Assembly (NCBI RefSeq): GCF_000383955.1
Contig: NZ_KB913013.1
Coordinates: forward strand, 5,289,694-5,353,693
Direction of reading: 5' to 3'
From: Rudanella lutea DSM 19387
GTDB taxonomy: Bacteria > Bacteroidota > Bacteroidia > Cytophagales > Spirosomataceae
Length of the DNA: 64,000 nt
Numbering within the stretch: position 1 is the first letter of the stretch; each line of letters starts with the position of its first letter. This document shows, piece by piece, positions 1 through 64,000 of the stretch. Both the position numbers and the translations under genes were made by a program. The notes under the pieces were generated by a model. The model saw only the letters and a list, made by a program, of their open reading frames with translations, was not told the origin of the DNA and searched no databases.

Positions 1-355
1 CGTTGGTATCCCGAGTCCGGGTAGGCGTAGTACCGTAGTCGGAAGTTGTTGTCGTTGTGGTAGTCGTAGCGTTGTACGTAGGAGCGCTGTTCATCGCACC
101 TGTTCCGGTTGTGTTGCCGGTGCTGCCTGAGCTGTAGGTGCCATTGCTGGTGGTGCCGGTTCCCATCGACTCAGTACCGCTCATGGTGCCGGTCGTGTTG
201 GCGTTGTACGTTGGCGACGACGACATGTTTGTATTGGTGGTTGTCGTCGTTGATGACATCGAGCCTGACGTAGTCGACTCGGAGTTTGTTTGTGCGTAGA
301 CTGCACCCGTAGCCAGCAGGCAAAGTGCGAAAACTGATTTTTTCATGACTTTCAT
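1..355 (-). CDS. Secreted Thr/Ser/Gly/Asn-rich protein, 3' end outside the window
   Basis: An open frame runs from ATG at 355 (or in-frame ATG at 346) to the window edge, giving 118 residues with no stop. The start MKKSVFALCLLATGAVYAQ is a signal peptide with a likely cleavage after AYAQ-type residues. The rest is low complexity: runs of Thr, Ser, Gly, Asn and Met, such as SSTTTTNTN and TTTTTTTSDYG. The product is therefore probably an exported, disordered or glycosylatable protein. No family is recognised. It lies downstream of pgi in the same direction but is separated from it by a hairpin terminator. Confidence 0.6.
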   Translation of the reverse strand, partial: MKVMKKSVFALCLLATGAVYAQTNSESTTSGSMSSTTTTTNTNMSSSPTYNANTTGTMSGTESMGTGTTSNGTYSSGSTGNTTGTGAMNSAPTYNATTTTTTTTSDYGTTPTRTRDTN

Positions 356-375
356 AACGTTTAGTGAATTGTACT

Positions 376-410
376 AAAAAGGGGTGTGATCAAGCAGACC
401 ACACCCCCTT
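376..410 (-). terminator. Rho-independent terminator after pgi
   Basis: Eight-base arms ggggtgtg (381-388) and cacacccc (400-407) enclose an 11-base loop. Read on the minus strand, the hairpin is followed by a run of five T. It lies 25 bases beyond the pgi stop. Confidence 0.6.
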
Positions 411-434
411 AACAGACGAGAGAAAAGCAATGTT

Positions 435-2099
<1,665 letters not shown>

Positions 2100-2108
2100 T
2101 CAGGTTGT

Positions 2109-2525
2109 TTATATTGCTTGAGCGCGTAAAACGCTTATAAATTCATCGGTACCGATGACGTTGAGGGTTGGAAACCCCTTGGTTTTCAGTACATCAAAAT
2201 GCTTGTCTTCGGTAACAAGAAAGTGAGCGTTGGCAATGAGTCCACAGTCAACAAATTTGTTGTCATCGGGGTCGGCCTCAATTAGTTGCCAGAAAAAATG
2301 TTTGGTGACAAATTGCGTATTGGGACTTTGCGTAATGATGTCCACGATCAGATTGGCGATGGATGGAGAACTGAGTCGAGCTATTAGTTCAACGTATTCA
2401 TCCAAAATGTCGGTGGTTACGCACAGGGTGTACTGCTGTGCTCTGAATGATTGCCAAATCGGGAACAGGCGAGACTTAGGGGAATAGCAGGCAAGTAGCA
2501 CATTGGTATCCAGAACAACCTTCAT
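2109..2525 (-). CDS. PIN-domain toxin (COG1569-like ribonuclease)
   Basis: A 138-residue PIN-fold protein, probably a Mg-dependent RNase toxin. The expected acidic residues are present: D6 in VVLDTNVLL, E43 in ILDEYVELI, D88 in ADPDDNKFVDCGLIANA and D107 in LVTEDKHF. The DPDDNKF and VTEDKHF pattern is typical of the 'putative toxin component, PIN family' proteins. Its ATG overlaps the stop of the upstream 87-residue gene by four bases (ATGA), as in translationally coupled toxin-antitoxin operons. All catalytic positions look intact. The target RNA cannot be read from sequence. Confidence 0.85.
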   Translation of the reverse strand: MKVVLDTNVLLACYSPKSRLFPIWQSFRAQQYTLCVTTDILDEYVELIARLSSPSIANLIVDIITQSPNTQFVTKHFFWQLIEADPDDNKFVDCGLIANAHFLVTEDKHFDVLKTKGFPTLNVIGTDEFISVLRAQAI

Positions 2526-2785
2526 GGATTAGCCTGCTTTCCTGATAAATAATTCTGTTGTGAACGGTACGAAGTGCGGGCATGACCATGCAGACGATCC
2601 TCAATAGTTTGGGCATTCAGGTTGTTCGATTCCCATTCCTGATTGGCCAGCTTCTCCAGTTGGTCGAACTTAAATTGCAAAAGCAGTTGCTTTAATTCGG
2701 TAAGAGCCTCGTTGGAGAGAGGGTGCGCAAACAGATCAAGAAGTTCGATCTGTGCGTTGCTGAGGGGATGTTGAAACTCGCTCAT
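2522..2785 (-). CDS. Putative antitoxin partner of the PIN toxin
   Basis: An 87-residue, charged, probably largely helical protein encoded immediately upstream of the PIN toxin and overlapping it by four bases. No DNA-binding motif is obvious from the sequence. The first half contains two similar HPLSN segments (HPLSNAQIELLDLF and HPLSNEALTELKQLL) around residues 6 and 22, suggesting a short internal duplication. Function is inferred only from position and size: antitoxins of COG1569-type PIN toxins are short, acidic and encoded first. The fold family is not identified. Confidence 0.7.
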   Translation of the reverse strand: MSEFQHPLSNAQIELLDLFAHPLSNEALTELKQLLLQFKFDQLEKLANQEWESNNLNAQTIEDRLHGHARTSYRSQQNYLSGKQANP

Positions 2786-2870
2786 GAGTTAGTCGCGGGC
2801 AAATGCGTGGTTCGGTTCAACAACTGGAATTTCTCGTAAAACTACAAAAAACTTGGCTAAGTGCCCGCGC

Positions 2871-3653
2871 TCACAATCTGAGCTCGGCCAGCCGGATGGA
2901 GTCCATCACAAAGGTGTTGATATCGACAGGCCCCCGAATTCCTTTCACCCAGCCACTTTGGCTGTGTTGCCAGATGTAAAGCTTGTCGGGGTTGTAATCG
3001 TTGAGGTGGGTATTGGAGTAATCGGCGATCCAGAGCGGATACTTGTCAAAATTACCCTTGATGTAGCGTTTATAGAGGCTCCCGTTGGTGTAGATAACGG
3101 GGCGAATGCCGTAATGCTCCTCGATCTCGTCGAGCCAGATTTGCATATCGGCAATCAGTTTTTGTTCGCCCACCCCATTAACCACTTCAAAATCGAGGGC
3201 AGGGGCAAGGTCGCCGGGTTTCAGCGTAACCTGTTTGATGAAGTTCTGCGCCTGCTTGTGCGGGTCGCGGGTGGGGTGGTAAAAATGGTAGGCACCCCGG
3301 GGGAGTCCTACCTTGCCGGCTCCCTTCCAGTTCTGGGCAAACTGCTTGTCGGCGAGGGTTGCGCCTTCGGAGGCTTTGATGTACACAAACCGCATCCGAA
3401 CGCCTTCTGACTCCATGCGGGCGGCTCGTTTCCAGTCGATTCGGCCATTGTGTTTCGATACGTCGAAACCATGCATGGTGTAGTGCATGGGCAGGCGAAT
3501 GCCGTAACCTTTTACAAATCGCCAATCCTTATCGTCCTCTGTTTTGCGGCACGACCGGATGAGGATAACACCAAGTACCAGCGCCAGTACCGCTCCCCAA
3601 AACTCATATCGCTTAACCAGAAACCGAAGTAAGACCCCTAAAGACATGCACAA
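2871..3653 (-). CDS. Membrane-anchored GH25 lysozyme (muramidase)
   Basis: A 260-residue protein with one N-terminal membrane segment (about residues 18-33) followed by a glycoside hydrolase family 25 domain, which cleaves beta-1,4 bonds between MurNAc and GlcNAc in peptidoglycan. Key motifs are HGFDVSKHNG (Asp64) and the catalytic pair Asp154/Glu156 in PALDFEVVNG. PVIYTNGSLY and PLWIADYSN are also typical of the family. The anchor suggests action in the periplasm, in wall remodelling. MSLGVLL at residue 3 is an alternative start. Nothing nearby suggests a prophage endolysin: no holin or tail genes are present. Confidence 0.9.
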   Translation of the reverse strand: MCMSLGVLLRFLVKRYEFWGAVLALVLGVILIRSCRKTEDDKDWRFVKGYGIRLPMHYTMHGFDVSKHNGRIDWKRAARMESEGVRMRFVYIKASEGATLADKQFAQNWKGAGKVGLPRGAYHFYHPTRDPHKQAQNFIKQVTLKPGDLAPALDFEVVNGVGEQKLIADMQIWLDEIEEHYGIRPVIYTNGSLYKRYIKGNFDKYPLWIADYSNTHLNDYNPDKLYIWQHSQSGWVKGIRGPVDINTFVMDSIRLAELRL

Positions 3654-3660
3654 AAATAGA

Positions 3661-3757
3661 GTTTACAGTTTACGGTTTACAGTTTTCAGTGGCCTGACGG
3701 GTCAAAAAACGCTTCAGGCTATTGGAAACCATAAACCGTAAACTGAAAACCGTAAAT
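3661..3757. repeat. Imperfect palindrome built from GTTTAC/AGTTTTC words
   Basis: The left half (3661-3690) tandemly repeats seven-base words such as gtttaca and gtttacg. The right half (about 3728-3757) carries the inverted version (cataaaccgtaaactgaaaa). The two could form a long interrupted hairpin. It sits between the GH25 start and the stop of the small membrane-protein gene. It resembles other dispersed intergenic palindromes in this window in style, not in sequence. Confidence 0.7.
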
Positions 3758-3759
3758 GG

Positions 3760-3999
3760 CTATTCAGATCCTTCGAGCTTCACCAGTTTATTGTAAAGAC
3801 CCAGAATGAGGAAGGGGGCGGCCCACTGGCCTACAAAAAGTGCTTTATGATTTTCGCCCTGAAGTTTGAGTGCGAGCGATACGCCCATGGAGCCTAAAGC
3901 AGCCCATAAAAATAAGTCGGAGGGTAACTTGGCGGTTTGCTCCTCAATGGTTTTCGCCACTGGGCCTTCGTCGTGCTGCGGATTCAAGTTCTTTGACAT
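3760..3999 (-). CDS. Small membrane protein of unknown function
   Basis: A 79-residue protein starting MSKNLNPQHDEGPVAKTIEEQ. The frame is open for 56 codons further upstream, but that extension is Arg/Trp/Cys-rich, unlike a protein N-terminus, so the internal ATG at 3999 is preferred. A soluble charged head is followed by two hydrophobic stretches (about residues 28-42 and 53-67), consistent with two membrane passes and a charged KLVKLEGSE tail. No family is recognised. It lies 194 bases downstream of the peroxiredoxin gene on the same strand. Confidence 0.6.
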   Translation of the reverse strand: MSKNLNPQHDEGPVAKTIEEQTAKLPSDLFLWAALGSMGVSLALKLQGENHKALFVGQWAAPFLILGLYNKLVKLEGSE

Positions 4000-4118
4000 A
4001 ACGTTGTGTTGTTTGGTTGACAGAAACCTAACCCGGTGTCTGCATTCTTTGTTTGGAAGTAACTTTACCGTAGCCGGGTAATGGCCGCGGTTTACCCCCG
4101 TTGCCCGCCAGAAACACC

Positions 4119-4173
4119 AAAAGCGTGTGGCCAACAGACGGAAACAGGACCGTTTAGTGGGCAACACGCTTTT
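4119..4173 (-). terminator. Possible terminator or hairpin after the peroxiredoxin gene
   Basis: Ten-base perfect arms aaaagcgtgt (4119-4128) and acacgctttt (4164-4173) enclose 35 bases. On the minus strand the distal arm ends in TTTT. The structure begins about 20 bases past the peroxiredoxin stop. The long loop makes it a weak terminator candidate. Confidence 0.35.
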
Positions 4174-4193
4174 AGAAGGTAAAATAAGGCCGC

Positions 4194-4829
4194 TTACTTA
4201 TTCGGCTGTGGTGTTTTGCGCAGGTAGGGCTTCACAAACGTGACGCCTTTCGGAAATTTCTCCTCCAGCTGATCGTTCGGTACGGCGGGCGTTACAATCA
4301 CGTCTTCGCCATCCTGCCAGTCGGCGGGGGTAGCTACCTGATAGTCAGCTGTTAATTGCAGCGAGTCAATCACGCGGAGCAACTCGTTGAAGTTGCGGCC
4401 CGTCGAAGCGGGATAGGTCAGCGTGAGTTTGATTTTTTTATCGGGGCCAATCACAAACACCGAGCGTACGGTCGCTTTCTCGCTTGCGTTGGGGTGAATC
4501 ATATCGTAAAGCTCGGCCACCTTGCGGTCGGGGTCGGCAATGATCGGGAAATTTACTTCCGTACCGGTCACGTCCTTAATGTCGGGGGTCCAGCGGTTGT
4601 GCGAATCCAGATCGTCGACACTTACGGCAATAACTTTAACGTTACGCTTGGCAAAGTCGTCTTTGAGGAGAGCCGTTTTGCCCAGTTCGGTGGTACAAAC
4701 GGGTGTGAAATCGGCAGGGTGCGAAAACAGCATTCCCCACGAGGTACCCAGCCACTCATGAAAACGAATAGGGCCCTGGGTGGTGTCGGCTTCAAAGTCC
4801 GGCGCAATGTCTCCTAAGCGAAGTGACAT
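4194..4829 (-). CDS. 1-Cys peroxiredoxin (Prx6 type)
   Basis: A 211-residue cytosolic thiol peroxidase that reduces hydrogen peroxide and organic hydroperoxides. The peroxidatic cysteine is Cys45 in the motif PADFTPVCTTE. No other cysteine occurs in the protein, so no resolving cysteine exists and reduction must come from an external thiol, as in the 1-Cys Prx6 subfamily. The C-terminal Prx6 extension is present (DWQDGEDVIVTP, FPKGVTFVKPYLR). The gene is monocistronic in appearance: a hairpin separates it from the regulator gene upstream, and a promoter-like site lies in that gap. Confidence 0.95.
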   Translation of the reverse strand: MSLRLGDIAPDFEADTTQGPIRFHEWLGTSWGMLFSHPADFTPVCTTELGKTALLKDDFAKRNVKVIAVSVDDLDSHNRWTPDIKDVTGTEVNFPIIADPDRKVAELYDMIHPNASEKATVRSVFVIGPDKKIKLTLTYPASTGRNFNELLRVIDSLQLTADYQVATPADWQDGEDVIVTPAVPNDQLEEKFPKGVTFVKPYLRKTPQPNK

Positions 4830-4862
4830 AATGTATCAGGTTTAAAAGGTTGTGTACTCTAT

Positions 4863-4893
4863 CAACTTTATGTACTACTATAAACGTACAAAA
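4863..4893 (-). promoter_or_regulatory. Possible Bacteroidota-type promoter of the peroxiredoxin gene
   Basis: Read on the minus strand, TTTTG (4893-4889) is followed after 18 bases by TAAAGTTG (4870-4863), one mismatch from TAnnTTTG. It ends 34 bases before the ATG at 4829. The upstream element overlaps the preceding terminator hairpin. Confidence 0.4.
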
Positions 4894-4914
4894 CCGGCTT
4901 TTTCGGCCGGTTTT
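4889..4914 (-). terminator. Terminator after the NarL-type regulator
   Basis: Arms aaaccggc (4891-4898) and gccggttt (4906-4913) enclose a seven-base loop, flanked by A and T residues on both sides. It lies about 90 bases after the regulator stop and before the peroxiredoxin start. Confidence 0.6.
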
Positions 4915-5005
4915 GTACAGGTAACGCAAGTAAATCCATTCAAGTTTCAGCGAGAGGTCTATTGTCAGCCGATGTAGCTCAATTCATCGGCGACAGGGCA
5001 AAGCG

Positions 5006-5680
5006 TCAGATCAGTTTTTCTTCCACGGCGGTCTTCACCAGCTCGGCCGCGTTGCGTACCTGCAACCGGCGCATCATGTTGGCGCGGTGATTGTCGACCG
5101 TCCGGACGCTCAGTTGGAGTTTCTCGGCAATCTCGCGACTGCTCATTCCTTCGACCAGGAATTGCAGGATTTCCTTTTCCTTTTTGGAAAGTTTTGACCG
5201 GCGGGTTTTCAGGGCAGTTTTGTCGCTTTTCTTCAGCTGCTGCATGTACCCGTTCAGGATGATCGTTGCTACGGGCGAGCTGTAATACTTCTCACCGGAG
5301 GCCACCGTTCGGATGGCTTTTACCATTTCGTCCGACGAGGTGTCTTTCAGAATGTACCCGGCGGCCCCGGCCTCAACCGACCGAAGAATGTAGTCTTCGT
5401 TGTTGTGCATCGAGAGCATGAGTACGCGCACCTGCTTGTGCTGCCGGGCAATAGACTGCGCCGTTTGAATCCCCGACATGCCGGGCAACGAAATGTCCAT
5501 CAGGACCACGTCAGGCCGGTTTTCGTCCGACGATTGGCCGGTTTTCAGTTTTTCCAGAGCTTCTTCACCATCAGTGGCTTCATCGATGATCTGAAAGTCG
5601 TCGACCTGTTCGAGCAACAGGCGGATGCCGTCCCGCACGATGGCGTGGTCATCAACGAGCATTAGTCGTATCTTGTTCAT
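5006..5680 (-). CDS. NarL/FixJ-family response regulator
   Basis: Receiver domain (residues 1-120) followed by a LuxR-type helix-turn-helix (about 160-215). The phospho-acceptor is Asp62 in VVLMDISLPGMSG. The acidic pocket is VDDHAIVRDG and the conserved lysine is in AGYILKDTSS. The HTH region reads LSKKEKEILQFLVEGMSSREIAEKLQLSVR across two adjoining segments. I chose the start at 5680 (MNKIRLMLVDDH) because receiver domains begin there; the open frame extends 12 codons further. The gene overlaps the 3' end of the kinase gene by 29 bases, so the two are translationally linked and form a two-component pair. Confidence 0.93.
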   Translation of the reverse strand: MNKIRLMLVDDHAIVRDGIRLLLEQVDDFQIIDEATDGEEALEKLKTGQSSDENRPDVVLMDISLPGMSGIQTAQSIARQHKQVRVLMLSMHNNEDYILRSVEAGAAGYILKDTSSDEMVKAIRTVASGEKYYSSPVATIILNGYMQQLKKSDKTALKTRRSKLSKKEKEILQFLVEGMSSREIAEKLQLSVRTVDNHRANMMRRLQVRNAAELVKTAVEEKLI

Positions 5681-7187
5681 ACGCTGAGAAATGTACTTGA
5701 TAAGGGATGCTGACAAATAATTTGGTGCCTTTACCGGGGGTTGATCGAATGACGAACCTACCGTTTAGTAGTTTTGTTCGTTCCTGCATGTTGTGAATGC
5801 CCTGCGAGGGGCCGTGTGGTTCCTGTAAGCGTTGAACATAAAATCCGCTGCCGTTGTCGGCAACAACCAAATGTAAGTAGTTTTCTCGTTCAATAAGCTC
5901 AATTGTGATTTGTGTTGGTTTTCCGTGACGAATTGCGTTGGTCACGGCCTCCTGCGTTATGCGGTATAACGAAATCTCAACGTGCCGGTCGAGCCGCCCC
6001 GAGGGCAGGTTGGTCTCAAATCGAATGTCGGGTGCGGGGTTGTTAGTTTTGGCCTGATTATCGAGAGCGGTTTCGGCCAGCATCTTCAGGGCCGGAATAA
6101 TACCGAAGTCGCTCAATACACTGGGCATCAGGTCATTCGAGATAGATCGGGTTTCGCTGATGGTCTGCGCAATGAGGTCTTTTAAGGCTCTGATGCGCTT
6201 GGTGGCCACCGGGTCGTCGGCCGAGGTAACCCGGTTCAGGTGGGTTTCGAGGCCTTCTACCTGTAGCTTGATGGCGGTCATCATTTGCCCCAGTCCGTCG
6301 TGCAGTTCTCGCGACAGGCGTTTCCGTTCTTCTTCCTGACCCGCAATCAGAAGCGACGACCGTAGTTTCTGATCGTTGATTTCCTGCTGATGTTGTTGTT
6401 TGGTGGCCTGAAACAGGCGTTGCCGGGCTTCGTGTAGCGATCGGTTGAGCCGCACGAGTTTACGGTTGGTTTCGGCGGTGGTATTTTCGGCTGCAATGAG
6501 CTGATCAATGGTTTGGTTCAACTGCCGGATAGCGGGCCTGAATAGCTTAAGCCCGATGTACAGCACAACCGCCAGGGTCAGAATGTAAAAGGCAAACTCA
6601 ATCCATTCCTGAACCACGATCTTCTCCCGAATCTCGGCATTGTATTGGCGCACAATGGCATCTACCTGACCCAAAAACGGGTTTTGGTTCTGAAGGAGTT
6701 GCTGCATCGCCAAGTCCGCTATGGGCGACTGCACGGCTTCGGGCGTCTGAAACGACAGAATCGTACGGGTAGAGCGGGCCAGTTGGGTGTAGATTGGCCT
6801 CAGACCGTCGAACATAGCCCGCACTTTGGGGCTGTTCTCAATCGTAATGTCCCATTCGTTGATCCGGCCCGAGCTGCTTTGTGAATAGCTGGACTCGAGT
6901 CCGTCAAAGATTTGTTTGAGTTCGCGGTGGTGCGCCCGAAAATCGTTTAGTTGGCTGGCGTCGCGAAGCTGAAGTGCCTTACTGATAAGCTGTTGGCTTT
7001 GGTGCCGTTGCAGCGACGCATATCGAATAAATTGAATGTTTTTTTGCAGGTTGTTCAGCCGATATTGCGTCAGGATCTGTCCGGCAGTGAGCAAAATCGT
7101 GAGGGCTACGAGTGCAGTCGTATAAAGACTGTGCAATCGGAACGGAGAAGCGTACGTTTTATGTTTAACTTCGTGTGGTTCTTCCAA
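5652..7187 (-). CDS. NarL-partner sensor histidine kinase (HisKA_3 type)
   Basis: A 511-residue inner-membrane kinase. Two membrane helices (about 20-38 and 196-215) frame a periplasmic sensor of about 155 residues that is mostly helical. The cytoplasmic part has a coiled-coil-like linker (220-285), the HisKA_3 dimerisation box with His296 in RKRLSRELHDGLGQMM, and an HATPase domain with LYRITQEAVTNAIRHGK (N box) and GQG-like loops ADNGSGF and TPGKGTKLFVSIPY. It is the upstream partner of the NarL-type regulator and diverges from the gene at 7275. The periplasmic ligand is unknown; no PAS, CHASE or TPR domain is evident. Confidence 0.92.
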   Translation of the reverse strand: MEEPHEVKHKTYASPFRLHSLYTTALVALTILLTAGQILTQYRLNNLQKNIQFIRYASLQRHQSQQLISKALQLRDASQLNDFRAHHRELKQIFDGLESSYSQSSSGRINEWDITIENSPKVRAMFDGLRPIYTQLARSTRTILSFQTPEAVQSPIADLAMQQLLQNQNPFLGQVDAIVRQYNAEIREKIVVQEWIEFAFYILTLAVVLYIGLKLFRPAIRQLNQTIDQLIAAENTTAETNRKLVRLNRSLHEARQRLFQATKQQHQQEINDQKLRSSLLIAGQEEERKRLSRELHDGLGQMMTAIKLQVEGLETHLNRVTSADDPVATKRIRALKDLIAQTISETRSISNDLMPSVLSDFGIIPALKMLAETALDNQAKTNNPAPDIRFETNLPSGRLDRHVEISLYRITQEAVTNAIRHGKPTQITIELIERENYLHLVVADNGSGFYVQRLQEPHGPSQGIHNMQERTKLLNGRFVIRSTPGKGTKLFVSIPYQVHFSAYEQDTTNAR

Positions 7188-7274
7188 GTTACAACTATTG
7201 AGCCTGCAAAAAAGTACCCTAAAAGTACAGAATTTGTAATTTTACAACATACTTCAAACCGATAATATTAGCTA

Positions 7275-7724
7275 ATGAAGCGGCTATTGCTTTTTCCGGC
7301 CTTTCTGAGTTTGTTCTTACTGGCATTTACGTCAGCTGTGGAGCCCGTCAAACTGACGTGGGAGGCCCTGCGCGATGTCACGTTCAAGAAAAAGTGGTAC
7401 GCCGAGGAGTCTGTGTACATGCTTTATCCGACGTTTGGTCCTAGCGTACAGAAGTTAAATGGGAAACCGGTAGAACTGACGGGCTACGTATTACCGGTCG
7501 ATCTGGAGTCGAATTTGTACGTACTTTCGGCGTTTCCGTATAGTGCCTGCTTTTTCTGTGGTGGTGCCGGCCCGGAGTCGGTCGTATCGCTGAAATTCAA
7601 GAAAGCCGGGCGTAAGTTTAAGACCGACGAGCGCCGTACGTTTCGCGGAACGCTCAAACTGAACGCCGACAATATTTACGAGTTGAATTACATACTCGCT
7701 GATGCTGAGATGGTTGACCAATAG
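7275..7724 (+). CDS. Exported DUF3299-like protein with an ACFFCGG cysteine motif
   Basis: A 149-residue protein with a signal peptide (MKRLLLFPAFLSLFLLAFTSA). The mature part contains LNGKPVELTGYVLPVD and YSACFFCGGAGPESVV, an arrangement I associate with DUF3299-type periplasmic proteins, in which a small beta-rich domain carries a CxxCGG-like metal or redox motif. The role is not known. It is transcribed divergently from the sensor kinase and is followed by the promoter of tRNA-Ala. Family assignment is from memory of the motif and is moderately sure. Confidence 0.7.
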   Translation: MKRLLLFPAFLSLFLLAFTSAVEPVKLTWEALRDVTFKKKWYAEESVYMLYPTFGPSVQKLNGKPVELTGYVLPVDLESNLYVLSAFPYSACFFCGGAGPESVVSLKFKKAGRKFKTDERRTFRGTLKLNADNIYELNYILADAEMVDQ

Positions 7725-7748
7725 GTTAAAAAAAACTCGGCAAAGCTC

Positions 7749-7779
7749 TTGACAAGCGACCGGTTTTTGTGCAGTTTTG
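7749..7779 (+). promoter_or_regulatory. Promoter-like site for tRNA-Ala
   Basis: TTG at 7749-7751 and CAGTTTTG at 7772-7779 (one base from TAnnTTTG) are 20 bases apart, matching the Bacteroidota primary-sigma pattern. Predicted transcription would start near 7786, about 28 bases before the tRNA. Confidence 0.5.
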
Positions 7780-7813
7780 CACCCGATACGGCAAACAAAA
7801 AGCCGGTTGCTCT

Positions 7814-7890
7814 GGGGGATTAGCTCAGTTGGCTAGAGCGCTACAATGGCATTGTAGAGGCCATCGGTTCGAATCCGATATTCTCCACCA
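7814..7890 (+). tRNA. tRNA-Ala (anticodon GGC)
   Basis: The cloverleaf reads cleanly. The seven-base acceptor stem GGGGGAT pairs with ATTCTCC. The D arm is GCTC..GAGC. The anticodon stem CTACA/TGTAG carries loop ATGGCAT with anticodon GGC, and the T arm is ATCGG/CCGAT with TTCGAAT. The 3' CCA is encoded (7888-7890 ends in ACCA). It decodes GCC and GCU alanine codons. Confidence 0.97.
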
Positions 7891-7897
7891 TACAATA

Positions 7898-7923
7898 GAA
7901 AGCTACCAACGGTAGCTTTTTTT
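7898..7923 (+). terminator. Terminator of tRNA-Ala
   Basis: The stem aaagctacc/ggtagcttt with loop aac is followed by a T run, eight bases after the encoded CCA. Confidence 0.85.
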
Positions 7924-7966
7924 GTTGCTATTTATTTCATAGATTTGAATAGCATCTGAGAAAATT

Positions 7967-8221
7967 ATGCATACCGTTTATATCATTTACAGCCCTTCTA
8001 CCGAGCAGTACTACATTGGTCAGACTAAGGATCTGCGGATTACGCTCTGGCAACATAATGCAAAGGCGATTCCCGCAACGGCCGAAGGTAAGCCCTGGGA
8101 GGTGAAGTACCAACGATCGTTCGATACCCGCAAGGAGTCGTCGTCGCTGGAAATGAAACTTAAACACCGGACACCGGAGCAGTGGGAAGAGTTTTTTACC
8201 CCTGAAGTCGTTGAGAAATAA
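7967..8221 (+). CDS. Single-domain GIY-YIG nuclease-like protein
   Basis: An 84-residue protein consisting only of a GIY-YIG fold, as in the small UvrC/SLX1-like family common in Bacteroidota. The two tyrosine motifs are VYIIYS and YYIGQT, followed by an arginine/lysine-rich helix, LWQHN and a late glutamate in KESSSLEMKLK. The family is usually a little longer, and the helix containing the catalytic arginine is shifted (KDLRITLWQHN), so activity is uncertain. It lies 77 bases after tRNA-Ala and has its own terminator. No partner gene is apparent. Confidence 0.8.
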   Translation: MHTVYIIYSPSTEQYYIGQTKDLRITLWQHNAKAIPATAEGKPWEVKYQRSFDTRKESSSLEMKLKHRTPEQWEEFFTPEVVEK

Positions 8222-8226
8222 ACAGC

Positions 8227-8251
8227 AAGGCCGCCCGAGGGCGGCCTTTTT
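8227..8251 (+). terminator. Terminator of the GIY-YIG gene
   Basis: GC-rich stem aaggccgccc/gggcggcctt with a short gag-type loop, followed by TTT, six bases after the stop. Confidence 0.85.
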
Positions 8252-8269
8252 CATTCTCTCGAACTCCTG

Positions 8270-8412
8270 CCAGTGGGGTCCCTGGCAGTGGTTGAGCGCT
8301 TTAATAGCAAAGCCATCTAAAATTTGCTGGTAACTCCTACGTCCGTTCTGATTCGCCACCACTGCCAGGGGATCAACCCCACTGGAAGGGTAGCGAATCA
8401 GAACGGACGTAG
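8270..8412. repeat. Composite inverted repeat that includes the 3' end of the NlpC/P60 gene
   Basis: Two nested inverted pairs are present. A perfect 20-base pair joins 8337-8356 (ctacgtccgttctgattcgc) with 8393-8412. The right copy is the last codons, stop and flank of the NlpC/P60 gene. A second pair joins 8270-8291 with 8359-8385 (ccagtgggg... ctggcagtgg) with a five-base gap in one arm. Together they could fold into branched hairpins between two convergent genes. Confidence 0.8.
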
Positions 8413-8979
8413 CGCCTTTACAAACCGGCCTTTAAAATACGACGAATACAGATTGTCTTCGCGGACACCCCGCGACGAGGAGGCATGAATAAATCGAATG
8501 TCGGTTTCGTAATTTCGAACCTCCGTCACAATAGCCGCATGTGACACATACCCGGCTTTGCCCTGATCGGGGACAAAAAAGAGCAGGTCGCCAGGCCGAA
8601 TGGCGTTGACATCGACCTCGTAACCCACTTCCGATTGCTGCCACGAGATGCGTGGCATGCGGAGCCCTACTTCCTGAAAAACATTGTAAATCAGCCCCGA
8701 ACAGTCGATGCCCGACATGGTATTGCCGCCCAGCCGGTAGGGCACACCCGTGTATTTGCGCGCCACCCGCACTACTGTGGGCACGTAGGTGCGCTGGTAG
8801 GTTTTGGTATCCACTACTTTACCGGTCGGAGCCGCCGGTTTACGGGCTGTAGTCGATGGCCGTGAGGTAGGGGCAGGGCCCGACGACGGACCGAATAAGC
8901 TACAGGACGACAGGCTAAGTAACAAGGTGAGGCCAGTAAGACCCGACGGGACAAGGGCCCGGATGGTGGTTGGCAGCAT
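8398..8979 (-). CDS. NlpC/P60 family lipoprotein endopeptidase
   Basis: A 193-residue cell-wall hydrolase that would cleave gamma-D-Glu to diamino-acid bonds in peptidoglycan peptides. The N-terminus carries a lipoprotein signal with lipobox LSSC (Cys26), then a Pro/Ser/Thr linker (30-55). The papain-like domain has nucleophile Cys93 in SGIDCSGLIYNVF, His147 in YVSHAAIVTEV and a third polar residue His165 in IRFIHASSS, the Cys-His-His set of the family. GDLLFFVPD is also characteristic. The stop lies inside an inverted repeat. The upstream gap to tex holds a hairpin. Confidence 0.93.
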   Translation of the reverse strand: MLPTTIRALVPSGLTGLTLLLSLSSCSLFGPSSGPAPTSRPSTTARKPAAPTGKVVDTKTYQRTYVPTVVRVARKYTGVPYRLGGNTMSGIDCSGLIYNVFQEVGLRMPRISWQQSEVGYEVDVNAIRPGDLLFFVPDQGKAGYVSHAAIVTEVRNYETDIRFIHASSSRGVREDNLYSSYFKGRFVKALRPF

Positions 8980-9000
8980 ACGGGATACGAATAGTCAGTG

Positions 9001-9052
9001 GCATTGAACCGGACAAAGCCGAAAAGAAAAGTGACTCCACCCGGTTCAATGC
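9001..9052 (-). repeat. Hairpin between tex and the NlpC/P60 gene
   Basis: Perfect 12-base arms gcattgaaccgg (9001-9012) and ccggttcaatgc (9041-9052) enclose a 28-base purine-rich loop. It starts 11 bases after the tex stop on the minus strand. It could terminate tex transcription or stabilise its 3' end; no T run follows. Confidence 0.55.
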
Positions 9053-9062
9053 ATCAAAAGAA

Positions 9063-11189
9063 TCAAAATTTCATGGTCAACGCAATACGTTTGCGGGCCA
9101 AATCCACTTCTGTAACGCGGACTTTTACTTTCTGGTACACTTTAACCACCTCGCGCGGATCTTTTACGAACTGATTCGATAGTTGTGAGATATGGACGAG
9201 GCCGTCCTGCTTCACCCCAATATCAACAAATGCTCCGAACGCCGTTACGTTGGTCACCACACCGTCGAGCACCATGCCTTCGTGCAGATCCTCCATGCTC
9301 TTGATGCGCTCGTCGAAACTAAACACCGACAATTGCTCGCGGGGGTCGCGGCCGGGCTTGTCGAGCTCAGCCACAATATCGCGGAGGGTAGGTAGGCCGG
9401 TTGTGGGGGTTACGTACCGTTCGGGCCGAATTTGCTTGCGGAGTTCGGGCTTGCGAATCAGGTCGGCTACGGTTGTGTTGAGGTCGGCGGCCATGCGCTC
9501 CACAACGGCGTAACTTTCGGGGTGTACGGCGCTGTTGTCGAGGGGATGTTTGCCCCCTTCAATTCGTAAAAAACCCGCACACTGTTCGTACGCTTTAGGA
9601 CCCAGCCGGGGTACTTTTTTGAGTTGATCGCGGCTTTTGAACGGACCATTCTGCGCCCGGAACTGCACAATATTCTGGGCCAGTTGCGGACCCAGCCCCG
9701 ACACATACCGCAGCAAATGCGCACTGGCGGTGTTGAGCGATACGCCCACCGAGTTTACGCAGCTCATAACTACATCGTCGAGGCTGTTTTTGAGGGCCGA
9801 CTGATCGACGTCGTGCTGATACTGGCCCACGCCAATAGATTTCGGGTCGATTTTAACCAATTCGGCCAGAGGATCCATCAACCGGCGACCAATGCTGACG
9901 GCCCCGCGCACGGTCACATCTTTGTCGGGAAACTCCTCGCGGGCCACGTCCGACGCCGAGTACACCGATGCGCCCTGCTCGCTAACGACAAAGATGGCAA
10001 TGCCCGCATCCAGCCCAAGCCCGCGCACAAAGGCTTCGGTTTCGCGGCCCCCGGTGCCGTTACCAATCGCAATGGCTTCGATCTGATGCTGTTTCACCAG
10101 ACGCCGGACGGTTTCGGCCGCTTGTTGCTTCTGATTATCGGACAGAAACAGGTGCAGCAAGGTGTCGGCTGTGAGATTACCCTGCGCGTCGATCACCACC
10201 GTTTTACAACCCGTCCGGTAACCGGGGTCGATGGCCAGTACGCGTTTTTGGCCCAGCGGAGGGCTCAGGAGCAACTGCCGAAGGTTGTCGGCAAAAATCT
10301 TGATAGCCTCGCCGTCGGCTTTCTCCTTCGACTTGTTCCCAAATTCGGTTTCGATAGAGGGCTTGATCAGGCGTTTGTAGCTGTCGCGGATAGCCAGCGC
10401 CACCTGATCTTTGCTGGCAGCAAGCCCCCGCAGAAACTGCCGCTCCAACCGCTCAATGGCGGCCTCTTCGTCGGGGCTGATGCTGACACTCAAAAACCCC
10501 TCGGCTTCGCCCCGTCGGATGGCCAACAGCCGGTGCGAGGGTACCCGGCGCAGGGGTTCAGCAAAGTCGTAGTAGTCTTTGTATTTGACGCCCTCGGCTT
10601 CTTTGTTCTTTTTGACCACTGACCGCACAATGGCTTCGCGCTCGAACAGGTTACGGACTCGCTGACGAGCGTCGGCATCTTCGTTGATGCGTTCGGCAAT
10701 AATGTCGCGGGCACCCTGTAGAGCGTCGGCAATGGTTGGTACCTGATCGGTCAGGAAGCGGCCCGCAGCCCGCTCGGGGTTGGCTTCGGTTTGGGCAAAA
10801 ATGACGTTGGCCAGCGGTTCGAGACCACGCTCAATGGCGATGGTAGCCCGGGTTTTGCGTTTCTGCTTGTAGGGCAGATACAAATCTTCCAACTCCGTCA
10901 TGGAGTCGGCGGCTTCAATTTTCTTTCGGAGTTCGGGGGTGAGTTTACCTTGTTCGCTGATGGATTTAAGAATGGCTTCCCGCCGTTTGTCGAGTTCCTG
11001 CAACCGTCCGTAGGTGTCGCGGATGGCCGTGATCTGTACTTCATCCAGGCCGTTGGTGGCTTCTTTCCGGTAACGGGCAATAAACGGCACGGTGGCTCCG
11101 CCGTCGAGGAGTTCAATGGTATTGGCAACCTGCCGGGTGTTCAGGTTCAGTAGGCCGGCAATGCGCCCTTCGTAATTTGTTGGGGTCAT
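9063..11189 (-). CDS. tex: Tex-family RNA-binding transcription accessory protein
   Basis: A 708-residue cytosolic protein of the Tex/Spt6-like family, which binds nucleic acid and RNA polymerase. The order seen is: N-terminal helical domain with VPFIARYRKEATNGLDE; a YqgF-like RNase H fold beginning near residue 310 (KRVLAIDPGYRTGCKT); helix-hairpin-helix repeats (VSGLGPQLAQNIVQFR, KVPRLGPKAYEQCAGFLR); and a C-terminal S1 domain (GVVTNVTAFGAFVDIG, DGLVHISQLS). The protein ends directly after S1, so it lacks the basic tail of longer homologues. The gene appears monocistronic. Confidence 0.96.
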   Translation of the reverse strand: MTPTNYEGRIAGLLNLNTRQVANTIELLDGGATVPFIARYRKEATNGLDEVQITAIRDTYGRLQELDKRREAILKSISEQGKLTPELRKKIEAADSMTELEDLYLPYKQKRKTRATIAIERGLEPLANVIFAQTEANPERAAGRFLTDQVPTIADALQGARDIIAERINEDADARQRVRNLFEREAIVRSVVKKNKEAEGVKYKDYYDFAEPLRRVPSHRLLAIRRGEAEGFLSVSISPDEEAAIERLERQFLRGLAASKDQVALAIRDSYKRLIKPSIETEFGNKSKEKADGEAIKIFADNLRQLLLSPPLGQKRVLAIDPGYRTGCKTVVIDAQGNLTADTLLHLFLSDNQKQQAAETVRRLVKQHQIEAIAIGNGTGGRETEAFVRGLGLDAGIAIFVVSEQGASVYSASDVAREEFPDKDVTVRGAVSIGRRLMDPLAELVKIDPKSIGVGQYQHDVDQSALKNSLDDVVMSCVNSVGVSLNTASAHLLRYVSGLGPQLAQNIVQFRAQNGPFKSRDQLKKVPRLGPKAYEQCAGFLRIEGGKHPLDNSAVHPESYAVVERMAADLNTTVADLIRKPELRKQIRPERYVTPTTGLPTLRDIVAELDKPGRDPREQLSVFSFDERIKSMEDLHEGMVLDGVVTNVTAFGAFVDIGVKQDGLVHISQLSNQFVKDPREVVKVYQKVKVRVTEVDLARKRIALTMKF

Positions 11190-11230
11190 GCCGCAAAAAT
11201 AGTCAGAAAGGGCAGGAATAGATTGTGGAC

Positions 11231-11295
11231 ATTAGACACTGGACGTTAGATTATCCACAGTAACAAAGTCTAACGTCCAGTGTACAGCGCCTAAT
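11231..11295. repeat. Intergenic palindrome, GACACTGGACGTTAGA family
   Basis: Perfect 14-base arms cactggacgttaga (11237-11250) and tctaacgtccagtg (11269-11282), with outer ATTAG/CTAAT words. The same words occur in the palindrome at 27348-27443. Located between tex and the cytochrome-containing dehydrogenase gene. Confidence 0.75.
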
Positions 11296-11320
11296 ATTCA
11301 GTATCTAACGCCCCGAAAAC

Positions 11321-13960
11321 CTACTTCTTCTGCTCCGATAGAAACGTGATAAGCGAAGCAAACTCTTCGTATGAAAGGGCGTTGGCCAAACCAGAGGGCA
11401 TCATTGAAGAGTCCTGCTCTTTGCGGGACAGAATATCGCTCGACCGGATCGTGTACACATTACCGGCAATGTCGCGCAGAACCACCCGCTCGGCCGACTC
11501 TTCGGATACAAAGCCTATGTAGCTCTTATTGCCTTTCGCTTTGATCTCAACCGTGGCGAAACCCTGCGAGATGGACGCATTGGGCTTCAGGATGGATTCG
11601 GCAATCTGGTCGCGGGTCATAATCGAGCCAATTTGCCCCATAAACGGCCCTTTCATTTTTTCGCTCTTGCTCAGGCTGTGGCAGGCCACACACCCCTGCT
11701 GCATAAACAGCTCCCGACCTTTGCGCGAGTCGCCTTTGATGCTGGCCATCGCGAGCATCACATCCTCGATAGACGTGTTGCCAATCTGCCCCTTCTGATT
11801 CTTGATTTTCTCCAGGTCGATTTTGGTTTCGATTTTTGTTTCTTCAACGGCAACGGGTTCGGCTCCTTTGAAGTCGGCAATGTCGAGCCGGTAGCGCTCG
11901 TTCATGTCCGTAAAGGCCAGTTTGCCCGGCGCATCGGCTTTGGCCCATTCGGCTTTCAGAAACGACTCAATGGCGAATGAGCCTTCCCACGTGATGCCTT
12001 TGTAGTACGGGCCGTGCGTGTCGGGGCGGGTGCTCCACCACCACGAAGCATCGTAGGGAGCCTCTTTTTTATACAGGCGAGCGGCCGTGTTCAGAATCTG
12101 GTTTTTCAGTTGTGGATCGGTGGCGCGGCCATAAGCGGCAATCAGGCCGTTGGCGGCTTCGGGCGTGTGCATGTACCGCAACGCCCACAGGGCCAATGTC
12201 GAGTTAGGCGACCCGATAGCTCCCAAACAGGCGTCGACGGCGTTGAGCTTCACCAGCGACCGCACGGCCAGGTGAGCCGGCACCAGCGATGCGTTGGGTG
12301 TAGCGTGGGGGCCTTCGGTACCTTTGGCGGGCACCACAAACGAACTCGGTACTGCTACCTGGAGCAGGGTCGAAGCAGCTTCTTTCCGGTCCAGACGGCC
12401 CAGGCCAATCAGAGCGGCTACCTGAACCCGTTCCGACGACGATTTGGCGGCTTGCAAAAACGGCTCCAGAGGTACGCTGCTCACAAACGGTTTGCGGTCG
12501 GCGAGGGCGCGGAGGGCAAACTCCTGCATGGGGGCATCGCTCGTCAGTTTAACCATATTCGCAATGCCTTCTTTGCCGCTCAGTTGGGCGTAGGTAAACA
12601 GACCCGCTACCCGACTGGCGAGGGGTAGTTGGGTGTCCGACGCAATTTTCCAGGCCGCTTTCGTCGCTTGTTTGGCTGGGCGGGTCAACAACTCCTGCGA
12701 GGCATTGAACCGGGCTACCGCACTTTTCGATTCTAACAGTTCGGCCAACTGCTTGACAGATGCTTTTTTCAAGTCTGGGAACGCCTTGTACGTCCAGTTC
12801 TGCGGAACCACCCGCACCACGTAGCCCTTATTGGGGTTGCCGGTATAGCCTGCCCCGTTCCAGGCTGCCAGGTACATCCGCCCGGAACCGTCGACATCCA
12901 CGTCGGTAATCTGGGGCAGCTTGATAAACTCTTCTTCCTTCTGGGTGAAACTGGCTTTATCGGGTGTGACACGGTGGATATAAAGCTGATTTCGGCCCCA
13001 GTCGGCCATCATGGGCACCTGATTGTATTTGGCTGGCCAGGTAGGTTCGTCCAGAAACAACGAGCCGGTTCCTGAACCGCCCCCTACATCGACCAGAGCG
13101 GGGATAATCTCATCCGTAAAATGCTTGAACAGGACCGGGTAGCCGTACTCGGCCGACTGAATCTGGTGGCTGAACCGGATGTTCCAGCCGCCCCCATCGT
13201 TGGTGTTGTCGCGGGTGAAAATGTTCATGTACGGATCGATGGCGACGTCGTAGATGTTCCGCATACCGTGCGAATACACTTCCATTTCGGTACCATCGGG
13301 CCGGACACGCACAATACCCCCGCCGAGCATGGTGAGCTTCTTGCCCGACCGGTCGACGGCATCGTGGAAACCAAAATCGCCCACAGCGATATAAATCCAG
13401 CCGTCGATACCCATCCGAATCCCGTTGGTGGCATGGTCAACACCCCGTTGCTGGATAAATTTCACGTTACTGATATGCTCCACCAGGGGCTTCGAAGGGC
13501 CATCGGCGACGCCATCGCCGTTTTTGTCTTCAAACACGACCAGATCCATCCCGGTTGCCTTACCGTCGGGCGAAAACGTGGCATGGAGCACAAACACCCG
13601 ATCGCCGAGGGCAATGATTCCGCGCGGATTGTTGACTTTCGCGAACGTTGTGTGCGCGTCCATCGTCCCGTCGTTATCCTTGTCTATCAGCTTGATAATA
13701 CTGCCCATGTCGGGCTTTTTGCCCAGCGACCCCTGCATGTCTACACCCACAAACACCTCGCCGGTTGGTGCCACCGCCAGACAGGCCGGGCTGGGGGTCA
13801 GGTCGGGGCCGGTGAAGTTGGTTAATTGTAGGTCGGGCGGGAAATCGTCTTTACGGACGGATGGTCGGGGCGTTTCTTTGGTTGGGCGAAGGTCGGTGTT
13901 GAGTTGAAAACCGAAGGCCAGAAGAAAGGCAGTCAGGAAGCCAAAGGAAATTTTTAACAT
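11321..13960 (-). CDS. Exported beta-propeller dehydrogenase with HEAT-like region and c-type haem
   Basis: An 879-residue exported protein of the 'membrane-bound dehydrogenase plus cytochrome c' type. After a signal peptide (1-20), residues about 40-380 resemble a PQQ-type sugar dehydrogenase propeller (APTGEVFVGVDMQGSLG, GVDHATNGIRMGIDGWIY, YSHGMRNIYDVAIDPYMN). Residues about 395-640 are helical, HEAT-like. The C-terminal 130 residues form a cytochrome c with haem motif CVACH in FMQQGCVACHSLSK and a likely distal Met ligand in SSMMPSGL. The substrate is unknown, but such proteins oxidise sugars or related alcohols in the periplasm. It is flanked by palindromes and appears monocistronic. Confidence 0.85.
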   Translation of the reverse strand: MLKISFGFLTAFLLAFGFQLNTDLRPTKETPRPSVRKDDFPPDLQLTNFTGPDLTPSPACLAVAPTGEVFVGVDMQGSLGKKPDMGSIIKLIDKDNDGTMDAHTTFAKVNNPRGIIALGDRVFVLHATFSPDGKATGMDLVVFEDKNGDGVADGPSKPLVEHISNVKFIQQRGVDHATNGIRMGIDGWIYIAVGDFGFHDAVDRSGKKLTMLGGGIVRVRPDGTEMEVYSHGMRNIYDVAIDPYMNIFTRDNTNDGGGWNIRFSHQIQSAEYGYPVLFKHFTDEIIPALVDVGGGSGTGSLFLDEPTWPAKYNQVPMMADWGRNQLYIHRVTPDKASFTQKEEEFIKLPQITDVDVDGSGRMYLAAWNGAGYTGNPNKGYVVRVVPQNWTYKAFPDLKKASVKQLAELLESKSAVARFNASQELLTRPAKQATKAAWKIASDTQLPLASRVAGLFTYAQLSGKEGIANMVKLTSDAPMQEFALRALADRKPFVSSVPLEPFLQAAKSSSERVQVAALIGLGRLDRKEAASTLLQVAVPSSFVVPAKGTEGPHATPNASLVPAHLAVRSLVKLNAVDACLGAIGSPNSTLALWALRYMHTPEAANGLIAAYGRATDPQLKNQILNTAARLYKKEAPYDASWWWSTRPDTHGPYYKGITWEGSFAIESFLKAEWAKADAPGKLAFTDMNERYRLDIADFKGAEPVAVEETKIETKIDLEKIKNQKGQIGNTSIEDVMLAMASIKGDSRKGRELFMQQGCVACHSLSKSEKMKGPFMGQIGSIMTRDQIAESILKPNASISQGFATVEIKAKGNKSYIGFVSEESAERVVLRDIAGNVYTIRSSDILSRKEQDSSMMPSGLANALSYEEFASLITFLSEQKK

Positions 13961-14093
13961 GGTTTAGCGGTAACCGTCGGGGTTTCTAACTAAACCAGAT
14001 TTCGGGCAAAACCTAATCCCTACGGACTGATGTTTCTGGGGGTACAATACCTTAAACCCTTTCTGCGCGATTGCCTTGTCGTAGAAGAAAAAG

Positions 14094-14183
14094 GCTGGCG
14101 CATAGGCCTTCGACAGGCTCAGGCTGACTGGCGACTCCCAAGTTTGGTGTCAGCCTGAGCCTGTCGAAGTCCCCAGCGTCAGC
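14094..14183. repeat. Palindrome, CTTCGACAGGCTCAG family, copy 1
   Basis: Perfect 20-base arms cttcgacaggctcaggctga (14108-14127) and its complement (14150-14169). Outer arms begin gctggcgcatagg and pair imperfectly with the far side. A second copy of the family lies at 28466-28555. Located downstream of the aminotransferase gene. Confidence 0.85.
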
Positions 14184-14232
14184 AATAGTATTTACTTATT
14201 TCAGGGCTATTCCCGTTTTCCAATACGTTTCG

Positions 14233-15435
14233 TTACACCCCCACCGCATCCCGAATAACGGCACAGGCTTCGTGAATCTCGGCCTCGGTAATGATGAGGG
14301 GCGGGGCAATGCGCATTGAGTTGTCGCAAAACAAAAACCAGTCGGTAATGACGCCCCGCTCGATGGCCCGGTCGATGACGGGTTTGAGCACCGCAAACGA
14401 ATCGAACTCAGCCGCCAGCATCAGCCCTTTACCCCGCACGGCCCGAATCGCCGGGATGTCGGCGAGCAACTGCCGGAAAAGCTGCCCTTTGGCTTCGGCC
14501 TGCGCATACAGTTGTTCATTCCGGATCACGTTCAGCGTAGCCAACGAGGCCGCACACGAAACCGGGTGCCCGCCAAACGTAGTGATGTGCCCCAGAATCG
14601 GGTTGTTTTTGAACACCCCCATGACCTCGGGCGAGCTAATGAATGCCCCAATAGGCATGCCGCCCCCCATGCCTTTGGCGCATACCAGTACATCGGGCAC
14701 AACGGGGCCGAAGCCCTCAAACGCCCAAAACGTGCCTGTGCGTCCGAAGCCGGTCTGTATTTCGTCGAAAATCAACAGCGTGCCGGTGTCGGTACAACGC
14801 TGACGGACGGCCTGTAGGTAGGCCGGGTCGGGCACCCGAATACCCGATTCGGCCGAAACAACCTCGATCACGACGGCGGCCGTGCGTTGGCTGATGTGCT
14901 CTACGTCGGGCAGGTGGCCATAGCGGATATGGCGTACATCGGGTAGGAGCGGACGGTAATTACGTTTGAAATTCTCGTCGCCTGAGAGCGACAGAGCCCC
15001 CTGCGTAGCGCCGTGGTAAGCATTGAAACAGCTAATGATTTCGGTACGACCCGTAAACCGTTTGGCTAATTTCATGGCCCCTTCAACGGCCTCGGTGCCT
15101 GAGTTGGTGAAATACACATTGCTCAGTTTGCCGTGTGGGCCCGTGTACGAGCTAAGTGTGTCGGCAATGGCATGGGCGAGCTGTGTTTGGGGCGTCTGTA
15201 CGTATTCGCCGTAGACCATCAGATGCAGGTATTTATCCAGCTGATTCTGAATGGCCTCCAGCACATTCGGATGCCGGTGCCCTACGTTGCTTACACCAAT
15301 GCCCGAAATCAGATCCATGTACCGTTGGCCAGTAGCCGTGTAGAGAAACACCCCCTCGGCGCGCTCAATTTCGAGGGCAAGCGGGAAATCAGAGGTTTGG
15401 GCAACGTGCTGGAAAAATAACTGGCGATGGGTCAT
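14233..15435 (-). CDS. Class III pyridoxal-phosphate aminotransferase
   Basis: A 400-residue cytosolic aminotransferase of the acetylornithine/ornithine/4-aminobutyrate group. Recognisable parts are GIGVSNVGHRHPNVLEAI, YFTNSGTEAVEGAMKLA (phosphate binding), the DEIQTGFGRTGTFWAFE signature and the Schiff-base lysine in LVCAKGMGGGMPIGAF. The exact substrate cannot be settled from sequence. I chose MTHRQLFFQHVAQ at 15435; the open frame extends 25 codons upstream, through a palindrome, and is not believable. It diverges from the exported repeat protein at 15574 across a 138-base gap that holds a large hairpin. Confidence 0.9.
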   Translation of the reverse strand: MTHRQLFFQHVAQTSDFPLALEIERAEGVFLYTATGQRYMDLISGIGVSNVGHRHPNVLEAIQNQLDKYLHLMVYGEYVQTPQTQLAHAIADTLSSYTGPHGKLSNVYFTNSGTEAVEGAMKLAKRFTGRTEIISCFNAYHGATQGALSLSGDENFKRNYRPLLPDVRHIRYGHLPDVEHISQRTAAVVIEVVSAESGIRVPDPAYLQAVRQRCTDTGTLLIFDEIQTGFGRTGTFWAFEGFGPVVPDVLVCAKGMGGGMPIGAFISSPEVMGVFKNNPILGHITTFGGHPVSCAASLATLNVIRNEQLYAQAEAKGQLFRQLLADIPAIRAVRGKGLMLAAEFDSFAVLKPVIDRAIERGVITDWFLFCDNSMRIAPPLIITEAEIHEACAVIRDAVGV

Positions 15436-15453
15436 GTTGTTAATGAATAATGC

Positions 15454-15508
15454 GTACCGAATACTGTGTAATGGGGAATGCTGCCTGCCATTATACAGTA
15501 TTCGGTAC
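15454..15508. repeat. Large hairpin in the divergent gap
   Basis: Twenty-one-base arms (15454-15474 and 15488-15508) with a single mismatch and a 13-base loop. The first 14 bases, gtaccgaatactgt, are perfectly inverted. It lies between two divergent start codons, so it could affect either promoter or leader. Confidence 0.8.
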
Positions 15509-15573
15509 ATCTGTTACAACCCTTTCGGGTCGAAAAGACTCTTGTCTGTAACGAAACCTCAACACCTTCTTTC

Positions 15574-16704
15574 ATGAAAACAGTTCTGCTTGCCCTGTTG
15601 CTATCCATACCTCTTTCTTTGATTGCCCAAAAAACCTCGGTTCCGCTCGATTCCAGCCGCACCACCTTTTCGATATTTCTGCGAGATGGGGGGCAGTACG
15701 TCGGGCGAATTGTGAGTCGAGACAGTCTCAAAGTCGTGGTTCGGCGGCAGGGTGGTGGCCTGTCGTATCTGGCTCCGGCCGATATTACGCGGATTGAACC
15801 GTACCAGTCTGCCGTACGCAACAGGGGCCGTACTACCTACGTCGTAACCCTGACCGATGGCACTGTGTACACGGGTGAAATTCGGGAGCGAACGGAAAGC
15901 CGGGTCGTCATTCGTCGGCGAGGTGGTGAGTCAATTCTGTCGCCCAAAGAGATTGCCCGCATTGAACCCTTGTCCGAAACAGCTCCGGCCGATGTGGTTA
16001 TCCCGACTGCCGGAGGGCCAAACACAAACCCCTCGGCGCGTGGTGAGAACCCATACCCGTGGCTACTCAACAGCCAAACGGCTATTCCGCTCAAGGCCGG
16101 GCAGGTCACCTACCGCAACATTTGGGTGTTGTACAATGAAGTGTCGGTAGGCTTATTCAATTTTCTCACGCTTCGGGCGAGTGTGACGCCCTCCTTCAGT
16201 GGTACAACGTTCTACAACAGCACCTTGTACACCCGACCGGCCGCCGGGCTTAAACTGAGTATTCCGCTGGGGTCGGTGCATATCGGCGGAACCCTGGATT
16301 ATCAATTCTTCGAAGGGTGGCGTTACACACAGTTTAGCAGTCGACGGATGTACCGGCGGCAGCGAACGCTGGGAGGTCTGGTGTCATTCGGAAACACAAG
16401 CCGCAACCTGACCCTCGGCTATACGGCAGTCAAAGCCGATATTGGCGGGGCCGACCGGCGCTCGCTGGATATTGGTTTTGTGGCCCCGCTCGGGCGTCGG
16501 GCATCCCTGATCTGCGACAATCGGGTGCTACTCACGCGGGAGAGCTACTGGGACGGTCATTTTAGTCAGGTTTCAGCGGTTTTTCGGCTCAACCGGGCCC
16601 GGCATGCGTTTGATATTGGCGCACTGATTCCGATTCGCGACGAAGACCGGCTGCGCGTGTTTCCGTTGCCCTACCTCGGGTACAACCTGCGGTTATCGCG
16701 GTAG
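15574..16704 (+). CDS. Exported protein with a tandem beta-repeat and a probable outer-membrane barrel
   Basis: A 376-residue exported protein beginning at MKTVLLALLLSIPLSLIAQ (signal peptide). Residues about 30-120 hold two tandem 45-residue repeats: FSIFLRDGGQYVGRIVSRDS and YVVTLTDGTVYTGEIRERTE, each ending in a conserved (L/S)xxxxIxRIEP, a small beta-domain resembling an SH3-like or Sm-like unit. Residues about 160-376 alternate hydrophobic and polar residues with many aromatic ends (FNFLTLRASVTPSFSG, VHIGGTLDYQFFEG, NLTLGYTAVKADIG), as in outer-membrane barrels. The function is unknown. The alternative upstream frame is rejected because of the strong signal peptide. Confidence 0.75.
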   Translation: MKTVLLALLLSIPLSLIAQKTSVPLDSSRTTFSIFLRDGGQYVGRIVSRDSLKVVVRRQGGGLSYLAPADITRIEPYQSAVRNRGRTTYVVTLTDGTVYTGEIRERTESRVVIRRRGGESILSPKEIARIEPLSETAPADVVIPTAGGPNTNPSARGENPYPWLLNSQTAIPLKAGQVTYRNIWVLYNEVSVGLFNFLTLRASVTPSFSGTTFYNSTLYTRPAAGLKLSIPLGSVHIGGTLDYQFFEGWRYTQFSSRRMYRRQRTLGGLVSFGNTSRNLTLGYTAVKADIGGADRRSLDIGFVAPLGRRASLICDNRVLLTRESYWDGHFSQVSAVFRLNRARHAFDIGALIPIRDEDRLRVFPLPYLGYNLRLSR

Positions 16705-16724
16705 GGACGTAACATCTTGCGGCT

Positions 16725-17918
16725 CTACACGAAGAAACAGACCGTGCCGCCGACCCAGTCCTTATTTTTGTTGAAATTGACACCGATCATCTCGCCCCGG
16801 CTCAGACGGGCCAAATTGGTCGCCAGAATCGGTTTTTCGGCGGTGTCGGGCCACACGAGCAGCATCCGGATCTCGCATTTCACCAGGCCATCGGGCGATT
16901 GAATCACGGGTTCGTACTGCACCTTCCGTTGCAACAGGAAGTTACCGCGCTGATCGGTGGGAATGGCATCAATGTCGGCGGGTGTTACGTGAATTTTGAC
17001 ACCGGCTCCGGCAAACGAAAACAACGGCTTGAGCACGTAATTTTCCAGATCGGCGGGGGGCGTTTCCAGATCGCTCAGGAAATAGCTTTGGGGTACAAAC
17101 TCACTCTGAAGCAGAGGCAGGGTGTACTTGCTAATCCGGAAAAACCAGTTTGGGTGCCCTACCCACGTCACGTCTACATCGTCGGTGAGGTGAAACTCGG
17201 TCTGCAGGTCGGGGTAGTTATGCAGATCGTCGAAAATCAGCCGGTTATAAATGCGCTTGATGTCGATTCGGCGCCCGTCTTTTTCGTAGTACAATTGCCG
17301 ACCATCTTTCCGGATTTTCGTCAGGCAAACCGGTGCTACACCCAAATACTGCCGGGTGAGTTCAAAATCAATGCGGGTTTTCTGCTGTTCGGGGTAAATC
17401 TCGAGCAGAATCACCTCTTCGGGGTCGCAATCGGCCACAATGGTCTGGCGCAGCAGGTCGAGGTAAGCCGCCCGGTCGAGGCCGTTGAACAACGGTGATA
17501 CCTCGTCGGGGATGGGGTAAAATTGCCGAAACTTATCGGGTAGGTACGCCTGAAATCCGAAGAGCGACGGGAAACCCTGCAATTCAATCAGTTGGGGCTC
17601 CAGCGAGCCGTCGGCGGCCCGGCAAACGGCAAAGTCGACGGCCAGAAAGGTGGTATGCCCGTTTTCGTTGGGTACCCGCTGATCGGCCGGAATAGCCCCC
17701 TCAGTACGGGTTTTAAAGTCGGGTGCGGTAATCACCTCGACAATATCGGCGCAGGCCTGCTTCAGTTTATCGCCGAGGTCTTTCGGGACAAAAACAGGGG
17801 TTTCGGCCACCCGAAAATCGAGCAGGCCGGGCATATCGTTCTGAATCGACTCCAAAAAAGCCCCGTATTGCGCGGGGCTAAAGGCCTGATTGAATACCTG
17901 GCGAATCGGTTGGTGCAT
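16725..17918 (-). CDS. ATP-grasp-like ligase, last gene of the amidoligase cluster
   Basis: A 397-residue cytosolic protein. Two stretches suggest an ATP-grasp fold related to glutathionylspermidine-synthetase-like ligases: EPQLIELQGFPSLFGFQAY near residue 110, and ENYVLKPLFSFAGAGVK with FLLQRKVQYEP near residues 285-330, followed by EIRMLLVW and NLARLSRGEMIGVNFN, which could supply metal- and substrate-binding residues. The closest family is not certain. The start at 17918 (MHQPIRQVF) is preferred over one 20 codons upstream that would overlap the preceding gene. It follows the amidotransferase gene by 19 bases, and it ends 20 bases from a convergent gene. Confidence 0.65.
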   Translation of the reverse strand: MHQPIRQVFNQAFSPAQYGAFLESIQNDMPGLLDFRVAETPVFVPKDLGDKLKQACADIVEVITAPDFKTRTEGAIPADQRVPNENGHTTFLAVDFAVCRAADGSLEPQLIELQGFPSLFGFQAYLPDKFRQFYPIPDEVSPLFNGLDRAAYLDLLRQTIVADCDPEEVILLEIYPEQQKTRIDFELTRQYLGVAPVCLTKIRKDGRQLYYEKDGRRIDIKRIYNRLIFDDLHNYPDLQTEFHLTDDVDVTWVGHPNWFFRISKYTLPLLQSEFVPQSYFLSDLETPPADLENYVLKPLFSFAGAGVKIHVTPADIDAIPTDQRGNFLLQRKVQYEPVIQSPDGLVKCEIRMLLVWPDTAEKPILATNLARLSRGEMIGVNFNKNKDWVGGTVCFFV

Positions 17919-17937
17919 AGGAAATGAGCGGATAAGG

Positions 17938-18771
17938 CTAATACTCGAATGTCGACTGGCGCTGGGTCTGGATGGCATGACGCAGGAAACCCGGCAGTAT
18001 TACCGATTCGGTTAGCTCAATTTTGTCTGGATCTTGTAAGTAAGCCACCATTTCGTCGTACTTGGCCTGTCCATGTACCGACACAATCTGGTCGCGTTTT
18101 TCGTCGGTCATGAAGTAGCGGAGCATCCCCTCGCCGTCGGCTTCGGGGTGAAACTGCGTACCAAAAATTTCGGGTCCGAAACGCACTGCCATCACGGCCC
18201 GGGGCAAATCGACGTGGGGTCGGATTTTTTCCAGACACAGAATCTGTGCACCGATTTCGTCGAATCGCTCCAGATTAGGCTCGGTGAGCTGGTAATCGCG
18301 CGAGTCGACAGCAAAAAATGGTTCGGGTAGGCCGCTGAAAAATGGTTCGGCGTAGCCGTCGTCGGTGCGGTGCATCGGAAAAATACCGAACGAGGTCGAC
18401 CGGCGCTTGCTGATGGTACCGAGGCCCAGGTGCCGGGCAACCAACTGAAACGAGTGGCAGATCAGAAACAAAGGCTTTTTGGGCTCCTGTGTCCGGTTCC
18501 ACGTAAACAACTCGTCGATCAGGGCAAAGTACGGCTCCTCCCAGGCTTCGTTGAGCGGGAGCGGGCTGCCCGGCCCCCCGGTCGAAATGTACGCGTCGTA
18601 GTGGAGACCGGGCAGATGCACCTGATCGGGCGTTTTACCCGCCCGAACATTGAACACATCGAAGTGAAGCGGCACCCGCATTTGGCCTTCCACCAGGCGG
18701 ATAATCTGCTGAATACAACGCATGCCCTCGTTGGCATGGTTGTCATACATATCAAGGATAGCGATTTTCAT
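17938..18771 (-). CDS. Class I glutamine amidotransferase-like protein
   Basis: A 277-residue protein with the class I amidotransferase triad: Cys105 in LFLICHSFQLVARHLG, and His208/Glu210 in FGTQFHPEADGEG. The oxyanion region STGGPGSP (63-70) is present. The usual GxCxG elbow is changed to ICHSF, a variant found in free-standing members. Such enzymes either deliver ammonia from glutamine or hydrolyse gamma-glutamyl bonds. The gene sits 14 bases after the carboxylate-amine ligase and 19 bases before the ATP-grasp-like gene, so it very likely works on the product or substrate of those ligases. Confidence 0.85.
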   Translation of the reverse strand: MKIAILDMYDNHANEGMRCIQQIIRLVEGQMRVPLHFDVFNVRAGKTPDQVHLPGLHYDAYISTGGPGSPLPLNEAWEEPYFALIDELFTWNRTQEPKKPLFLICHSFQLVARHLGLGTISKRRSTSFGIFPMHRTDDGYAEPFFSGLPEPFFAVDSRDYQLTEPNLERFDEIGAQILCLEKIRPHVDLPRAVMAVRFGPEIFGTQFHPEADGEGMLRYFMTDEKRDQIVSVHGQAKYDEMVAYLQDPDKIELTESVILPGFLRHAIQTQRQSTFEY

Positions 18772-18785
18772 CTCACTTTTCCTAA

Positions 18786-19886
18786 CTACCTCACGCCGAA
18801 GGAAGTTTCCGCAACGATGTAATCCACAACCTGTTTGAGGTCGCCGGTTTGGTTGAAAACCGCCAGTTGTCGGTCGGCGCCGGTACCCATTTCGAGCATC
18901 TTAAGCACGTATTCGCACTCCTGCCGGCTACCCAGTTCATCCATCACATCGTCGATAAAATCGAGCAATTCATGGATCAGGCTGTGCGTCGGTACTTCTT
19001 CCTGCTTGCCAAAGTCGATGAGTTTGCCTTCAATGCCGTACCGGGCGGCCCGCCATTTGTTTTCGCTGATTAAAATGCGCCGGTAAGGTCTGAAATTGAG
19101 GTTTTGCCGGTGCAGTTTAGATATTTTAGCGACCAGTGCCTGCATGATAGCAGCCAGACAAACCGTTTCGTCGACGCGCATAGGCACGTCACAAATTCGG
19201 AACTCGATGGTGTCGAAAAACGGGTGCAACCGGATGTCCCACCAGATTTTCTTGCCGTTGTCGATACAGCCCGTTTTCACCAGCAGAGCAATGTACTCGT
19301 CGTACTCGGCCGCCGACGAGAAAAAATCGGGGATACCCGTGCGCGGAAACTTGTCGAATACCTTGGAGCGGTACGACTTAAAACCGGTGTTGCGCCCGCG
19401 CCAGAACGGCGAATTGGTCGACAGGGCGTAGATATGGGGCAAAAAGTAGCGCACGGCGTTCATGATCTGAATGCCTTCGTTACGGCTGCTGATGCCCACG
19501 TGTACGTGCAGGCCGAAAATCAGGTTCGACCGGGCCACGTCGCGCATTTCTTCAATCAGCTGATCGTAGCGCTCGTTGGGGGTGATGAGTTGCGCCTGCC
19601 AGTCGGAGAAGGGGTGCGTACCGGCGGCTGCCACGTTCAGGTTCTGCTTGTCGGCCAGTTCGATAATCTCGCGCCGGAGGTAGGTCACTTCCTGCCGGGC
19701 TTCGTGAATGTTGTGGCAAATATTGGTGCCTACCTCCACCACAGCCTGGTGCATTTCGGCCTTTACGCGCTCCTGAAGCACGATTTTGCCTCCTTCGACC
19801 AGCTTCGACATGTGCGACCGAAGCTCGCGGGTTACGGGGTCAATGGTCTGGAATTCTTCCTCAATACCAAGCGTAAATACGTGCAT
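18786..19886 (-). CDS. Carboxylate-amine ligase of the GCS2/YbdK family
   Basis: A 366-residue glutamine-synthetase-fold enzyme that joins a carboxylate to an amine using ATP, as in gamma-glutamylcysteine synthetase type 2. The family start FTLGIEEEFQTIDP is at residues 4-17. Further motifs are AEMHQAVVEVGTNIC, FGLHVHVGI, LSTNSPFWRGRNTGFKSYR and WWDIRLHPFFDTIEFRICD. The metal-binding glutamates and histidines appear intact. The gene is second in the predicted ligase operon; a 170-base gap with a long hairpin separates it from the upstream ATP-grasp gene. The amine and acid substrates are unknown. Confidence 0.93.
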   Translation of the reverse strand: MHVFTLGIEEEFQTIDPVTRELRSHMSKLVEGGKIVLQERVKAEMHQAVVEVGTNICHNIHEARQEVTYLRREIIELADKQNLNVAAAGTHPFSDWQAQLITPNERYDQLIEEMRDVARSNLIFGLHVHVGISSRNEGIQIMNAVRYFLPHIYALSTNSPFWRGRNTGFKSYRSKVFDKFPRTGIPDFFSSAAEYDEYIALLVKTGCIDNGKKIWWDIRLHPFFDTIEFRICDVPMRVDETVCLAAIMQALVAKISKLHRQNLNFRPYRRILISENKWRAARYGIEGKLIDFGKQEEVPTHSLIHELLDFIDDVMDELGSRQECEYVLKMLEMGTGADRQLAVFNQTGDLKQVVDYIVAETSFGVR

Positions 19887-19943
19887 TCAATGGGTTGGTT
19901 TAAAGGTCAGTTGATGGTAAGGTTCTGGGGACTTAGCTGAATG

Positions 19944-20040
19944 GAATGTATAATGAACAGTGTAAAATGTATAACGAAAAAGTTGATTATCAGCTGATAA
20001 GTCAATTATTCATTATGCATTTTACATTGTTCATTCACAT
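19944..20040. repeat. Long imperfect palindrome inside the amidoligase operon
   Basis: Arms of about 45-50 bases are centred on the perfect palindrome ttatcagctgataa (19987-20000). Outer words are aatgaacagtgtaaaatgtat on the left (20 bases taken from about 19953) and its imperfect complement on the right. It lies between the ATP-grasp and GCS2 genes and could attenuate or process the transcript. Part of its sequence recurs at 27301-27346. Confidence 0.8.
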
Positions 20041-20056
20041 AAACCACAAAACCTCT

Positions 20057-21130
20057 TTACTTTTTCGCCTTCTTAGGGGCGGCTTTATCGGCCTTTGGGG
20101 CCTCGGCTTTTTTCGCCTTGGGTTTGGCTTCTTGGGTGGGTTTGCTGCTCTCGGCCGGAGTCTGAACGCCCACCGGGCCTGCACCAGCCGTTACTGAGCC
20201 CCGTACAAACGTACCCCAGGTGAGGTTGTCTTTGCCTGCCTGCACCCGCTTAGCCCGCTCGATAGCCATATTGGCGGCAGCTTCTACCACCCACTCGAAG
20301 TTTTCCTGACCCACCGAGTTTACGTCGGCATCGGGAGCAGGGTTGCAGAAGTCGATGGCGATAGGCACCCCATTACGCACGGCAAACTCCACCGTGTTGA
20401 AGTCGTACCCGAGGGCGTGGTTGAGCTTCAGCACGTAGTCTTTCATGGTTTCGAGGAGCTTCTTGCCCGCATCGCCCGTGGTTTTCATCTCGGCGGCATA
20501 GCGCAGGTGATGGGGGTTGCGCGGCTCGTAGGGCATAATCCGGACGTCTTTGCCGCCAATGCAGTAGCACCGGAAGTAGTCTTCAAAGTCGATGGCTTCC
20601 TGATAGAGCATCACGAGTTGCCCGGTCTCGTCGTAAGCCCGGAACATCTGCTCAGGGTTGTCTACCTTGTACACGCTTTTCCAGCCTCCGCCCGCGTGGG
20701 GTTTCATGAACGCCGGGAAACCGATATGCTCGAAAATGGCGTCCCAGTTCATGTGGCCGAGGTTACGGAACGAGTTGTGGTTCGTATCGTCGGGGCGCTC
20801 TTTGGAGGGCAGCAGAATGGTTTTGGGTACCGGAACACCCAGCTGAACGGCCAGGGCATTGTTGAAAAACTTCTCGTCGGCGGCCCACCAGAACGGGTTG
20901 TTGATAACGGCCGTGCCGGTAAGGGCGGCATTTTTCAGGAACGCCTTGTAGAACGGAACATCCTGCGAAATGCGGTCGATAATAACGGCGTAGTCGGTCG
21001 GGACGCTTTGCTCCACGCGGTCGATAAAGACAAACTCGGCCTTGAAATCGCTTTGTTTTTCGTTGACGCGCTCGACAAAGGCTTGCGGGAACGTGTTTTC
21101 CTGACCGAACAGTATGCCTATTTTTTTCAT
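20057..21130 (-). CDS. ATP-grasp ligase with a Lys/Ala/Pro-rich tail
   Basis: A 357-residue protein with the ATP-grasp layout of RimK/D-Ala-D-Ala-ligase-type enzymes. Seen are an N-terminal pre-ATP-grasp domain (IGILFGQENTFPQAF), Lys143 and the glycine loop 147-149 in FPAFMKPHAGGGWKSVY, Glu178 in LYQEAIDFEDYF, and metal-ligand candidates Glu248 and Asp260/Asn263 in TVEFAVRNGVPIAIDFCNP. Residues about 320-357 are a disordered Lys/Ala/Pro-rich tail (EAKPKAKKAEAPKADKAA), unusual for the family. It begins the ligase part of the cluster. The reaction would form an amide bond through an acyl phosphate; substrates are unknown. Confidence 0.85.
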   Translation of the reverse strand: MKKIGILFGQENTFPQAFVERVNEKQSDFKAEFVFIDRVEQSVPTDYAVIIDRISQDVPFYKAFLKNAALTGTAVINNPFWWAADEKFFNNALAVQLGVPVPKTILLPSKERPDDTNHNSFRNLGHMNWDAIFEHIGFPAFMKPHAGGGWKSVYKVDNPEQMFRAYDETGQLVMLYQEAIDFEDYFRCYCIGGKDVRIMPYEPRNPHHLRYAAEMKTTGDAGKKLLETMKDYVLKLNHALGYDFNTVEFAVRNGVPIAIDFCNPAPDADVNSVGQENFEWVVEAAANMAIERAKRVQAGKDNLTWGTFVRGSVTAGAGPVGVQTPAESSKPTQEAKPKAKKAEAPKADKAAPKKAKK

Positions 21131-21286
21131 AGTTTGTAGCAGACGGGTGTGTCTGATTGTTTTTAGGTTGTTTGTGTGTAACCTCAGTTATACTCATGCC
21201 CGAAGGCGGGGCAAAAATGCCGTTTTTGTCCCGTTACCACAACCCCCAGAATAACTTGGCGGTATGTTGCGGGTAGCAGGAGGCAA

Positions 21287-21769
21287 TTAAAGCAGCTTTT
21301 GCAGGTGATGTTCCATGTGTCCCACGTAGTCTTCAATAAGCCACGACAGCGTGCGTGGAGGGCCATCGCTACCTTTTACCTGCACCTTGCGCTGCCGGGC
21401 GGCTTCGGGTAAATCGCTGACAACGTGGACAATTTGCCGGTTCAGGGCCTGCCAAAGCGTAAGCAAATGATCGAGCGGGAGGTTTTGGTAATGGTTGGTA
21501 ACGACCAGCTCGTTTTGCCGGTACGAGGCAAACGTGTACGGCTCCGGCCCAAACTGAGCCTCATTAAATCGTTTCAGGTTGTTCAGGGCCGAGTCGATCA
21601 GGTGGCCCAGCAGTTGTTTCCGCGACCATTTGCCGGGTTTCATGTCCAGCAGCGTTTCTTCGGGCAGAGCCGAGAGTTGCGCCGGAACATCCTGAATATA
21701 CCCAGTAAGCCGCGAGAGAGCCCCTTCGAGCGTTGAGTCGGCAGTGGTATAATGCTGATTTGGCCACAT
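21287..21769 (-). CDS. DinB/YfiT-fold putative metal-dependent enzyme
   Basis: A 160-residue four-helix-bundle protein of the DinB superfamily. The usual three metal-binding histidines are visible: His56 in KQLLGHLIDSALNNL, and His151 and His155 in EDYVGHMEHHLQKLL. PGKWSRKQLLGHL is the typical first motif. Some members are thiol-dependent transferases acting with mycothiol, bacillithiol or glutathione. That is relevant because the neighbouring genes could make a gamma-glutamyl-type small molecule, but this link is inference. It lies 156 bases upstream of the ATP-grasp gene on the same strand. Confidence 0.85.
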   Translation of the reverse strand: MWPNQHYTTADSTLEGALSRLTGYIQDVPAQLSALPEETLLDMKPGKWSRKQLLGHLIDSALNNLKRFNEAQFGPEPYTFASYRQNELVVTNHYQNLPLDHLLTLWQALNRQIVHVVSDLPEAARQRKVQVKGSDGPPRTLSWLIEDYVGHMEHHLQKLL

Positions 21770-21860
21770 AGCAGGGTACGTTTAAGGTGTATGGTTTAGT
21801 TGTAAGGCGTTTGGGAGGCTGACCGAGGGGCGGGCCAAAACAGTCGTGCTCACCCCTCGG

Positions 21861-22565
21861 TCAGATCATGTTCAGATAGCGCGGAAACATGCTGCGCCAA
21901 ACGGGCCAGTCGTGCTCACCCCAGGGCACTACGTCGAGCCAGTGGGGAATGTTCTTACGACCCAGAATACCGGCCATTTCGAAATTTGAGCCCTTGCAGA
22001 AATCATGTTCCGACGTACCCAGCACGATGTTCATCTTGTAAAACTCGTCGTTGTGGGCGTTCGGAATAAAGTCGGGCGGGTTGTTGAAGTAGACGTTGTC
22101 GTCGTAGTATCCATCCATAAACGACCGAATGTCAAATTTGGCCCCCATCGAAAAGAGGTGGCCTACCTGATCGGGGTGCCGGAACGCGAAGTTGAGGGCC
22201 TGAAACCCGCCGAAGCTGCACCCGGCTACCCCAATTTTGCCCGTGTTGGTTTCGCGCTGAATGTACGGCACCAGCTCTTCGCTCAGGAACCGGTCGTACA
22301 GCACGTGGTTCCAGATGCGGGCACCGGGGTGGAGGTGTTTGGCATACCAGCTGTCGCGGTCAACGCTGTCGATGCAGTATAGTTTGACCCGGCCCGAGTT
22401 GATGTGCGCGCTCACCGCGTCGATCAGTTTAAAATCGCTCGCTTCGTAAAAACGGCCCATCGTGGTCGGAAACACCAGAATAGGGTACCCCCAGTTGCCG
22501 TAAACGAGCATTTCGAGGGTTCGGTTGAGATGGTGCGAGTAGTAAGTGCGGTATTCCTGATGCAA
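21861..22565 (-). CDS. Cytosolic esterase of the alpha/beta-hydrolase fold (COG4947-like)
   Basis: A 234-residue serine hydrolase without a signal peptide. The nucleophile elbow is GVAGCSFGGFQAL with Ser117, and the catalytic histidine is probably His218 in VVPWGEHDWPVW. The N-terminal part, RTLEMLVYGNWGYPILVFPT, resembles proteins annotated as COG4947 esterases. It is the first gene of the minus-strand run that continues with the DinB protein and the ligases, with 91 bases to the next gene, so co-transcription is plausible. Substrate unknown; it may release or trim the ligase product. Confidence 0.85.
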   Translation of the reverse strand: MHQEYRTYYSHHLNRTLEMLVYGNWGYPILVFPTTMGRFYEASDFKLIDAVSAHINSGRVKLYCIDSVDRDSWYAKHLHPGARIWNHVLYDRFLSEELVPYIQRETNTGKIGVAGCSFGGFQALNFAFRHPDQVGHLFSMGAKFDIRSFMDGYYDDNVYFNNPPDFIPNAHNDEFYKMNIVLGTSEHDFCKGSNFEMAGILGRKNIPHWLDVVPWGEHDWPVWRSMFPRYLNMI

Positions 22566-22752
22566 AACGATGATGAGTTAAGTTGTGATGAAATACGCCA
22601 AAACACCGGTAAGCAAGGGCGGGTTTTGCGCGTGGTTTGCGATTGGAATTTAGTTAAAATCCTTACATGCAGTGCTACCTGACCCGTTTACGTCTAAAAA
22701 AGCCCTTATTTTGCGGGTTGTGCGGAGCTTATTTTTGTTTATCTATTTCCTT

Positions 22753-23601
22753 ATGGCCGATCCCACCCCGGCATTTTCGACGACTTCAGTGACCGTCGTC
22801 CGTGACGAATCGTTGTACTCTGTGCCCCTTAATCGGGCTGTGCAACTCGATATTATTCTGCCCCCTGCCTACAACGCCCACGCCCCCGAACCGTACCCGG
22901 TGCTGTACCTCAACGACGGGCAGGACCTCCCCCGGCTGCGGCTTGCCGAGGTGCTCGATTCGCTCTATGCCCAACAGGCCGTCCGGCCGTTTGTGCTGGT
23001 GGCCGTCCATACCCATGCCGACCGGATTCAGGAGTACGGCACGGCGGCCCAGGCCGATTACATGAAGCGTGGGAGCAAAGCCGGCTTGTACACCGACTTT
23101 GTACTGACCGAGCTGCTGCCCCATATCCATACCCATTACCGGGTAAGCGCAGCACCGGGGCAGGCTGCTTTTGCCGGGTTTTCGCTCGGTGGTTTGTCGG
23201 CATTTGACATTGTTTTTCATCACCCCGAACACTTCAGCCGGGCGGGTGTGTTTTCGGGCTCGTTCTGGTGGCGGAGCAAGGCGTTCAGCAGTGCCTACGA
23301 CGACGATACTGACCGGATTATGCACACCCTGGTGCGGCAGGGACGCTACACCCCCGGCACACAATTCTGGCTGCAAACCGGCACCCTCGACGAAACAAGC
23401 GACCGTAACAACAACGGTGTCATCGACTCCATCGACGACACCCTCGACCTGATTGCTGAGCTGGAAAAGATAGGCTACCAACGCGAAAAGCCGGGTATCG
23501 CGGGGAATGTGCGCTACGTAGAGGTTGAAGGGGGCCACCATAACCCCGAAACCTGGGGAGCTATTATGCCGGATTTTCTGACGTGGGCGTTTGGCCGGTA
23601 A
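22753..23601 (+). CDS. Esterase of the enterochelin-esterase-like family, divergent from the ligase cluster
   Basis: A serine hydrolase of 282 residues from ATG 22753 (MADPTPAFSTTSV), or 309 from ATG 22672. The longer form would add a hydrophobic stretch (VVRSLFLFIYFLM) that could be a signal anchor, so location depends on the start. The nucleophile elbow is AFAGFSLGGLSAFD, a likely histidine lies in VEGGHHNPETW, and the fold start is RAVQLDIILPPAYN. DRNNNGVIDSIDD looks like an EF-hand-type calcium loop. It is transcribed divergently from the COG4947-like esterase and may belong to the same pathway. Confidence 0.85.
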   Translation: MADPTPAFSTTSVTVVRDESLYSVPLNRAVQLDIILPPAYNAHAPEPYPVLYLNDGQDLPRLRLAEVLDSLYAQQAVRPFVLVAVHTHADRIQEYGTAAQADYMKRGSKAGLYTDFVLTELLPHIHTHYRVSAAPGQAAFAGFSLGGLSAFDIVFHHPEHFSRAGVFSGSFWWRSKAFSSAYDDDTDRIMHTLVRQGRYTPGTQFWLQTGTLDETSDRNNNGVIDSIDDTLDLIAELEKIGYQREKPGIAGNVRYVEVEGGHHNPETWGAIMPDFLTWAFGR

Positions 23602-23668
23602 GCCCTGCCGATAATCTGTATCTGGTTGTAGGACAAGTTTCTTTTTTTGCCCGTCGGGTCGGCCCGTC

Positions 23669-23728
23669 GGATTACAGGATAAACAGGATTTTCCTAGACC
23701 TGAACAAATCCTTATAATCCTGTAATCC
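23669..23728. repeat. Inverted repeat of the GGATTACAGGAT type
   Basis: Perfect 12-base arms ggattacaggat (23669-23680) and atcctgtaatcc (23717-23728), with imperfect extension by further caggatt words on both sides. It lies between the esterase and glucanase genes. Confidence 0.75.
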
Positions 23729-23837
23729 TGTCCCAAAATTTATTTGGCAAGCTTGCTTGTCCTATACCCTATATCTGCTGCCCGGTACTCTGTCTGGATT
23801 TGCGTAACATTGCGGTGTGAAGCTCTTCCAACTGATT

Positions 23838-24689
23838 ATGATGCGTCATTCTGTTTATGTGCTGAGTTTGCTCGGCTTTTCGCTCGCTTGCCGGGGGCAG
23901 CAGGCCCCCGCGCCAGCCCGTTCACAAGCCATCAATACGCAACTGGTTTGGTTCGACGAATTTGACGGCAGTACCCTCGGCCGCCCCGGTGTACCACGCC
24001 CGGATGCTACCCGCCCCGACACCGCCCGCTGGGCGTACGACGTGGGTGGGAGCGGGTTTGGGAACAACGAACTTCAGTTTTACACGCGCAATCGGCCCGA
24101 AAATAGCCGGATCGAAAATGGCGTATTGATTATCGAGGCCCGTAAAGAAAACTGGGAAAACCGGAACTATACCTCGGCTAAGCTACGCACCAAAGGCAAG
24201 GTAGAGTGGAAACACGGCCGGGTGGAGGTGCGGGCCAAACTACCGGCTGGTCGGGGTACGTGGCCGGCCATCTGGATGCTGGCCGCCAAAGAGCCGCTGG
24301 TGTGGCCCAACGACGGTGAAATCGACATTATGGAGCATGTTGGGTATGACCCCGGTGTGGTGCACGGTACGGTACACACGCAGGCGTACAATCACGTCAA
24401 GAAAACCCAGCAGGGAGCCCAGATTACAGTTCCTGACTTCAGTACGGCGTTTCATGTGTACGCCATCGACTGGACTACTGATAAAATCGACTTTAAGGTC
24501 GACGGTAAAACATACTTCACCTTCGACAAGGAATCGTACGGCAAACGTTACGAGCAGTGGCCCTTCGATCAGCCATTTTACCTTATTCTCAACCTGGCCA
24601 TTGGTGGCAATTGGGGTGGGCAGAAAGGCGTCGACGATGCGATTTTCCCCCAACGGATGGAGGTAGACTGGGTACGGGTGTATCAGTAG
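23838..24689 (+). CDS. Lipoprotein GH16 beta-glucanase (laminarinase-like)
   Basis: A 283-residue secreted glycoside hydrolase family 16 enzyme hydrolysing beta-1,3 or mixed beta-1,3-1,4 glucans. The catalytic motif GEIDIMEHVGYD holds the ExDxxE residues. Other family markers are VWFDEFDGSTLG, NNELQFYTRNRPEN, GRVEVRAKLPAGRGTWPAIW and the closing WVRVYQ. The start MMRHSVYVLSLLGFSLAC gives a lipobox (FSLAC), so the enzyme is probably lipid-anchored. A GTG at 23817 would add seven residues. It stands alone, between two repeat elements; no SusC/SusD pair or regulator is adjacent. Confidence 0.93.
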   Translation: MMRHSVYVLSLLGFSLACRGQQAPAPARSQAINTQLVWFDEFDGSTLGRPGVPRPDATRPDTARWAYDVGGSGFGNNELQFYTRNRPENSRIENGVLIIEARKENWENRNYTSAKLRTKGKVEWKHGRVEVRAKLPAGRGTWPAIWMLAAKEPLVWPNDGEIDIMEHVGYDPGVVHGTVHTQAYNHVKKTQQGAQITVPDFSTAFHVYAIDWTTDKIDFKVDGKTYFTFDKESYGKRYEQWPFDQPFYLILNLAIGGNWGGQKGVDDAIFPQRMEVDWVRVYQ

Positions 24690-24727
24690 AAAGGGAGAAG
24701 GGAGGAAGGGAGAAGAGAGGAAGGGGT
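24688..24727. repeat. Polypurine AGGGAGAAGGG-type tract
   Basis: About 40 bases of almost pure A/G made of gggagaag and ggaggaa words immediately after the GH16 stop. The same words form the inverted repeat at 31136-31262. No inverted partner is present here. Confidence 0.7.
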
Positions 24728-24757
24728 ACCTATTTTCCGATTAAGTTCTCCAAACTG

Positions 24758-25849
24758 TCAGGGGGTCAGACTATTGATCCAGGTTTCTATCAGGGCCACG
24801 CCTTCCGTATGGATACTCACTCGCCCTACTTCGGGCATCATAATGCCGGGGTGCACGGAGTTCATTCGGTACGTCATGATGGAAGCTCGGCCATGACCGG
24901 GGTTCACGTCGAACCGAAACGAGCCGGCCCCAATGCCAGCCGCTACGGGTGATTTTCGTACGCCCCAATGGAATGGGTTGCGCTCTTCGTAGTTTAGGTA
25001 AAGGCCCGACGTTGCGGCAGGGCCTTTAGGGTTGTGGCAATGGCCACAGTTTACATCCAGGTACGAACGGGCGCGGCTATCGAGTGATGCGTGCGGGTCG
25101 GTCATGCTCACCAGCGACGGGCTACGCTCTATATCGGTTTTTGCCGCTTTGAGGTAACCCATTTTTACCCAGCGATGCAGCTGGTTTTCGGTGCCGTCGG
25201 CGTAGGCAATGGGGTGGTTGAGCTGTTTCGCCTTCGGACCAATGGGCATAAATACCTCATTGCGATTGTGGCAGCTTTTGCATTGGTTTTTGTTGGGCAT
25301 TGCATACAGAATCTGGTGGGCCTGTCCGTGTTCGTCGGTCCAGCTTACCGGAATACGCTCACCCGTTACCTTGTAGTCGGCATCGGTCTGTTCGGCATTC
25401 CAGCGGTAGGGATAGGCTTTCCAGGCGCCTTTGTACTTTACAAGCAGGCGGGTTTCGAGGATGCGCCTTTGGGCGGCAGGCTTACGGAAGTCGGCCGGAT
25501 AGTAAAAATTTTTCACCAGGATCGCCTTGTCGGGGAAGTCGAGTGGTTCATCAGGGGCCGTGGGGTCAAACGTAGCTGAGGTGCCCTGAGCCATCCAGAC
25601 AAACCGCTTCTTCAACGCATAGTCGGTAAAAAGAGGAGCAACGGGTTCATAAATCAGCACCCGTTCGTTGGGCTGTAGGGCGTTCAGGTCGCCTTTGAAA
25701 AAGCCATATTCCGACAGTTTCTTCAACGGAAGCGTTTCAAAATCAAGCTCTCCGGGATTCGTTGGGGCATTGTTTGGCCCCAAACAGGCGTAAAAGGCCG
25801 CACCGCTAAAGATGAGCATGGCCACGCTCAATAATCGAAAATTTTTCAT
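24758..25849 (-). CDS. Dihaem c-type cytochrome lipoprotein, SO2930-like family
   Basis: A 363-residue exported protein with signal sequence MKNFRLLSVAMLIFSGAAFYAC and a probable lipidated cysteine (FYAC). Two haem-binding motifs are present: CKSCH in NKNQCKSCHNRNE and CGHCH in VNCGHCHNPKG. Motifs such as LSEYGFFKG and VAPLFTDYALKKRFVW match what I recall of the 'SO2930 family dihaem cytochrome'. The frame is open for 40 codons upstream into the preceding gene's end, but the signal peptide fixes the start at 25849. It begins 28 bases after the beta-helix gene, so the two form an operon; the paired arrangement suggests a shared extracytoplasmic redox role of unknown substrate. Confidence 0.85.
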   Translation of the reverse strand: MKNFRLLSVAMLIFSGAAFYACLGPNNAPTNPGELDFETLPLKKLSEYGFFKGDLNALQPNERVLIYEPVAPLFTDYALKKRFVWMAQGTSATFDPTAPDEPLDFPDKAILVKNFYYPADFRKPAAQRRILETRLLVKYKGAWKAYPYRWNAEQTDADYKVTGERIPVSWTDEHGQAHQILYAMPNKNQCKSCHNRNEVFMPIGPKAKQLNHPIAYADGTENQLHRWVKMGYLKAAKTDIERSPSLVSMTDPHASLDSRARSYLDVNCGHCHNPKGPAATSGLYLNYEERNPFHWGVRKSPVAAGIGAGSFRFDVNPGHGRASIMTYRMNSVHPGIMMPEVGRVSIHTEGVALIETWINSLTP

Positions 25850-25877
25850 ACCCAAAAAGCAGCTATTGGCAGTCGCT

Positions 25878-27161
25878 TTAAAGCACAGGGGGTGTTGTTT
25901 TGACGGTAACCGTACAGGCGTTGAACGGAGTTGCGTCCGGAAAAGCCTCAATTTCGGATAGCTTGCCACTGGCCGGTAAGCTAAACCGGGTAAAACGCAG
26001 GTCGGAGGTTTTTTCGCGAATACAGATATTCATTGGGTTTTTCTGCACATTGCGCCCACGGCTTTCGTCCACAATACCATCATAGACAATATCCTGGGCT
26101 TTTAGGCATTTGGTAGCAATGAGTTTGCCCATATCTTTGGTTAGGTCAGGCATACCAAACTCCCGTTCGTAGGTGTTATCATGAACGAATATGTTGGTGG
26201 TGTAGGGCGACCAGCCGGGGTGTTTGGGTATTGGCAACTGCGTGATGTGGTAGCTGGCAATGGAAATAGCCGCTGTCTTCTGGTTGATGAGCTTGTTGCC
26301 CATAATCTCAACCTCGTTGCCCGCCAGAATCACAATGCCGCTGCCGGGCGGAATCATGGTGATAGCGTTACCGTTGGCTACGGGACCCGAATCGGCAAAG
26401 TTTTCGTGGTTGTTGTTGCGGATCGTATTGTTAAAGACCCGCGTCCGTGAGCCAAATGCCTTTGGTAAACCGGGCAGGTTGAAGACCAGAATGCCGCCCG
26501 TGTTGTTTTCGGCTACGTTTTCATAGACCTCCGCATTATCTGAATTTTCTATTTCGATACCGGCCACGTTTTCAAAAACGACGTTGTTCCGTACAATGAT
26601 ATTTTCTGATTGCCCAACATAGATACCGGCATCCCGCGAGCGAGATACTTCGCAGCGTTCGATCAGTACGTTTTTACACTGCACCGGATAAATACCGTAC
26701 GTGCCGCGTTTGCTAAGGTCGGTGTAGGACCAGGTCGTATTGACGGTTCTGAACGTGAGGTTATTGCAATGCTGTGTTTTGATGCAGTCGCCGGGTGCAT
26801 CCATCACCGTAAACCCTTCCAGCACCACATCGTCACCAGCAATTTTCATTCCCTCGCCCCCGGCCTGTAGGTTTTTGAACGATAGCACGGTGTTGTACAT
26901 CCCCGCCCCTTTGATGGTCACACGGTTCACCTTGTCCAGAATCAACTGGGTATTCATTTCAAAATAGCCTTCAGGTAGCTGAATGGTTTCACCCGGTTTG
27001 GCCTCAATAAATTGCTCTACTAATTTCTCAACCTGTTCAGGCGTGGCTTTAGGCAACTTTGTTACATCGAGTTGGGTGAGTTGTGTAGCAGATGGCTGAC
27101 ATGCACCAAGGCTAAAACCGAACAGAATGATTAAATGCCAGCGATAAATCAGTTTTACCAT
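25878..27161 (-). CDS. Parallel beta-helix lipoprotein paired with the dihaem cytochrome
   Basis: A 427-residue lipoprotein (MVKLIYRWHLIILFGFSLGAC, lipidated Cys at the end of this stretch) with a right-handed parallel beta-helix. Repeating short strands with Asn/Val ladders are visible: KGAGMYNTVLSFKN, NIIVRNNVVFENVAGIEIEN, NAEVYENVAENNTGGILVFN. The start LPEGYFEMNTQLILDKV is typical of polysaccharide-lyase-like helices. The protein is likely to bind or process a polymer at the cell surface. It is the first gene of a two-gene operon with the dihaem cytochrome. Catalytic residues cannot be assigned. Confidence 0.85.
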   Translation of the reverse strand: MVKLIYRWHLIILFGFSLGACQPSATQLTQLDVTKLPKATPEQVEKLVEQFIEAKPGETIQLPEGYFEMNTQLILDKVNRVTIKGAGMYNTVLSFKNLQAGGEGMKIAGDDVVLEGFTVMDAPGDCIKTQHCNNLTFRTVNTTWSYTDLSKRGTYGIYPVQCKNVLIERCEVSRSRDAGIYVGQSENIIVRNNVVFENVAGIEIENSDNAEVYENVAENNTGGILVFNLPGLPKAFGSRTRVFNNTIRNNNHENFADSGPVANGNAITMIPPGSGIVILAGNEVEIMGNKLINQKTAAISIASYHITQLPIPKHPGWSPYTTNIFVHDNTYEREFGMPDLTKDMGKLIATKCLKAQDIVYDGIVDESRGRNVQKNPMNICIREKTSDLRFTRFSLPASGKLSEIEAFPDATPFNACTVTVKTTPPVL

Positions 27162-27300
27162 AATTAATGCGTAGTAAGATTAAAGGGTAGGTTAGTACAA
27201 TACTAAGAAACAAGTACGGACTATTCGTTTGGAACTGCAACAGGATAGCCGAAAAAGCAGCAATATGGAGTAGTCAATCAGAATTAAATGTCTAATGAAA

Positions 27301-27443
27301 TAGTTGATTGTCAGTAGTTAGCCCAATTATCCATTATGCATTGCTCTGTACTGGACATGAGATGTTGGACACCAGACGTTTGACTTCTCTACAGAATGGT
27401 AGTGGGTCTAACGTCTAGTGTCTGAAGTCCGAATGTCGAGTAC
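27301..27443. repeat. Two adjacent palindrome relics in a 383-base gap
   Basis: The gap 27162-27544 holds no gene. At 27301-27346 is a degraded copy of the element at 19944-20040 (shared words gttgatt.tcag, caattat.cattatgcatt). At 27348-27384 and 27406-27443 are about 38-base imperfect inverted arms beginning gtact.gacat and including gacac.agacgtt, related to 11231-11295. The remaining sequence shows no recognisable feature apart from AT-rich stretches near both genes. Confidence 0.7.
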
Positions 27444-27544
27444 TGATACTGAACTATATTACCTCATTTTTGAGTCAATGGTCGTACGAATGAGCCATTT
27501 AGCCCGTTCTTTGTACAGAGCTATCCATAAGGAAATACCAACCC

Positions 27545-28159
27545 ATGTTACGAAATAGTGTTGTCAGTCAGTCCCGCCGGGGGGGCATTCGCTTGCTCAT
27601 TGTCGGGCTATTGTTTACGGTCTCGGCCTGTGTGCCCGATTTTCTGGTGAAAGACCCCGAGTGGGTAGTCATCGAAAAAGGTATGCATGAGCCCGTGCTG
27701 AAACGGAAGGGCGGTATGCTCATCAGCCCGCGTGAGGTGTCGGCTACGGTAAAATTTGACAGTAGCTGCATGTACGACGTGACGCAGGTGGATGAGTTCG
27801 ACTACAACAAAGTTTTCGGGCTGGGGTTTGTTGGGTCCGAAAACCAGCACATGGGGCAGGCTCCGCATCAGGTGGATGGAGCGCGGGTAGCCTGGCGCTG
27901 GAACCCCAAACAAAACCGGATTGACCTCGGTGCGTATGTGTACGTGGAAGGCAAACGGATTACGCAGGATCTGGGCAGCATGAAAATCAACGAAGAGCGC
28001 CGACTGAGCATCAAGATCGACTACGAGAACAGAACCTATCAGGTGCTCGACGGTGAACCAATTCCGTTTACACACAAAAAGACAATCGCCTATCGGAACG
28101 GTCTTTATTTCGGGGGTAACCAACCCGCCCCGCAGACCATCCGGGTCATGATAAAATAG
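27545..28159 (+). CDS. Lipoprotein of unknown function
   Basis: A 204-residue protein with an Arg-rich start, a hydrophobic segment and lipobox (LLFTVSAC). The mature part is probably a beta-sandwich: ATVKFDSSCMYDVTQVDEFDYN, RVAWRWNPKQNRIDLGAYVYV, RRLSIKIDYENRTYQVLDG and GLYFGGNQPAPQTIRVMI alternate polar and hydrophobic residues. The final FGGNQPAPQTIRV reminds me of a concanavalin-like lectin or glucanase sandwich edge, but no family is claimed. It stands alone, with a terminator behind it. Confidence 0.65.
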   Translation: MLRNSVVSQSRRGGIRLLIVGLLFTVSACVPDFLVKDPEWVVIEKGMHEPVLKRKGGMLISPREVSATVKFDSSCMYDVTQVDEFDYNKVFGLGFVGSENQHMGQAPHQVDGARVAWRWNPKQNRIDLGAYVYVEGKRITQDLGSMKINEERRLSIKIDYENRTYQVLDGEPIPFTHKKTIAYRNGLYFGGNQPAPQTIRVMIK

Positions 28160-28175
28160 TAAGGCTTTATTGAGC

Positions 28176-28221
28176 AAAAAGGTCAGCGAGGTACCAGTAT
28201 TGGTAATCCTGACCTTTTTTT
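28176..28221 (+). terminator. Terminator after the lipoprotein gene
   Basis: Arms aaaaggtcag (28176-28185) and ctgacctttt (28209-28218) flank an inner accagtattggt hairpin and are followed by further T residues. It begins 17 bases past the stop. Confidence 0.75.
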
Positions 28222-28365
28222 ATGGTCTCCGCCCTGCAGAACGGGCCCCGAACTCAGTAAACAGTGGGGTGTAGGTTGCCGAAAAATTCGGTGCTTACGG
28301 GCTTGATAACCAATGCCAATCTCCTGATTCTTGCCTTTTGTCGAACACAAAATCCGTTGATTTTA

Positions 28366-28407
28366 GTACTGGATATTCGGACTTCAGGTACTGGATCTTG
28401 GACTTGC
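28366..28407 (+). repeat. Tandem pair of GTACTGGAT units
   Basis: Two adjacent imperfect copies, 28366-28387 (gtactggatattcggacttc, 20 of 22 bases) and 28388-28407 (gtactggatcttggacttgc). The unit matches the inverted arm of the palindrome at 27406-27443. Part of a 520-base gene-free gap (28160-28683) that otherwise holds the terminator at 28176 and two further repeats. Confidence 0.65.
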
Positions 28408-28465
28408 TACCTTTAACGTGAATTATGGATAATGCATATCGCAAATATCTCTCCTACAGTTAGTT

Positions 28466-28555
28466 GCTGGCGCATAGGGCTTCGACAGGCTCAGCCTGAC
28501 CACAAATTTGTGAGCCGCCTGTCAGGCTGAGCTTGTCGAAGCCCTGTGCGCCAGC
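28466..28555. repeat. Palindrome, CTTCGACAGGCTCAG family, copy 2
   Basis: Thirty-five-base arms, 28466-28500 and 28521-28555, differ at only two positions. The 20-base loop contains the perfect palindrome cacaaatttgtg. The left arm starts gctggcgcatagggcttcga, matching copy 1 at 14094-14183. It lies about 130 bases upstream of the collagen-like lipoprotein start. Confidence 0.9.
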
Positions 28556-28590
28556 AATGTTCCGTAACTCACGTTACCTTTATGTATGAA

Positions 28591-28621
28591 GGTCTAATGT
28601 CTAATGTCCGACATCTAATTT
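28591..28621. repeat. Fragment of the TCTAATGTCC/GACATCTAAT repeat family
   Basis: ggtctaatgtctaatgtccg followed by acatctaattt. The words match the outer parts of the palindromes at 11231-11295 and 27348-27443, without a clear second arm. Confidence 0.5.
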
Positions 28622-28683
28622 CCCGTACTGAGTCCGTTGTATCGCGTTTTTTTGTAAATAGCAGTAAGACAAGACTTTATCGT

Positions 28684-29280
28684 ATGAAAGCAACTATACT
28701 CAATTCGCTAGCCGGCGTTGTTCTGTTCATGCTTCTGGGCGGGTTGCTCGTGGGCTGCGAAGGCCCTCAGGGGCCCGAAGGCCCAGCGGGCCCGGCCGGT
28801 CCTACAGGCCCTCAGGGCGTATCGGGCGTTGCCGGAGCTACCGGACCAGCAGGCCCGGCTGGCCCAACCGGTCCCGCTGGTCCGGCAGGCCCTCAAGGGC
28901 CGGTAGGAACGGCCAACGTGATTTACTCGCCCTGGGTCTCGGTTAATTTTTCGGGGAGTGCGGCCCCGTTCACGGCCAATATCAATGCTCCGCAGATCAC
29001 CCAGACTGTGCTCGACCGGGCCGATATTCGGGTGTATTGGCAGGAAAACGGGCGGGTAATACCCTTGCCGTATGCTGAGGTAGTCGGTAATGTGACTTAT
29101 ACGGTGCATCAGCGGTTTTTTGTGGGACGCATTGAGCTAAGGGCCAGTTATCCGATCAACGCGACGCAGCAAATGCGCTACGTCATTATCCCCGGGGGCG
29201 TCTCGACCGGCGGCCGCCTGGCCTCCATCGACTGGACCGACTACGCCCGCGTAAAAGCAGCCCTCAACCTGCCCGACTAA
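28684..29280 (+). CDS. Lipoprotein with a collagen-like Gly-X-Y stalk
   Basis: A 198-residue protein. Signal peptide [20 protein letters not shown] ends in lipobox LLVGC. The collagen-like region starts immediately after the lipidated cysteine and runs for about 17 Gly-X-Y triplets rich in GPA, GPT and GPQ. A C-terminal domain of about 120 residues follows ([15 protein letters not shown] to [13 protein letters not shown]), beta-rich and of unknown family. The layout suggests a trimeric stalk holding a head domain off the membrane. The start at 28684 is set by the signal peptide; the open frame upstream runs through a palindrome and is spurious. Confidence 0.85.
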
Positions 29281-29419
29281 CTGTTTGACTGAGGTCCGGT
29301 TAGTTGCCCAGCGATGACATCTTCCGAAAGATCGGGGCCGCCCGGCAGTCATCGCTATGGCACCACCACCATACGGGTACTTTTTTGTATGTTGGGCTGC
29401 ATTTCAAGCCCAACATCCT

Positions 29420-31135
29420 ATGCGTTATTTCTATTGTTGCCTGTTTAGCTTACTCTCCGCTCTGGTGGCGCAGGCGCAACCGCTCTTTTCGGTATCGTTT
29501 CCCGCTTCGGCTACCTCTACGGCTCTCGATGGGCGCGTGCTCCTTTTGCTCGCCAAAGACGCCAAAACCGAACCCCGTTTCCAAATCAGCGATGAGGCCG
29601 ACACCCAACTGGTGTTTGGAATCGACGTCGACGGACTGAAACCGGGGCAGGCCGCTACGGTCAATAGTTCGGTGTTTGGGTATCCGCGCAAAAGCCTGGC
29701 CGACGTACCGGCGGGCGAGTATTACGTGCAGGCGGTGCTGCACCGGTACGAAACGTTTCGACTCAAAACGGGGCATACCGTAAAGCTGCCTATGGATCGG
29801 GGAGAGGGGCAACACTGGAATCTGGCACCGGGCAATCTGTACAGCAAACCCGTCAGGATTCGGTACAACCCGCGCACCAAACAGGTGATTCCGGTCGTGA
29901 TGGATCAGGTGATTCCACCCATTGAGGAGCCCAAAGACACCAAATACATCAAGCACATCAAGGTGTTGAGCAAGCGGCTTACCGAGTTTTGGGGTCGGCC
30001 TATGTACCTGGGGGCCCATGTGCTGCTGCCGCATGGATTCGATGAACACCCCAACGCCCGGTTTCCGCTATGCGTATTTCACGGGCATTTCCCGGCCGAT
30101 TTCGACGGATTCAGCGAGACGCCCCCACCCGCCGACATGGACACGAGCGATTACGTGCCCCGGTTTGGCATTTACGGCTATAAAAAGCGGGTAGCGCAGG
30201 AGGCCCACGATTTCTACAAGCAGTGGACAAGCAAGGATTTTCCCCGAATGCTGATCGTAGAAATTCAGCACCCAACGCCGTATTACGATGACTCGTACGC
30301 CGTTAACTCGGCCAGCATGGGGCCCTGGGGCGACGCCATCATGTATGAGCTGATTCCCGAAATTGAACGCCAGTTCCGGGGAATTGGCCAAGGCTGGGCC
30401 CGGTTTACCTACGGGGGCAGCACGGGCGGTTGGGAGGCTCTGGCGGTGCAGGTGATGTACCCCGACGAGTTTAACGGTTGTTTTGCGGCTTGCCCCGATC
30501 CCATTACGTTTCAGGCGTACACCGTGGTCGATATTTACAAAGATCAGAACGCTTATTACCTCGACAGCCCGCACAAGCGCACCCCGCGCCCCGGCAAACG
30601 CGACTATCTGGGACATGTGAAATGTACCATTGAGGACATGAATCACCGCGAGCTGGCGCTGGGAACCAACTCCCGCTCCGGCGATCAGTGGGACATCTGG
30701 CAGGCGGTATTTTCGCCACAAGGCCCCGACGGCTACCCTAAGCCAATCTGGGATAAGCGTACGGGCGTAATCGACAGGCAGGTGGCGGCCTACTGGCGCG
30801 AAAACTACGACTTACTCCATATCCTGAAGCGCGACTGGAAAACGCTGGGCCCCAAACTGGCCGGTAAAATCCGAATCTACTGTGGCGACATGGACAATTT
30901 CTACCTCAACAATGCGGTGTACCTGATGGAGGATTTTCTGAAGCAGACCCGTAACCCGCATTACGGGGGCGAGGTGGCCTATGGCGACCGGGCCGAGCAC
31001 TGCTGGAACGGTGACCCTACGCAGCCTAACTACATTAGCCGTCTGCGGTACAACTCCATGTACGTGCCCAAAATCCTGAAACGAATCGAGGAATCGGCTC
31101 CCAAAGGTGCCGACCTGACGAGCTGGAGGTATTAG
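29420..31135 (+). CDS. Secreted esterase-like alpha/beta hydrolase
   Basis: A 571-residue exported protein (signal peptide MRYFYCCLFSLLSALVAQAQ). Residues about 25-190 form a beta-rich N-terminal region. The C-terminal two thirds resemble the esterase D/enterochelin-esterase fold, with nucleophile elbow FTYGGSTGGWEALAVQ, a region LGAHVLLPHGFDEHPNARFP, and GDRAEHCWNGDP, which may hold the histidine. EIQHPTPYYDDSYAVNSA and GPWGDAIMYELIPEIER are conserved in Bacteroidota homologues as I recall them. Substrate unknown. The 3' end abuts a polypurine inverted repeat and a convergent recombinase gene. Confidence 0.75.
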   Translation: MRYFYCCLFSLLSALVAQAQPLFSVSFPASATSTALDGRVLLLLAKDAKTEPRFQISDEADTQLVFGIDVDGLKPGQAATVNSSVFGYPRKSLADVPAGEYYVQAVLHRYETFRLKTGHTVKLPMDRGEGQHWNLAPGNLYSKPVRIRYNPRTKQVIPVVMDQVIPPIEEPKDTKYIKHIKVLSKRLTEFWGRPMYLGAHVLLPHGFDEHPNARFPLCVFHGHFPADFDGFSETPPPADMDTSDYVPRFGIYGYKKRVAQEAHDFYKQWTSKDFPRMLIVEIQHPTPYYDDSYAVNSASMGPWGDAIMYELIPEIERQFRGIGQGWARFTYGGSTGGWEALAVQVMYPDEFNGCFAACPDPITFQAYTVVDIYKDQNAYYLDSPHKRTPRPGKRDYLGHVKCTIEDMNHRELALGTNSRSGDQWDIWQAVFSPQGPDGYPKPIWDKRTGVIDRQVAAYWRENYDLLHILKRDWKTLGPKLAGKIRIYCGDMDNFYLNNAVYLMEDFLKQTRNPHYGGEVAYGDRAEHCWNGDPTQPNYISRLRYNSMYVPKILKRIEESAPKGADLTSWRY

Positions 31136-31262
31136 AAAATAAGGAGAAGGGAGAAGGGGAGGAAAGGGAAGAAGGAGAAACCTCACTCATTCCCTTCTCC
31201 CTTCTCCCTTCTCCCTTTTCCCTTTTTCTTCCTCCCTTTCTTCCCTTTCCCCCCTTTTCCCA
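31136..31262. repeat. Polypurine/polypyrimidine inverted repeat
   Basis: A/G-rich tract 31136-31180 (gagaagg, gggagaag words) and C/T-rich tract 31190-31262 (cccttctcccttctcccttt) can pair as a long hairpin. The pyrimidine arm is translated on the minus strand as the last 25 codons of the recombinase gene. Related to the tract at 24688-24727. Confidence 0.85.
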
Positions 31263-32149
31263 CTCTTCGGATGTGCCTGCTCGTAGGTTTTGCGGAGTTG
31301 TTCGAGGCTGGTGTGGGTGTACACCTGCGTAGCGGCAAGGCTGCTGTGGCCGAGTAAATCTTTGATGGCGTTGAGGTCGGCTCCGCGGTTGAGCAGGTGG
31401 GTAGCAAACGTGTGGCGCAGCACGTGCGGACTTTTTTTCTCCAGTGTGGTTACCAGCGTCAGATTGCGTTGTACAATGCGCTGAATCAGAACGGGGTACG
31501 CCTGAATACCCTTGTCGCTCACAATCAGGTACACCGAATCGGCCTCGTTGCCAAACGTTTCGGTTTTCAGGCGGATATACGTCTCAACCAGCTCGGCGAG
31601 GGAGGGGGGCATGGGCACAACCCGGTGTTTGTTTCGCTTGCCCAGTACCGTAATGGTGCGTTCGTACCGGTTAATGTCGGCTACTTTCAAGCCAATCAGC
31701 TCGCTCAGGCGGATGCCCGTTCCGTAGAGCAGTTCCAGTACCAACTTGTCACGTTGACTCGCAAAGTCGAGCGGAAACTCGATTTCGTCGAGTAAGGTTT
31801 CCATCGGCTTTTCTTCCACAAAATGAGGCAGTTTCTTGCTCGTTTTGAGGGCCTGAATCTTGAGCATCGGGTCGGCCTGAATCGTTTTCCGGCGCAGCTG
31901 ATACCCAAAGAAACTCCGCAGGGTGGCAATCTTCCGATTTACCGACGTGCGATCCATTTCGGCTTCTACCAACGACACAATCCAGGCTCGCACCTGCCGA
32001 AAATCGGCCGTGAGAGGTGTTTCGAGCTCAAACTGATCGGTCAGAAAATGACTAAACTGCTGAAGGTCTTTACTGTAGGCCGTCAGGGTATGGTGGCTCA
32101 GGCGTTTCTCGAAACGGATGTGGTGTAAAAAATCGTCGACAGGGTTCAT
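31187..32149 (-). CDS. Tyrosine recombinase, XerC/XerD-like, with a repeat-derived tail
   Basis: A 320-residue site-specific recombinase, probably the chromosome-dimer resolvase of this genome, acting on dif-like sites with FtsK. The catalytic set is complete: Arg147 in YGTGIRLSELIGL, Lys171 in VLGKRNKHRVVPM, His242 and Arg245 in PHVLRHTFATHLL, His268 in LLGHSSLAATQ and nucleophile Tyr277 in QVYTHTSL. The N-terminal core-binding domain is present (1-100). Family members end near AHPK. Here 25 extra residues, almost all Gly, Lys, Arg and Glu (GKRGEREEREEEKGK), are encoded by the pyrimidine arm of the inverted repeat, apparently after the original stop was lost. No neighbouring integrase-type element is seen. 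Confidence 0.93.
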   Translation of the reverse strand: MNPVDDFLHHIRFEKRLSHHTLTAYSKDLQQFSHFLTDQFELETPLTADFRQVRAWIVSLVEAEMDRTSVNRKIATLRSFFGYQLRRKTIQADPMLKIQALKTSKKLPHFVEEKPMETLLDEIEFPLDFASQRDKLVLELLYGTGIRLSELIGLKVADINRYERTITVLGKRNKHRVVPMPPSLAELVETYIRLKTETFGNEADSVYLIVSDKGIQAYPVLIQRIVQRNLTLVTTLEKKSPHVLRHTFATHLLNRGADLNAIKDLLGHSSLAATQVYTHTSLEQLRKTYEQAHPKSGKRGEREEREEEKGKREKGEGRRE

Positions 32150-32348
32150 AAAGCGGGCGCAGAGTCGGGTACGAAGTTAATCGAGCCGGACAAAAATTGA
32201 CCAACTAACAGAAAAAGAGTGTTTTGTTTAATATTTGATAGGTAAGTGTTAAACAGTTTTTAATCAATGTCCGTTTATTAACCGTAATCGCATTGGGTAG
32301 CGGTTATGCTATCTACATACAACCAAACCAATTCAAACTATCTTTCCA

Positions 32349-33308
32349 ATGATTAGAACATCGCTTTTTCGTCGGATGGGATTTCTGATGACCGTACTCC
32401 TTTTGGGTATTGCCACGAGCTGTAAGGAAGACGAAGGCACCACGCCCCAAACCGTAACCGATTTAGTGGTTGCCGACAGCCGGTTCAGTCTGCTTGAGGC
32501 CGCTGTGTTGCGCGCCGGGCTGGGCGATGCGCTCCGCACCACAAACAACATTACTGTTTTTGCGCCTACCGACGAGGCTTTCCGGGCGGCTGGTTTTGCC
32601 GATGCAGCCGCCATCAATGCCGCTCCGGTAGCTACCCTGGCGGCCATTTTGCAGTATCACGTGCTGCCCACGCGGGTTGCGTCGAGTGCGATTAACGTAG
32701 GCGACAACGCACCACAGGCCAGCCTTCTCTCGACCAACGGCACCGTGTATGTTACCCGTAACTCAGGCGGGGTTTCGGTCAATGGCGCGCGGGTAACCAC
32801 GGCGGATATTGCCGCATCGAACGGGGTTATTCATGCTATCGATAAAGTGCTACTGCCCCCCGCGGGCAATTTGCTTGAGGCCGTTGTGGCTCTCAATACG
32901 GCCAACAACAACCAGTATTCGCTGGTGATTGCGGCTGTTCAGCGCGCCGGTGCCGCGGTAGTAGGTGCACTGAGCACGGCAGCGGGTCCGTTTACGTTGT
33001 TCCTGCCAAATAATGCGGCTTTCACGGCGGCTGGCTTGGGTACCGAAGCGGCTATCAATGCGGCTAATCCGGCTACACTTCAAGGTATTTTGCTGAACCA
33101 CGTTGTACCGGCGCGGGTATTCTCTACGAACCTCGTAGCCGGGGCTGTGCCCATGGCTGGCGGATCGGCCTCGACGGTTGCCATCAATGGTAACTCCGTA
33201 ACCATCACCGGCAAAGGCAACGGAACATCGGCTTCGAACGTAACCCGTACCGACATCGTCGCTACGAACGGCGTTGTTCACCTGATCGACCGGGTATTGT
33301 TGCCGTAA
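32349..33308 (+). CDS. Lipoprotein with two fasciclin (FAS1) domains
   Basis: A 319-residue exported lipoprotein (MIRTSLFRRMGFLMTVLLLG, lipobox ATSC). Two FAS1 domains follow, each with the H1 and H2 motifs: TVFAPTDEAFRAAGF and ATNGVVHLIDRVLLP-type ends. Domain 1 spans about residues 40-175 and domain 2 about 176-319. The second reads FTLFLPNNAAFTAAGLG at H1. FAS1 domains mediate adhesion or binding at the cell surface. The preceding 198 bases are AT-rich and probably contain the promoter, but no clear consensus was found. Confidence 0.95.
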   Translation: MIRTSLFRRMGFLMTVLLLGIATSCKEDEGTTPQTVTDLVVADSRFSLLEAAVLRAGLGDALRTTNNITVFAPTDEAFRAAGFADAAAINAAPVATLAAILQYHVLPTRVASSAINVGDNAPQASLLSTNGTVYVTRNSGGVSVNGARVTTADIAASNGVIHAIDKVLLPPAGNLLEAVVALNTANNNQYSLVIAAVQRAGAAVVGALSTAAGPFTLFLPNNAAFTAAGLGTEAAINAANPATLQGILLNHVVPARVFSTNLVAGAVPMAGGSASTVAINGNSVTITGKGNGTSASNVTRTDIVATNGVVHLIDRVLLP

Positions 33309-33330
33309 TCCGGTACACGAAGACTTTCAT

Positions 33331-33373
33331 GACGGGGTGTCGGCCGCTAAAAACGGTTTGGCGCCCCGTTTTG
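33331..33373 (+). terminator. Possible terminator after the first FAS1 gene
   Basis: acggggtg (33332-33339) can pair with cgccccgt (33362-33369), partly through G-T pairs, and TTT follows. It begins about 23 bases past the stop. Weak stem. Confidence 0.35.
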
Positions 33374-33504
33374 GCATAATATGTGTTGAGCCATTGGTTC
33401 AGATAATCGGGCCTGATATATCGGCTTTCGGCTTCAGACGTTTTTTAACTGGTCGTGTCGACTGAAACGCTGTGCGAACACCAAAAGCGATACGCCCTGA
33501 CGCT

Positions 33505-34530
33505 ATGAACACAACACGTACCCAATCTGCTAAATCGTGGTCGCTGCTGACCTGTACCCTGGCTGGTGCCATCTGGCTAACCAGTTGTAGCCGAGGTACC
33601 GACGTGGCGCCGGACCCTGAGCCTACGCTTCCCAGTACAACCGTTACGATGCCCTCGACCGTAACGGCTACCGGCTCGCTGACCGACATTGTGAGCCGGA
33701 CTCCCCACCTGAGTCTGCTCAATGCCGCCCTGATCCGGTCGGGCCTCGCGGAGAGTTTCCGAACCGGTTCTGTAACCTTGTTTGCCCCGACCGATGAGGC
33801 TTTTCGGGCGGCAGGCATCGCCAAAACCACACTCGATTCGCTGTCACCCGCGCAGGTGCAGCGGATTTTACAATACCACGTACTCAACAGTCGCCTGTCG
33901 GTCTCGGCTTTGCCGGCCAACACGCCAACGCCGGCACCTACAGCTCTGGTTACGGCTTCTATGACTTTGTTTAGAGCTTCCGATGGCCGACTGTTTGCCA
34001 ATGCCGCCCGCATTGTTCAGCCCGATATTGGCGCTAATAACTCGGTCATGTTTGTGATTGATCGGCTGTTACAGGCTCCGTCGCTGTCGACGCTGGAACT
34101 GATTCGGGCCAACCCCGAACTGTCGTTGTTCCGGCTGGCGGTCGACCGGGCCGGGGCCACTGTGCTCACGGCCTTGCAGTCGTCGGCTGAAGGGGGCATT
34201 ACCGTGTTCGCACCTTCCAACGCGGCTTTTCGGGCGGCCGGTTACGTCGATGCCGACGCGGTGCGCAGTGCTGACCCGGTGCGGTTGGCCGAGATTTTAC
34301 GGTATCATGTCGTAGCCCGGCGGACATTCAGCCCCATGCTTCGGTCGGGCGATGTAGCTACTGTGCAGGGGACGCCCCTGAGCATTATGGTAGGCGAGCA
34401 GGGGACCATGTTGACGGGGCGAGGTAACCCGGTAACGGGCGCAAAATTGCTACAAACCGACCTGACAGCCACCAACGGAGTCGTCCACCTCATTGACCGG
34501 GTTTTGCTGCCTACGGCAGTGAATAACTAA
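33505..34530 (+). CDS. Second lipoprotein with two FAS1 domains
   Basis: A 341-residue protein from ATG 33505 (MNTTRTQSAKSWSLLTCTLA), with a lipobox near WLTSC. Two FAS1 domains follow, about residues 50-195 and 196-341, with H1 motifs TLFAPTDEAFRAAGI and TVFAPSNAAFRAAGY and the end motif TNGVVHLIDRVLLP. It differs from the upstream FAS1 protein by a Pro/Thr-rich linker after the lipidation site. The two genes are probably an old tandem duplication, 196 bases apart. The open frame extends 11 codons upstream, but the signal peptide favours this start. Confidence 0.93.
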   Translation: MNTTRTQSAKSWSLLTCTLAGAIWLTSCSRGTDVAPDPEPTLPSTTVTMPSTVTATGSLTDIVSRTPHLSLLNAALIRSGLAESFRTGSVTLFAPTDEAFRAAGIAKTTLDSLSPAQVQRILQYHVLNSRLSVSALPANTPTPAPTALVTASMTLFRASDGRLFANAARIVQPDIGANNSVMFVIDRLLQAPSLSTLELIRANPELSLFRLAVDRAGATVLTALQSSAEGGITVFAPSNAAFRAAGYVDADAVRSADPVRLAEILRYHVVARRTFSPMLRSGDVATVQGTPLSIMVGEQGTMLTGRGNPVTGAKLLQTDLTATNGVVHLIDRVLLPTAVNN

Positions 34531-34625
34531 GCGTAGTAAACGGAAATGGACGGCTTCTGCTGTGAGATAACCTGACCTGAGTAATTTATCAGGTTGTCTG
34601 TCAGATTATGTGGAAGTCATGTAGC

Positions 34626-34913
34626 TCAGGCTTTATATAAAAGGTATATCCCGATTATAACGACATAATGGTGTAACCGCCGAAAGGGTACAAATGGTAG
34701 CAATACACAACCGTACAGGACAACCCGCCCGACTAAATGACGCTGCGGAAGCTCAACCATGTCGGACCAATAGTGGACGTAGAAATAATAGAACGAGCAG
34801 GAGATAACAGCCAACAACCAAAATAACACCCAGAATAAAGTGGAGTTGATCAAAAGCGCGTGCTGTACATAGCGCTCATGCCACGCGGAGATTGTCCTGA
34901 GTCGATCCTTCAT
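34626..34913 (-). CDS. Small membrane protein, divergent from polA
   Basis: About 95 residues from MKDRLRTISAWHERYVQ at 34913, with an alternative start at 34976. It has two or three hydrophobic segments (SFWVLFWLLAVISCSF-like at about 25-45, VVLYGCVLLPFV at about 66-78, YVVIIGIYLL at the end). No family is recognised. It faces polA across a short AT-rich gap that must hold both promoters. Even the 34976 start does not reach the polA ATG at 34995. Confidence 0.55.
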   Translation of the reverse strand: MKDRLRTISAWHERYVQHALLINSTLFWVLFWLLAVISCSFYYFYVHYWSDMVELPQRHLVGRVVLYGCVLLPFVPFRRLHHYVVIIGIYLLYKA

Positions 34914-34994
34914 ACGTAATCGGTAGTAAGCGTTTGGGAGCTTTACTTCGGCAGATGTGTTATCTTTACACGACATAAAGATAGGCTTTCCTGC

Positions 34995-37970
34995 ATGGCA
35001 AAACCACAAAACAAACTGTTTCTGCTCGACGCCCTGGCGTTGATCTACCGCGCCCATTTTGCGTTTAACAAAAATCCCCGTATCACCTCAAGGGGCTTGA
35101 ATACCAGTGCCATATTTGGCTTTATGAATGCCATGCTGGAGGTGCTGCAAAAAGAAAAGCCGACGCATATCGGTGTCGCGTTTGATCACTCCAAAAAAAC
35201 GTTTCGGCACGAACAGTTTCCGATGTACAAAGCCACCCGGCAGTCGCAGCCCGAAGATATCAGCGTGGCTACGCCGTACATCAAACAGATTGTCGAAGCC
35301 ATGAATATCCCCATCCTGATTATGGAGGGTTTCGAGGCCGACGACATCATCGGGACCATTGCCAAACGGGCCTGCGCCACGGGTGAGTTCGACGTGTACA
35401 TGATGACCCCCGATAAAGACTACGGCCAACTGGTAGACGAGTGTATCCACATCTACAAGCCCGCTTTTATGGGCAAAGCGGCCGAAAAACAGGGCGTGAA
35501 AGAGGTTTGCGAACGCTGGGGAATCGAACGTATCGAGCAGGTGACCGATATGCTGGGTCTCATCGGCGATTCGGTCGACAACATCCCCGGTATTCCGGGC
35601 ATTGGTGAGAAAACCGCGCAAAAACTGATTGCCGAATTTGGCTCCGTCGAAAATCTGATTGCCAATGCCGATCAGTTGAAGGGGAAGCTGAAAGAAAATG
35701 TGGTGCAGTACGCCGATCAGGGACTATTGTCGAAACAACTGGCGACCATTCATCTCGACGTGCCCGTACCGTTCGATGCCGAAGCCCTGCGCCTGACCGA
35801 GTACGACAAACCCCGGCTGACGGCCCTGATGGACGAGCTGGAGTTTCGGCAGATGAAAGGTCGGCTGGGCCTCGACTCGCCCGCCGAGCAACCGCTCCCC
35901 CCGGCGTTCAGAGCGGCCGGAAACGGGCAGATGGACATCTTTGCTGCATCGGCCCCCGCACCCTCAGGCACGGCCGACCTGCCGTTTGCCTTTGAACCGG
36001 GCGATGCGACCGTTGCCGATACCCCGACCCCCAAAACCCGCAAAAAGGCAGCCTTAACCGAATCGACCACGAGCGAGACACCGGCCGACGCCGATGCTCC
36101 CGCGTTTCTGGATGTTTATCCCGATGCCGAAATCGAGACGGGCGCCAGCAAACCGCGCAAAACCATTCAGTCGGTCAGGCACGATTACCGGCTCATCGAT
36201 ACGCCCGAACTGCGCGCCAGTCTGGCGCACTTCCTGAGCCGCCAAACGGCTATTTGCTTCGACTCCGAAACCACTGCCATCGACCCCGTTGAGGCCGATC
36301 TGGTCGGTTTGGCGTTTGCTTACCGGGCGGGTGAGGCCTTTTACGTGCCCGTTCCGGTCGACCGGGCCGAGGCTCAGGCAATTGTCGATGTGTTTAAGCC
36401 GGTGCTGCAAGACCCCGCCATCACTAAGATCGGGCAGAACCTGAAGTATGACCTGCTGATGCTCAAAAAGTACGGTGTGGAGGTGCAGGGTAAGCTGTTT
36501 GATACCATGATTGCCCATTACCTGATTGAGCCTGAGCAGCGGCACAACATGGATATTATGGCCATGACGTACCTCGACTACCACCCGGTTGAGATTGAAG
36601 CCCTGATTGGTAAAAAAGGCAAAGGGCAACTAACCATGCGTGAGGTAGACGTGGAGAAAATTGTGGAGTATGCTGGCGAAGATGCCGACATTACCCTGCA
36701 ACTGAAGCAAACGTTTGAGCCGTTGCTCGAAAAGGATAACCTCTTCAAGCTGTTCGATCAGGTCGAAATGCCACTCGTGCAGGTTCTGGCCGACCTGGAA
36801 CTGGAAGGTATTCGGATTGATACCAACGCCCTGGCCGAGTTGTCGGCTACACTCGATACCGACGTGAAGCAGGTGCAGCAGGAGATTTACGAACTGGCTG
36901 GGGAGTCGTTCAACATCGGGTCGCCGAAACAGCTGGGCGAAGTGCTGTTCGATAAACTGAAGCTGGACAAAAACGCCAAAAAAACCCGGACGGGGCAGTA
37001 CGCTACAGGCGAAGAAATTCTGTCGAAGCTGGAAGCCGAGCACGAAATAGCCCGCAAGATTCTCGACTACCGCGAGCTGATCAAGCTTAAAAATACCTAC
37101 GTCGATGCGTTGCCGTTGCTGATTAGCCCGCGCACGGGTCGTATTCATACCTCGTTCAATCAGGCGGTAGCAGCAACGGGGCGGCTCAGCTCGACCAATC
37201 CGAACCTGCAAAATATCCCGATTCGTACCCCGCGCGGGCAGGAGATCCGGAAGGCGTTTGTGCCTCGGTCGGAGGAGTTCCTGATTATGTCGGCCGATTA
37301 TTCGCAGATCGAATTGCGGATTATGGCCGCTTTCAGTGGCGACGAAACTATGACCAACGCCTTCAACAACAACATCGACATTCACACCCAAACGGCCAGC
37401 AAGGTATTTCATGTGGGCCTGGGTGAGGTAACGAGCGAGATGCGCCGGAAGGCCAAGACTATCAACTTCGGGATCATCTACGGGATTTCGTCGTTCGGGC
37501 TGGCGCAGCGGCTAAAAATTCCGCGCAAAGAGGCCGCCCAAATTATTGAGGAATATTTCGGGGAGTTTCCGGCCGTGAAAGCGTACATGGATCAGAGCGT
37601 TGAGAAGGCCCGTGGTTTTGGGTATGCCGAAACGATTCTGGGCCGTCGGCGGTACCTGCGCGACATCAACTCCCGCAATGTAACCGACCGGATGTTTGCC
37701 GAGCGCAACGCCATTAATGCCCCCATTCAGGGTAGCGCGGCCGATATGCTCAAGATTGCCATGATCCAGATTCACGACATGATGCGCCGGGAGCGCATGA
37801 AATCAAAAATGATTCTGACGGTGCACGATGAATTGGTGTTCGATGCCCACCGCGATGAGCTGGATATACTGCGCGAGCGGGTAGATCATATCATGAAAAA
37901 CGCGATTCCGATGGCCGTCAAGATGGACACGGGCATTGGTGTGGGTGAAAACTGGCTCGTAGCTCATTAA
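34995..37970 (+). CDS. polA: DNA polymerase I
   Basis: A 991-residue repair and Okazaki-fragment-processing polymerase. Residues 1-290 form the 5'-nuclease domain (FLLDALALIYRAHFAF, GFEADDIIGTIA, GDSVDNIPGIPGIGEKTA). Residues about 385-580 form the 3'-5' exonuclease with its acidic residues intact (CFDSETT, KIGQNLKYDLLML, YAGEDADITL). The polymerase domain has motif A SADYSQIELRIMA, motif B RRKAKTINFGIIYGIS and motif C LTVHDELVFD. A Pro/Ala/Thr-rich linker of about 100 residues (about 290-390) separates the two nucleases, longer than in E. coli. Proofreading should be active. Confidence 0.98.
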   Translation: MAKPQNKLFLLDALALIYRAHFAFNKNPRITSRGLNTSAIFGFMNAMLEVLQKEKPTHIGVAFDHSKKTFRHEQFPMYKATRQSQPEDISVATPYIKQIVEAMNIPILIMEGFEADDIIGTIAKRACATGEFDVYMMTPDKDYGQLVDECIHIYKPAFMGKAAEKQGVKEVCERWGIERIEQVTDMLGLIGDSVDNIPGIPGIGEKTAQKLIAEFGSVENLIANADQLKGKLKENVVQYADQGLLSKQLATIHLDVPVPFDAEALRLTEYDKPRLTALMDELEFRQMKGRLGLDSPAEQPLPPAFRAAGNGQMDIFAASAPAPSGTADLPFAFEPGDATVADTPTPKTRKKAALTESTTSETPADADAPAFLDVYPDAEIETGASKPRKTIQSVRHDYRLIDTPELRASLAHFLSRQTAICFDSETTAIDPVEADLVGLAFAYRAGEAFYVPVPVDRAEAQAIVDVFKPVLQDPAITKIGQNLKYDLLMLKKYGVEVQGKLFDTMIAHYLIEPEQRHNMDIMAMTYLDYHPVEIEALIGKKGKGQLTMREVDVEKIVEYAGEDADITLQLKQTFEPLLEKDNLFKLFDQVEMPLVQVLADLELEGIRIDTNALAELSATLDTDVKQVQQEIYELAGESFNIGSPKQLGEVLFDKLKLDKNAKKTRTGQYATGEEILSKLEAEHEIARKILDYRELIKLKNTYVDALPLLISPRTGRIHTSFNQAVAATGRLSSTNPNLQNIPIRTPRGQEIRKAFVPRSEEFLIMSADYSQIELRIMAAFSGDETMTNAFNNNIDIHTQTASKVFHVGLGEVTSEMRRKAKTINFGIIYGISSFGLAQRLKIPRKEAAQIIEEYFGEFPAVKAYMDQSVEKARGFGYAETILGRRRYLRDINSRNVTDRMFAERNAINAPIQGSAADMLKIAMIQIHDMMRRERMKSKMILTVHDELVFDAHRDELDILRERVDHIMKNAIPMAVKMDTGIGVGENWLVAH

Positions 37971-37979
37971 CCTATTCTT

Positions 37980-38519
37980 GTGAAACGAAAGACCTTTCTT
38001 AAACGGGCAGCCGGGTTCGCCGGGCTGCCCGTTGTCTCGCTGTCGGGGGCCAACCCCGAGGCCGACCGAATTCGGCAGGAGTTGCTCGATGCCTGGCGGT
38101 CTTCCGAAAAAGTATCGCTTGCCACCGCCGAACAGATGCCCGAATCGGGGTATAATTTTCGGTACACGCCCGAGGCCATGACCTTTGCCGAGCAATGGCG
38201 GCATTGTATTTTGTATACAATAGGGCAGTTGCAGGCCGATTTTGAGCAGCCCAATCTGTACGCAGGAAAACGCTTACCCCTGGACATGACTAAGGCCCAG
38301 GTGCTGACCGAGCTGCCCCGTATGTACGCTCATGTGCGCCGGGCCATCGAGACCATTCCGGCCGAAAAACTGCTGGCTACCGTGGAGTATGGCGAGCATA
38401 AAATGCCGGGTTGGCGGTTGTTGTACGTGCTCGAAAACCACATTATCCACCATCGGGGGCAGTGCGTTGTGTATCTGCGGCTGAAGGGCATACCGCCCGA
38501 AAGCTACTATGGCTGGTAA
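37980..38519 (+). CDS. Exported DinB-fold protein
   Basis: A 179-residue protein from GTG 37980, eight bases after polA. The N-terminus MKRKTFLKRAAGFAGLPVVS looks like an export signal, possibly of twin-arginine type because basic residues precede a short hydrophobic stretch, though the double arginine is imperfect. The rest is a DinB four-helix bundle with histidines in AEQWRHCILYTI, near the centre, and ENHIIHHRGQ at the end. An exported DinB protein is less common than a cytosolic one. It may be co-transcribed with polA, with no obvious shared role. Confidence 0.75.
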   Translation: MKRKTFLKRAAGFAGLPVVSLSGANPEADRIRQELLDAWRSSEKVSLATAEQMPESGYNFRYTPEAMTFAEQWRHCILYTIGQLQADFEQPNLYAGKRLPLDMTKAQVLTELPRMYAHVRRAIETIPAEKLLATVEYGEHKMPGWRLLYVLENHIIHHRGQCVVYLRLKGIPPESYYGW

Positions 38520-38563
38520 AACAGGCCGCTCTCTTTTGGGTTTATTCTGAAAACTACTATACC

Positions 38564-39409
38564 ATGAAAGCCATCCTTTTCCCTACCGATTTCACGGCAT
38601 CTACCCAACACGCTTTAGACTGGGCGCTGTTTTTTGCCCGCCAATACAAGGCCACACTGGTGGTTTTGCACGTGTATCAGCCCCCCATTCCCGATGCTAC
38701 CCTGCCTACCATGGGCGATCTTGGCGTGGGGGTTATGGCAACCGCCGACCTTGAACAAATTGGCCGCGAAAACCTCCAGAAGCTGGTCCAGAAACTCCAG
38801 CCTGAGGGCGTCGCTATTGAATCGGAATGGCGGATTGGGTCCGTTGAGGATGAAATCGTGGCCGTTGCCAATGAGCGTGATATTGATTTGATCGTAACAG
38901 GCCGCAGTGCCCAAACCGGCTTTTTCGACCGGTTGGTGGGGAGTGCCGCTGCCGATGTAGCGCGGGCCGCTACCTGCCCGGTGCTGGTGGTCCCCAATCT
39001 GCCCGACGATGCCCCGGTGACCCCTGTACAGGTAAAACAGGTGGTATATGCCACCCAACTGGAGTTCGACGAACGCGATATGCTCGCGCAAACCCTGGCC
39101 GTAGCGCGGGCGTTTGGGGCGAGTCTGCAACTGGTAAAGGTCGATGCGGCCAACCAGCCCGATCTCTACGACGACCATCAGCTGCTCATGCAATTGCAGC
39201 GTCAGCACGGCGACCTGCCCCTCGACCTGGAAAAAGTAAAAGCCCGGTCGGTTACACAAGGGCTTACCGAATATCTGGAGTCGCACCCCGCCGATTTGCT
39301 GGTGATGACCACCCGCGAACGAACATTCTTCCAGAACCTTGTCAACCCCAGCCAAACCGAACGGATGGTTGCCCGGACAGAAGTGCCGGTACTGGTATTG
39401 CATGGATAA
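38564..39409 (+). CDS. Universal stress protein with two UspA domains
   Basis: A 281-residue cytosolic protein with two tandem UspA folds. The first spans residues 1-150 (MKAILFPTDFTASTQHALDW, and the ATP-binding-type segment VTGRSAQTGFFDRLVGSAA then CPVLVVP). The second, degenerate, spans 155-281 (KQVVYATQLEFDERDM, LLVMTTRERTFFQNLVNPSQ, VPVLVLHG). The start at 38564 is chosen because the open frame upstream overlaps the preceding gene in another phase. It ends at a bidirectional terminator. Confidence 0.92.
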   Translation: MKAILFPTDFTASTQHALDWALFFARQYKATLVVLHVYQPPIPDATLPTMGDLGVGVMATADLEQIGRENLQKLVQKLQPEGVAIESEWRIGSVEDEIVAVANERDIDLIVTGRSAQTGFFDRLVGSAAADVARAATCPVLVVPNLPDDAPVTPVQVKQVVYATQLEFDERDMLAQTLAVARAFGASLQLVKVDAANQPDLYDDHQLLMQLQRQHGDLPLDLEKVKARSVTQGLTEYLESHPADLLVMTTRERTFFQNLVNPSQTERMVARTEVPVLVLHG

Positions 39410-39410
39410 C

Positions 39411-39441
39411 AAAAAGCCCCGGCAACTGCCGGGGCTTTTTG
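39411..39441. terminator. Bidirectional terminator
   Basis: The stem aaaaagccccggc/gccggggctttttg with a short loop follows the universal stress gene and ends just before the convergent M14 peptidase stop. A and T runs on the two sides allow function in both directions. Confidence 0.9.
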
Positions 39442-39442
39442 T

Positions 39443-42070
39443 TTAATTCCCAACCATAAACACAGCGTTGGCAAACAGAAGCTTACCGTTGTACCAGAAG
39501 CCCCGGAACAACGGGTTGTCGGCGAGGTAAACCACCGAGCCGCGTCCAAGCGATTGTACACCCATCGACAGGGTGTTTTTCAGTTTCTCTTTGGCATTGC
39601 TCCCGGCAAAACCCGCCACGTAATTGTCGGCTTTGAGGTAGCCTACATTCCAGCCATCTTTAAGCAGATCGAAGTTGTGCGCATCCTGTACGATGGCGTA
39701 ATAGTTGTTGCCTAAACCAAATGCCAGCGGGTGCGTGGTGTCGAGCGTGATGCGGTAGATGCTGCCGGGGGTCTCGTCCGACACGGCATCGCGTTCACGG
39801 TCAGCATAGGCTTTTACTGAATCCGTAGCCGATTTTTTGTCTTTATCGTCTTTCTTGGCGTCTTTTTCCTTGTCGGGTTTCTCCTTCAGTTCAAAGCCAT
39901 CTTTACCCGCCAGCGCGTCGGCGGCCCGCTCAAGGGCAATCAGTTTGCCACCTGCCTGTATCCACGTTTTAAGGGCCGACAAGGTTTTGTCGTTCAGGAT
40001 CCGGCCGTAGGTGTAGCCCGTGGGCATCACCAGTACGTCGAGTTTGCTCAGGTCAATCGACGCCAGATCGTTGCCCGTAATGAGCGTCGACGGATATTGA
40101 AGCTCCTGATCGAAATAATGCCAGACCTCGCCTGAGGCCGTCGGCGACATCCCTTCGCCCACTATAACACCCACGCGGGGGGCTTTCAGGGCCATCACAA
40201 AATCAGAGCCGAAGTCGGAGCCTTTCGTCACGAAGCCGGTTTGCACCGGCGTCAACGTAACATTTGCTTTTTGGGCTTCGGCCTGCACAATCTGGTCGAA
40301 ACGGGCCCCAAGACGCTCATTGCCCGCCCGCGTAATGAGCAACGTGCCCGCCGGGTACGATTGGCCGCCCAGTTCGAACGGTTTCTCAGCGGCCCGCACC
40401 TTAAGTTTTTGTTTCAGCAAACCTGCCAGTAATTGCGCCGAGGGCATCGACTGCCAGCGCACCAGATACGCGTAGGGTGTGGCTCCGGCCGTCTGCGATG
40501 TAGAAACCGGGACCGACGCCGGGGCTACCGTACTGGCAGGTTCCAGGCGGGTTGTCAGGCCGTAGGTCGTCAAGCCAAAGGCGTAGGGCAATGACCAGGC
40601 CGTAATGTCGTACGTCACCGAATCTTCGAGGGCCGACTTGGGCTCAAACAGAATCTTGAGCAACGTCGACTTGGGTTGGTACGCGCTGATGACCAAATCC
40701 TCGGGGGCCACCGTAACGCCCGACTCGGTTTTCTGGGTGAAGTAATTGAAGCCGCTCAACCCGCCCGTGTTTGTATTGCCGCGCGATTTTCCGGTTGAAG
40801 CCGTAGCGGCCGCCCGGCCGTAACCGTACCGAATCTGGTTTTTATCGAGCAACTGTCGCAAGGCGTTCATGCGTCCGGCATCGCCATTGGCTTTGATCAC
40901 GTAGCTTTTGTAGGCGCCAATCGGGCTGGTACGGGCTTTATCGTAAAACTCACCAAAGGCTTTCACAATATCGCTACCCCGATCCGCTACCGACTCCAGT
41001 GTGGCAATACTGGCGGCCGTGTGGTGATCGATCCGTTGCCGGAGCGTCAGCGTGTCGCCGTCGGCTTTCGTAATGGCCAAACCCGCGCGGGTGTTGCCGC
41101 CCTGCTCGTAGGTCATGGCGATGGCACCGTTGTACGTTGGCCAGGTATCGCCGTAGCTGGGGTAGAACAAATCGAACCGCTCGCGGGTGTAGTACAGCCA
41201 GCCGTTGCGGTCGAAATAGCGGCTGCAATACTGCCCGATTACGTTCTGGAAATCGCGCTGAAAGGGCGTAATATCCTCGTGGTAAGGTTTGGCCGAGGGC
41301 GCAAAGTAGTACGGGCTTTCTACGCCCATTTCGTGAAAGTCGCCGTGTACATGGGGCATCCAGCGGTGGTACATCGCCATTCGTTGCTGGGTTACCTCCT
41401 GCGTTTGCCATGCCCAGTCGCGGTTAGGGTCGAAGTAGTAGTGGGTGTACCGACCGCCGGGCCAGGGTTCATTGTGTTCACGGGCGAAGGGCGTAGGGTC
41501 GGCCACGCGGCCCTGCATCTGATTGTACCAGTTTACGTACCGGTCGTGCCCGTCGGGGTTCAGGTCGGGATCGAGAATCACCACCGTTGCGTTCAGGATT
41601 TTCTGCATCACGGCGGGTTGGTCGCTTCCTTTCTGCGGGTCAACCAGTCCGTACAATACCTCCATAAATGTTTCGGAGCTGACGGCTTCATTGCCGTGCA
41701 CATTGTAGCTCAGCCAGGCAATAGGGGTTTGGGTAGCCGATGCCGGATTCCCCTCGGCCATCCCGATTCGTTTGAGGTTATCGGTCCGGATTTCTTCGAG
41801 CCGGTTCATGTTGGCTTCCGACGCGACCACCACTATCGCCAGTGGCCGGCCTTCGTACGTGGTGCCGTATGGAATAACCCGCACTCGGCCCGGCACCTGC
41901 CGGGCTACCTGTTCGGCATAGGCCAGCACCCGATGGTGGGGTGTGTAGCGCTCACCGATTCGGTAGCCTAAAAATTCCTGGGGGGATGTTACTGTGTTTG
42001 TTGAAGTCGATTGGGCATTGCTAAAAAAATTTAAGCAACAGAGACCCACGACCAAAAGAGACCGGAGCAT
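39443..42070 (-). CDS. Exported M14-family zinc carboxypeptidase
   Basis: An 875-residue exported peptidase (signal MLRSLLVVGLCCLNFFSNAQ). Zinc-binding motifs of M14 are visible: His and Glu in NVHGNEAVSSETFME (HxxE), His in VHGDFHEMG, and NPDGHDRYVNWY for substrate contacts. A long C-terminal region (about residues 430-875) contains a ThuA/GATase-like stretch (VGVIVGEGMSPTASGEVWHYF, VLVMPTGYTYGRILND) and a Lys/Asp-rich loop (EKPDKEKDAKKDDKDKK). Homologues are widespread in Bacteroidota and probably digest peptides outside the cytoplasm. The frame extends 56 codons upstream, but the signal sequence supports 42070. Confidence 0.9.
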   Translation of the reverse strand: MLRSLLVVGLCCLNFFSNAQSTSTNTVTSPQEFLGYRIGERYTPHHRVLAYAEQVARQVPGRVRVIPYGTTYEGRPLAIVVVASEANMNRLEEIRTDNLKRIGMAEGNPASATQTPIAWLSYNVHGNEAVSSETFMEVLYGLVDPQKGSDQPAVMQKILNATVVILDPDLNPDGHDRYVNWYNQMQGRVADPTPFAREHNEPWPGGRYTHYYFDPNRDWAWQTQEVTQQRMAMYHRWMPHVHGDFHEMGVESPYYFAPSAKPYHEDITPFQRDFQNVIGQYCSRYFDRNGWLYYTRERFDLFYPSYGDTWPTYNGAIAMTYEQGGNTRAGLAITKADGDTLTLRQRIDHHTAASIATLESVADRGSDIVKAFGEFYDKARTSPIGAYKSYVIKANGDAGRMNALRQLLDKNQIRYGYGRAAATASTGKSRGNTNTGGLSGFNYFTQKTESGVTVAPEDLVISAYQPKSTLLKILFEPKSALEDSVTYDITAWSLPYAFGLTTYGLTTRLEPASTVAPASVPVSTSQTAGATPYAYLVRWQSMPSAQLLAGLLKQKLKVRAAEKPFELGGQSYPAGTLLITRAGNERLGARFDQIVQAEAQKANVTLTPVQTGFVTKGSDFGSDFVMALKAPRVGVIVGEGMSPTASGEVWHYFDQELQYPSTLITGNDLASIDLSKLDVLVMPTGYTYGRILNDKTLSALKTWIQAGGKLIALERAADALAGKDGFELKEKPDKEKDAKKDDKDKKSATDSVKAYADRERDAVSDETPGSIYRITLDTTHPLAFGLGNNYYAIVQDAHNFDLLKDGWNVGYLKADNYVAGFAGSNAKEKLKNTLSMGVQSLGRGSVVYLADNPLFRGFWYNGKLLFANAVFMVGN

Positions 42071-42166
42071 GCAGATAATGAAGTAGATGACTAAAAAAAT
42101 GAATCCATCAAAAGTAGGTTTAAAACGCTCAGAAGTGAATTTTTTAAAATTTTTTTGCTCGAAATG

Positions 42167-42196
42167 TTGCGCGTGAAGATTTTCGCCGTACTTTTG
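42167..42196 (+). promoter_or_regulatory. Bacteroidota-type promoter of tRNA-Glu
   Basis: TTG (42167-42169), 19 bases, then TACTTTTG (42189-42196), an exact match to TAnnTTTG. Transcription would start near 42203, about 57 bases before the tRNA. This is the best promoter match in the window. Confidence 0.65.
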
Positions 42197-42259
42197 CATC
42201 ACGATTCGCTGACGCAGTCGCAGAGAAATCTGAAACACGTCAGGTCTGGTTCTTCAGAC

Positions 42260-42331
42260 GGCCGATTCGTCTAGCGGTTAGGACATCGCCCTTTCACGGC
42301 GGTAACACGGGTTCGATTCCCGTATCGGTCA
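42260..42331 (+). tRNA. tRNA-Glu (anticodon TTC)
   Basis: Acceptor stem GGCCGAT/ATCGGTC, D arm TCT..GGA-type, anticodon stem TCGCC/GGCGG with loop CTTTCAC (anticodon TTC), T arm ACGGG/CCCGT with TTCGATT, discriminator A. The 3' CCA is not encoded. It decodes GAA and GAG. Confidence 0.95.
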
Positions 42332-42340
42332 CAACCAAGT

Positions 42341-42370
42341 GAAAAGCCCCTCCGAAAGAGGGGCTTTTTC
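42341..42370 (+). terminator. Terminator of tRNA-Glu
   Basis: Stem gaaaagcccct/aggggctttttc with loop ccgaaag, ten bases after the tRNA, ending in a T run. Confidence 0.85.
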
Positions 42371-42377
42371 GTGTTCA

Positions 42378-42464
42378 ACCATTTCGTCTGGTGGTTAGCA
42401 AATTGCTCTTTCACGGCGGTAAGACGGCCGGGAGCGCGTTCGCTTTCGATTCCCGTATCGGTCA
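42378..42464 (+). pseudogene. Degenerate second copy of tRNA-Glu
   Basis: From 42382 this matches the intact tRNA-Glu in the D arm (ttcgtctggtggttagca), the anticodon arm (ctctttcacggcggtaa, anticodon TTC) and the 3' end (tcgattcccgtatcggtca). The 5' acceptor bases are replaced (caaccat) and cannot pair with the unchanged 3' half. About 15-17 extra bases (around 42426-42445) disrupt the variable loop and T arm. It is flanked by its own copy of the tRNA terminator. Probably a decaying tandem duplicate. Confidence 0.8.
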
Positions 42465-42473
42465 CAACCAGGT

Positions 42474-42505
42474 GAAAAGCCCCTGCGAAAGAGGGGCTTT
42501 TTCGT
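42474..42505 (+). terminator. Second copy of the tRNA-Glu terminator
   Basis: gaaaagcccct and aggggctttttc again, with loop gcgaaag: one base different from the hairpin at 42341-42370. It shows that the duplicated unit covers both the tRNA and its terminator. Confidence 0.85.
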
Positions 42506-42542
42506 TTTTAAGCGTCTATGGACAAATTGATGCAAAATCCCC

Positions 42543-42550
42543 TAATTTTG
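42543..42550 (+). promoter_or_regulatory. Possible -7 element of the aconitase promoter
   Basis: TAATTTTG matches TAnnTTTG, 100 bases upstream of the aconitase ATG. No upstream TTG is present at the preferred distance, so this is a weak call. Confidence 0.3.
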
Positions 42551-42649
42551 ACCCGCAATAAGATGGACCAGAACGGGGAATCAAATCCACTGATTTTCCG
42601 GTTCCTTTTATAAATAGGTTGTTTTTATAACTCGTTACCCCTTTTTGCT

Positions 42650-44917
42650 ATGGCTTTTGATGTTGACATGATTCAACGTGTGTACGCCCGCCTTGGCGAA
42701 CGCGTTGAAGCGGCCCGCCAGGCCGTCGGTCGTCCACTGACCCTGTCTGAGAAAATTTTATATGCCCACCTGTCGGCTGGAAACGCGACGCAGGCCCACG
42801 AGCGCGGCAAAGCCTATGTTGACTTTGCTCCCGACCGGGTTGCTATGCAGGATGCTACCGCTCAGATGGCCCTGTTGCAGTTTATGCAGGCTGGCCGGCC
42901 AAAGGTTGCGGTACCCTCAACGGTACACTGCGACCACCTGATTCAGGCTGAAGTGGGTGCCGACGTCGATCTGGACGTAGCCAAGAGCAAAAACAAAGAA
43001 GTGTACGACTTCCTGTCGTCGATTTCGAATAAATACGGTATCGGTTTCTGGAAGCCCGGCGCGGGTATCATTCACCAGGTGGTGATCGAGAACTACGCGT
43101 TTCCGGGTGGTATGATGATCGGTACGGACTCACACACGCCCAATGCCGGTGGTCTGGGAATGATCGCGATTGGTGTGGGTGGTGCCGATGCCTGCGATGT
43201 GATGGCGGGCCTGCCCTGGGAGCTGAAAATGCCCAAACTGATTGGCGTTAAATTGACCGGCAAACTGTCGGGCTGGGCGTCGGCCAAAGACGTGATTCTG
43301 CGCGTAGCGGGTATCCTGACCGTAAAAGGAGGTACTGGCTGCATTGTGGAGTACTTTGGCGAAGGTGCCGAAAGCCTCTCGGCTACGGGTAAAGGAACCA
43401 TCTGTAACATGGGTGCTGAAATTGGCGCTACGACGTCGATTTTCGCGTACGATGAGAAGATGGGCGACTACCTCCGTGCTACCAACCGGGCCGATATTGC
43501 CGATGCAGCGAGTGCGGTAGCCGCGCATCTGCGTTCGGACGATGAGGTGTATGCCGATCCTGCTACGTATTACGATCAGCTGATCGAGATCGACCTGAAC
43601 ACGCTGGAGCCGCACATCAACGGCCCATTTACGCCCGACCTCGCCTGGCCGCTGTCGAACTTCGCCAAGGCGGTGAAAGAAAATGGCTGGCCCGAGAAAC
43701 TGGAAGTGGGTCTGATTGGCTCATGCACCAACTCAAGCTACGAAGACATGACCCGGTCGGCCTCAGTAGCGGCTCAGGCGGCAGCCAAGAATCTGAAAAC
43801 AAAGGCCGAGTTTACCATTACGCCGGGTTCAGAACTGGTTCGGTTTACGGCTGAGCGCGACGGTATCCTGAATACGTTTGAAGGTATCGGTGGGGTAGTA
43901 CTGGCCAACGCCTGTGGACCCTGCATCGGTCAGTGGGCTCGCCATATGGACGACCCAACCCGTAAGAACTCAATCATCACGTCGTTCAACCGGAACTTCG
44001 CCAAGCGGAACGACGGTAACGCCAGCACGCATGCGTTTGTGGCATCGCCCGAAATCGTGACGGCTTTCGCCATTGCCGGCGATCTGACGTTCAACCCCAT
44101 GACCGACACCCTGACCAACGAAAACGGTGAGCAGGTGATGCTCGACGAGCCGCAGGGTATTGAGCAGCCGATCAAAGGCTATGCCGTTGAAGATGCGGGT
44201 TATCAGGCGCCGGCCGAAGATGGCTCGGGTGTGGAGGTGATTGTATCGCCCACGTCGGATCGTCTGCAACTGCTGGCTCCGTTTGCGGCCTGGGAAGGTA
44301 CCGACCTGAACGGCCTGAAACTGCTCATTAAAGCAAAAGGTAAGTGTACAACCGACCACATTTCGATGGCCGGTCCGTGGTTGAAGTACCGCGGTCACCT
44401 CGACAACATTTCGAACAACATGCTCATCGGGGCGGTAAACTTCTACAACGAGAAAACCAACTCGGTGAAGAATCAACTGACGGGTGAGTATGGCGAAGTA
44501 CCGGCCGTGCAGCGGGCATACAAAGCCGCTGGTGTGGGCTCGGTAGTTGTGGGCGACGAAAACTACGGTGAAGGTTCGTCACGCGAGCACGCGGCTATGG
44601 AACCCCGTTTCCTCGGTGTGCGGGCTATTCTGGTACGGTCGTTTGCCCGTATCCACGAAACCAACCTGAAAAAGCAGGGGATGCTGGCTCTGACGTTTGC
44701 TAACCCCGCCGACTACGACAAGGTACAGGAAGACGACAGCATCGACATCCTCGGCCTGACAACCTTCGCGCCGGGTGTACCGCTGACGGTTCGGTTGACT
44801 CACGCGGATGGTTCGGTTGACGAGTTCGCGGTAAACCATACCTACAACGAAGGTCAGATCGAGTGGTTTAAGGCAGGTGCTGCCCTGAATATCATTCGGA
44901 TGAAGCAGGGTGCGTAA
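42650..44917 (+). CDS. acn: Aconitate hydratase, mitochondrial type
   Basis: A 755-residue citric-acid-cycle enzyme isomerising citrate and isocitrate through a [4Fe-4S] cluster. The cluster cysteines are in [15 protein letters not shown] and in [10 protein letters not shown]. Other family marks are [36 protein letters not shown] and [18 protein letters not shown]. Length and sequence resemble the mitochondrial aconitase subgroup found in Bacteroidota more than AcnA or AcnB of Proteobacteria. The start [16 protein letters not shown] is well placed. It is monocistronic and ends at a bidirectional terminator. Confidence 0.97.
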
Positions 44918-44940
44918 GTCGCATCCCGTATAGATAGACA

Positions 44941-44972
44941 AAAAACTCGCTCTTCGGGGCGAGTTTTTTTGT
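44941..44972. terminator. Bidirectional terminator
   Basis: aaaactcgc/gcgagtttttt with loop tcttcggg, 24 bases after the aconitase stop and just before the convergent regulator stop. Confidence 0.85.
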
Positions 44973-44979
44973 TTTCGGT

Positions 44980-45729
44980 CTACCGGGTCCGAACCACCAT
45001 AAGCTGGTCGAGTAGCGCTTTGCGGGTGCCTGCCGGTAAACTGACGGCATGAGGGCCAAGCTGAATCTGGTACTCGTCGATGCGTTGGATGTTCGATAAA
45101 TTGACCAGCATAGACTTGGAAAGCCGGTAAAACAGGGTGGGCGATAGATGCTTTTCCCAGTATTTCAAATTTCCGGTCAGCACTAGCGGTTCGTCGGGTT
45201 TCCGGGCCGGGTTTAGTTGGTTCAGGGTGCTATTGTTCAGATAAAGCAGGGTATAACTCCGGGCTGCTTCCAGGTAAAAAATGTCGGGCTGGGCAACGCG
45301 CACAAAGCCATAATCGGTAGGCAGATAAATGGGGCCGTCGTGCGGATTTGGGCGGATTCGAAGGGGATTATCGAGGGCGAGCTCAACCTGTTGCAGCACC
45401 TCCCTGATGCGCAACGGTTTGTTCAGAAAAGCGGCTGGCCCGGTTGCTTTTGCCCGTTCAAAGGTGGCATCGTCGGTAGAGCCGGTCAGGTAAATAATGG
45501 TGGAGCCCCACTGACGCTGGAGTACGCGCGCAGCGGCAATCCCGTCGGTACGGTTGGCAAGGTGAATATCAACAATCGCTAAAGCAATCGGAGAACGTTC
45601 GATATAGCGCAACACGTCGTCGTAGGTGCGGGCAATACCAGCCACCGTTCGGCCGGCGGTGCGGAGGCTCTCTTCCAGGGCAACGGCAATGGCCAGATCA
45701 TCTTCAACAATCAAAACAGAATCAGGCAT
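44980..45729 (-). CDS. LytTR-family response regulator
   Basis: A 249-residue regulator. The receiver domain (1-120) has the acidic pocket VEDDLAIAV, phospho-acceptor Asp54 in LAIVDIHLANRTDG and Lys in AFLNKPLRIREV. The LytTR DNA-binding domain (about 145-245) has PDIFYLEAARSYTLLYL, FYRLSKSMLVNLSNIQRI and VSLPAGTRKALLDQL. The gene follows the sensor kinase with a five-base gap, so the pair forms an operon. Confidence 0.93.
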   Translation of the reverse strand: MPDSVLIVEDDLAIAVALEESLRTAGRTVAGIARTYDDVLRYIERSPIALAIVDIHLANRTDGIAAARVLQRQWGSTIIYLTGSTDDATFERAKATGPAAFLNKPLRIREVLQQVELALDNPLRIRPNPHDGPIYLPTDYGFVRVAQPDIFYLEAARSYTLLYLNNSTLNQLNPARKPDEPLVLTGNLKYWEKHLSPTLFYRLSKSMLVNLSNIQRIDEYQIQLGPHAVSLPAGTRKALLDQLMVVRTR

Positions 45730-45734
45730 AGGGT

Positions 45735-47432
45735 TCAGGCGTTTCCGGGAATAGATAAATCAAAGGTAAGGCCGGGCGGTTGGCTAAAGCTCGCTTCGGC
45801 CCATAATTGCTCGGTTTGCAGGGCAATCAACCGCATCCCAAACCCCTTCCGGGAGGTGTCGGGGCGAATACCCGGCCCGTTGTCCTGCACGCGTAACCGA
45901 ATACGGTTGTTCTCTGGCCAGCACCGAATAGTGAGGCTTGGATGCGGGTGGTTTGGAAACGCGTATTTGCAGGCATTGGTCACTAACTCGTTTAGGATCA
46001 GTACAACCGGGAGTATCTGTTCGACCGAGATAGGCACCGGCTCAACCTGACAGGTAACGGCAACGGCCTTGGGACTGTAGCTGCGCAGAATCATCTGGAC
46101 AATCTCAGGCACAATATCGGGTAGCCCCTGCGCATGTTGCCCAGTCGCCTGGCTCAGTTTTCGATTCAGCAGGGTCATGGACTGAATACGAATCTGACTC
46201 TCTTCGACCGCCCGTTTGGCATCTTCGTCGGTCAGCTGACTCGCCTGTAGGCTCAACAAGCCCGATATGGCTTGCAAGTGATTCTTGGTGCGGTGGCTTT
46301 GTTCGGCCAGTAACTGCTCATTTTGTTGTCGGGTACGCTTGTTTTGCTGCCAAAGGCGGTAGAAAAAGGCACTGGCAAGTAAAACCACGGCCGAGAACCC
46401 CAGGGCCCCATAGGTGTAATTTTGTTGGGCGGTTAGTACCGCTTTGTTAATCTTCAGTTCGGCTTCGCGTTGCTGGAGAAGCTTGTCGCGCCGACTGGTT
46501 TCGTACCCCACATTTAGTTGGGCAATTACAGCTCGTTGTTCCCTCGTCAGCTGGCGTTTTTGCAATGAATCCGCCATGCGGAGCCGTTGGTATGCCTGCG
46601 GCCATTGCCGGGTGGCCTCGTACCATTTTACCCATGCGTAGTGTCCGTCTATGATTAGTCTAAGGTTTGCGTCATTGATTTGGCGAAGCAGACTATCGGC
46701 TTTCTCAAGGTATTCATAGGCTTTCCTCCGATTGTTCACTGCCAGAAAGGCAGTACTTAATTTGTAATGAAGTCTGGTGATTGAAACCCCTTGTCCTGAC
46801 GTTAAGTACGCACGCAATGCATACTCAAGCAAGTCTACTGCCTTAGCCGGATCGGAGTCCAGTAATAGTTCAGCCCAGGTATTGCGGATGCCCGCAATAT
46901 CAATTGTCTTTCCGATTTTCAGGGCTATTGCCTCGGCCTGTTGCAGGTACCGGGCTGCACTGTCGAGGCCTGTTTTTTTGCGGGCAGTCGGTGTATCGAG
47001 GCCGTTTTGGGCTCGTTCAAGGTGGAGGGTTCCCAGCATCCAGTAGGCACTCATCAGGCTATGGGGGTGCTTGAGCTGGCGGCTGTTGGCGAGGGCACGG
47101 TTGGCATACACAAACGCTTCGGGGAAGTTGCCCATTACGGACTCATCGCCCGAGAGTTGGATAAGCACTTTGTTTAGTTGGACTGAAGGACCCCGTTTTT
47201 CCCAGATTCGCAGTGCATAGAGCAACCAGTTTCGTCCGCCTACATAATCGTTGGATGTCCACGTGTGTTTCCCAATGATGTAGGCGGCTTCGGCCATTGC
47301 CAGCGTATCGCGCCGTTGGGCTGCCGCCCGAAAGTCGGCACGCGCTCCAGGCAGTTTAGGATGCTGCGGAGGTTGAGCCAGCCCCCGAACCGAGGAGCAA
47401 ATGAGTAGGATAGTGAGCCAAAAAGAGCGCAT
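45735..47432 (-). CDS. TPR-type sensor histidine kinase (HisKA_2)
   Basis: A 565-residue membrane kinase. Signal peptide (1-20), a periplasmic region of about 300 residues made of TPR-like helical pairs (WMLGTLHLERAQNG, KAVDLLEYALRAYLTSG, KAYEYLEKADSLLRQI), one membrane helix (342-360), then a HisKA_2 box with His380 in EQSHRTKNHLQAISGLL and an HATPase domain (LILNELVTNACKYAFP, VQDNGPGIRPD, GFGMRLIAL). The TPR region probably senses a protein or peptide outside the cytoplasm. Its partner is the LytTR regulator directly downstream. It diverges from the gene at 47664. Confidence 0.93.
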   Translation of the reverse strand: MRSFWLTILLICSSVRGLAQPPQHPKLPGARADFRAAAQRRDTLAMAEAAYIIGKHTWTSNDYVGGRNWLLYALRIWEKRGPSVQLNKVLIQLSGDESVMGNFPEAFVYANRALANSRQLKHPHSLMSAYWMLGTLHLERAQNGLDTPTARKKTGLDSAARYLQQAEAIALKIGKTIDIAGIRNTWAELLLDSDPAKAVDLLEYALRAYLTSGQGVSITRLHYKLSTAFLAVNNRRKAYEYLEKADSLLRQINDANLRLIIDGHYAWVKWYEATRQWPQAYQRLRMADSLQKRQLTREQRAVIAQLNVGYETSRRDKLLQQREAELKINKAVLTAQQNYTYGALGFSAVVLLASAFFYRLWQQNKRTRQQNEQLLAEQSHRTKNHLQAISGLLSLQASQLTDEDAKRAVEESQIRIQSMTLLNRKLSQATGQHAQGLPDIVPEIVQMILRSYSPKAVAVTCQVEPVPISVEQILPVVLILNELVTNACKYAFPNHPHPSLTIRCWPENNRIRLRVQDNGPGIRPDTSRKGFGMRLIALQTEQLWAEASFSQPPGLTFDLSIPGNA

Positions 47433-47663
47433 AAGTCACGGTGGGATTACATACAAACTTATGTGTTAGACAAGCCTGGTGCAAACCTGATATGGTTTGG
47501 TGGAGAAAAAGCCCGGGTTCATAGAGTAACCGGAGGGTATGTTGTATCGGTGCCGTATGCTTGTGGGCTAAGAGCCAGTTGTTGGCTTGAGCGCACGCAG
47601 GTTGTAAGCCCTAATCCGGCACTTCATTATCTATTCGGTTCACTACCCAGTCTGGCTTGTTCT

Positions 47664-48797
47664 ATGAAAATTGTCTATCTGATTATCGTGTTTGTTTTAA
47701 CGGCTTACGCAAAGGCCAATGCGCAGGAGGTACTCTCCAACGGGAGTGTGATTGCACTCAATACGGCCAAGGTGTCACGTAAACTGATTGAGGAAAAAAT
47801 TAACCGCAGTACCACGCGCTTTGATGTGAGTATCAATGGGTTGCTTGCGCTGAAAACGGCTAAAGTGCCTGAGCCCCTGGTTGAGTTGATGCTATCGCTG
47901 ACTCAGTCTACGGACATCATCCAGAACAAAGACATTATCGAGTTGCACCGCGCCGGGTATGGCCGGAAGCTCATTGTTCAGAAAATTCAGGCCAGCCGGT
48001 CGGCGTTTGATACCTCCACCGACGGCATGATTGAGCTGAAAACGGCCAAACTGCCCGATGCCCTGATTGAAGCCATGATGGTGGGAGGAGCCCCCCAATC
48101 TGCCCCCTCGGCCAAGCCGGTTGTAGCCAGTGCCAAAACCGATACCCCCGCCAGCTCTACGAAGGCGGCCACCAAATCGCCCACGCAAACCACGCCCTTC
48201 AAAGACCCGCTGTACGCTAATCAAAGTAGCAAGGAGGCTGCCGCTCGTACGAAGACATCGGACGGTAAAACCGTTTTGCCAACCCAGTGCAACGCGTGGT
48301 TCGACAAGTTTACCAAGAAGAACGTAAAGGCCTCCCAGGCAACCCTGCGCGGGTCCAAATTGGGGGCAAAAATCATTGTGGGTGTACTCACGGGTGGCAA
48401 TCCCGGTGATGTAGGCATCGAAGATCTGGAAGTTGACCTGATTTTTCGACGGGATGGCAGCGACCTATCGCTTGTCTTGTACGCCCGAAAACCGGGTTTA
48501 AACCTACTGGTTGTGGACAGTGACAAGCCCCTGATGTTTTTGATGCAGGATGAATCGGTGATGCAGTTTATGCCCGCCGAAAACTCCGAGAGCAGCTTTG
48601 ACTGGGGTGGGGGCGGCTCCTATGAAACCGACCTGCTGATGTATTACAAACTAACCCCGCAGCAAGCGCAAACGCTTTCGAAGAAGCTCATCAAAGGCTA
48701 CCGGCTCAACCTGTATAACCGAAAGTTTGTGGAAGACTCGGTCAATGAAAAACGGGCCATTCAGGTAACCATGTCCGCAGCGTGTGTGCTGAACTAA
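47664..48797 (+). CDS. Exported protein with a duplicated helical repeat
   Basis: A 377-residue exported protein (MKIVYLIIVFVLTAYAKANAQ). Residues about 25-75 and 78-130 are two copies of one repeat: SVIALNTAKVSRKLIEEKIN with LLALKTAKVPEPLVELML, then DIIELHRAGYGRKLIVQKIQ with MIELKTAKLPDALIEAMM. A Ser/Thr/Lys-rich linker (135-185) joins them to a C-terminal domain (190-377) of unknown fold (NLLVVDSDKPLMFLMQDESV, LMYYKLTPQQAQTLSKKLIKG). The family is unknown. The open frame extends 67 codons upstream, but the signal peptide marks the start. It is first in a run of four exported-protein genes. Confidence 0.7.
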   Translation: MKIVYLIIVFVLTAYAKANAQEVLSNGSVIALNTAKVSRKLIEEKINRSTTRFDVSINGLLALKTAKVPEPLVELMLSLTQSTDIIQNKDIIELHRAGYGRKLIVQKIQASRSAFDTSTDGMIELKTAKLPDALIEAMMVGGAPQSAPSAKPVVASAKTDTPASSTKAATKSPTQTTPFKDPLYANQSSKEAAARTKTSDGKTVLPTQCNAWFDKFTKKNVKASQATLRGSKLGAKIIVGVLTGGNPGDVGIEDLEVDLIFRRDGSDLSLVLYARKPGLNLLVVDSDKPLMFLMQDESVMQFMPAENSESSFDWGGGGSYETDLLMYYKLTPQQAQTLSKKLIKGYRLNLYNRKFVEDSVNEKRAIQVTMSAACVLN

Positions 48798-48821
48798 TTC
48801 GTACAAACCAATCACCAACAC

Positions 48822-49829
48822 ATGAAAACCACTCTACTTATCCTCGGCCTGATGCTGGCTACCACCTTCACGTTTGCCCAGAACGTGATTCGGGTGCAAA
48901 ATGGACAGAGCCTCCAGACTATTATCGACGACCCTGCCTTTGTAGCCGGCTCGGTGTTGCTGCTTGACCCCGGTTCTTACGGTAGCGTTATCGTCCGAAA
49001 GCGGGTTAGTATCATTGGGAGTGGGTACTTCAACGGGACAAACGAAGCCCAGTTAGATGACGTTACGTTTGCCAGCAATAACCTGACGGCTTCAGATGGA
49101 TCGTTGATTACGGGTTGCTCAATGCGCACAATTACGATCAGCAGAAGCAATATAACCGTGCAGAGATGCCGGTTTTACCCTAACTCATCTACTGATGATA
49201 TTAATATTGGTGCCATTGATAATGCCAGACTGGTTCAGTGCTTCATTGATGGAAACGTCGTCATCAGTGGTGACGCAACCAACTTTCTGATTAAAAACTG
49301 TATTATCAACGGAGCGATATATACACGTAATTCTTCGGTTAGGTACACAGGAGTTATCGCCCATAATACAATGACGTATGCGGCCTGTGATGTGATTTCG
49401 CTGGGTACCACAAACGTCAATGTCACAGTAGCCAATAATATCCTCATCACGCCAGCTACCTGTAATAATGCCAACGCCGGGCAGAATTACCGGACGGATA
49501 TGTTTGCCTCATTCAACAACAACATTGTTCGGTTGGGCAATTACCAAAGTACCAATCCGAGCAACGTTTTTCTGAATGTTGCCAACATGGCAGGTACATT
49601 GTTTACGCCCGCCGGAACATCGCTGGAAGGGCAATACATGCTCTCGGCCAGCTCGCCGGCCAGAGGTGCAGGCGAAGGTGGCACCGATTGCGGAGCGTTT
49701 GGTGGGGCAGATCCCTACGTGCTGACCGGTTCGCCCGTTGGGCCCGTAATTCAGGATTTGCAGGTGCCAGCTACCGCCCGGCAAAATGAAACCATTCAGA
49801 TTCGGCTGCGGGCCAAAATCCAAAACTGA
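48822..49829 (+). CDS. Exported beta-helix-like protein
   Basis: A 335-residue exported protein (MKTTLLILGLMLATTFTFAQ). The mature protein alternates short strands with Asn/Thr turns (NITVQRCRFYPNSST, NARLVQCFIDGNVVISGDAT, NFLIKNCIINGAIY, VNVTVANNILITPATCNNA), as in right-handed beta-helices, and starts with LQTIIDDPAFVAGSVLLLDPG, the usual leading strand of such folds. SSPARGAGEGGTDCGAFGGADPY is typical of the end of the helix. No catalytic residues are assigned. It is 24 bases after the previous gene and 7 bases before the next, so the genes form one transcript. Confidence 0.8.
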   Translation: MKTTLLILGLMLATTFTFAQNVIRVQNGQSLQTIIDDPAFVAGSVLLLDPGSYGSVIVRKRVSIIGSGYFNGTNEAQLDDVTFASNNLTASDGSLITGCSMRTITISRSNITVQRCRFYPNSSTDDINIGAIDNARLVQCFIDGNVVISGDATNFLIKNCIINGAIYTRNSSVRYTGVIAHNTMTYAACDVISLGTTNVNVTVANNILITPATCNNANAGQNYRTDMFASFNNNIVRLGNYQSTNPSNVFLNVANMAGTLFTPAGTSLEGQYMLSASSPARGAGEGGTDCGAFGGADPYVLTGSPVGPVIQDLQVPATARQNETIQIRLRAKIQN

Positions 49830-49836
49830 CCCTCGC

Positions 49837-50823
49837 ATGAAAAGCTGGATTCTTATTGCGGGCTTATGCCTGTTGGCGGGTGCATTGCAGGCTAAAAACG
49901 GGGTATTGCATCAGGCAGTTAGTACAACACTGGTTGCGGCTGAGTACTTCTGGAACACCGATCCTGGTGTTGGAGCGGCTACTGCCCTGAGCTTACCACC
50001 GGGGGTACATGTAGATGCATTGCTTTCCATACCGACTGGAACGTTGCCGCAGGGGGCTAATTTTCTGGGTGTTCGGGTGCGGGCTGCCAATGGGCAATGG
50101 TCGCCGACCCGCCTGAATATGGTCTATATGCATGCCCCTGGCACCTCAGGTGATCAAACGGTGCTCACCGCCATTGAATACTTTATCAATACCGATCAGG
50201 GCCTGGGCAACAATACCATCCTGCCCATATCGCCCACGTCGGGCAGTACACCGGTTGTGGTGAGTGTTCCGTTGCCCGCTACGCTCGCTGTGGGCACGCA
50301 TCAGATCGGGGTACGAACCCGCACAGGGCGCGGGCAATGGTCGCAAACCATGCTGAGTCCTTTAGTCATTTTTGCCGGACAGACCGCCAACGCCATCAGC
50401 CGCGTCGAGTATTTTATCGATACTGACCCCGGCTATGGGCAGGCTACTGCCTTGCCGTTTACACCGGCCAATGGGCAGGATGTAGCCGTAACAGGCAGCA
50501 CCAGTCTGAGCGCGTTGGGTAGCTACAGTTTCTTTTTCCGCGCCCGCGATACCAACAACCGTTGGTCGGCACTTTACTACGTCCCGGTTAATAGTACGCT
50601 GACGGGGTGTCTGGTGCAGCAAACCCTCCGTTCGGGCAACTGGAACGACCCCACCATATGGTCGTGCGGCTCGGTACCAACCGGTACGCAGGATGTACTG
50701 ATCAAAACAGGGCATACGATTACGGTGCTGAGCCCGATGGGGCGGCAGGTGTGCCGAAATCTGCGGTTTGAAACGGGCGGGAAGTTGATGAACGGGGGAG
50801 TTTTGGGGCTTGGGCAGCCCTGA
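49837..50823 (+). CDS. Exported three-repeat protein with a C-terminal sorting-like module
   Basis: A 328-residue exported protein (MKSWILIAGLCLLAGALQA). Three tandem 67-residue repeats begin VAAEYFWNTDPGVGAATAL, AIEYFINTDQGLGNNTIL and RVEYFIDTDPGYGQATAL and end GQW/NRWS-type strands, probably beta-sandwich units. The last 65 residues (SGNWNDPTIWSCGSVPTGTQ to GGVLGLGQP) match the end of the large downstream protein, suggesting a common sorting or capping module. It is in an operon with the beta-helix gene upstream. The open frame extends 17 codons upstream, overlapping the previous gene. Confidence 0.75.
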   Translation: MKSWILIAGLCLLAGALQAKNGVLHQAVSTTLVAAEYFWNTDPGVGAATALSLPPGVHVDALLSIPTGTLPQGANFLGVRVRAANGQWSPTRLNMVYMHAPGTSGDQTVLTAIEYFINTDQGLGNNTILPISPTSGSTPVVVSVPLPATLAVGTHQIGVRTRTGRGQWSQTMLSPLVIFAGQTANAISRVEYFIDTDPGYGQATALPFTPANGQDVAVTGSTSLSALGSYSFFFRARDTNNRWSALYYVPVNSTLTGCLVQQTLRSGNWNDPTIWSCGSVPTGTQDVLIKTGHTITVLSPMGRQVCRNLRFETGGKLMNGGVLGLGQP

Positions 50824-50927
50824 ATGTGCGGGTATTTTTTGAACCGATGATAATGTAACCGGTTAGCCTGTTCTTATCTTCGGAAAGTCTCGATTAAGCT
50901 GTGTAATTTTTAAATCTCTTTTCAACA

Positions 50928-50962
50928 AAAAAAGCCGAACCAACGCACTGGTTCGGCTTTCG
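50928..50962 (+). terminator. Terminator of the exported-protein operon
   Basis: aaagccgaacca/tggttcggcttt with a short loop cgcac, followed by a weak T-rich stretch. It separates the upstream operon from the large gene. Confidence 0.7.
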
Positions 50963-51163
50963 TATTAGTAAGTCTTCAATTGTAAATATACATCCCCACG
51001 GAGAGTGTTTAGTCTATTAGATTATGGATTAAGTGGTTGATAATCACGGGCATGATTTTTGTCACTTTTCCAGAAACTTCTTGACTTGCTTGTAGGAGAA
51101 GCAATCATTTCAAGTGTAGTTTTAGCTGCCTGTTCATCTGTATATATACAAGCTGCTACCACT
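50963..51163 (+). other. AT-rich leader of the large surface-protein gene
   Basis: The 340-base gap 50824-51163 holds the terminator at 50928 and then this AT-rich stretch, including tatatata-like and tagttttag sequences near 51117-51155. A promoter is likely here, but no pair of elements at the usual spacing was found. The open frame of the next gene extends back to 51059, which is not accepted as coding. Confidence 0.35.
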
Positions 51164-54100
51164 ATGAATAGACTATACTACCGACAACTGTACTATTTCT
51201 TGATTTGCGTTGGTTTGTGGCTGCCTGCTCAGGCGCAACGTAACAAGGCCACTCGGCCAACATTGACCTGTACTGTGCCCGAGCTGACGCCCGAGCAGCG
51301 TAAGGCCCTGGAGAGCGAAGCTGCGTTTGCCCTGCAACTTAAACGGGCCAGGGGGACCAAAGCGACGGGTATCACCTACATCCCGATTCGGCCGCATATT
51401 CTGCGGAGCAGCACGGGTACGGGTGGCTTATCCCTCGACCGGCTAAATAATATTTTGGCCCGCGCCAACCGGTATTATTTGGTCAACGGTAATGGCCTCC
51501 AATTTTATTTCTGCGGAACGACCCCCGACTATATCGACAATGGCACGCTTTTTTCCAACTACGCGATTGCCAATGAGAGTACGCTGACGAGCGGGCGCGA
51601 CGTGAACAACGCGCTGAATATGTACTTCGTGAATACCACGAATGAGGGTTTTTCCGGGTACGCCTATTATCCATCCAATACCGTGCAGAGCACCCGGGCG
51701 ATTATCGTCGGGTCACTAACCGATGCGCAACTGGGCGACCGGACGGTGCCGCACGAGTTGGGTCATAATTTCAATCTGGTTCATACGCACGGGACGGGCA
51801 ACTCGTCTAACGAGCTGGTGACGCGCGGGGCCGGGGCCAACTGTACCACCGAAGGCGATTTTTTGTGCGACACCCCCGCTGACCCGTATGGGCGGCCCGG
51901 CCATTCAACCGTGTTTGGTCCCGACGGCTGCCTGGTGTACAATGGTACAGCGACCGACGCGAATGGGGCCACCTACACCCCGCCCATGAACAACCTGATG
52001 TCGTACTATGACCCTTGCCGGTATGAGTTTACAGCAGGGCAATACGCCCGGATAGACGCGGGGTTGGCTCTTCGGCAGACACACACAGCCTACACGTTGA
52101 CCTGCGCGCCTACGGTTGTGAGTGCCCCAACAAACCTGCTGGCTTCCAATATTCCAACGGGCGTAGTACTTACCTGGACCGATAACGGCACCAACGAGAT
52201 GGGGTACTTTATTGAGCGGGCCACCTCAGCTGCGGGGCCGTTTATGCCAATTGGCGGTGTGGGACCCAACACCACTACCTATACCGATCCCAATCCGCCG
52301 TCGAATACGCTGGTGTATTACCGCGTTCGGCCGTCAAACAGCACTACGGGCGGAATTAGTACGGCCGCCAGTATTCAGACACTGGCCTGCCGCCCAACCT
52401 TTAGTGTGGGATGTGTAGAAGATGATGGACTCAATCGGTTGGTAGTCAACTCGGTGCAGTTGAGCCAGAATACCGGCTGTGCCAGTGGCGCTACGGGGTA
52501 TAGCCAGTACACCACCGTAACTACCAGCCTGACGCCGGGAACGGCCTTTGCCGTATCGGGAACTCTCATCGGCAGCAGTTTTCCAGAGGGAGTCAGTATC
52601 TGGCTCGACCTCAACCGGAACGGTGTATTCGACGATGCCGGGGAGCGCCTGTATGCTACCCCCAGCCTGGTACTGGGTAGCTTTTCGGGGAGCTTGACGG
52701 TTCCGGCGAGTGTGACGGCCGGCCCCATGGCGATGCGGGTAATTGTGGCTTACAACACGACCCCCGCCGACCCCTGCGGTAGTTACGAATTTGGCGAAGC
52801 CGAAGATTATCAGATCAATATCGTGGTGCCTTCGGGTTGTGATCCGCTCGAACCCAATGATACCTACCAAACGGCTACCCCGTTGACGGATGGAGCCAAC
52901 TACGTAAGTCCGCCCATCTGCCTGAACTCCGGTACAGATGGGGACTGGTTCCGCTGGCGAACGGCCGGGGGCGGGCAGACCTATTACATACGGGTGCGGC
53001 CCGCCAACAACACAACATCGGGGCCATATGCGCTTTCGGTGACGGTATCGGGTAGTCTGCTGACTGTGTCGACAGGCCCGACAACAAGTGGGCAGTCGAC
53101 AGATACGTATCTGGAGCTGTACGCAGCCGATGGCAGTACGTTGCTGGTACAAAACGATGACTATACGGGTGCCTTTTCGCAGCTGGTGTACGCCTTCACC
53201 GGCCCACAGCCCTGCCAGCCGCCCCAATACCGTTTCCTGAATACGATAAGCAACACCTCCGCTGAGGTTGGCTGGACGGCCATACCGGGTTTACAATATC
53301 AGATTCGGCATCGGCCCGTGGGAAGTGCCATCTGGATTACGTCGGCCCCGGTATCAACGTCGGCTTATTCGATGACCGGCCTCACCACCGGAACAACCTA
53401 TGAATGGCAAATCCAGACAGTTTGCTCGGCGACGAGTGTATCGGGCTACATGGCCTCCCTAACGTTTGTGACGGGGTGCTACGCGCCGGTGAGCCAGGGT
53501 GTCACGTATCGGGCTTCCACCTCGGCGTTGCTATTTTGGGAGAACAAAGGCAACGGCCTACAGTACGAACTGAACTACCGGGTGGTGGGAGCGGCCAACT
53601 GGACATCGGTGAGTAGCCTGACGGCCCCGGCCCATCTGCTCACGGGGTTGACCAACAACACGGCCTACGAGTTTCGGGTCCGAACGCTCTGCGGAGCCGC
53701 CGGTACGTCGGGCTACTCGACGCCTACCTCGTTTACCACACTCTGCGCGGAGCCGCAAGGCCTACAGGGCAACGGCAATGCGCAAAGCGGAACACAGGCG
53801 GTGGTAAGCTGGATGGGGGTGGTCGATGGGCAAACCCGGTACGAAGTGCGCTACCGGCCAGTGGGCTCGGCTACGTACGTTACCTGGCCCGCGTCGGTGA
53901 CCGCAACCTCGCTGAGTCTGAGCGGTCTGGTACCTAATACGACCTACGAATTTGGCGTGCGTACCCTGTGCAGCGATGGACAAAACTCGCCCTTCACCGC
54001 TCCGGCTACGTTTACAACAACAGCCTGTCAGATGCCTTTCAGCCTGTTTGCCGACTTACTTAATTTACAGGGGGCTCGCCTGAACTGGAGCACGCTGGAA

Positions 54101-57100
54101 CCGGGCATGACCTATTTTGTGCGGTACCGTGAAACGGGCTCCTCCAACTGGCTCACGCCCACGCCCGCATCGACCTCGGCAACATCGTACTCGTTGGGTG
54201 GGCTCATGCCGGGCGTCACGTACGAGTGGCAGGTGTACACGGGTTGTGCGGGGGCGGTGAGTTCAAGCATAGCCACAGGAAGTCCGTTTACAACCCTTGC
54301 CTGCCCGGCTCCGGCTAACCTCGCGTTGAGCAATCTGGGCAGCACGTCGGTCACGCTCGGCTGGACGATGAGTCAGACGGGCGCCCCTGTACAGGTGCAG
54401 TGGCGTGTAGCCGGTACGTCGGTCTGGAGCAGTGCGACCACCGTGGCCGGGGCTACCAACTATCTTTTAACCGGCTTAAGCGGGCAAACCAGTTACGAGT
54501 GGCGCATTCAAACGCTTTGCTCGGCAGTGTACGGCTCCGTTTGGGTGGCAGGCGCTTCGTTTACCACTACCGACCCAGTCTGCCGACCGACATACCTGAA
54601 CGGCTGCGCGGCCGGTGATGCCCTCGTCTCATTTGCGCTCAACAGTGAAGTCCTCAGCCTGAATACGGGGTGCAGCCCCGGTGGCTTTGCCTTCTACAAC
54701 AGCCCGAATACGTTTGTGGCGCCCGGTGCGCAGGTGCCTATTAGCGGTACGTTTGCCTCCAGTTTTAGCGAGGGCGTGACGGTGTTTGCCGATTTGAACC
54801 GGGATGGGGTCTTCGGCGCGTCGGAAAAGCTGTACCAGACCGAATTTACGGTCATGGATCAGTTTGCCGGCTTCATGACCATACCGGTCGGCACAGCCAA
54901 CGGACCCCTCCGAATTCGGGTGCTGGTGGTGTATGGCATAGCCAACCCCAACGACCCCTGCGGGGCGTACGATGAAGGCGAAACCGAAGACTACGTGATT
55001 ACCGTTGGAGTGCCCGCAACGTACAGCCCGCGCACTCAGAACATAACCCGCAACGAGGCTCTGCTGCGCTGGAACCTGCTCACACAGGGGCTTTCATACG
55101 AGGTGCAGTGGCGACCCGTGGGCGGCTCAACCTGGAGTACCGTAGCCGCTGGGACGGCAACTACCCTGAGCCTGACCGGGCTTGCCGCCGGTACGGCTTA
55201 CGAGTGGCAGATGCGACCCGTAGGAACCGCCAGCTGGAATGGCCCGGTCAGCTTTACTACCGTGGGCTGTAACCCGCCAGCTACGTATTCGGCGGGGTCC
55301 ATTACCCCCAACTGGGCCACGGTAAACTGGCAAGCCGGATCGGTGAACCCCTCGGGTACGCTTTTCGATGTGCGGTTCCGGGCCGTCTCCGAAGCCAACT
55401 GGTCGACGGTGTTGGGGGCAACGGGTACGGCACAATCGCTCACGGGTTTGAACCCGAGTACGACCTACGCCTGGGAAGTACGCAGCGTGTGTACACCAGG
55501 TGAGTCGTCGACCTACACGCCCGGCCCGTCGTTTACAACGCTGGCGTGCCCCGTACCAACGGCCCTCAATGCCAACGCTGGGTTAACAACAGCGGCTCTC
55601 AGCTGGCAAGGCCCTTCGACCACACCGTATGAAGTGCAATGGCAGGAGCAGGCTAACCCTACGAGCTGGAACTCGCTGACCGTAACCACCCGCTCGGCGT
55701 CGCTGACTGGGTTGGTGGTAAACCGCGCATATAATTGGCGGGTACGTACGCTTTGCACCGCTTCCGAAAGCTCTGCATTTACCGCGCCAGCCAGTTTCAC
55801 CACCCGCTGCGCCGTACCCACAGGCCTCAGCACCGACCAGATCAATGCCTACGCGGCCCGGTTGAACTGGACAGCCACGAGTGCCAGTGCCGTGTACACC
55901 ATCTCGACGCGCCCGGTGGGCGGCACCTGGACCACCGCCGTAACCGACTGGCCTGCGAGCCCTTTCATACTCACCAATCTGACCAATGCTACCGGCTATG
56001 AATGGCGGGTAGAGGCTACGTGTGTGGCTTCGTCGCTCACGGTTTCGTCGGGGGTGAGTAACCCGCAGACATTCACAACCAATTGCCCCACGCCATCGTC
56101 GGCCAATGTTTACGTCAGTGGGCTGAGTGCAACCACGGCCCTGGCCAATTGGTCCGGGCAACCCAATGCAGGTTATCAGGCCCAATGGCGACCCACCGGG
56201 GGCACCAACTGGATTAGTAGCCCGATTGTGAATGAAGCAACGCTGACGGGGCAGAATTATACCACGCCCCTGGCGAGCTTATCGGCAGGCACCAGCTACG
56301 AACTACGGGTTCGGATGGAGTGTCCCAATGGGGTATCCTCGGCGTATTCGGCGGCCATTTTGTTTACCACAAGCCCGGCGGTTGCCTGCACGGCCGTGGC
56401 CCCGTCGCTACTTTACAGCGTACCCGGTGCCACGCAGGCAACCCTCTACTGGGGAGGTAGCGCGAGTCCGCAGGCCGAAGTGCGCTGGCGGGCTGCGGGC
56501 GAAACCGTCTGGCTGGTGGCTTCACGGCTGACAGGTGGCGGTTCGGTGAGCTACGTTGCCCAAAATCTGTTACCGAACACGGCTTACGAGTGGCAGGCTG
56601 GAGGCATGTGTGCCGGGCAGGACGCGGTGTTTAGCCCGGTGCAAACGTTTACCACCCTCAGTTGCGCCATCCCGACCAATCTGGTGGCCTCCTGTGTGCA
56701 GGCTACGGGTGCGGTGCTGAGCTGGAACGGCCCGGCCGGAGCCACGTACGAGGTACGCTATCGGATCGGGACCGGAAGCCCCATATCGATTACGGGCCTG
56801 ACCACGAACACTTACGCCCTCACCGGACTGGTTGCCGGCAACGCGGTGGGGTGGGAGGTTCGGTCGGTTTGTAGTGCCTCGGTCAGTTCGTCGTTTAGCA
56901 CGCCCGCTTCGGTAACAACGGTTTGTGTAGCTCCGGCGGTCTTATCGGTGGTGCAACTGATGTCGGCCGACTCGTGCGGGTACGCCCGAATTGCCTGGAC
57001 GGGTTGCGCGGCAGGGTTGGCGCAGTACGAACTGCAATACCGACAGCAGGGAGCCGGTACATGGACGTCGGCGGGGGTAATCAACAGTACCCGGTTTACG

Positions 57101-58255
57101 CTTGGTGGCCTGTTGCCAAGTACCGCCTACGAGTACCGGATCAATACCGCTTGCGGAGGGGGCAACAGTTCGGCCTACACGGTGGGTTCGTTTACCACAA
57201 TAGCTTGCGCGTGCGCCCCCATGACCAACAGCAACGGCTTGTCGGCTATCGACATTACCGCTTCAGCGGCTACGCTGCAGTGGTATGCCAATACCCCCAG
57301 CAACACGTATCGGGTCCGTTGGAAAGCCGCCGGAGCTACGGTATGGAGCACGTCGGTCGTAACCGGCACCGCCTTCCGGCTCACGGGCCTCGCCGATAAT
57401 ACGACTTACGACTGGCAGATTCAGTATCTGTGCGCGAGTGGTCAATACGCTGAATATTCACCCATCAGCTACTTCCGAACGCTTTGCAATGCGCCCCTTT
57501 CGGTGTCTGTAATAACGGTACTGGCCAACTCGGCCGGGCTGAGCTGGAATGGGTTTGGGAGCGGGGTTACGTACTCGGTGCAATACCGTTTGCAAGGCGT
57601 AGGTAGCTGGACAACCCTGAGTGGTATCAGCACCGAAACTCTGAGCCTGACGGGCTTGCTGGTGGGTAGCACCTACGAGGCACAGGTAGCGACACAGTGC
57701 GTGAGTGGCAGTACCACAGCTTATGGGCCGCCTATCACATTCCAGACCACCTGCGCAGGGCCTGGCTTCCTGCGGGTAGGGGACCTGACTGCTAATACGG
57801 CCCCGCTGCAATGGCGTGGTAATGCCGGCGAAACCTACGAGGTACAATGGCGAGCTGTGGGTAGTACAAGCTGGAACACGGTTAGTGTCGGGCCATTGTT
57901 AAGTGCGGCCGGTTCGTTTACGCTCATTGCGCTCGACGGCGGTACGGCTTACGAATGGCGGGTGCTGAACAGGTGCGGGGAGGGATACTCGGAATGGGCA
58001 GGGCAGCCGCTGACGTTCAGGACGCTTGCGGGTGGCCCCGGCTGCACGGGTCCGCTGACAACGGTCAAAAACGGTGACTGGAACGACCCATCCGTATGGT
58101 CGTGCGGGCGGGTGCCGACCTTAGCCGATGCCGTTTTGGTGAACCATGCCGTCGCGGTTCCGGCCGGGTCAACGGCGTTTGCCGGGCGGCTCACCTACGG
58201 AACCGGTGCCCGGCTGATGTTTGGCGCCGGGAGCAAGCTTCGGTTGGGGCAATAG
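51164..58255 (+). CDS. Giant secreted metalloprotease with about 17 fibronectin-III-like domains
   Basis: A 2363-residue exported protein (MNRLYYRQLYYFLICVGLWL..AQAQ). The N-terminal zinc-protease domain has HELGHNFNLVH (His197, His201, His207) with the Met-turn MNNLMSYYDP, as in metzincins. One FN3-like domain, a GEVED domain (WLDLNRNGVFDDAGE, EFGEAEDYQI) and a PPC-like domain (DGDWFRWRTAGG, TDTYLELYAADGSTLL) follow. About 16 further FN3-like units of 85-95 residues come next, most ending (F)TT-(L/x)-(A)C, with a second GEVED domain after the sixth. The C-terminal 70 residues (NGDWNDPSVWSCGRVPTLAD) match the neighbouring exported protein. The start at 51164 is set by the signal peptide. In HExxHxxGxxH the Gly is Asn here. 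Confidence 0.88.
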   Translation: MNRLYYRQLYYFLICVGLWLPAQAQRNKATRPTLTCTVPELTPEQRKALESEAAFALQLKRARGTKATGITYIPIRPHILRSSTGTGGLSLDRLNNILARANRYYLVNGNGLQFYFCGTTPDYIDNGTLFSNYAIANESTLTSGRDVNNALNMYFVNTTNEGFSGYAYYPSNTVQSTRAIIVGSLTDAQLGDRTVPHELGHNFNLVHTHGTGNSSNELVTRGAGANCTTEGDFLCDTPADPYGRPGHSTVFGPDGCLVYNGTATDANGATYTPPMNNLMSYYDPCRYEFTAGQYARIDAGLALRQTHTAYTLTCAPTVVSAPTNLLASNIPTGVVLTWTDNGTNEMGYFIERATSAAGPFMPIGGVGPNTTTYTDPNPPSNTLVYYRVRPSNSTTGGISTAASIQTLACRPTFSVGCVEDDGLNRLVVNSVQLSQNTGCASGATGYSQYTTVTTSLTPGTAFAVSGTLIGSSFPEGVSIWLDLNRNGVFDDAGERLYATPSLVLGSFSGSLTVPASVTAGPMAMRVIVAYNTTPADPCGSYEFGEAEDYQINIVVPSGCDPLEPNDTYQTATPLTDGANYVSPPICLNSGTDGDWFRWRTAGGGQTYYIRVRPANNTTSGPYALSVTVSGSLLTVSTGPTTSGQSTDTYLELYAADGSTLLVQNDDYTGAFSQLVYAFTGPQPCQPPQYRFLNTISNTSAEVGWTAIPGLQYQIRHRPVGSAIWITSAPVSTSAYSMTGLTTGTTYEWQIQTVCSATSVSGYMASLTFVTGCYAPVSQGVTYRASTSALLFWENKGNGLQYELNYRVVGAANWTSVSSLTAPAHLLTGLTNNTAYEFRVRTLCGAAGTSGYSTPTSFTTLCAEPQGLQGNGNAQSGTQAVVSWMGVVDGQTRYEVRYRPVGSATYVTWPASVTATSLSLSGLVPNTTYEFGVRTLCSDGQNSPFTAPATFTTTACQMPFSLFADLLNLQGARLNWSTLEPGMTYFVRYRETGSSNWLTPTPASTSATSYSLGGLMPGVTYEWQVYTGCAGAVSSSIATGSPFTTLACPAPANLALSNLGSTSVTLGWTMSQTGAPVQVQWRVAGTSVWSSATTVAGATNYLLTGLSGQTSYEWRIQTLCSAVYGSVWVAGASFTTTDPVCRPTYLNGCAAGDALVSFALNSEVLSLNTGCSPGGFAFYNSPNTFVAPGAQVPISGTFASSFSEGVTVFADLNRDGVFGASEKLYQTEFTVMDQFAGFMTIPVGTANGPLRIRVLVVYGIANPNDPCGAYDEGETEDYVITVGVPATYSPRTQNITRNEALLRWNLLTQGLSYEVQWRPVGGSTWSTVAAGTATTLSLTGLAAGTAYEWQMRPVGTASWNGPVSFTTVGCNPPATYSAGSITPNWATVNWQAGSVNPSGTLFDVRFRAVSEANWSTVLGATGTAQSLTGLNPSTTYAWEVRSVCTPGESSTYTPGPSFTTLACPVPTALNANAGLTTAALSWQGPSTTPYEVQWQEQANPTSWNSLTVTTRSASLTGLVVNRAYNWRVRTLCTASESSAFTAPASFTTRCAVPTGLSTDQINAYAARLNWTATSASAVYTISTRPVGGTWTTAVTDWPASPFILTNLTNATGYEWRVEATCVASSLTVSSGVSNPQTFTTNCPTPSSANVYVSGLSATTALANWSGQPNAGYQAQWRPTGGTNWISSPIVNEATLTGQNYTTPLASLSAGTSYELRVRMECPNGVSSAYSAAILFTTSPAVACTAVAPSLLYSVPGATQATLYWGGSASPQAEVRWRAAGETVWLVASRLTGGGSVSYVAQNLLPNTAYEWQAGGMCAGQDAVFSPVQTFTTLSCAIPTNLVASCVQATGAVLSWNGPAGATYEVRYRIGTGSPISITGLTTNTYALTGLVAGNAVGWEVRSVCSASVSSSFSTPASVTTVCVAPAVLSVVQLMSADSCGYARIAWTGCAAGLAQYELQYRQQGAGTWTSAGVINSTRFTLGGLLPSTAYEYRINTACGGGNSSAYTVGSFTTIACACAPMTNSNGLSAIDITASAATLQWYANTPSNTYRVRWKAAGATVWSTSVVTGTAFRLTGLADNTTYDWQIQYLCASGQYAEYSPISYFRTLCNAPLSVSVITVLANSAGLSWNGFGSGVTYSVQYRLQGVGSWTTLSGISTETLSLTGLLVGSTYEAQVATQCVSGSTTAYGPPITFQTTCAGPGFLRVGDLTANTAPLQWRGNAGETYEVQWRAVGSTSWNTVSVGPLLSAAGSFTLIALDGGTAYEWRVLNRCGEGYSEWAGQPLTFRTLAGGPGCTGPLTTVKNGDWNDPSVWSCGRVPTLADAVLVNHAVAVPAGSTAFAGRLTYGTGARLMFGAGSKLRLGQ

Positions 58256-58287
58256 GCGGTAGCGGGCTCTTTTGGGTGCCAGTTGGT

Positions 58288-59118
58288 TTACCAGGCCACG
58301 GCTTCGGGAGCCTGCCCAAAAAGGCGGGTTAGTTCGGGAAGGTGGGCGTGCTGACGAACCATCTCCTGCCAGACCGTCTGGTGACTTTCGTCGCGCAGGT
58401 TTTGGCGAAGCGTATCGAGGTGGGGCTGTGGCAAGCCCGCATCGCGGTCGTGAATGTACTCGCGCAGCCGGGCCCGGAAATTGGTGTAAGCAAGCCGTCG
58501 GGCTTTGATCAGATCGGCCCGGACGTTGAGCCGGAGCAGGTCGATAGTATACACCGCACGTTGGTAGGCCATCGTGACCGGCTCGGCGAGCGGCACAAAC
58601 TGAAAGCTATTGGTAATGTCGAGAAACAGATAGTCGAGCGGGTTATCAATCCGTGGATTGATGAGCACTTCCGGGCCGGGCGGGGGCGGCACCAGTTGAA
58701 TCGCCTGCCCGGCCCGAGTGTTTGGGTGGGGCGGAATCTCGAAAAAAGCGCCTTGCGCGTCGGCCCGGAAAACGGCGTACCGGTTGTTTTTGGGGCCGTT
58801 GCAGGGGCCACAGGCGTAACAGTAATTGTCCCAGCTAAAGCAACGATCGGGGTAAAGGTCTTTAGGGGCAATGTGCTCCACCTCGTCGGCCACGCTGTCT
58901 TCGCAATAATGGCACCGACGCGCCCCCACACACATCTGGGTCAGGTGAGCCTTGACTTCTGTAAACGTCGGGTTGGTACGGGTGTTATACTGCTTGAATC
59001 GCTTTTTAGCTTCGGCTACCTGCGCTGTATAAGTCCCTGCATTCAGTACGGCTGCTTGATAACGAGCCAGTTGGGCGCTGGCCTGGCCCGAGAGGGCAGG
59101 GGCCGTCAGACGAATCAT
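58288..59118 (-). CDS. HNH nuclease, PtuB/TIGR02646-like
   Basis: A 276-residue protein. The nuclease centre is near residues 68-110: CHYCEDSVADEVEHIAPKD holds the first zinc cysteines and the catalytic His, then FSWDNYCYACGPCNGPKN gives the second CxxC and the Asn of the HNH fold. IEH.(A/R)PK..YP...F.WDNY matches what I recall of TIGR02646/PtuB proteins. Its ATG overlaps the stop of the upstream ATPase by four bases (ATGA), so the two proteins are co-produced. ATPase plus HNH nuclease is the composition of Septu (PtuAB) anti-phage systems. The target, DNA or RNA, is not visible. It converges with the large surface-protein gene across 32 bases. Confidence 0.8.
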   Translation of the reverse strand: MIRLTAPALSGQASAQLARYQAAVLNAGTYTAQVAEAKKRFKQYNTRTNPTFTEVKAHLTQMCVGARRCHYCEDSVADEVEHIAPKDLYPDRCFSWDNYCYACGPCNGPKNNRYAVFRADAQGAFFEIPPHPNTRAGQAIQLVPPPPGPEVLINPRIDNPLDYLFLDITNSFQFVPLAEPVTMAYQRAVYTIDLLRLNVRADLIKARRLAYTNFRARLREYIHDRDAGLPQPHLDTLRQNLRDESHQTVWQEMVRQHAHLPELTRLFGQAPEAVAW

Positions 59119-60482
59119 TCCACGGTTGGCATTTTGGCCCGGAGGGCGTAGAGTTCCTGCCGCTCCGACTCCGAAATTGTGCCTTTGAACGACTTCATGT
59201 TAAGGTGCGCGACACGAGCGCCCATGGCTTGTCCCCGCTCGGATTGGCTTACTTCGTTCCCAAAAATTTCGGTGCCGAACGCATCAAGCACAGTACCGTA
59301 AATGAGCCGGTCGCGTTCCTGTCCGGTTACCTCGCCTGAGGGTTCGGGGCTGCCGGGAGCGGCCAATCGCCAGATACTACCCCGTTCGCAGGCCCGGCAG
59401 ATGAGGGGGCTGTGGGTGGTCACGATAAACTGAATGCGTGGGAAACACCGCAGAAACCAGTCGCCAATTCGGGTTTGCCAGGTTGGGTGCAGGTGGGTGT
59501 CAATCTCGTCGATCAAGACCACACCCGGTACATCGATGTTCATCAGGCCCGCCCGTACGTTGGCAAACACGGTATCGGGGCCATACGCCCGAATTAGTTG
59601 CTGGATTAGCTCAAAAATGAGACTGAGCATGGAGCGGTAACCGTCCGACAGTTGCAGGGCCGTAATGTGGTTGCCGTTGGCGTCGCGAAAGTAAACACCG
59701 CTCAACTCGACCCGGTCGATGGTGGTGCCGTGCGGAAGAAGACCCGCTTCGTTGACAAACGTTTTCAGGTCCCCAATCACCGAGGTTTGCGGTATTGTCG
59801 GGTCTGTTACAGACGTGCCCGATGATCGGTGTACTTGGGTTTCCAGCTCGCGGGCGTAGGTGTCGCGCAGAAACGTCAGCGCTTCGGTCAGGGCCACGCC
59901 TTCGCTGAACACCGACAGGTGCATGCCCAATCGGGGGTTCGACCGAAACACCGACTCAAATTCGGGCGAGCCCCCCGAAAATCGGCGGTACGGTCCATAT
60001 GCGGCCGAAAACCAGGCCGGGTACCCACTCGATAAGGAGCCGGGCACGGGGTTGTTTGCACTCAGAAACGACGAATAGGTGCGGTATTCGGGGGCGCCCG
60101 ACGGCGCGTTGCGGAAGTAGCTCGGTCGCCCCCGAAAAACCACCTGCGAAAGTAGGGCGGGGGTCTGTAAACCCTCGTTTTCACGGGCAAACGTAATCCG
60201 GCTCTCGACCGGGTCGGCTGCACCGTCGAACGATTCGTCGGGCTGTACAACGGCCTCGATGCTACCGGTTGTAGCCTGTTGGCTCAGCCAGTCGTTCCAG
60301 TTTTGCCGGGCTCCGTTGATATCGTCTACATCGAGCATAACCAAAGCCGCCGACCGCACAATGGTCGATTTACCTGCGCCATTGTCGCCAATGAGCACGT
60401 GCCAGCCCGCGGGCTCGGGAAAGTGCATATCGAAATGCCCGATGGAGCGGATGTTATGGAGGGTCAGCTTCTGGATGTACAT
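59115..60482 (-). CDS. AAA family ATPase, PtuA-like
   Basis: A 455-residue ATPase of the ABC/SMC-like AAA_15/AAA_21 kind. Walker A is IGDNGAGKST (residues 31-40), after the typical start IQKLTLHNIRSIG. The signature-like segment is LQLSDGYRSMLSLIFELI. Walker B is VVLIDEIDTHLHPTWQ with the family histidine, and IQFIVTTHSPLICRA gives the switch. The coiled-coil arm of SMC proteins is absent; the middle (about 85-270) is a short insert. It is encoded first, overlapping the HNH nuclease gene, as in Septu PtuA-PtuB. Alternative: an OLD-like or a retron-linked effector ATPase; no Toprim domain or reverse transcriptase gene is present. Confidence 0.85.
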   Translation of the reverse strand: MYIQKLTLHNIRSIGHFDMHFPEPAGWHVLIGDNGAGKSTIVRSAALVMLDVDDINGARQNWNDWLSQQATTGSIEAVVQPDESFDGAADPVESRITFARENEGLQTPALLSQVVFRGRPSYFRNAPSGAPEYRTYSSFLSANNPVPGSLSSGYPAWFSAAYGPYRRFSGGSPEFESVFRSNPRLGMHLSVFSEGVALTEALTFLRDTYARELETQVHRSSGTSVTDPTIPQTSVIGDLKTFVNEAGLLPHGTTIDRVELSGVYFRDANGNHITALQLSDGYRSMLSLIFELIQQLIRAYGPDTVFANVRAGLMNIDVPGVVLIDEIDTHLHPTWQTRIGDWFLRCFPRIQFIVTTHSPLICRACERGSIWRLAAPGSPEPSGEVTGQERDRLIYGTVLDAFGTEIFGNEVSQSERGQAMGARVAHLNMKSFKGTISESERQELYALRAKMPTVE

Positions 60483-60531
60483 GATGCCCGAAAGGGTTTA
60501 GGCTACCGTTACTTCATCTTTTCCCAGCCAG

Positions 60532-60884
60532 CTAAACCTGATAGGGATCAATAAGCGACAAACGGGGGATGCCACTGAAATCAGAAAGGTTATGCGTTAC
60601 AAGCTTCAGGCCATGCATCAGTGCTGTAGCCGCCGGCTTTTACGTAGCTCAATGGTCTGGTGTACAACCTCTGGCGTTAAAGACAGAATGGTTGCGCTTT
60701 GCGTGAAAGCTAAATATTGGGCTGAATAAGAAGATTGAAAGCCGAGTATTTCAATCTGTGTGATAACAGGTATAATCGGAATCGCGTCTATAACGGGGTG
60801 GAGCCATGTCATACCCGATTCGGGAAGGCGGGCCGTAAGGTAGTCAGAAACAACGTTGCTGTCGATCAGATAGGTCGCTCCCAT
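60532..60884 (-). pseudogene. Broken VapC-type PIN toxin
   Basis: The first frame (60884-60618, 88 codons) gives a normal PIN N-terminus (YLIDSNVVSDYL, with Asp8 and IPVITQIEILGF) and stops just after IELRKSRR. Overlapping it in another frame, down to a TAG at 60532, is a typical VapC C-terminus: AATALMHGLKLVTHNLSDF then IPRLSLIDPYQV. The linking segment that normally carries a conserved acidic residue (usually '...LKLxDAII') is missing. The gene has therefore lost roughly 25 bases with a frameshift, and the toxin is inactive unless the sequence is in error. The intact antitoxin gene lies upstream and overlaps by 19 bases. Confidence 0.8.
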
Positions 60885-61084
60885 TCGTTGCGGCTTTGGG
60901 CAATGTACCGATTTAAGGCTTCTCCTTCCTCTTTAGGAATACTTCCGGCAAATCGTTCGGAGAGTTTTTGACCTGAAACCGGCTTGGGAGTACGCTGCAA
61001 CACCTGAATAATACCCAACGCTTCCAGATCCTGTAACAGGTTCAGGCTGTTTTGGTCATGCACTTCAATTAATAGCGTTTCCAT
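60866..61084 (-). CDS. Antitoxin of the broken VapC pair
   Basis: A 72-residue protein, METLLIEVHDQNSLNLLQDL onwards, resembling the small antitoxins encoded before PIN toxins in Bacteroidota and cyanobacteria (LLIEV..xxALxLLxDLExLxII pattern). The C-terminal half is charged (LSERFAGSIPKEEGEALN), likely a toxin-binding tail. It overlaps the first codons of the broken VapC by 19 bases. It could still repress its promoter or neutralise a related toxin elsewhere in the genome. MutS2 ends upstream of its promoter region with only 39 bases between. Confidence 0.75.
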   Translation of the reverse strand: METLLIEVHDQNSLNLLQDLEALGIIQVLQRTPKPVSGQKLSERFAGSIPKEEGEALNRYIAQSRNEWERPI

Positions 61085-61123
61085 GTCTCAAATTGGTTCG
61101 GTCAAAGGTAAAAAAACTGCCTG

Positions 61124-63547
61124 TTACTTCATCTTCACAATGGTCACGCCGGCTCCGCCCCGGTCGGCGTGCTCGTCTTCCATACGGGCAACCTGCTTGT
61201 ACCGGCGGAGGTGCGTCCGGACGAGGTTCCGCAGAATACCGTCGCCTTTGCCGTGTACAATGCGGAGTTCGGGGTAGCCGAGCATGAGGGCATTGTCGAA
61301 AAATTGATCTACTTCAGTGATGGCCTCTTCGCCCCGCTTGCCGCGAATGTCGAGGTTGAAGCTGAAGTTCATCATTTTCTCGTTCAGGTCCATGCCCTGC
61401 ATTCGGGGCTTTTCGGTTTCGCCCACGGCTTCTTTGAACACCCGCCGACTTACCTTTTCGAGCCGGTTCAGCTTTACGTTCGATTTGAGGTCGCCGATAC
61501 TGATTTCGGCGTCTTTGCCCCGAATGGCCAGTACCTGCCCCACGGCTGTTTGCCCCTGAATCCGAACGTAGTCGCCCGCGCCGATTGGCCCCGTAGCCGA
61601 CTCGTACTCTTCTTTGGGTTTTGCCGGGGCGGCCACCACCTCAGGTTTGAGGGCTTTCTGCTCAAACTGCTGAAGCTCCTGCCTGATTTCGCGGGTGATT
61701 TCCTTGTCGGCCTTCACCTCCCGAATTTCCCGGATCGTGTTCTCAATCCGTTGGTTGGCTTCCTGCACCAGTGCCTTCGCTTTTTGCTTAGCGTCGTTGA
61801 GGAGTTGCTTCTGCTCGTTGTCGAGCTTGGTTTTCAGGGCTGTATATTCGGCGAGTTGCTGGGCCAGTTTGCGCTGGTTGATGCCAACTTCAATGTTTTT
61901 CTCGGCAAACACTTTTTTCTCAATGTCGAGCTCCTTGATGAGTTTCTCGAAGTTGACCTGCTGCGTTCCCAGTTTCTCTTTCGCCCGGTTGATTACGCCC
62001 TTGGGAAGCCCGATTTTCTGGGCAATCTCAAGCGCAAACGAAGAGCCCGGCCGGCCAATTTCGAGCTGGTAAAGCGGCTCCAGATGCTCACTGTCGAACC
62101 GCATCGCGCCGTTGACAAGGCCGTCGGTTTTGTCAGCAAATACCTTCAGATTGGTGTAGTGGGTGTTGATGACCCCGTACGCCCCCGACTTGTTGAGGTC
62201 TTCCAGAATAGCCTCGGCAATAGCACCCCCCAAACCCGGCTCGGTACCGGTACCAAACTCGTCGATGAGGAAAAGGGTGCGTTTGTTGGCCCCCACCATA
62301 AACTGCTTCATGGCCGTCAGGTGCGAGCTGTACGTGCTGAGGTCGTTTTCGAGCGACTGCTCGTCGCCAATGTCGATAAACAGATTCTGGAAAACGCCCA
62401 TCTCCGAAAAATCGGCCATAGGCACCAGCAGGCCGCATTGTAGCATGTATTGCACCAGCCCGAATGTTTTAAGCGCAATGGATTTACCCCCGGCATTGGG
62501 CCCCGAAATAATCAGAATCCGTCCGTTTTCGTCGAGCCGGGCCGTGAGCGGTACCACTTTTTTGCCTTCTGTTTTCTGGAGAGACAAAAAGAGTAGCGGG
62601 TGCCGAACGTCGGTCCAGTTCACAAACGGGCGGTTGTGCAACGTAGGCATTTCGGCCCCAATCTGAAGGGCCAACCGTGCCTTGGCCCGGATAAAGTCGA
62701 TCTGAGCCAGAAAGTTGACGGCTTTTTTGAGCCCCTCCAGGTGCGGCCGGAGCGTGTTGGTCAGGTCGAGCAGAACCCGGAAAATTTCGCGCCGTTCGGC
62801 GTATTCCAGCTCCCGAATCTCATTGTTGGCATCGAACACCTCGGCGGGTTCGAGAAATACGGTTTGGCCCGTGTTCGATTCGTCGTGCACAATACCCTTG
62901 ATTTTACGCTTGTGCTCGGCCGCAACCGGAATAACCAGCCGCCCTTCGCGCACGGTCAGGCTCATATCGTCGGGAATCCAGCCGTTTTGGCGGGCTTGCC
63001 GCAGAATAGAGTCGAGTTGCTTGCGGAGGTGAGCCTGCTCGGCAATGATCTGCTTCCGAATACGCGCCAGTTCGGGGGAGGCCGAATCGCGCACGCGGCC
63101 CCGGTCGTCGATAATCCGGTCGAGCGAATTGACGAGGTGCGGGTCGAGGGCCACTGGGCCGGCGAGTTCTTTCAGAAACGGAAACTGCCGGCCACCTGCC
63201 CGACCCTCCTCGCTCTTGGCCAGAAAGGTCAGGCAGGCCTGCGCGGTTTTGAGGGCCAGTTTCAGATCAAAAAAGTCTTCTTCCGTCAGGGCCAGCCCTT
63301 CAATCCGGGCCTTGGTCAGTTGCTCCCGAACATCAATGTAGTTCGACTGCGGAAACTCGGTTTCGTACTGAACAATCTGCTTGAATTCGGCCGTTTGGCG
63401 AAGCAGTTTGTCGATGAGCGAGTGATTGTCGGTGAAGCGAATTTTGTCCACGTAGTCCTGGCCGAGCGGGCTGATGCACGCTTGTTTGAGGAGTTCGCGG
63501 ATTTTATCAAATCCAAGTTTTTGTTCGAGGGTATTGGGGTACAGCAT
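61124..63547 (-). CDS. mutS2: MutS2 family endonuclease/ATPase
   Basis: An 807-residue protein of the MutS2 branch, which acts against homologous recombination or on stalled ribosomes. Order seen: MutS core and clamp (1-310), ATPase with Walker A in ISGPNAGGKSIALKTFGL, Walker B region in TLFLIDEFGTGTEPGLGG and the switch INTHYTNLKVF, then a long helical/coiled region (about 510-640), an SH3-like KOW-type segment (IGAGDYVRIQGQTAVGQVLA) and a C-terminal Smr nuclease domain (LDIRGKRGEEAITEVDQF, LRIVHGKGDGILRNLVRTHL). All parts look complete. Confidence 0.96.
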   Translation of the reverse strand: MLYPNTLEQKLGFDKIRELLKQACISPLGQDYVDKIRFTDNHSLIDKLLRQTAEFKQIVQYETEFPQSNYIDVREQLTKARIEGLALTEEDFFDLKLALKTAQACLTFLAKSEEGRAGGRQFPFLKELAGPVALDPHLVNSLDRIIDDRGRVRDSASPELARIRKQIIAEQAHLRKQLDSILRQARQNGWIPDDMSLTVREGRLVIPVAAEHKRKIKGIVHDESNTGQTVFLEPAEVFDANNEIRELEYAERREIFRVLLDLTNTLRPHLEGLKKAVNFLAQIDFIRAKARLALQIGAEMPTLHNRPFVNWTDVRHPLLFLSLQKTEGKKVVPLTARLDENGRILIISGPNAGGKSIALKTFGLVQYMLQCGLLVPMADFSEMGVFQNLFIDIGDEQSLENDLSTYSSHLTAMKQFMVGANKRTLFLIDEFGTGTEPGLGGAIAEAILEDLNKSGAYGVINTHYTNLKVFADKTDGLVNGAMRFDSEHLEPLYQLEIGRPGSSFALEIAQKIGLPKGVINRAKEKLGTQQVNFEKLIKELDIEKKVFAEKNIEVGINQRKLAQQLAEYTALKTKLDNEQKQLLNDAKQKAKALVQEANQRIENTIREIREVKADKEITREIRQELQQFEQKALKPEVVAAPAKPKEEYESATGPIGAGDYVRIQGQTAVGQVLAIRGKDAEISIGDLKSNVKLNRLEKVSRRVFKEAVGETEKPRMQGMDLNEKMMNFSFNLDIRGKRGEEAITEVDQFFDNALMLGYPELRIVHGKGDGILRNLVRTHLRRYKQVARMEDEHADRGGAGVTIVKMK

Positions 63548-63648
63548 TCAGGGCTGATCGATAAATGGGGTTAATGGGGCAAATGACCCCTTCTTGATAA
63601 CACATTATCGATTCGGGTGGTTCTGATGCCGACCGCTCCGGGGAGTGC

Positions 63649-64000
63649 TCACCTTCTTTTGTCGCTGACGGCGAGCCGAATCAGGTCGGCCGTGTTTTTG
63701 ACGCCTGCTTTCCGGATAATACTCGCCCGCTGATTGGCTACGGTATTTACACTGACGCCGAAACGCGTGGCAATCTCCGTGCTGCTCATTCCATCCATGA
63801 GGCAGTTGAGCACCTGGGCTTCGCGGGGGGTAATGCGGCTCCAAACGGTTGGGGTTTTAGCGGCCTGGGTGTCAGCTTCTGCCGAGACCGGTTGCTGACG
63901 TACCAACTGCTTGATAATGACGTTTGATGCGCTCGGCGGATAATACAACTCGCCGTTGACCACGGTTCGGATGGCTTTCAGGATTTCTGCCTGACCGGTG
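63649..64000 (-). CDS. NarL-type response regulator, 5' end outside the window
   Basis: The C-terminal 116 codons are present, open to the window edge; GTG at 63963 is an internal codon and not the likely start, because AEILKAIRTVVNGELYYPPS upstream is a continuation of the receiver domain. The LuxR helix-turn-helix is TPREAQVLNCLMDGMSSTEI then ATRFGVSVNTVANQRASI, related to that of the regulator at 5006-5680. The sensor kinase, if adjacent, lies beyond the window. The gap to mutS2 (63548-63648) shows no feature. Confidence 0.9.
   Translation of the reverse strand, partial: TGQAEILKAIRTVVNGELYYPPSASNVIIKQLVRQQPVSAEADTQAAKTPTVWSRITPREAQVLNCLMDGMSSTEIATRFGVSVNTVANQRASIIRKAGVKNTADLIRLAVSDKRR

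Follow-up and report, generated by a model that had tools for sequence, protein, structure and literature searches.

A widespread Bacteroidota gene group that looks like a pathway making and degrading a small peptide-like molecule

A set of genes encoding ligases, a glutamine amidotransferase (GATase)-like enzyme and esterases was identified in the genome of Rudanella lutea DSM 19387, within a 64,000-nucleotide stretch of contig NZ_KB913013.1 (hereafter the window). The gene order is conserved in other Bacteroidota, and the members are gained and lost together, which agrees with the proposal in the first-pass annotation of an operon whose enzymes form amide bonds or cut amides or esters. The group looks like a widespread pathway that makes and degrades a small peptide-like molecule, with steps resembling those in the metabolism of glutathione and its conjugates with polyamines. 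On balance, and with some reserve, we favor the reading that the operon, without its DinB gene, forms the principal module of a conserved route for the synthesis and turnover of a small peptide-type metabolite, working by the mechanism proposed below. The core of the earlier idea, an operon making and trimming a small molecule, is retained; its DinB and thiol links are weak.

Genes and enzymes of the locus

All seven genes claimed by the first-pass annotation were located as ORFs in the window:

22672..23601, plus strand: E2, PF00756 esterase (enterochelin esterase-like), divergent; Pfam PF00756, 94.1 bits
21861..22565, minus strand: E, PF00756-type esterase, first in the conserved order; Pfam, 44.8 bits; TTG start
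21287..21769, minus strand: D, DinB_2/YfiT-like protein, local insertion; Pfam DinB_2, 41.8 bits
20057..21130, minus strand: A, ATP-grasp ligase with a distant likeness to RimK and a C-terminal tail rich in Lys and Ala; below the TIGR00768 cut-off
18786..19886, minus strand: G, GCS2/YbdK-type carboxylate-amine ligase; Pfam GCS2
17938..18771, minus strand: T, stand-alone class I GATase-like hydrolase or amidotransferase; PF00117
16725..17918, minus strand: B, ligase with a glutathionylspermidine synthetase/eukaryotic glutathione synthetase/YgiC fold; structure only

The order on the minus strand is E, DinB, A, G, T, B, with E2 divergent on the other side of E. The 14- and 19-base gaps described earlier separate G from T and T from B, respectively, provided that B starts at 17918. 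The longest B ORF starts at 17978 and would overlap T; the 17918 start occupies the same alignment column as the start in 22 of 25 aligned homologues, whose starts were picked by a script. The GCS2, class I GATase, DinB_2 and both esterase assignments were borne out by Pfam, whereas the window copies of A and B, the two genes called ATP-grasp-type, have no Pfam match at E ≤ 0.01. A role as a defence system was rejected, as a PADLOC search returned no match at E ≤ 0.01 among 8 proteins.

G matches PF04107 (GCS2) with 226.4 bits, in line with a first ligase of the GCS family. It scores 566.6 bits against NCBIfam PRK13515 (NF010039), above the cut-off of 371, which identifies a YbdK-type carboxylate-amine ligase, and its relative in the PDB is YbdK (1r8g, E = 6e-52). 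G is absent in 13 genomes that carry A with B or A with X, the ligase that replaces B (all 4 A genomes of family f8, genome G212, and 8 of the 13 X genomes); therefore, a gamma-glutamyl start is not universal. Ligase A stays below the RimK family threshold (TIGR00768; 37.4 bits, cut-off 143.4), and its residues K143, E248, D260 and N263 are kept in 123 of 124 aligned rows.

Structure comparison over the full length assigns B to the glutathionylspermidine synthetase/eukaryotic glutathione synthetase/YgiC fold. By sequence alone, the B profile reaches only YgiC (E = 0.04). The GSP_synth Pfam model was not reached at its gathering score by the window copy (0 families), and one of three scanned B homologues scored 18.2 bits (gathering score 29.3). 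B thus has its fold in common with YgiC/YjfC and glutathionylspermidine synthetase of Escherichia coli but differs from them in its low identity (16% or less), in having no Pfam match and in being encoded together with GCS2, ATP-grasp, GATase-like and esterase genes in one operon. From this likeness, B is a candidate peptide-amine ligase that would activate a carboxylate as YgiC/YjfC do. X stands in for B in other lineages. Profile comparison relates the two very weakly (hhalign probability 2%), and it is the solved relative 3n6x that links them. Matches had to exceed 500 bits to be counted as X; genome G137 has, in addition to its B, a match of 281 bits, and the remaining matches reach at most 44 bits.

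T has the class I glutamine amidotransferase fold (PF00117; 33.1 bits, gathering score 22.8), and its Cys-His-Glu set (C105/H208/E210) is intact in 83 of 83 aligned rows. Its fold matches to peptidases and to amidotransferases are near ties, so the fold does not distinguish the two activities. T is absent in 25 of the 70 A+B genomes, and in two genomes its slot is occupied by a gene encoding an M29 metallopeptidase-like protein. In the esterases, S171 and H290 of E2 are kept in 76 of 76 aligned rows, same-genome copies included, and S117 and H218 of E in 84 of 85.

Conservation across Bacteroidota

Presence and absence were counted in 247 genomes of the phylum Bacteroidota, after removal of 3 rows for A (≤22.5 bits), 7 for G (≤26.4 bits), 12 for T (≤34.7 bits) and those for E below 98 bits. 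A is present in 86 genomes, about one third, and is nearly always accompanied by B or X. A and B occur together in 70 genomes, compared with 25.4 expected under a hypergeometric model that ignores phylogeny; their co-presence exceeds chance. B and G were found without A in 3 genomes. The two ligase genes lie within 4.5 kb of each other on one strand in 42 of the 70 A+B genomes, and 43 of the 86 A genomes have E on the strand of A at a distance of up to 2.5 kb. Homologues are not simply scattered across relatives, because in 63 of the 86 A genomes one or more further members are found on the strand of A and no more than 4.5 kb away from it; in the other 23, A has no other member within 4.5 kb. 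In families f22, f24, f27, f28 and others (f labels were assigned by the analysis tool), the genes are mostly scattered, yet co-present.

In a scan of genome contigs, the best 80 of 582 confirmed relatives (the named loci) have Bacteroidota-type names by title, Stygiobacter included. In 45 of these best 80, E2 is divergent beside E and the order E-A-G-T-B is kept. The divergent esterase belongs to the conserved set. DinB does not, being present at only 4 of the 80 loci, and was rejected as a core member; it is also present in the genus member G247. Gene fusions were also observed, as were neighbors (SSF symporter, HutH, S10 peptidase, Amidohydro_3) that occur in no more than two families; both were left out of the evidence.

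A further ligase, C, is encoded apart from the main operon as a mostly unlinked partner, often with an M17 aminopeptidase and an esterase. In the genome of R. lutea, C and M17 lie at 4008653-4011394 of contig 1. Matches had to exceed 280 bits to be counted as C, the next one being at 67 bits; C is absent in 34 of the 86 A genomes.

Proposed pathway and alternative explanations

In the proposed pathway, G would form a gamma-glutamyl or similar side-chain amide, and A, together with the separately encoded C in many genomes, would extend this product at the expense of ATP. B, with X in its place in other lineages, may then activate a carboxylate and couple it to an amine, as in YgiC/YjfC and glutathionylspermidine synthetase. 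T and the second module's M17 aminopeptidase are predicted to cut peptide bonds, in maturation or recycling, and the substrate of the PF00756 esterases may be an ester form, a thioester form or a related conjugate.

Canonical glutathione synthesis by GshA and GshB resembles this scheme in that G belongs to the GCS2 family and B has the eukaryotic glutathione synthetase (GSS) fold. It was rejected, as the first-pass annotation had anticipated, because the only GSH-S_ATP (PF02955) match in the genome is ribosomal S6 RimK (PRK10446; 352.6 bits, cut-off 331); the genome was searched and no GshB was found. The additional ATP-grasp ligase A and the genomes with no G are further differences. Since B has the eukaryotic glutathione synthetase/glutathionylspermidine synthetase fold, the first-pass annotation drew the line between this operon and glutathione synthesis somewhat too sharply.

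A low-molecular-weight thiol pathway analogous to that of glutathione or glutathionylspermidine, in which G makes gamma-Glu-Cys, A or C the tripeptide and B adds an amine, is unlikely in our judgement. T would be gamma-glutamyl peptidase-like, M17 Cys-Gly dipeptidase-like and the esterases S-formylglutathione-hydrolase-like. The genome encodes BshC, so bacillithiol is probably its thiol, and the thiol-like product suggested earlier found no direct support. The lack of a GshB and the genomes with no G also argue against it, as does the rarity of DinB, a candidate thiol-transferase, which scores 46.2 bits against the bacillithiol transferase YfiT model (NF009807), below the cut-off of 160. In addition, the residues of B past the conserved ELQ depart from the eukaryotic GSS motif.

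The intact catalytic set of T would also suit a compatible-solute dipeptide pathway like that of N-acetylglutaminylglutamine amide (NAGGN), in which the ligases build a peptide, T amidates its end with glutamine ammonia and the aminopeptidase recycles it at falling osmolarity. Carbamoyl phosphate synthetase offers a precedent for a class I GATase working with an ATP-grasp partner. NAGGN operons are described as combining the glutamine-dependent amidotransferase AsnO, the peptide ligase Ngg and a glutamyl aminopeptidase (PMC8070244), an enzyme set similar to the present one. However, the NAGGN amidotransferase is of the asparagine-synthetase type, and neither A nor B matches TIGR03103 (N-acetylglutaminylglutamine synthetase) at E ≤ 0.01. 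The A+B genomes with no T, the M29-like gene in its slot and named carriers that include genera probably living in soil or fresh water make this explanation improbable. Protein tagging or ribosomal-peptide modification, as by RimK, pupylation or graspetides, is very improbable. It draws on the distant RimK likeness of A and on the described relationship of Pup ligase to gamma-glutamylcysteine synthetases (PMC2588565). The genome encodes a separate S6 RimK, and 6 of 22 complete operons have no more than 75 bases in any of the four gaps between matched stretches, leaving little internal room for a precursor gene. Among flanking ORFs of at least 80–90 residues, the size range scanned, no recurrent precursor candidate stood out.

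The pathway favored here is also close to neighborhoods in which a GCS-like carboxylate-amine ligase adjoins a GATase-like thiol peptidase, predicted to produce glutathione or related peptide metabolites (Iyer 2008; PMC2588565). Those neighborhoods differ in their ligase family (CJD_1902-type) and hosts (proteobacteria with the GATase-like enzyme, firmicutes with a cyclotransferase), and the portion of that paper covered does not mention A, B/X or the esterases. Our literature searches, which took in sources in part, found no account of the operon; it may have been mentioned before, most likely in Iyer et al. 2009 (Mol BioSyst).

Implications for Bacteroidota

As a speculative extension, the product may belong to a new family of gamma-glutamyl peptide-amine conjugates in Bacteroidota, a bacterial counterpart of glutathionylspermidine or trypanothione, made by two modules (E2|E-A-G-T-B and esterase-M17-C) with the last ligase swapped between B and X as subfamilies of one superfamily. 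The minimal set is A plus B or X, C is a mostly unlinked partner and B has a structural family; these therefore offer clear first targets for deletion strains and assays. A product, once found, would be a new conjugated peptide in bacterial metabolism.

Gene organization of the locus

The genes listed below were predicted within the 6.5 Mb genome, in which the window occupies positions 5289694-5353693 of contig 1.

21861-22565, minus strand: E, PF00756 esterase (Pfam)
21287-21769, minus strand: D, DinB_2 protein (Pfam)
20057-21130, minus strand: A, ATP-grasp protein, distantly RimK-like (no Pfam match; NCBIfam RimK family, under cut-off)
18786-19886, minus strand: G, GCS2/YbdK-type ligase (Pfam; NCBIfam PRK13515)
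17938-18771, minus strand: T, class I GATase-like protein (Pfam)
16725-17918, minus strand: B, glutathionylspermidine synthetase/YgiC-fold ligase (no Pfam match)
22672-23601, plus strand: E2, divergent PF00756 esterase (Pfam)

G scores 566.6 bits with PRK13515, above that model's cut-off of 371, and A scores 37.4 bits with the RimK family, short of its cut-off of 143.4. The start of B at 17918 falls in the same column in 22 of 25 aligned homologues; given this start, the gaps of 14 and 19 bases reported in the first-pass annotation are correct. Among the best 80 of 582 confirmed relatives of A, the nearest named matches are from Spirosoma and Fibrella. A lysine- and alanine-rich C-terminal tail of variable length is present on A in several lineages and absent in others (the window compared with L061, L005, L015, L016, L063 and L066).

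A 408-residue protein lacking a Pfam match (15478-16704, plus strand) is convergent with B. A class III aminotransferase of the argD/putrescine-transaminase type, under the cut-offs shown, is encoded at 14233-15510 (minus strand). Relatives of this aminotransferase occur in 19 fetched loci (titles naming Dyadobacter, Larkinella and similar genera). In L097, L119 and L125 the relative lies immediately downstream of B. The L109, L132, L138 and L148 copies share just 31-33% identity with that in L107.

Co-occurrence and gene order in Bacteroidota

A single set of 247 genomes of the phylum was searched with each of A, B, G, T and E. Matches were found in 86 genomes for A, 73 for B, 79 for G and 59 for T, the last counting strong scores and excluding 12 weaker matches. 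A shares a genome with G in 70 cases (27.5 expected), with T in 58 (20.5 expected) and with B in 70 (25.4 expected; hypergeometric 9e-42, a value that ignores phylogeny). Many of these pairs lie on the same strand within 4.5 kb (A-G 46/70, A-T 41/58, A-B 42/70). E, A, G, T and B are clustered in 22 of the 86 A genomes, representing seven families; another eight show E-A-G-B, and 13 contain A and T, with or without E, together with X, a ligase holding the place of B in other lineages. In 23 of the 86, A has no other member within 4.5 kb.

Among the 80 top-ranking named loci, some on short contigs, 51 display E-A-G-T-B, with E2 divergent beside E in 45 and DinB inserted in three. DinB is found in four of these 80 loci and in the genus member G247. 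All four genomes of the genus encode B, one copy being a fragment. The members also come and go together within families. In family f16, all eight genomes with A carry G, T, B and C (a separately encoded ATP-grasp ligase), and any of these occurs in none of the six examined genomes without A; in family f7, G, T and B occur in 6/6 genomes with A versus 1/19 without, the A-lacking genomes in both families being only those shown in the search tables. G144, G154 and G220 keep B and G and have no A match.

In the Fibrella, Fibrivirga and Spirosoma group (L081, L082, L084, L123 and L228) the operon seems to be coming apart, since some loci have A without G-T-B inside the fetched flank, and in G248, a member of the genus, the contig with G-T-B lacks A.

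Associated genes and variant loci

C adjoins the operon in several loci. PF13535 was identified in both C copies scanned; the C of the window genome itself (4008653-4009864) has no Pfam match and is preceded by an M17 aminopeptidase and a PF00756 esterase. C exceeds 280 bits in 52 of the 247 genomes, all 52 of which have A, and the other 34 of the 86 A genomes lack it. Among 20 fetched C neighbourhoods, six show the order esterase-M17-C (families f1, f2, f7, f8 and f42) and two esterase-C; in L218 and L219 C was not among the automatically chosen ORFs, and the remaining displayed neighbourhoods have neither gene ahead of it. In family f6, M17 and C lie co-directionally ahead of E-A-G-T-B in all three genomes examined, with an esterase also in front in two.

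One genome has an in-frame fusion of B with an SSF sodium:solute symporter (L162:4637-7240, plus strand), and in L163, of the same family, B adjoins a related symporter. In family f24, an aromatic amino acid lyase follows A immediately in L171 and L178 and after about 460 bases in L172; the L178 lyase is a histidine ammonia-lyase (683.7 bits to TIGR01225). A serine carboxypeptidase gene adjoins G in L171 and L178. An Amidohydro_3 family gene directly precedes B in L165, L166 and L170 (two families, operon scattered). A recurrent hydrolase is found in L109, L120, L132, L135, L138 and L141, between E and A in both displayed loci (L132 and L138); the L132 copy is proline-iminopeptidase-like, under cut-offs.

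Predicted reactions and product

The structure model of T (pLDDT 93.5) matches class I GATase-fold proteins with nearly tied scores, including TM1158 (22.6), homoserine transsuccinylase (21.7), DnfC (21.3) and Arabidopsis gamma-glutamyl peptidase 1 (21.0). Cys105, His208 and Glu210 are present in all 83 aligned rows, which include same-genome copies. In G055 and G093, an M29 metallopeptidase-like gene (E=4.7e-15 and 2.4e-14) lies between G and B in place of T. Its close copies (>450 bits) occur in three of the 247 genomes, all with B and without T, and weaker relatives are common in the set. This replacement weakly favours a T that cuts peptides.

The window genome encodes BshC (429.9 bits, cut-off 265.8), and the one protein in it that matches the GshB ATP-binding family is an S6-modifying RimK. 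Canonical glutathione synthesis was thus not found by this family search, and bacillithiol is likely the thiol of this organism.

A working parallel is the NAGGN operon, in which an amidotransferase, a ligase and an aminopeptidase serve an osmoprotectant dipeptide (PMC8070244). In neighbourhoods described elsewhere, a GCS-like ligase of a different family from G adjoins GATase-like thiol peptidases and glutathione-like metabolites are predicted (PMC2588565), so the general idea has already been published. No description of the present operon was found in the literature excerpts available, and an earlier mention is possible.

The gene set comprises three or four ligases that form amides, along with one GATase-like enzyme, aminopeptidases and esterases, and the tightest operons leave scant space for a precursor gene. 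On this basis it is best read as a system that makes and turns over a small peptide conjugate. Judging from families and folds, G would form a side-chain amide, which A and C would lengthen; B or X would cap the chain with an amine, and cleavage would fall to T and M17. G is absent from 13 genomes with A+B or A+X, and T from 25 of the 70 A+B genomes. This leaves A and either B or X as the core, with a product that may vary.
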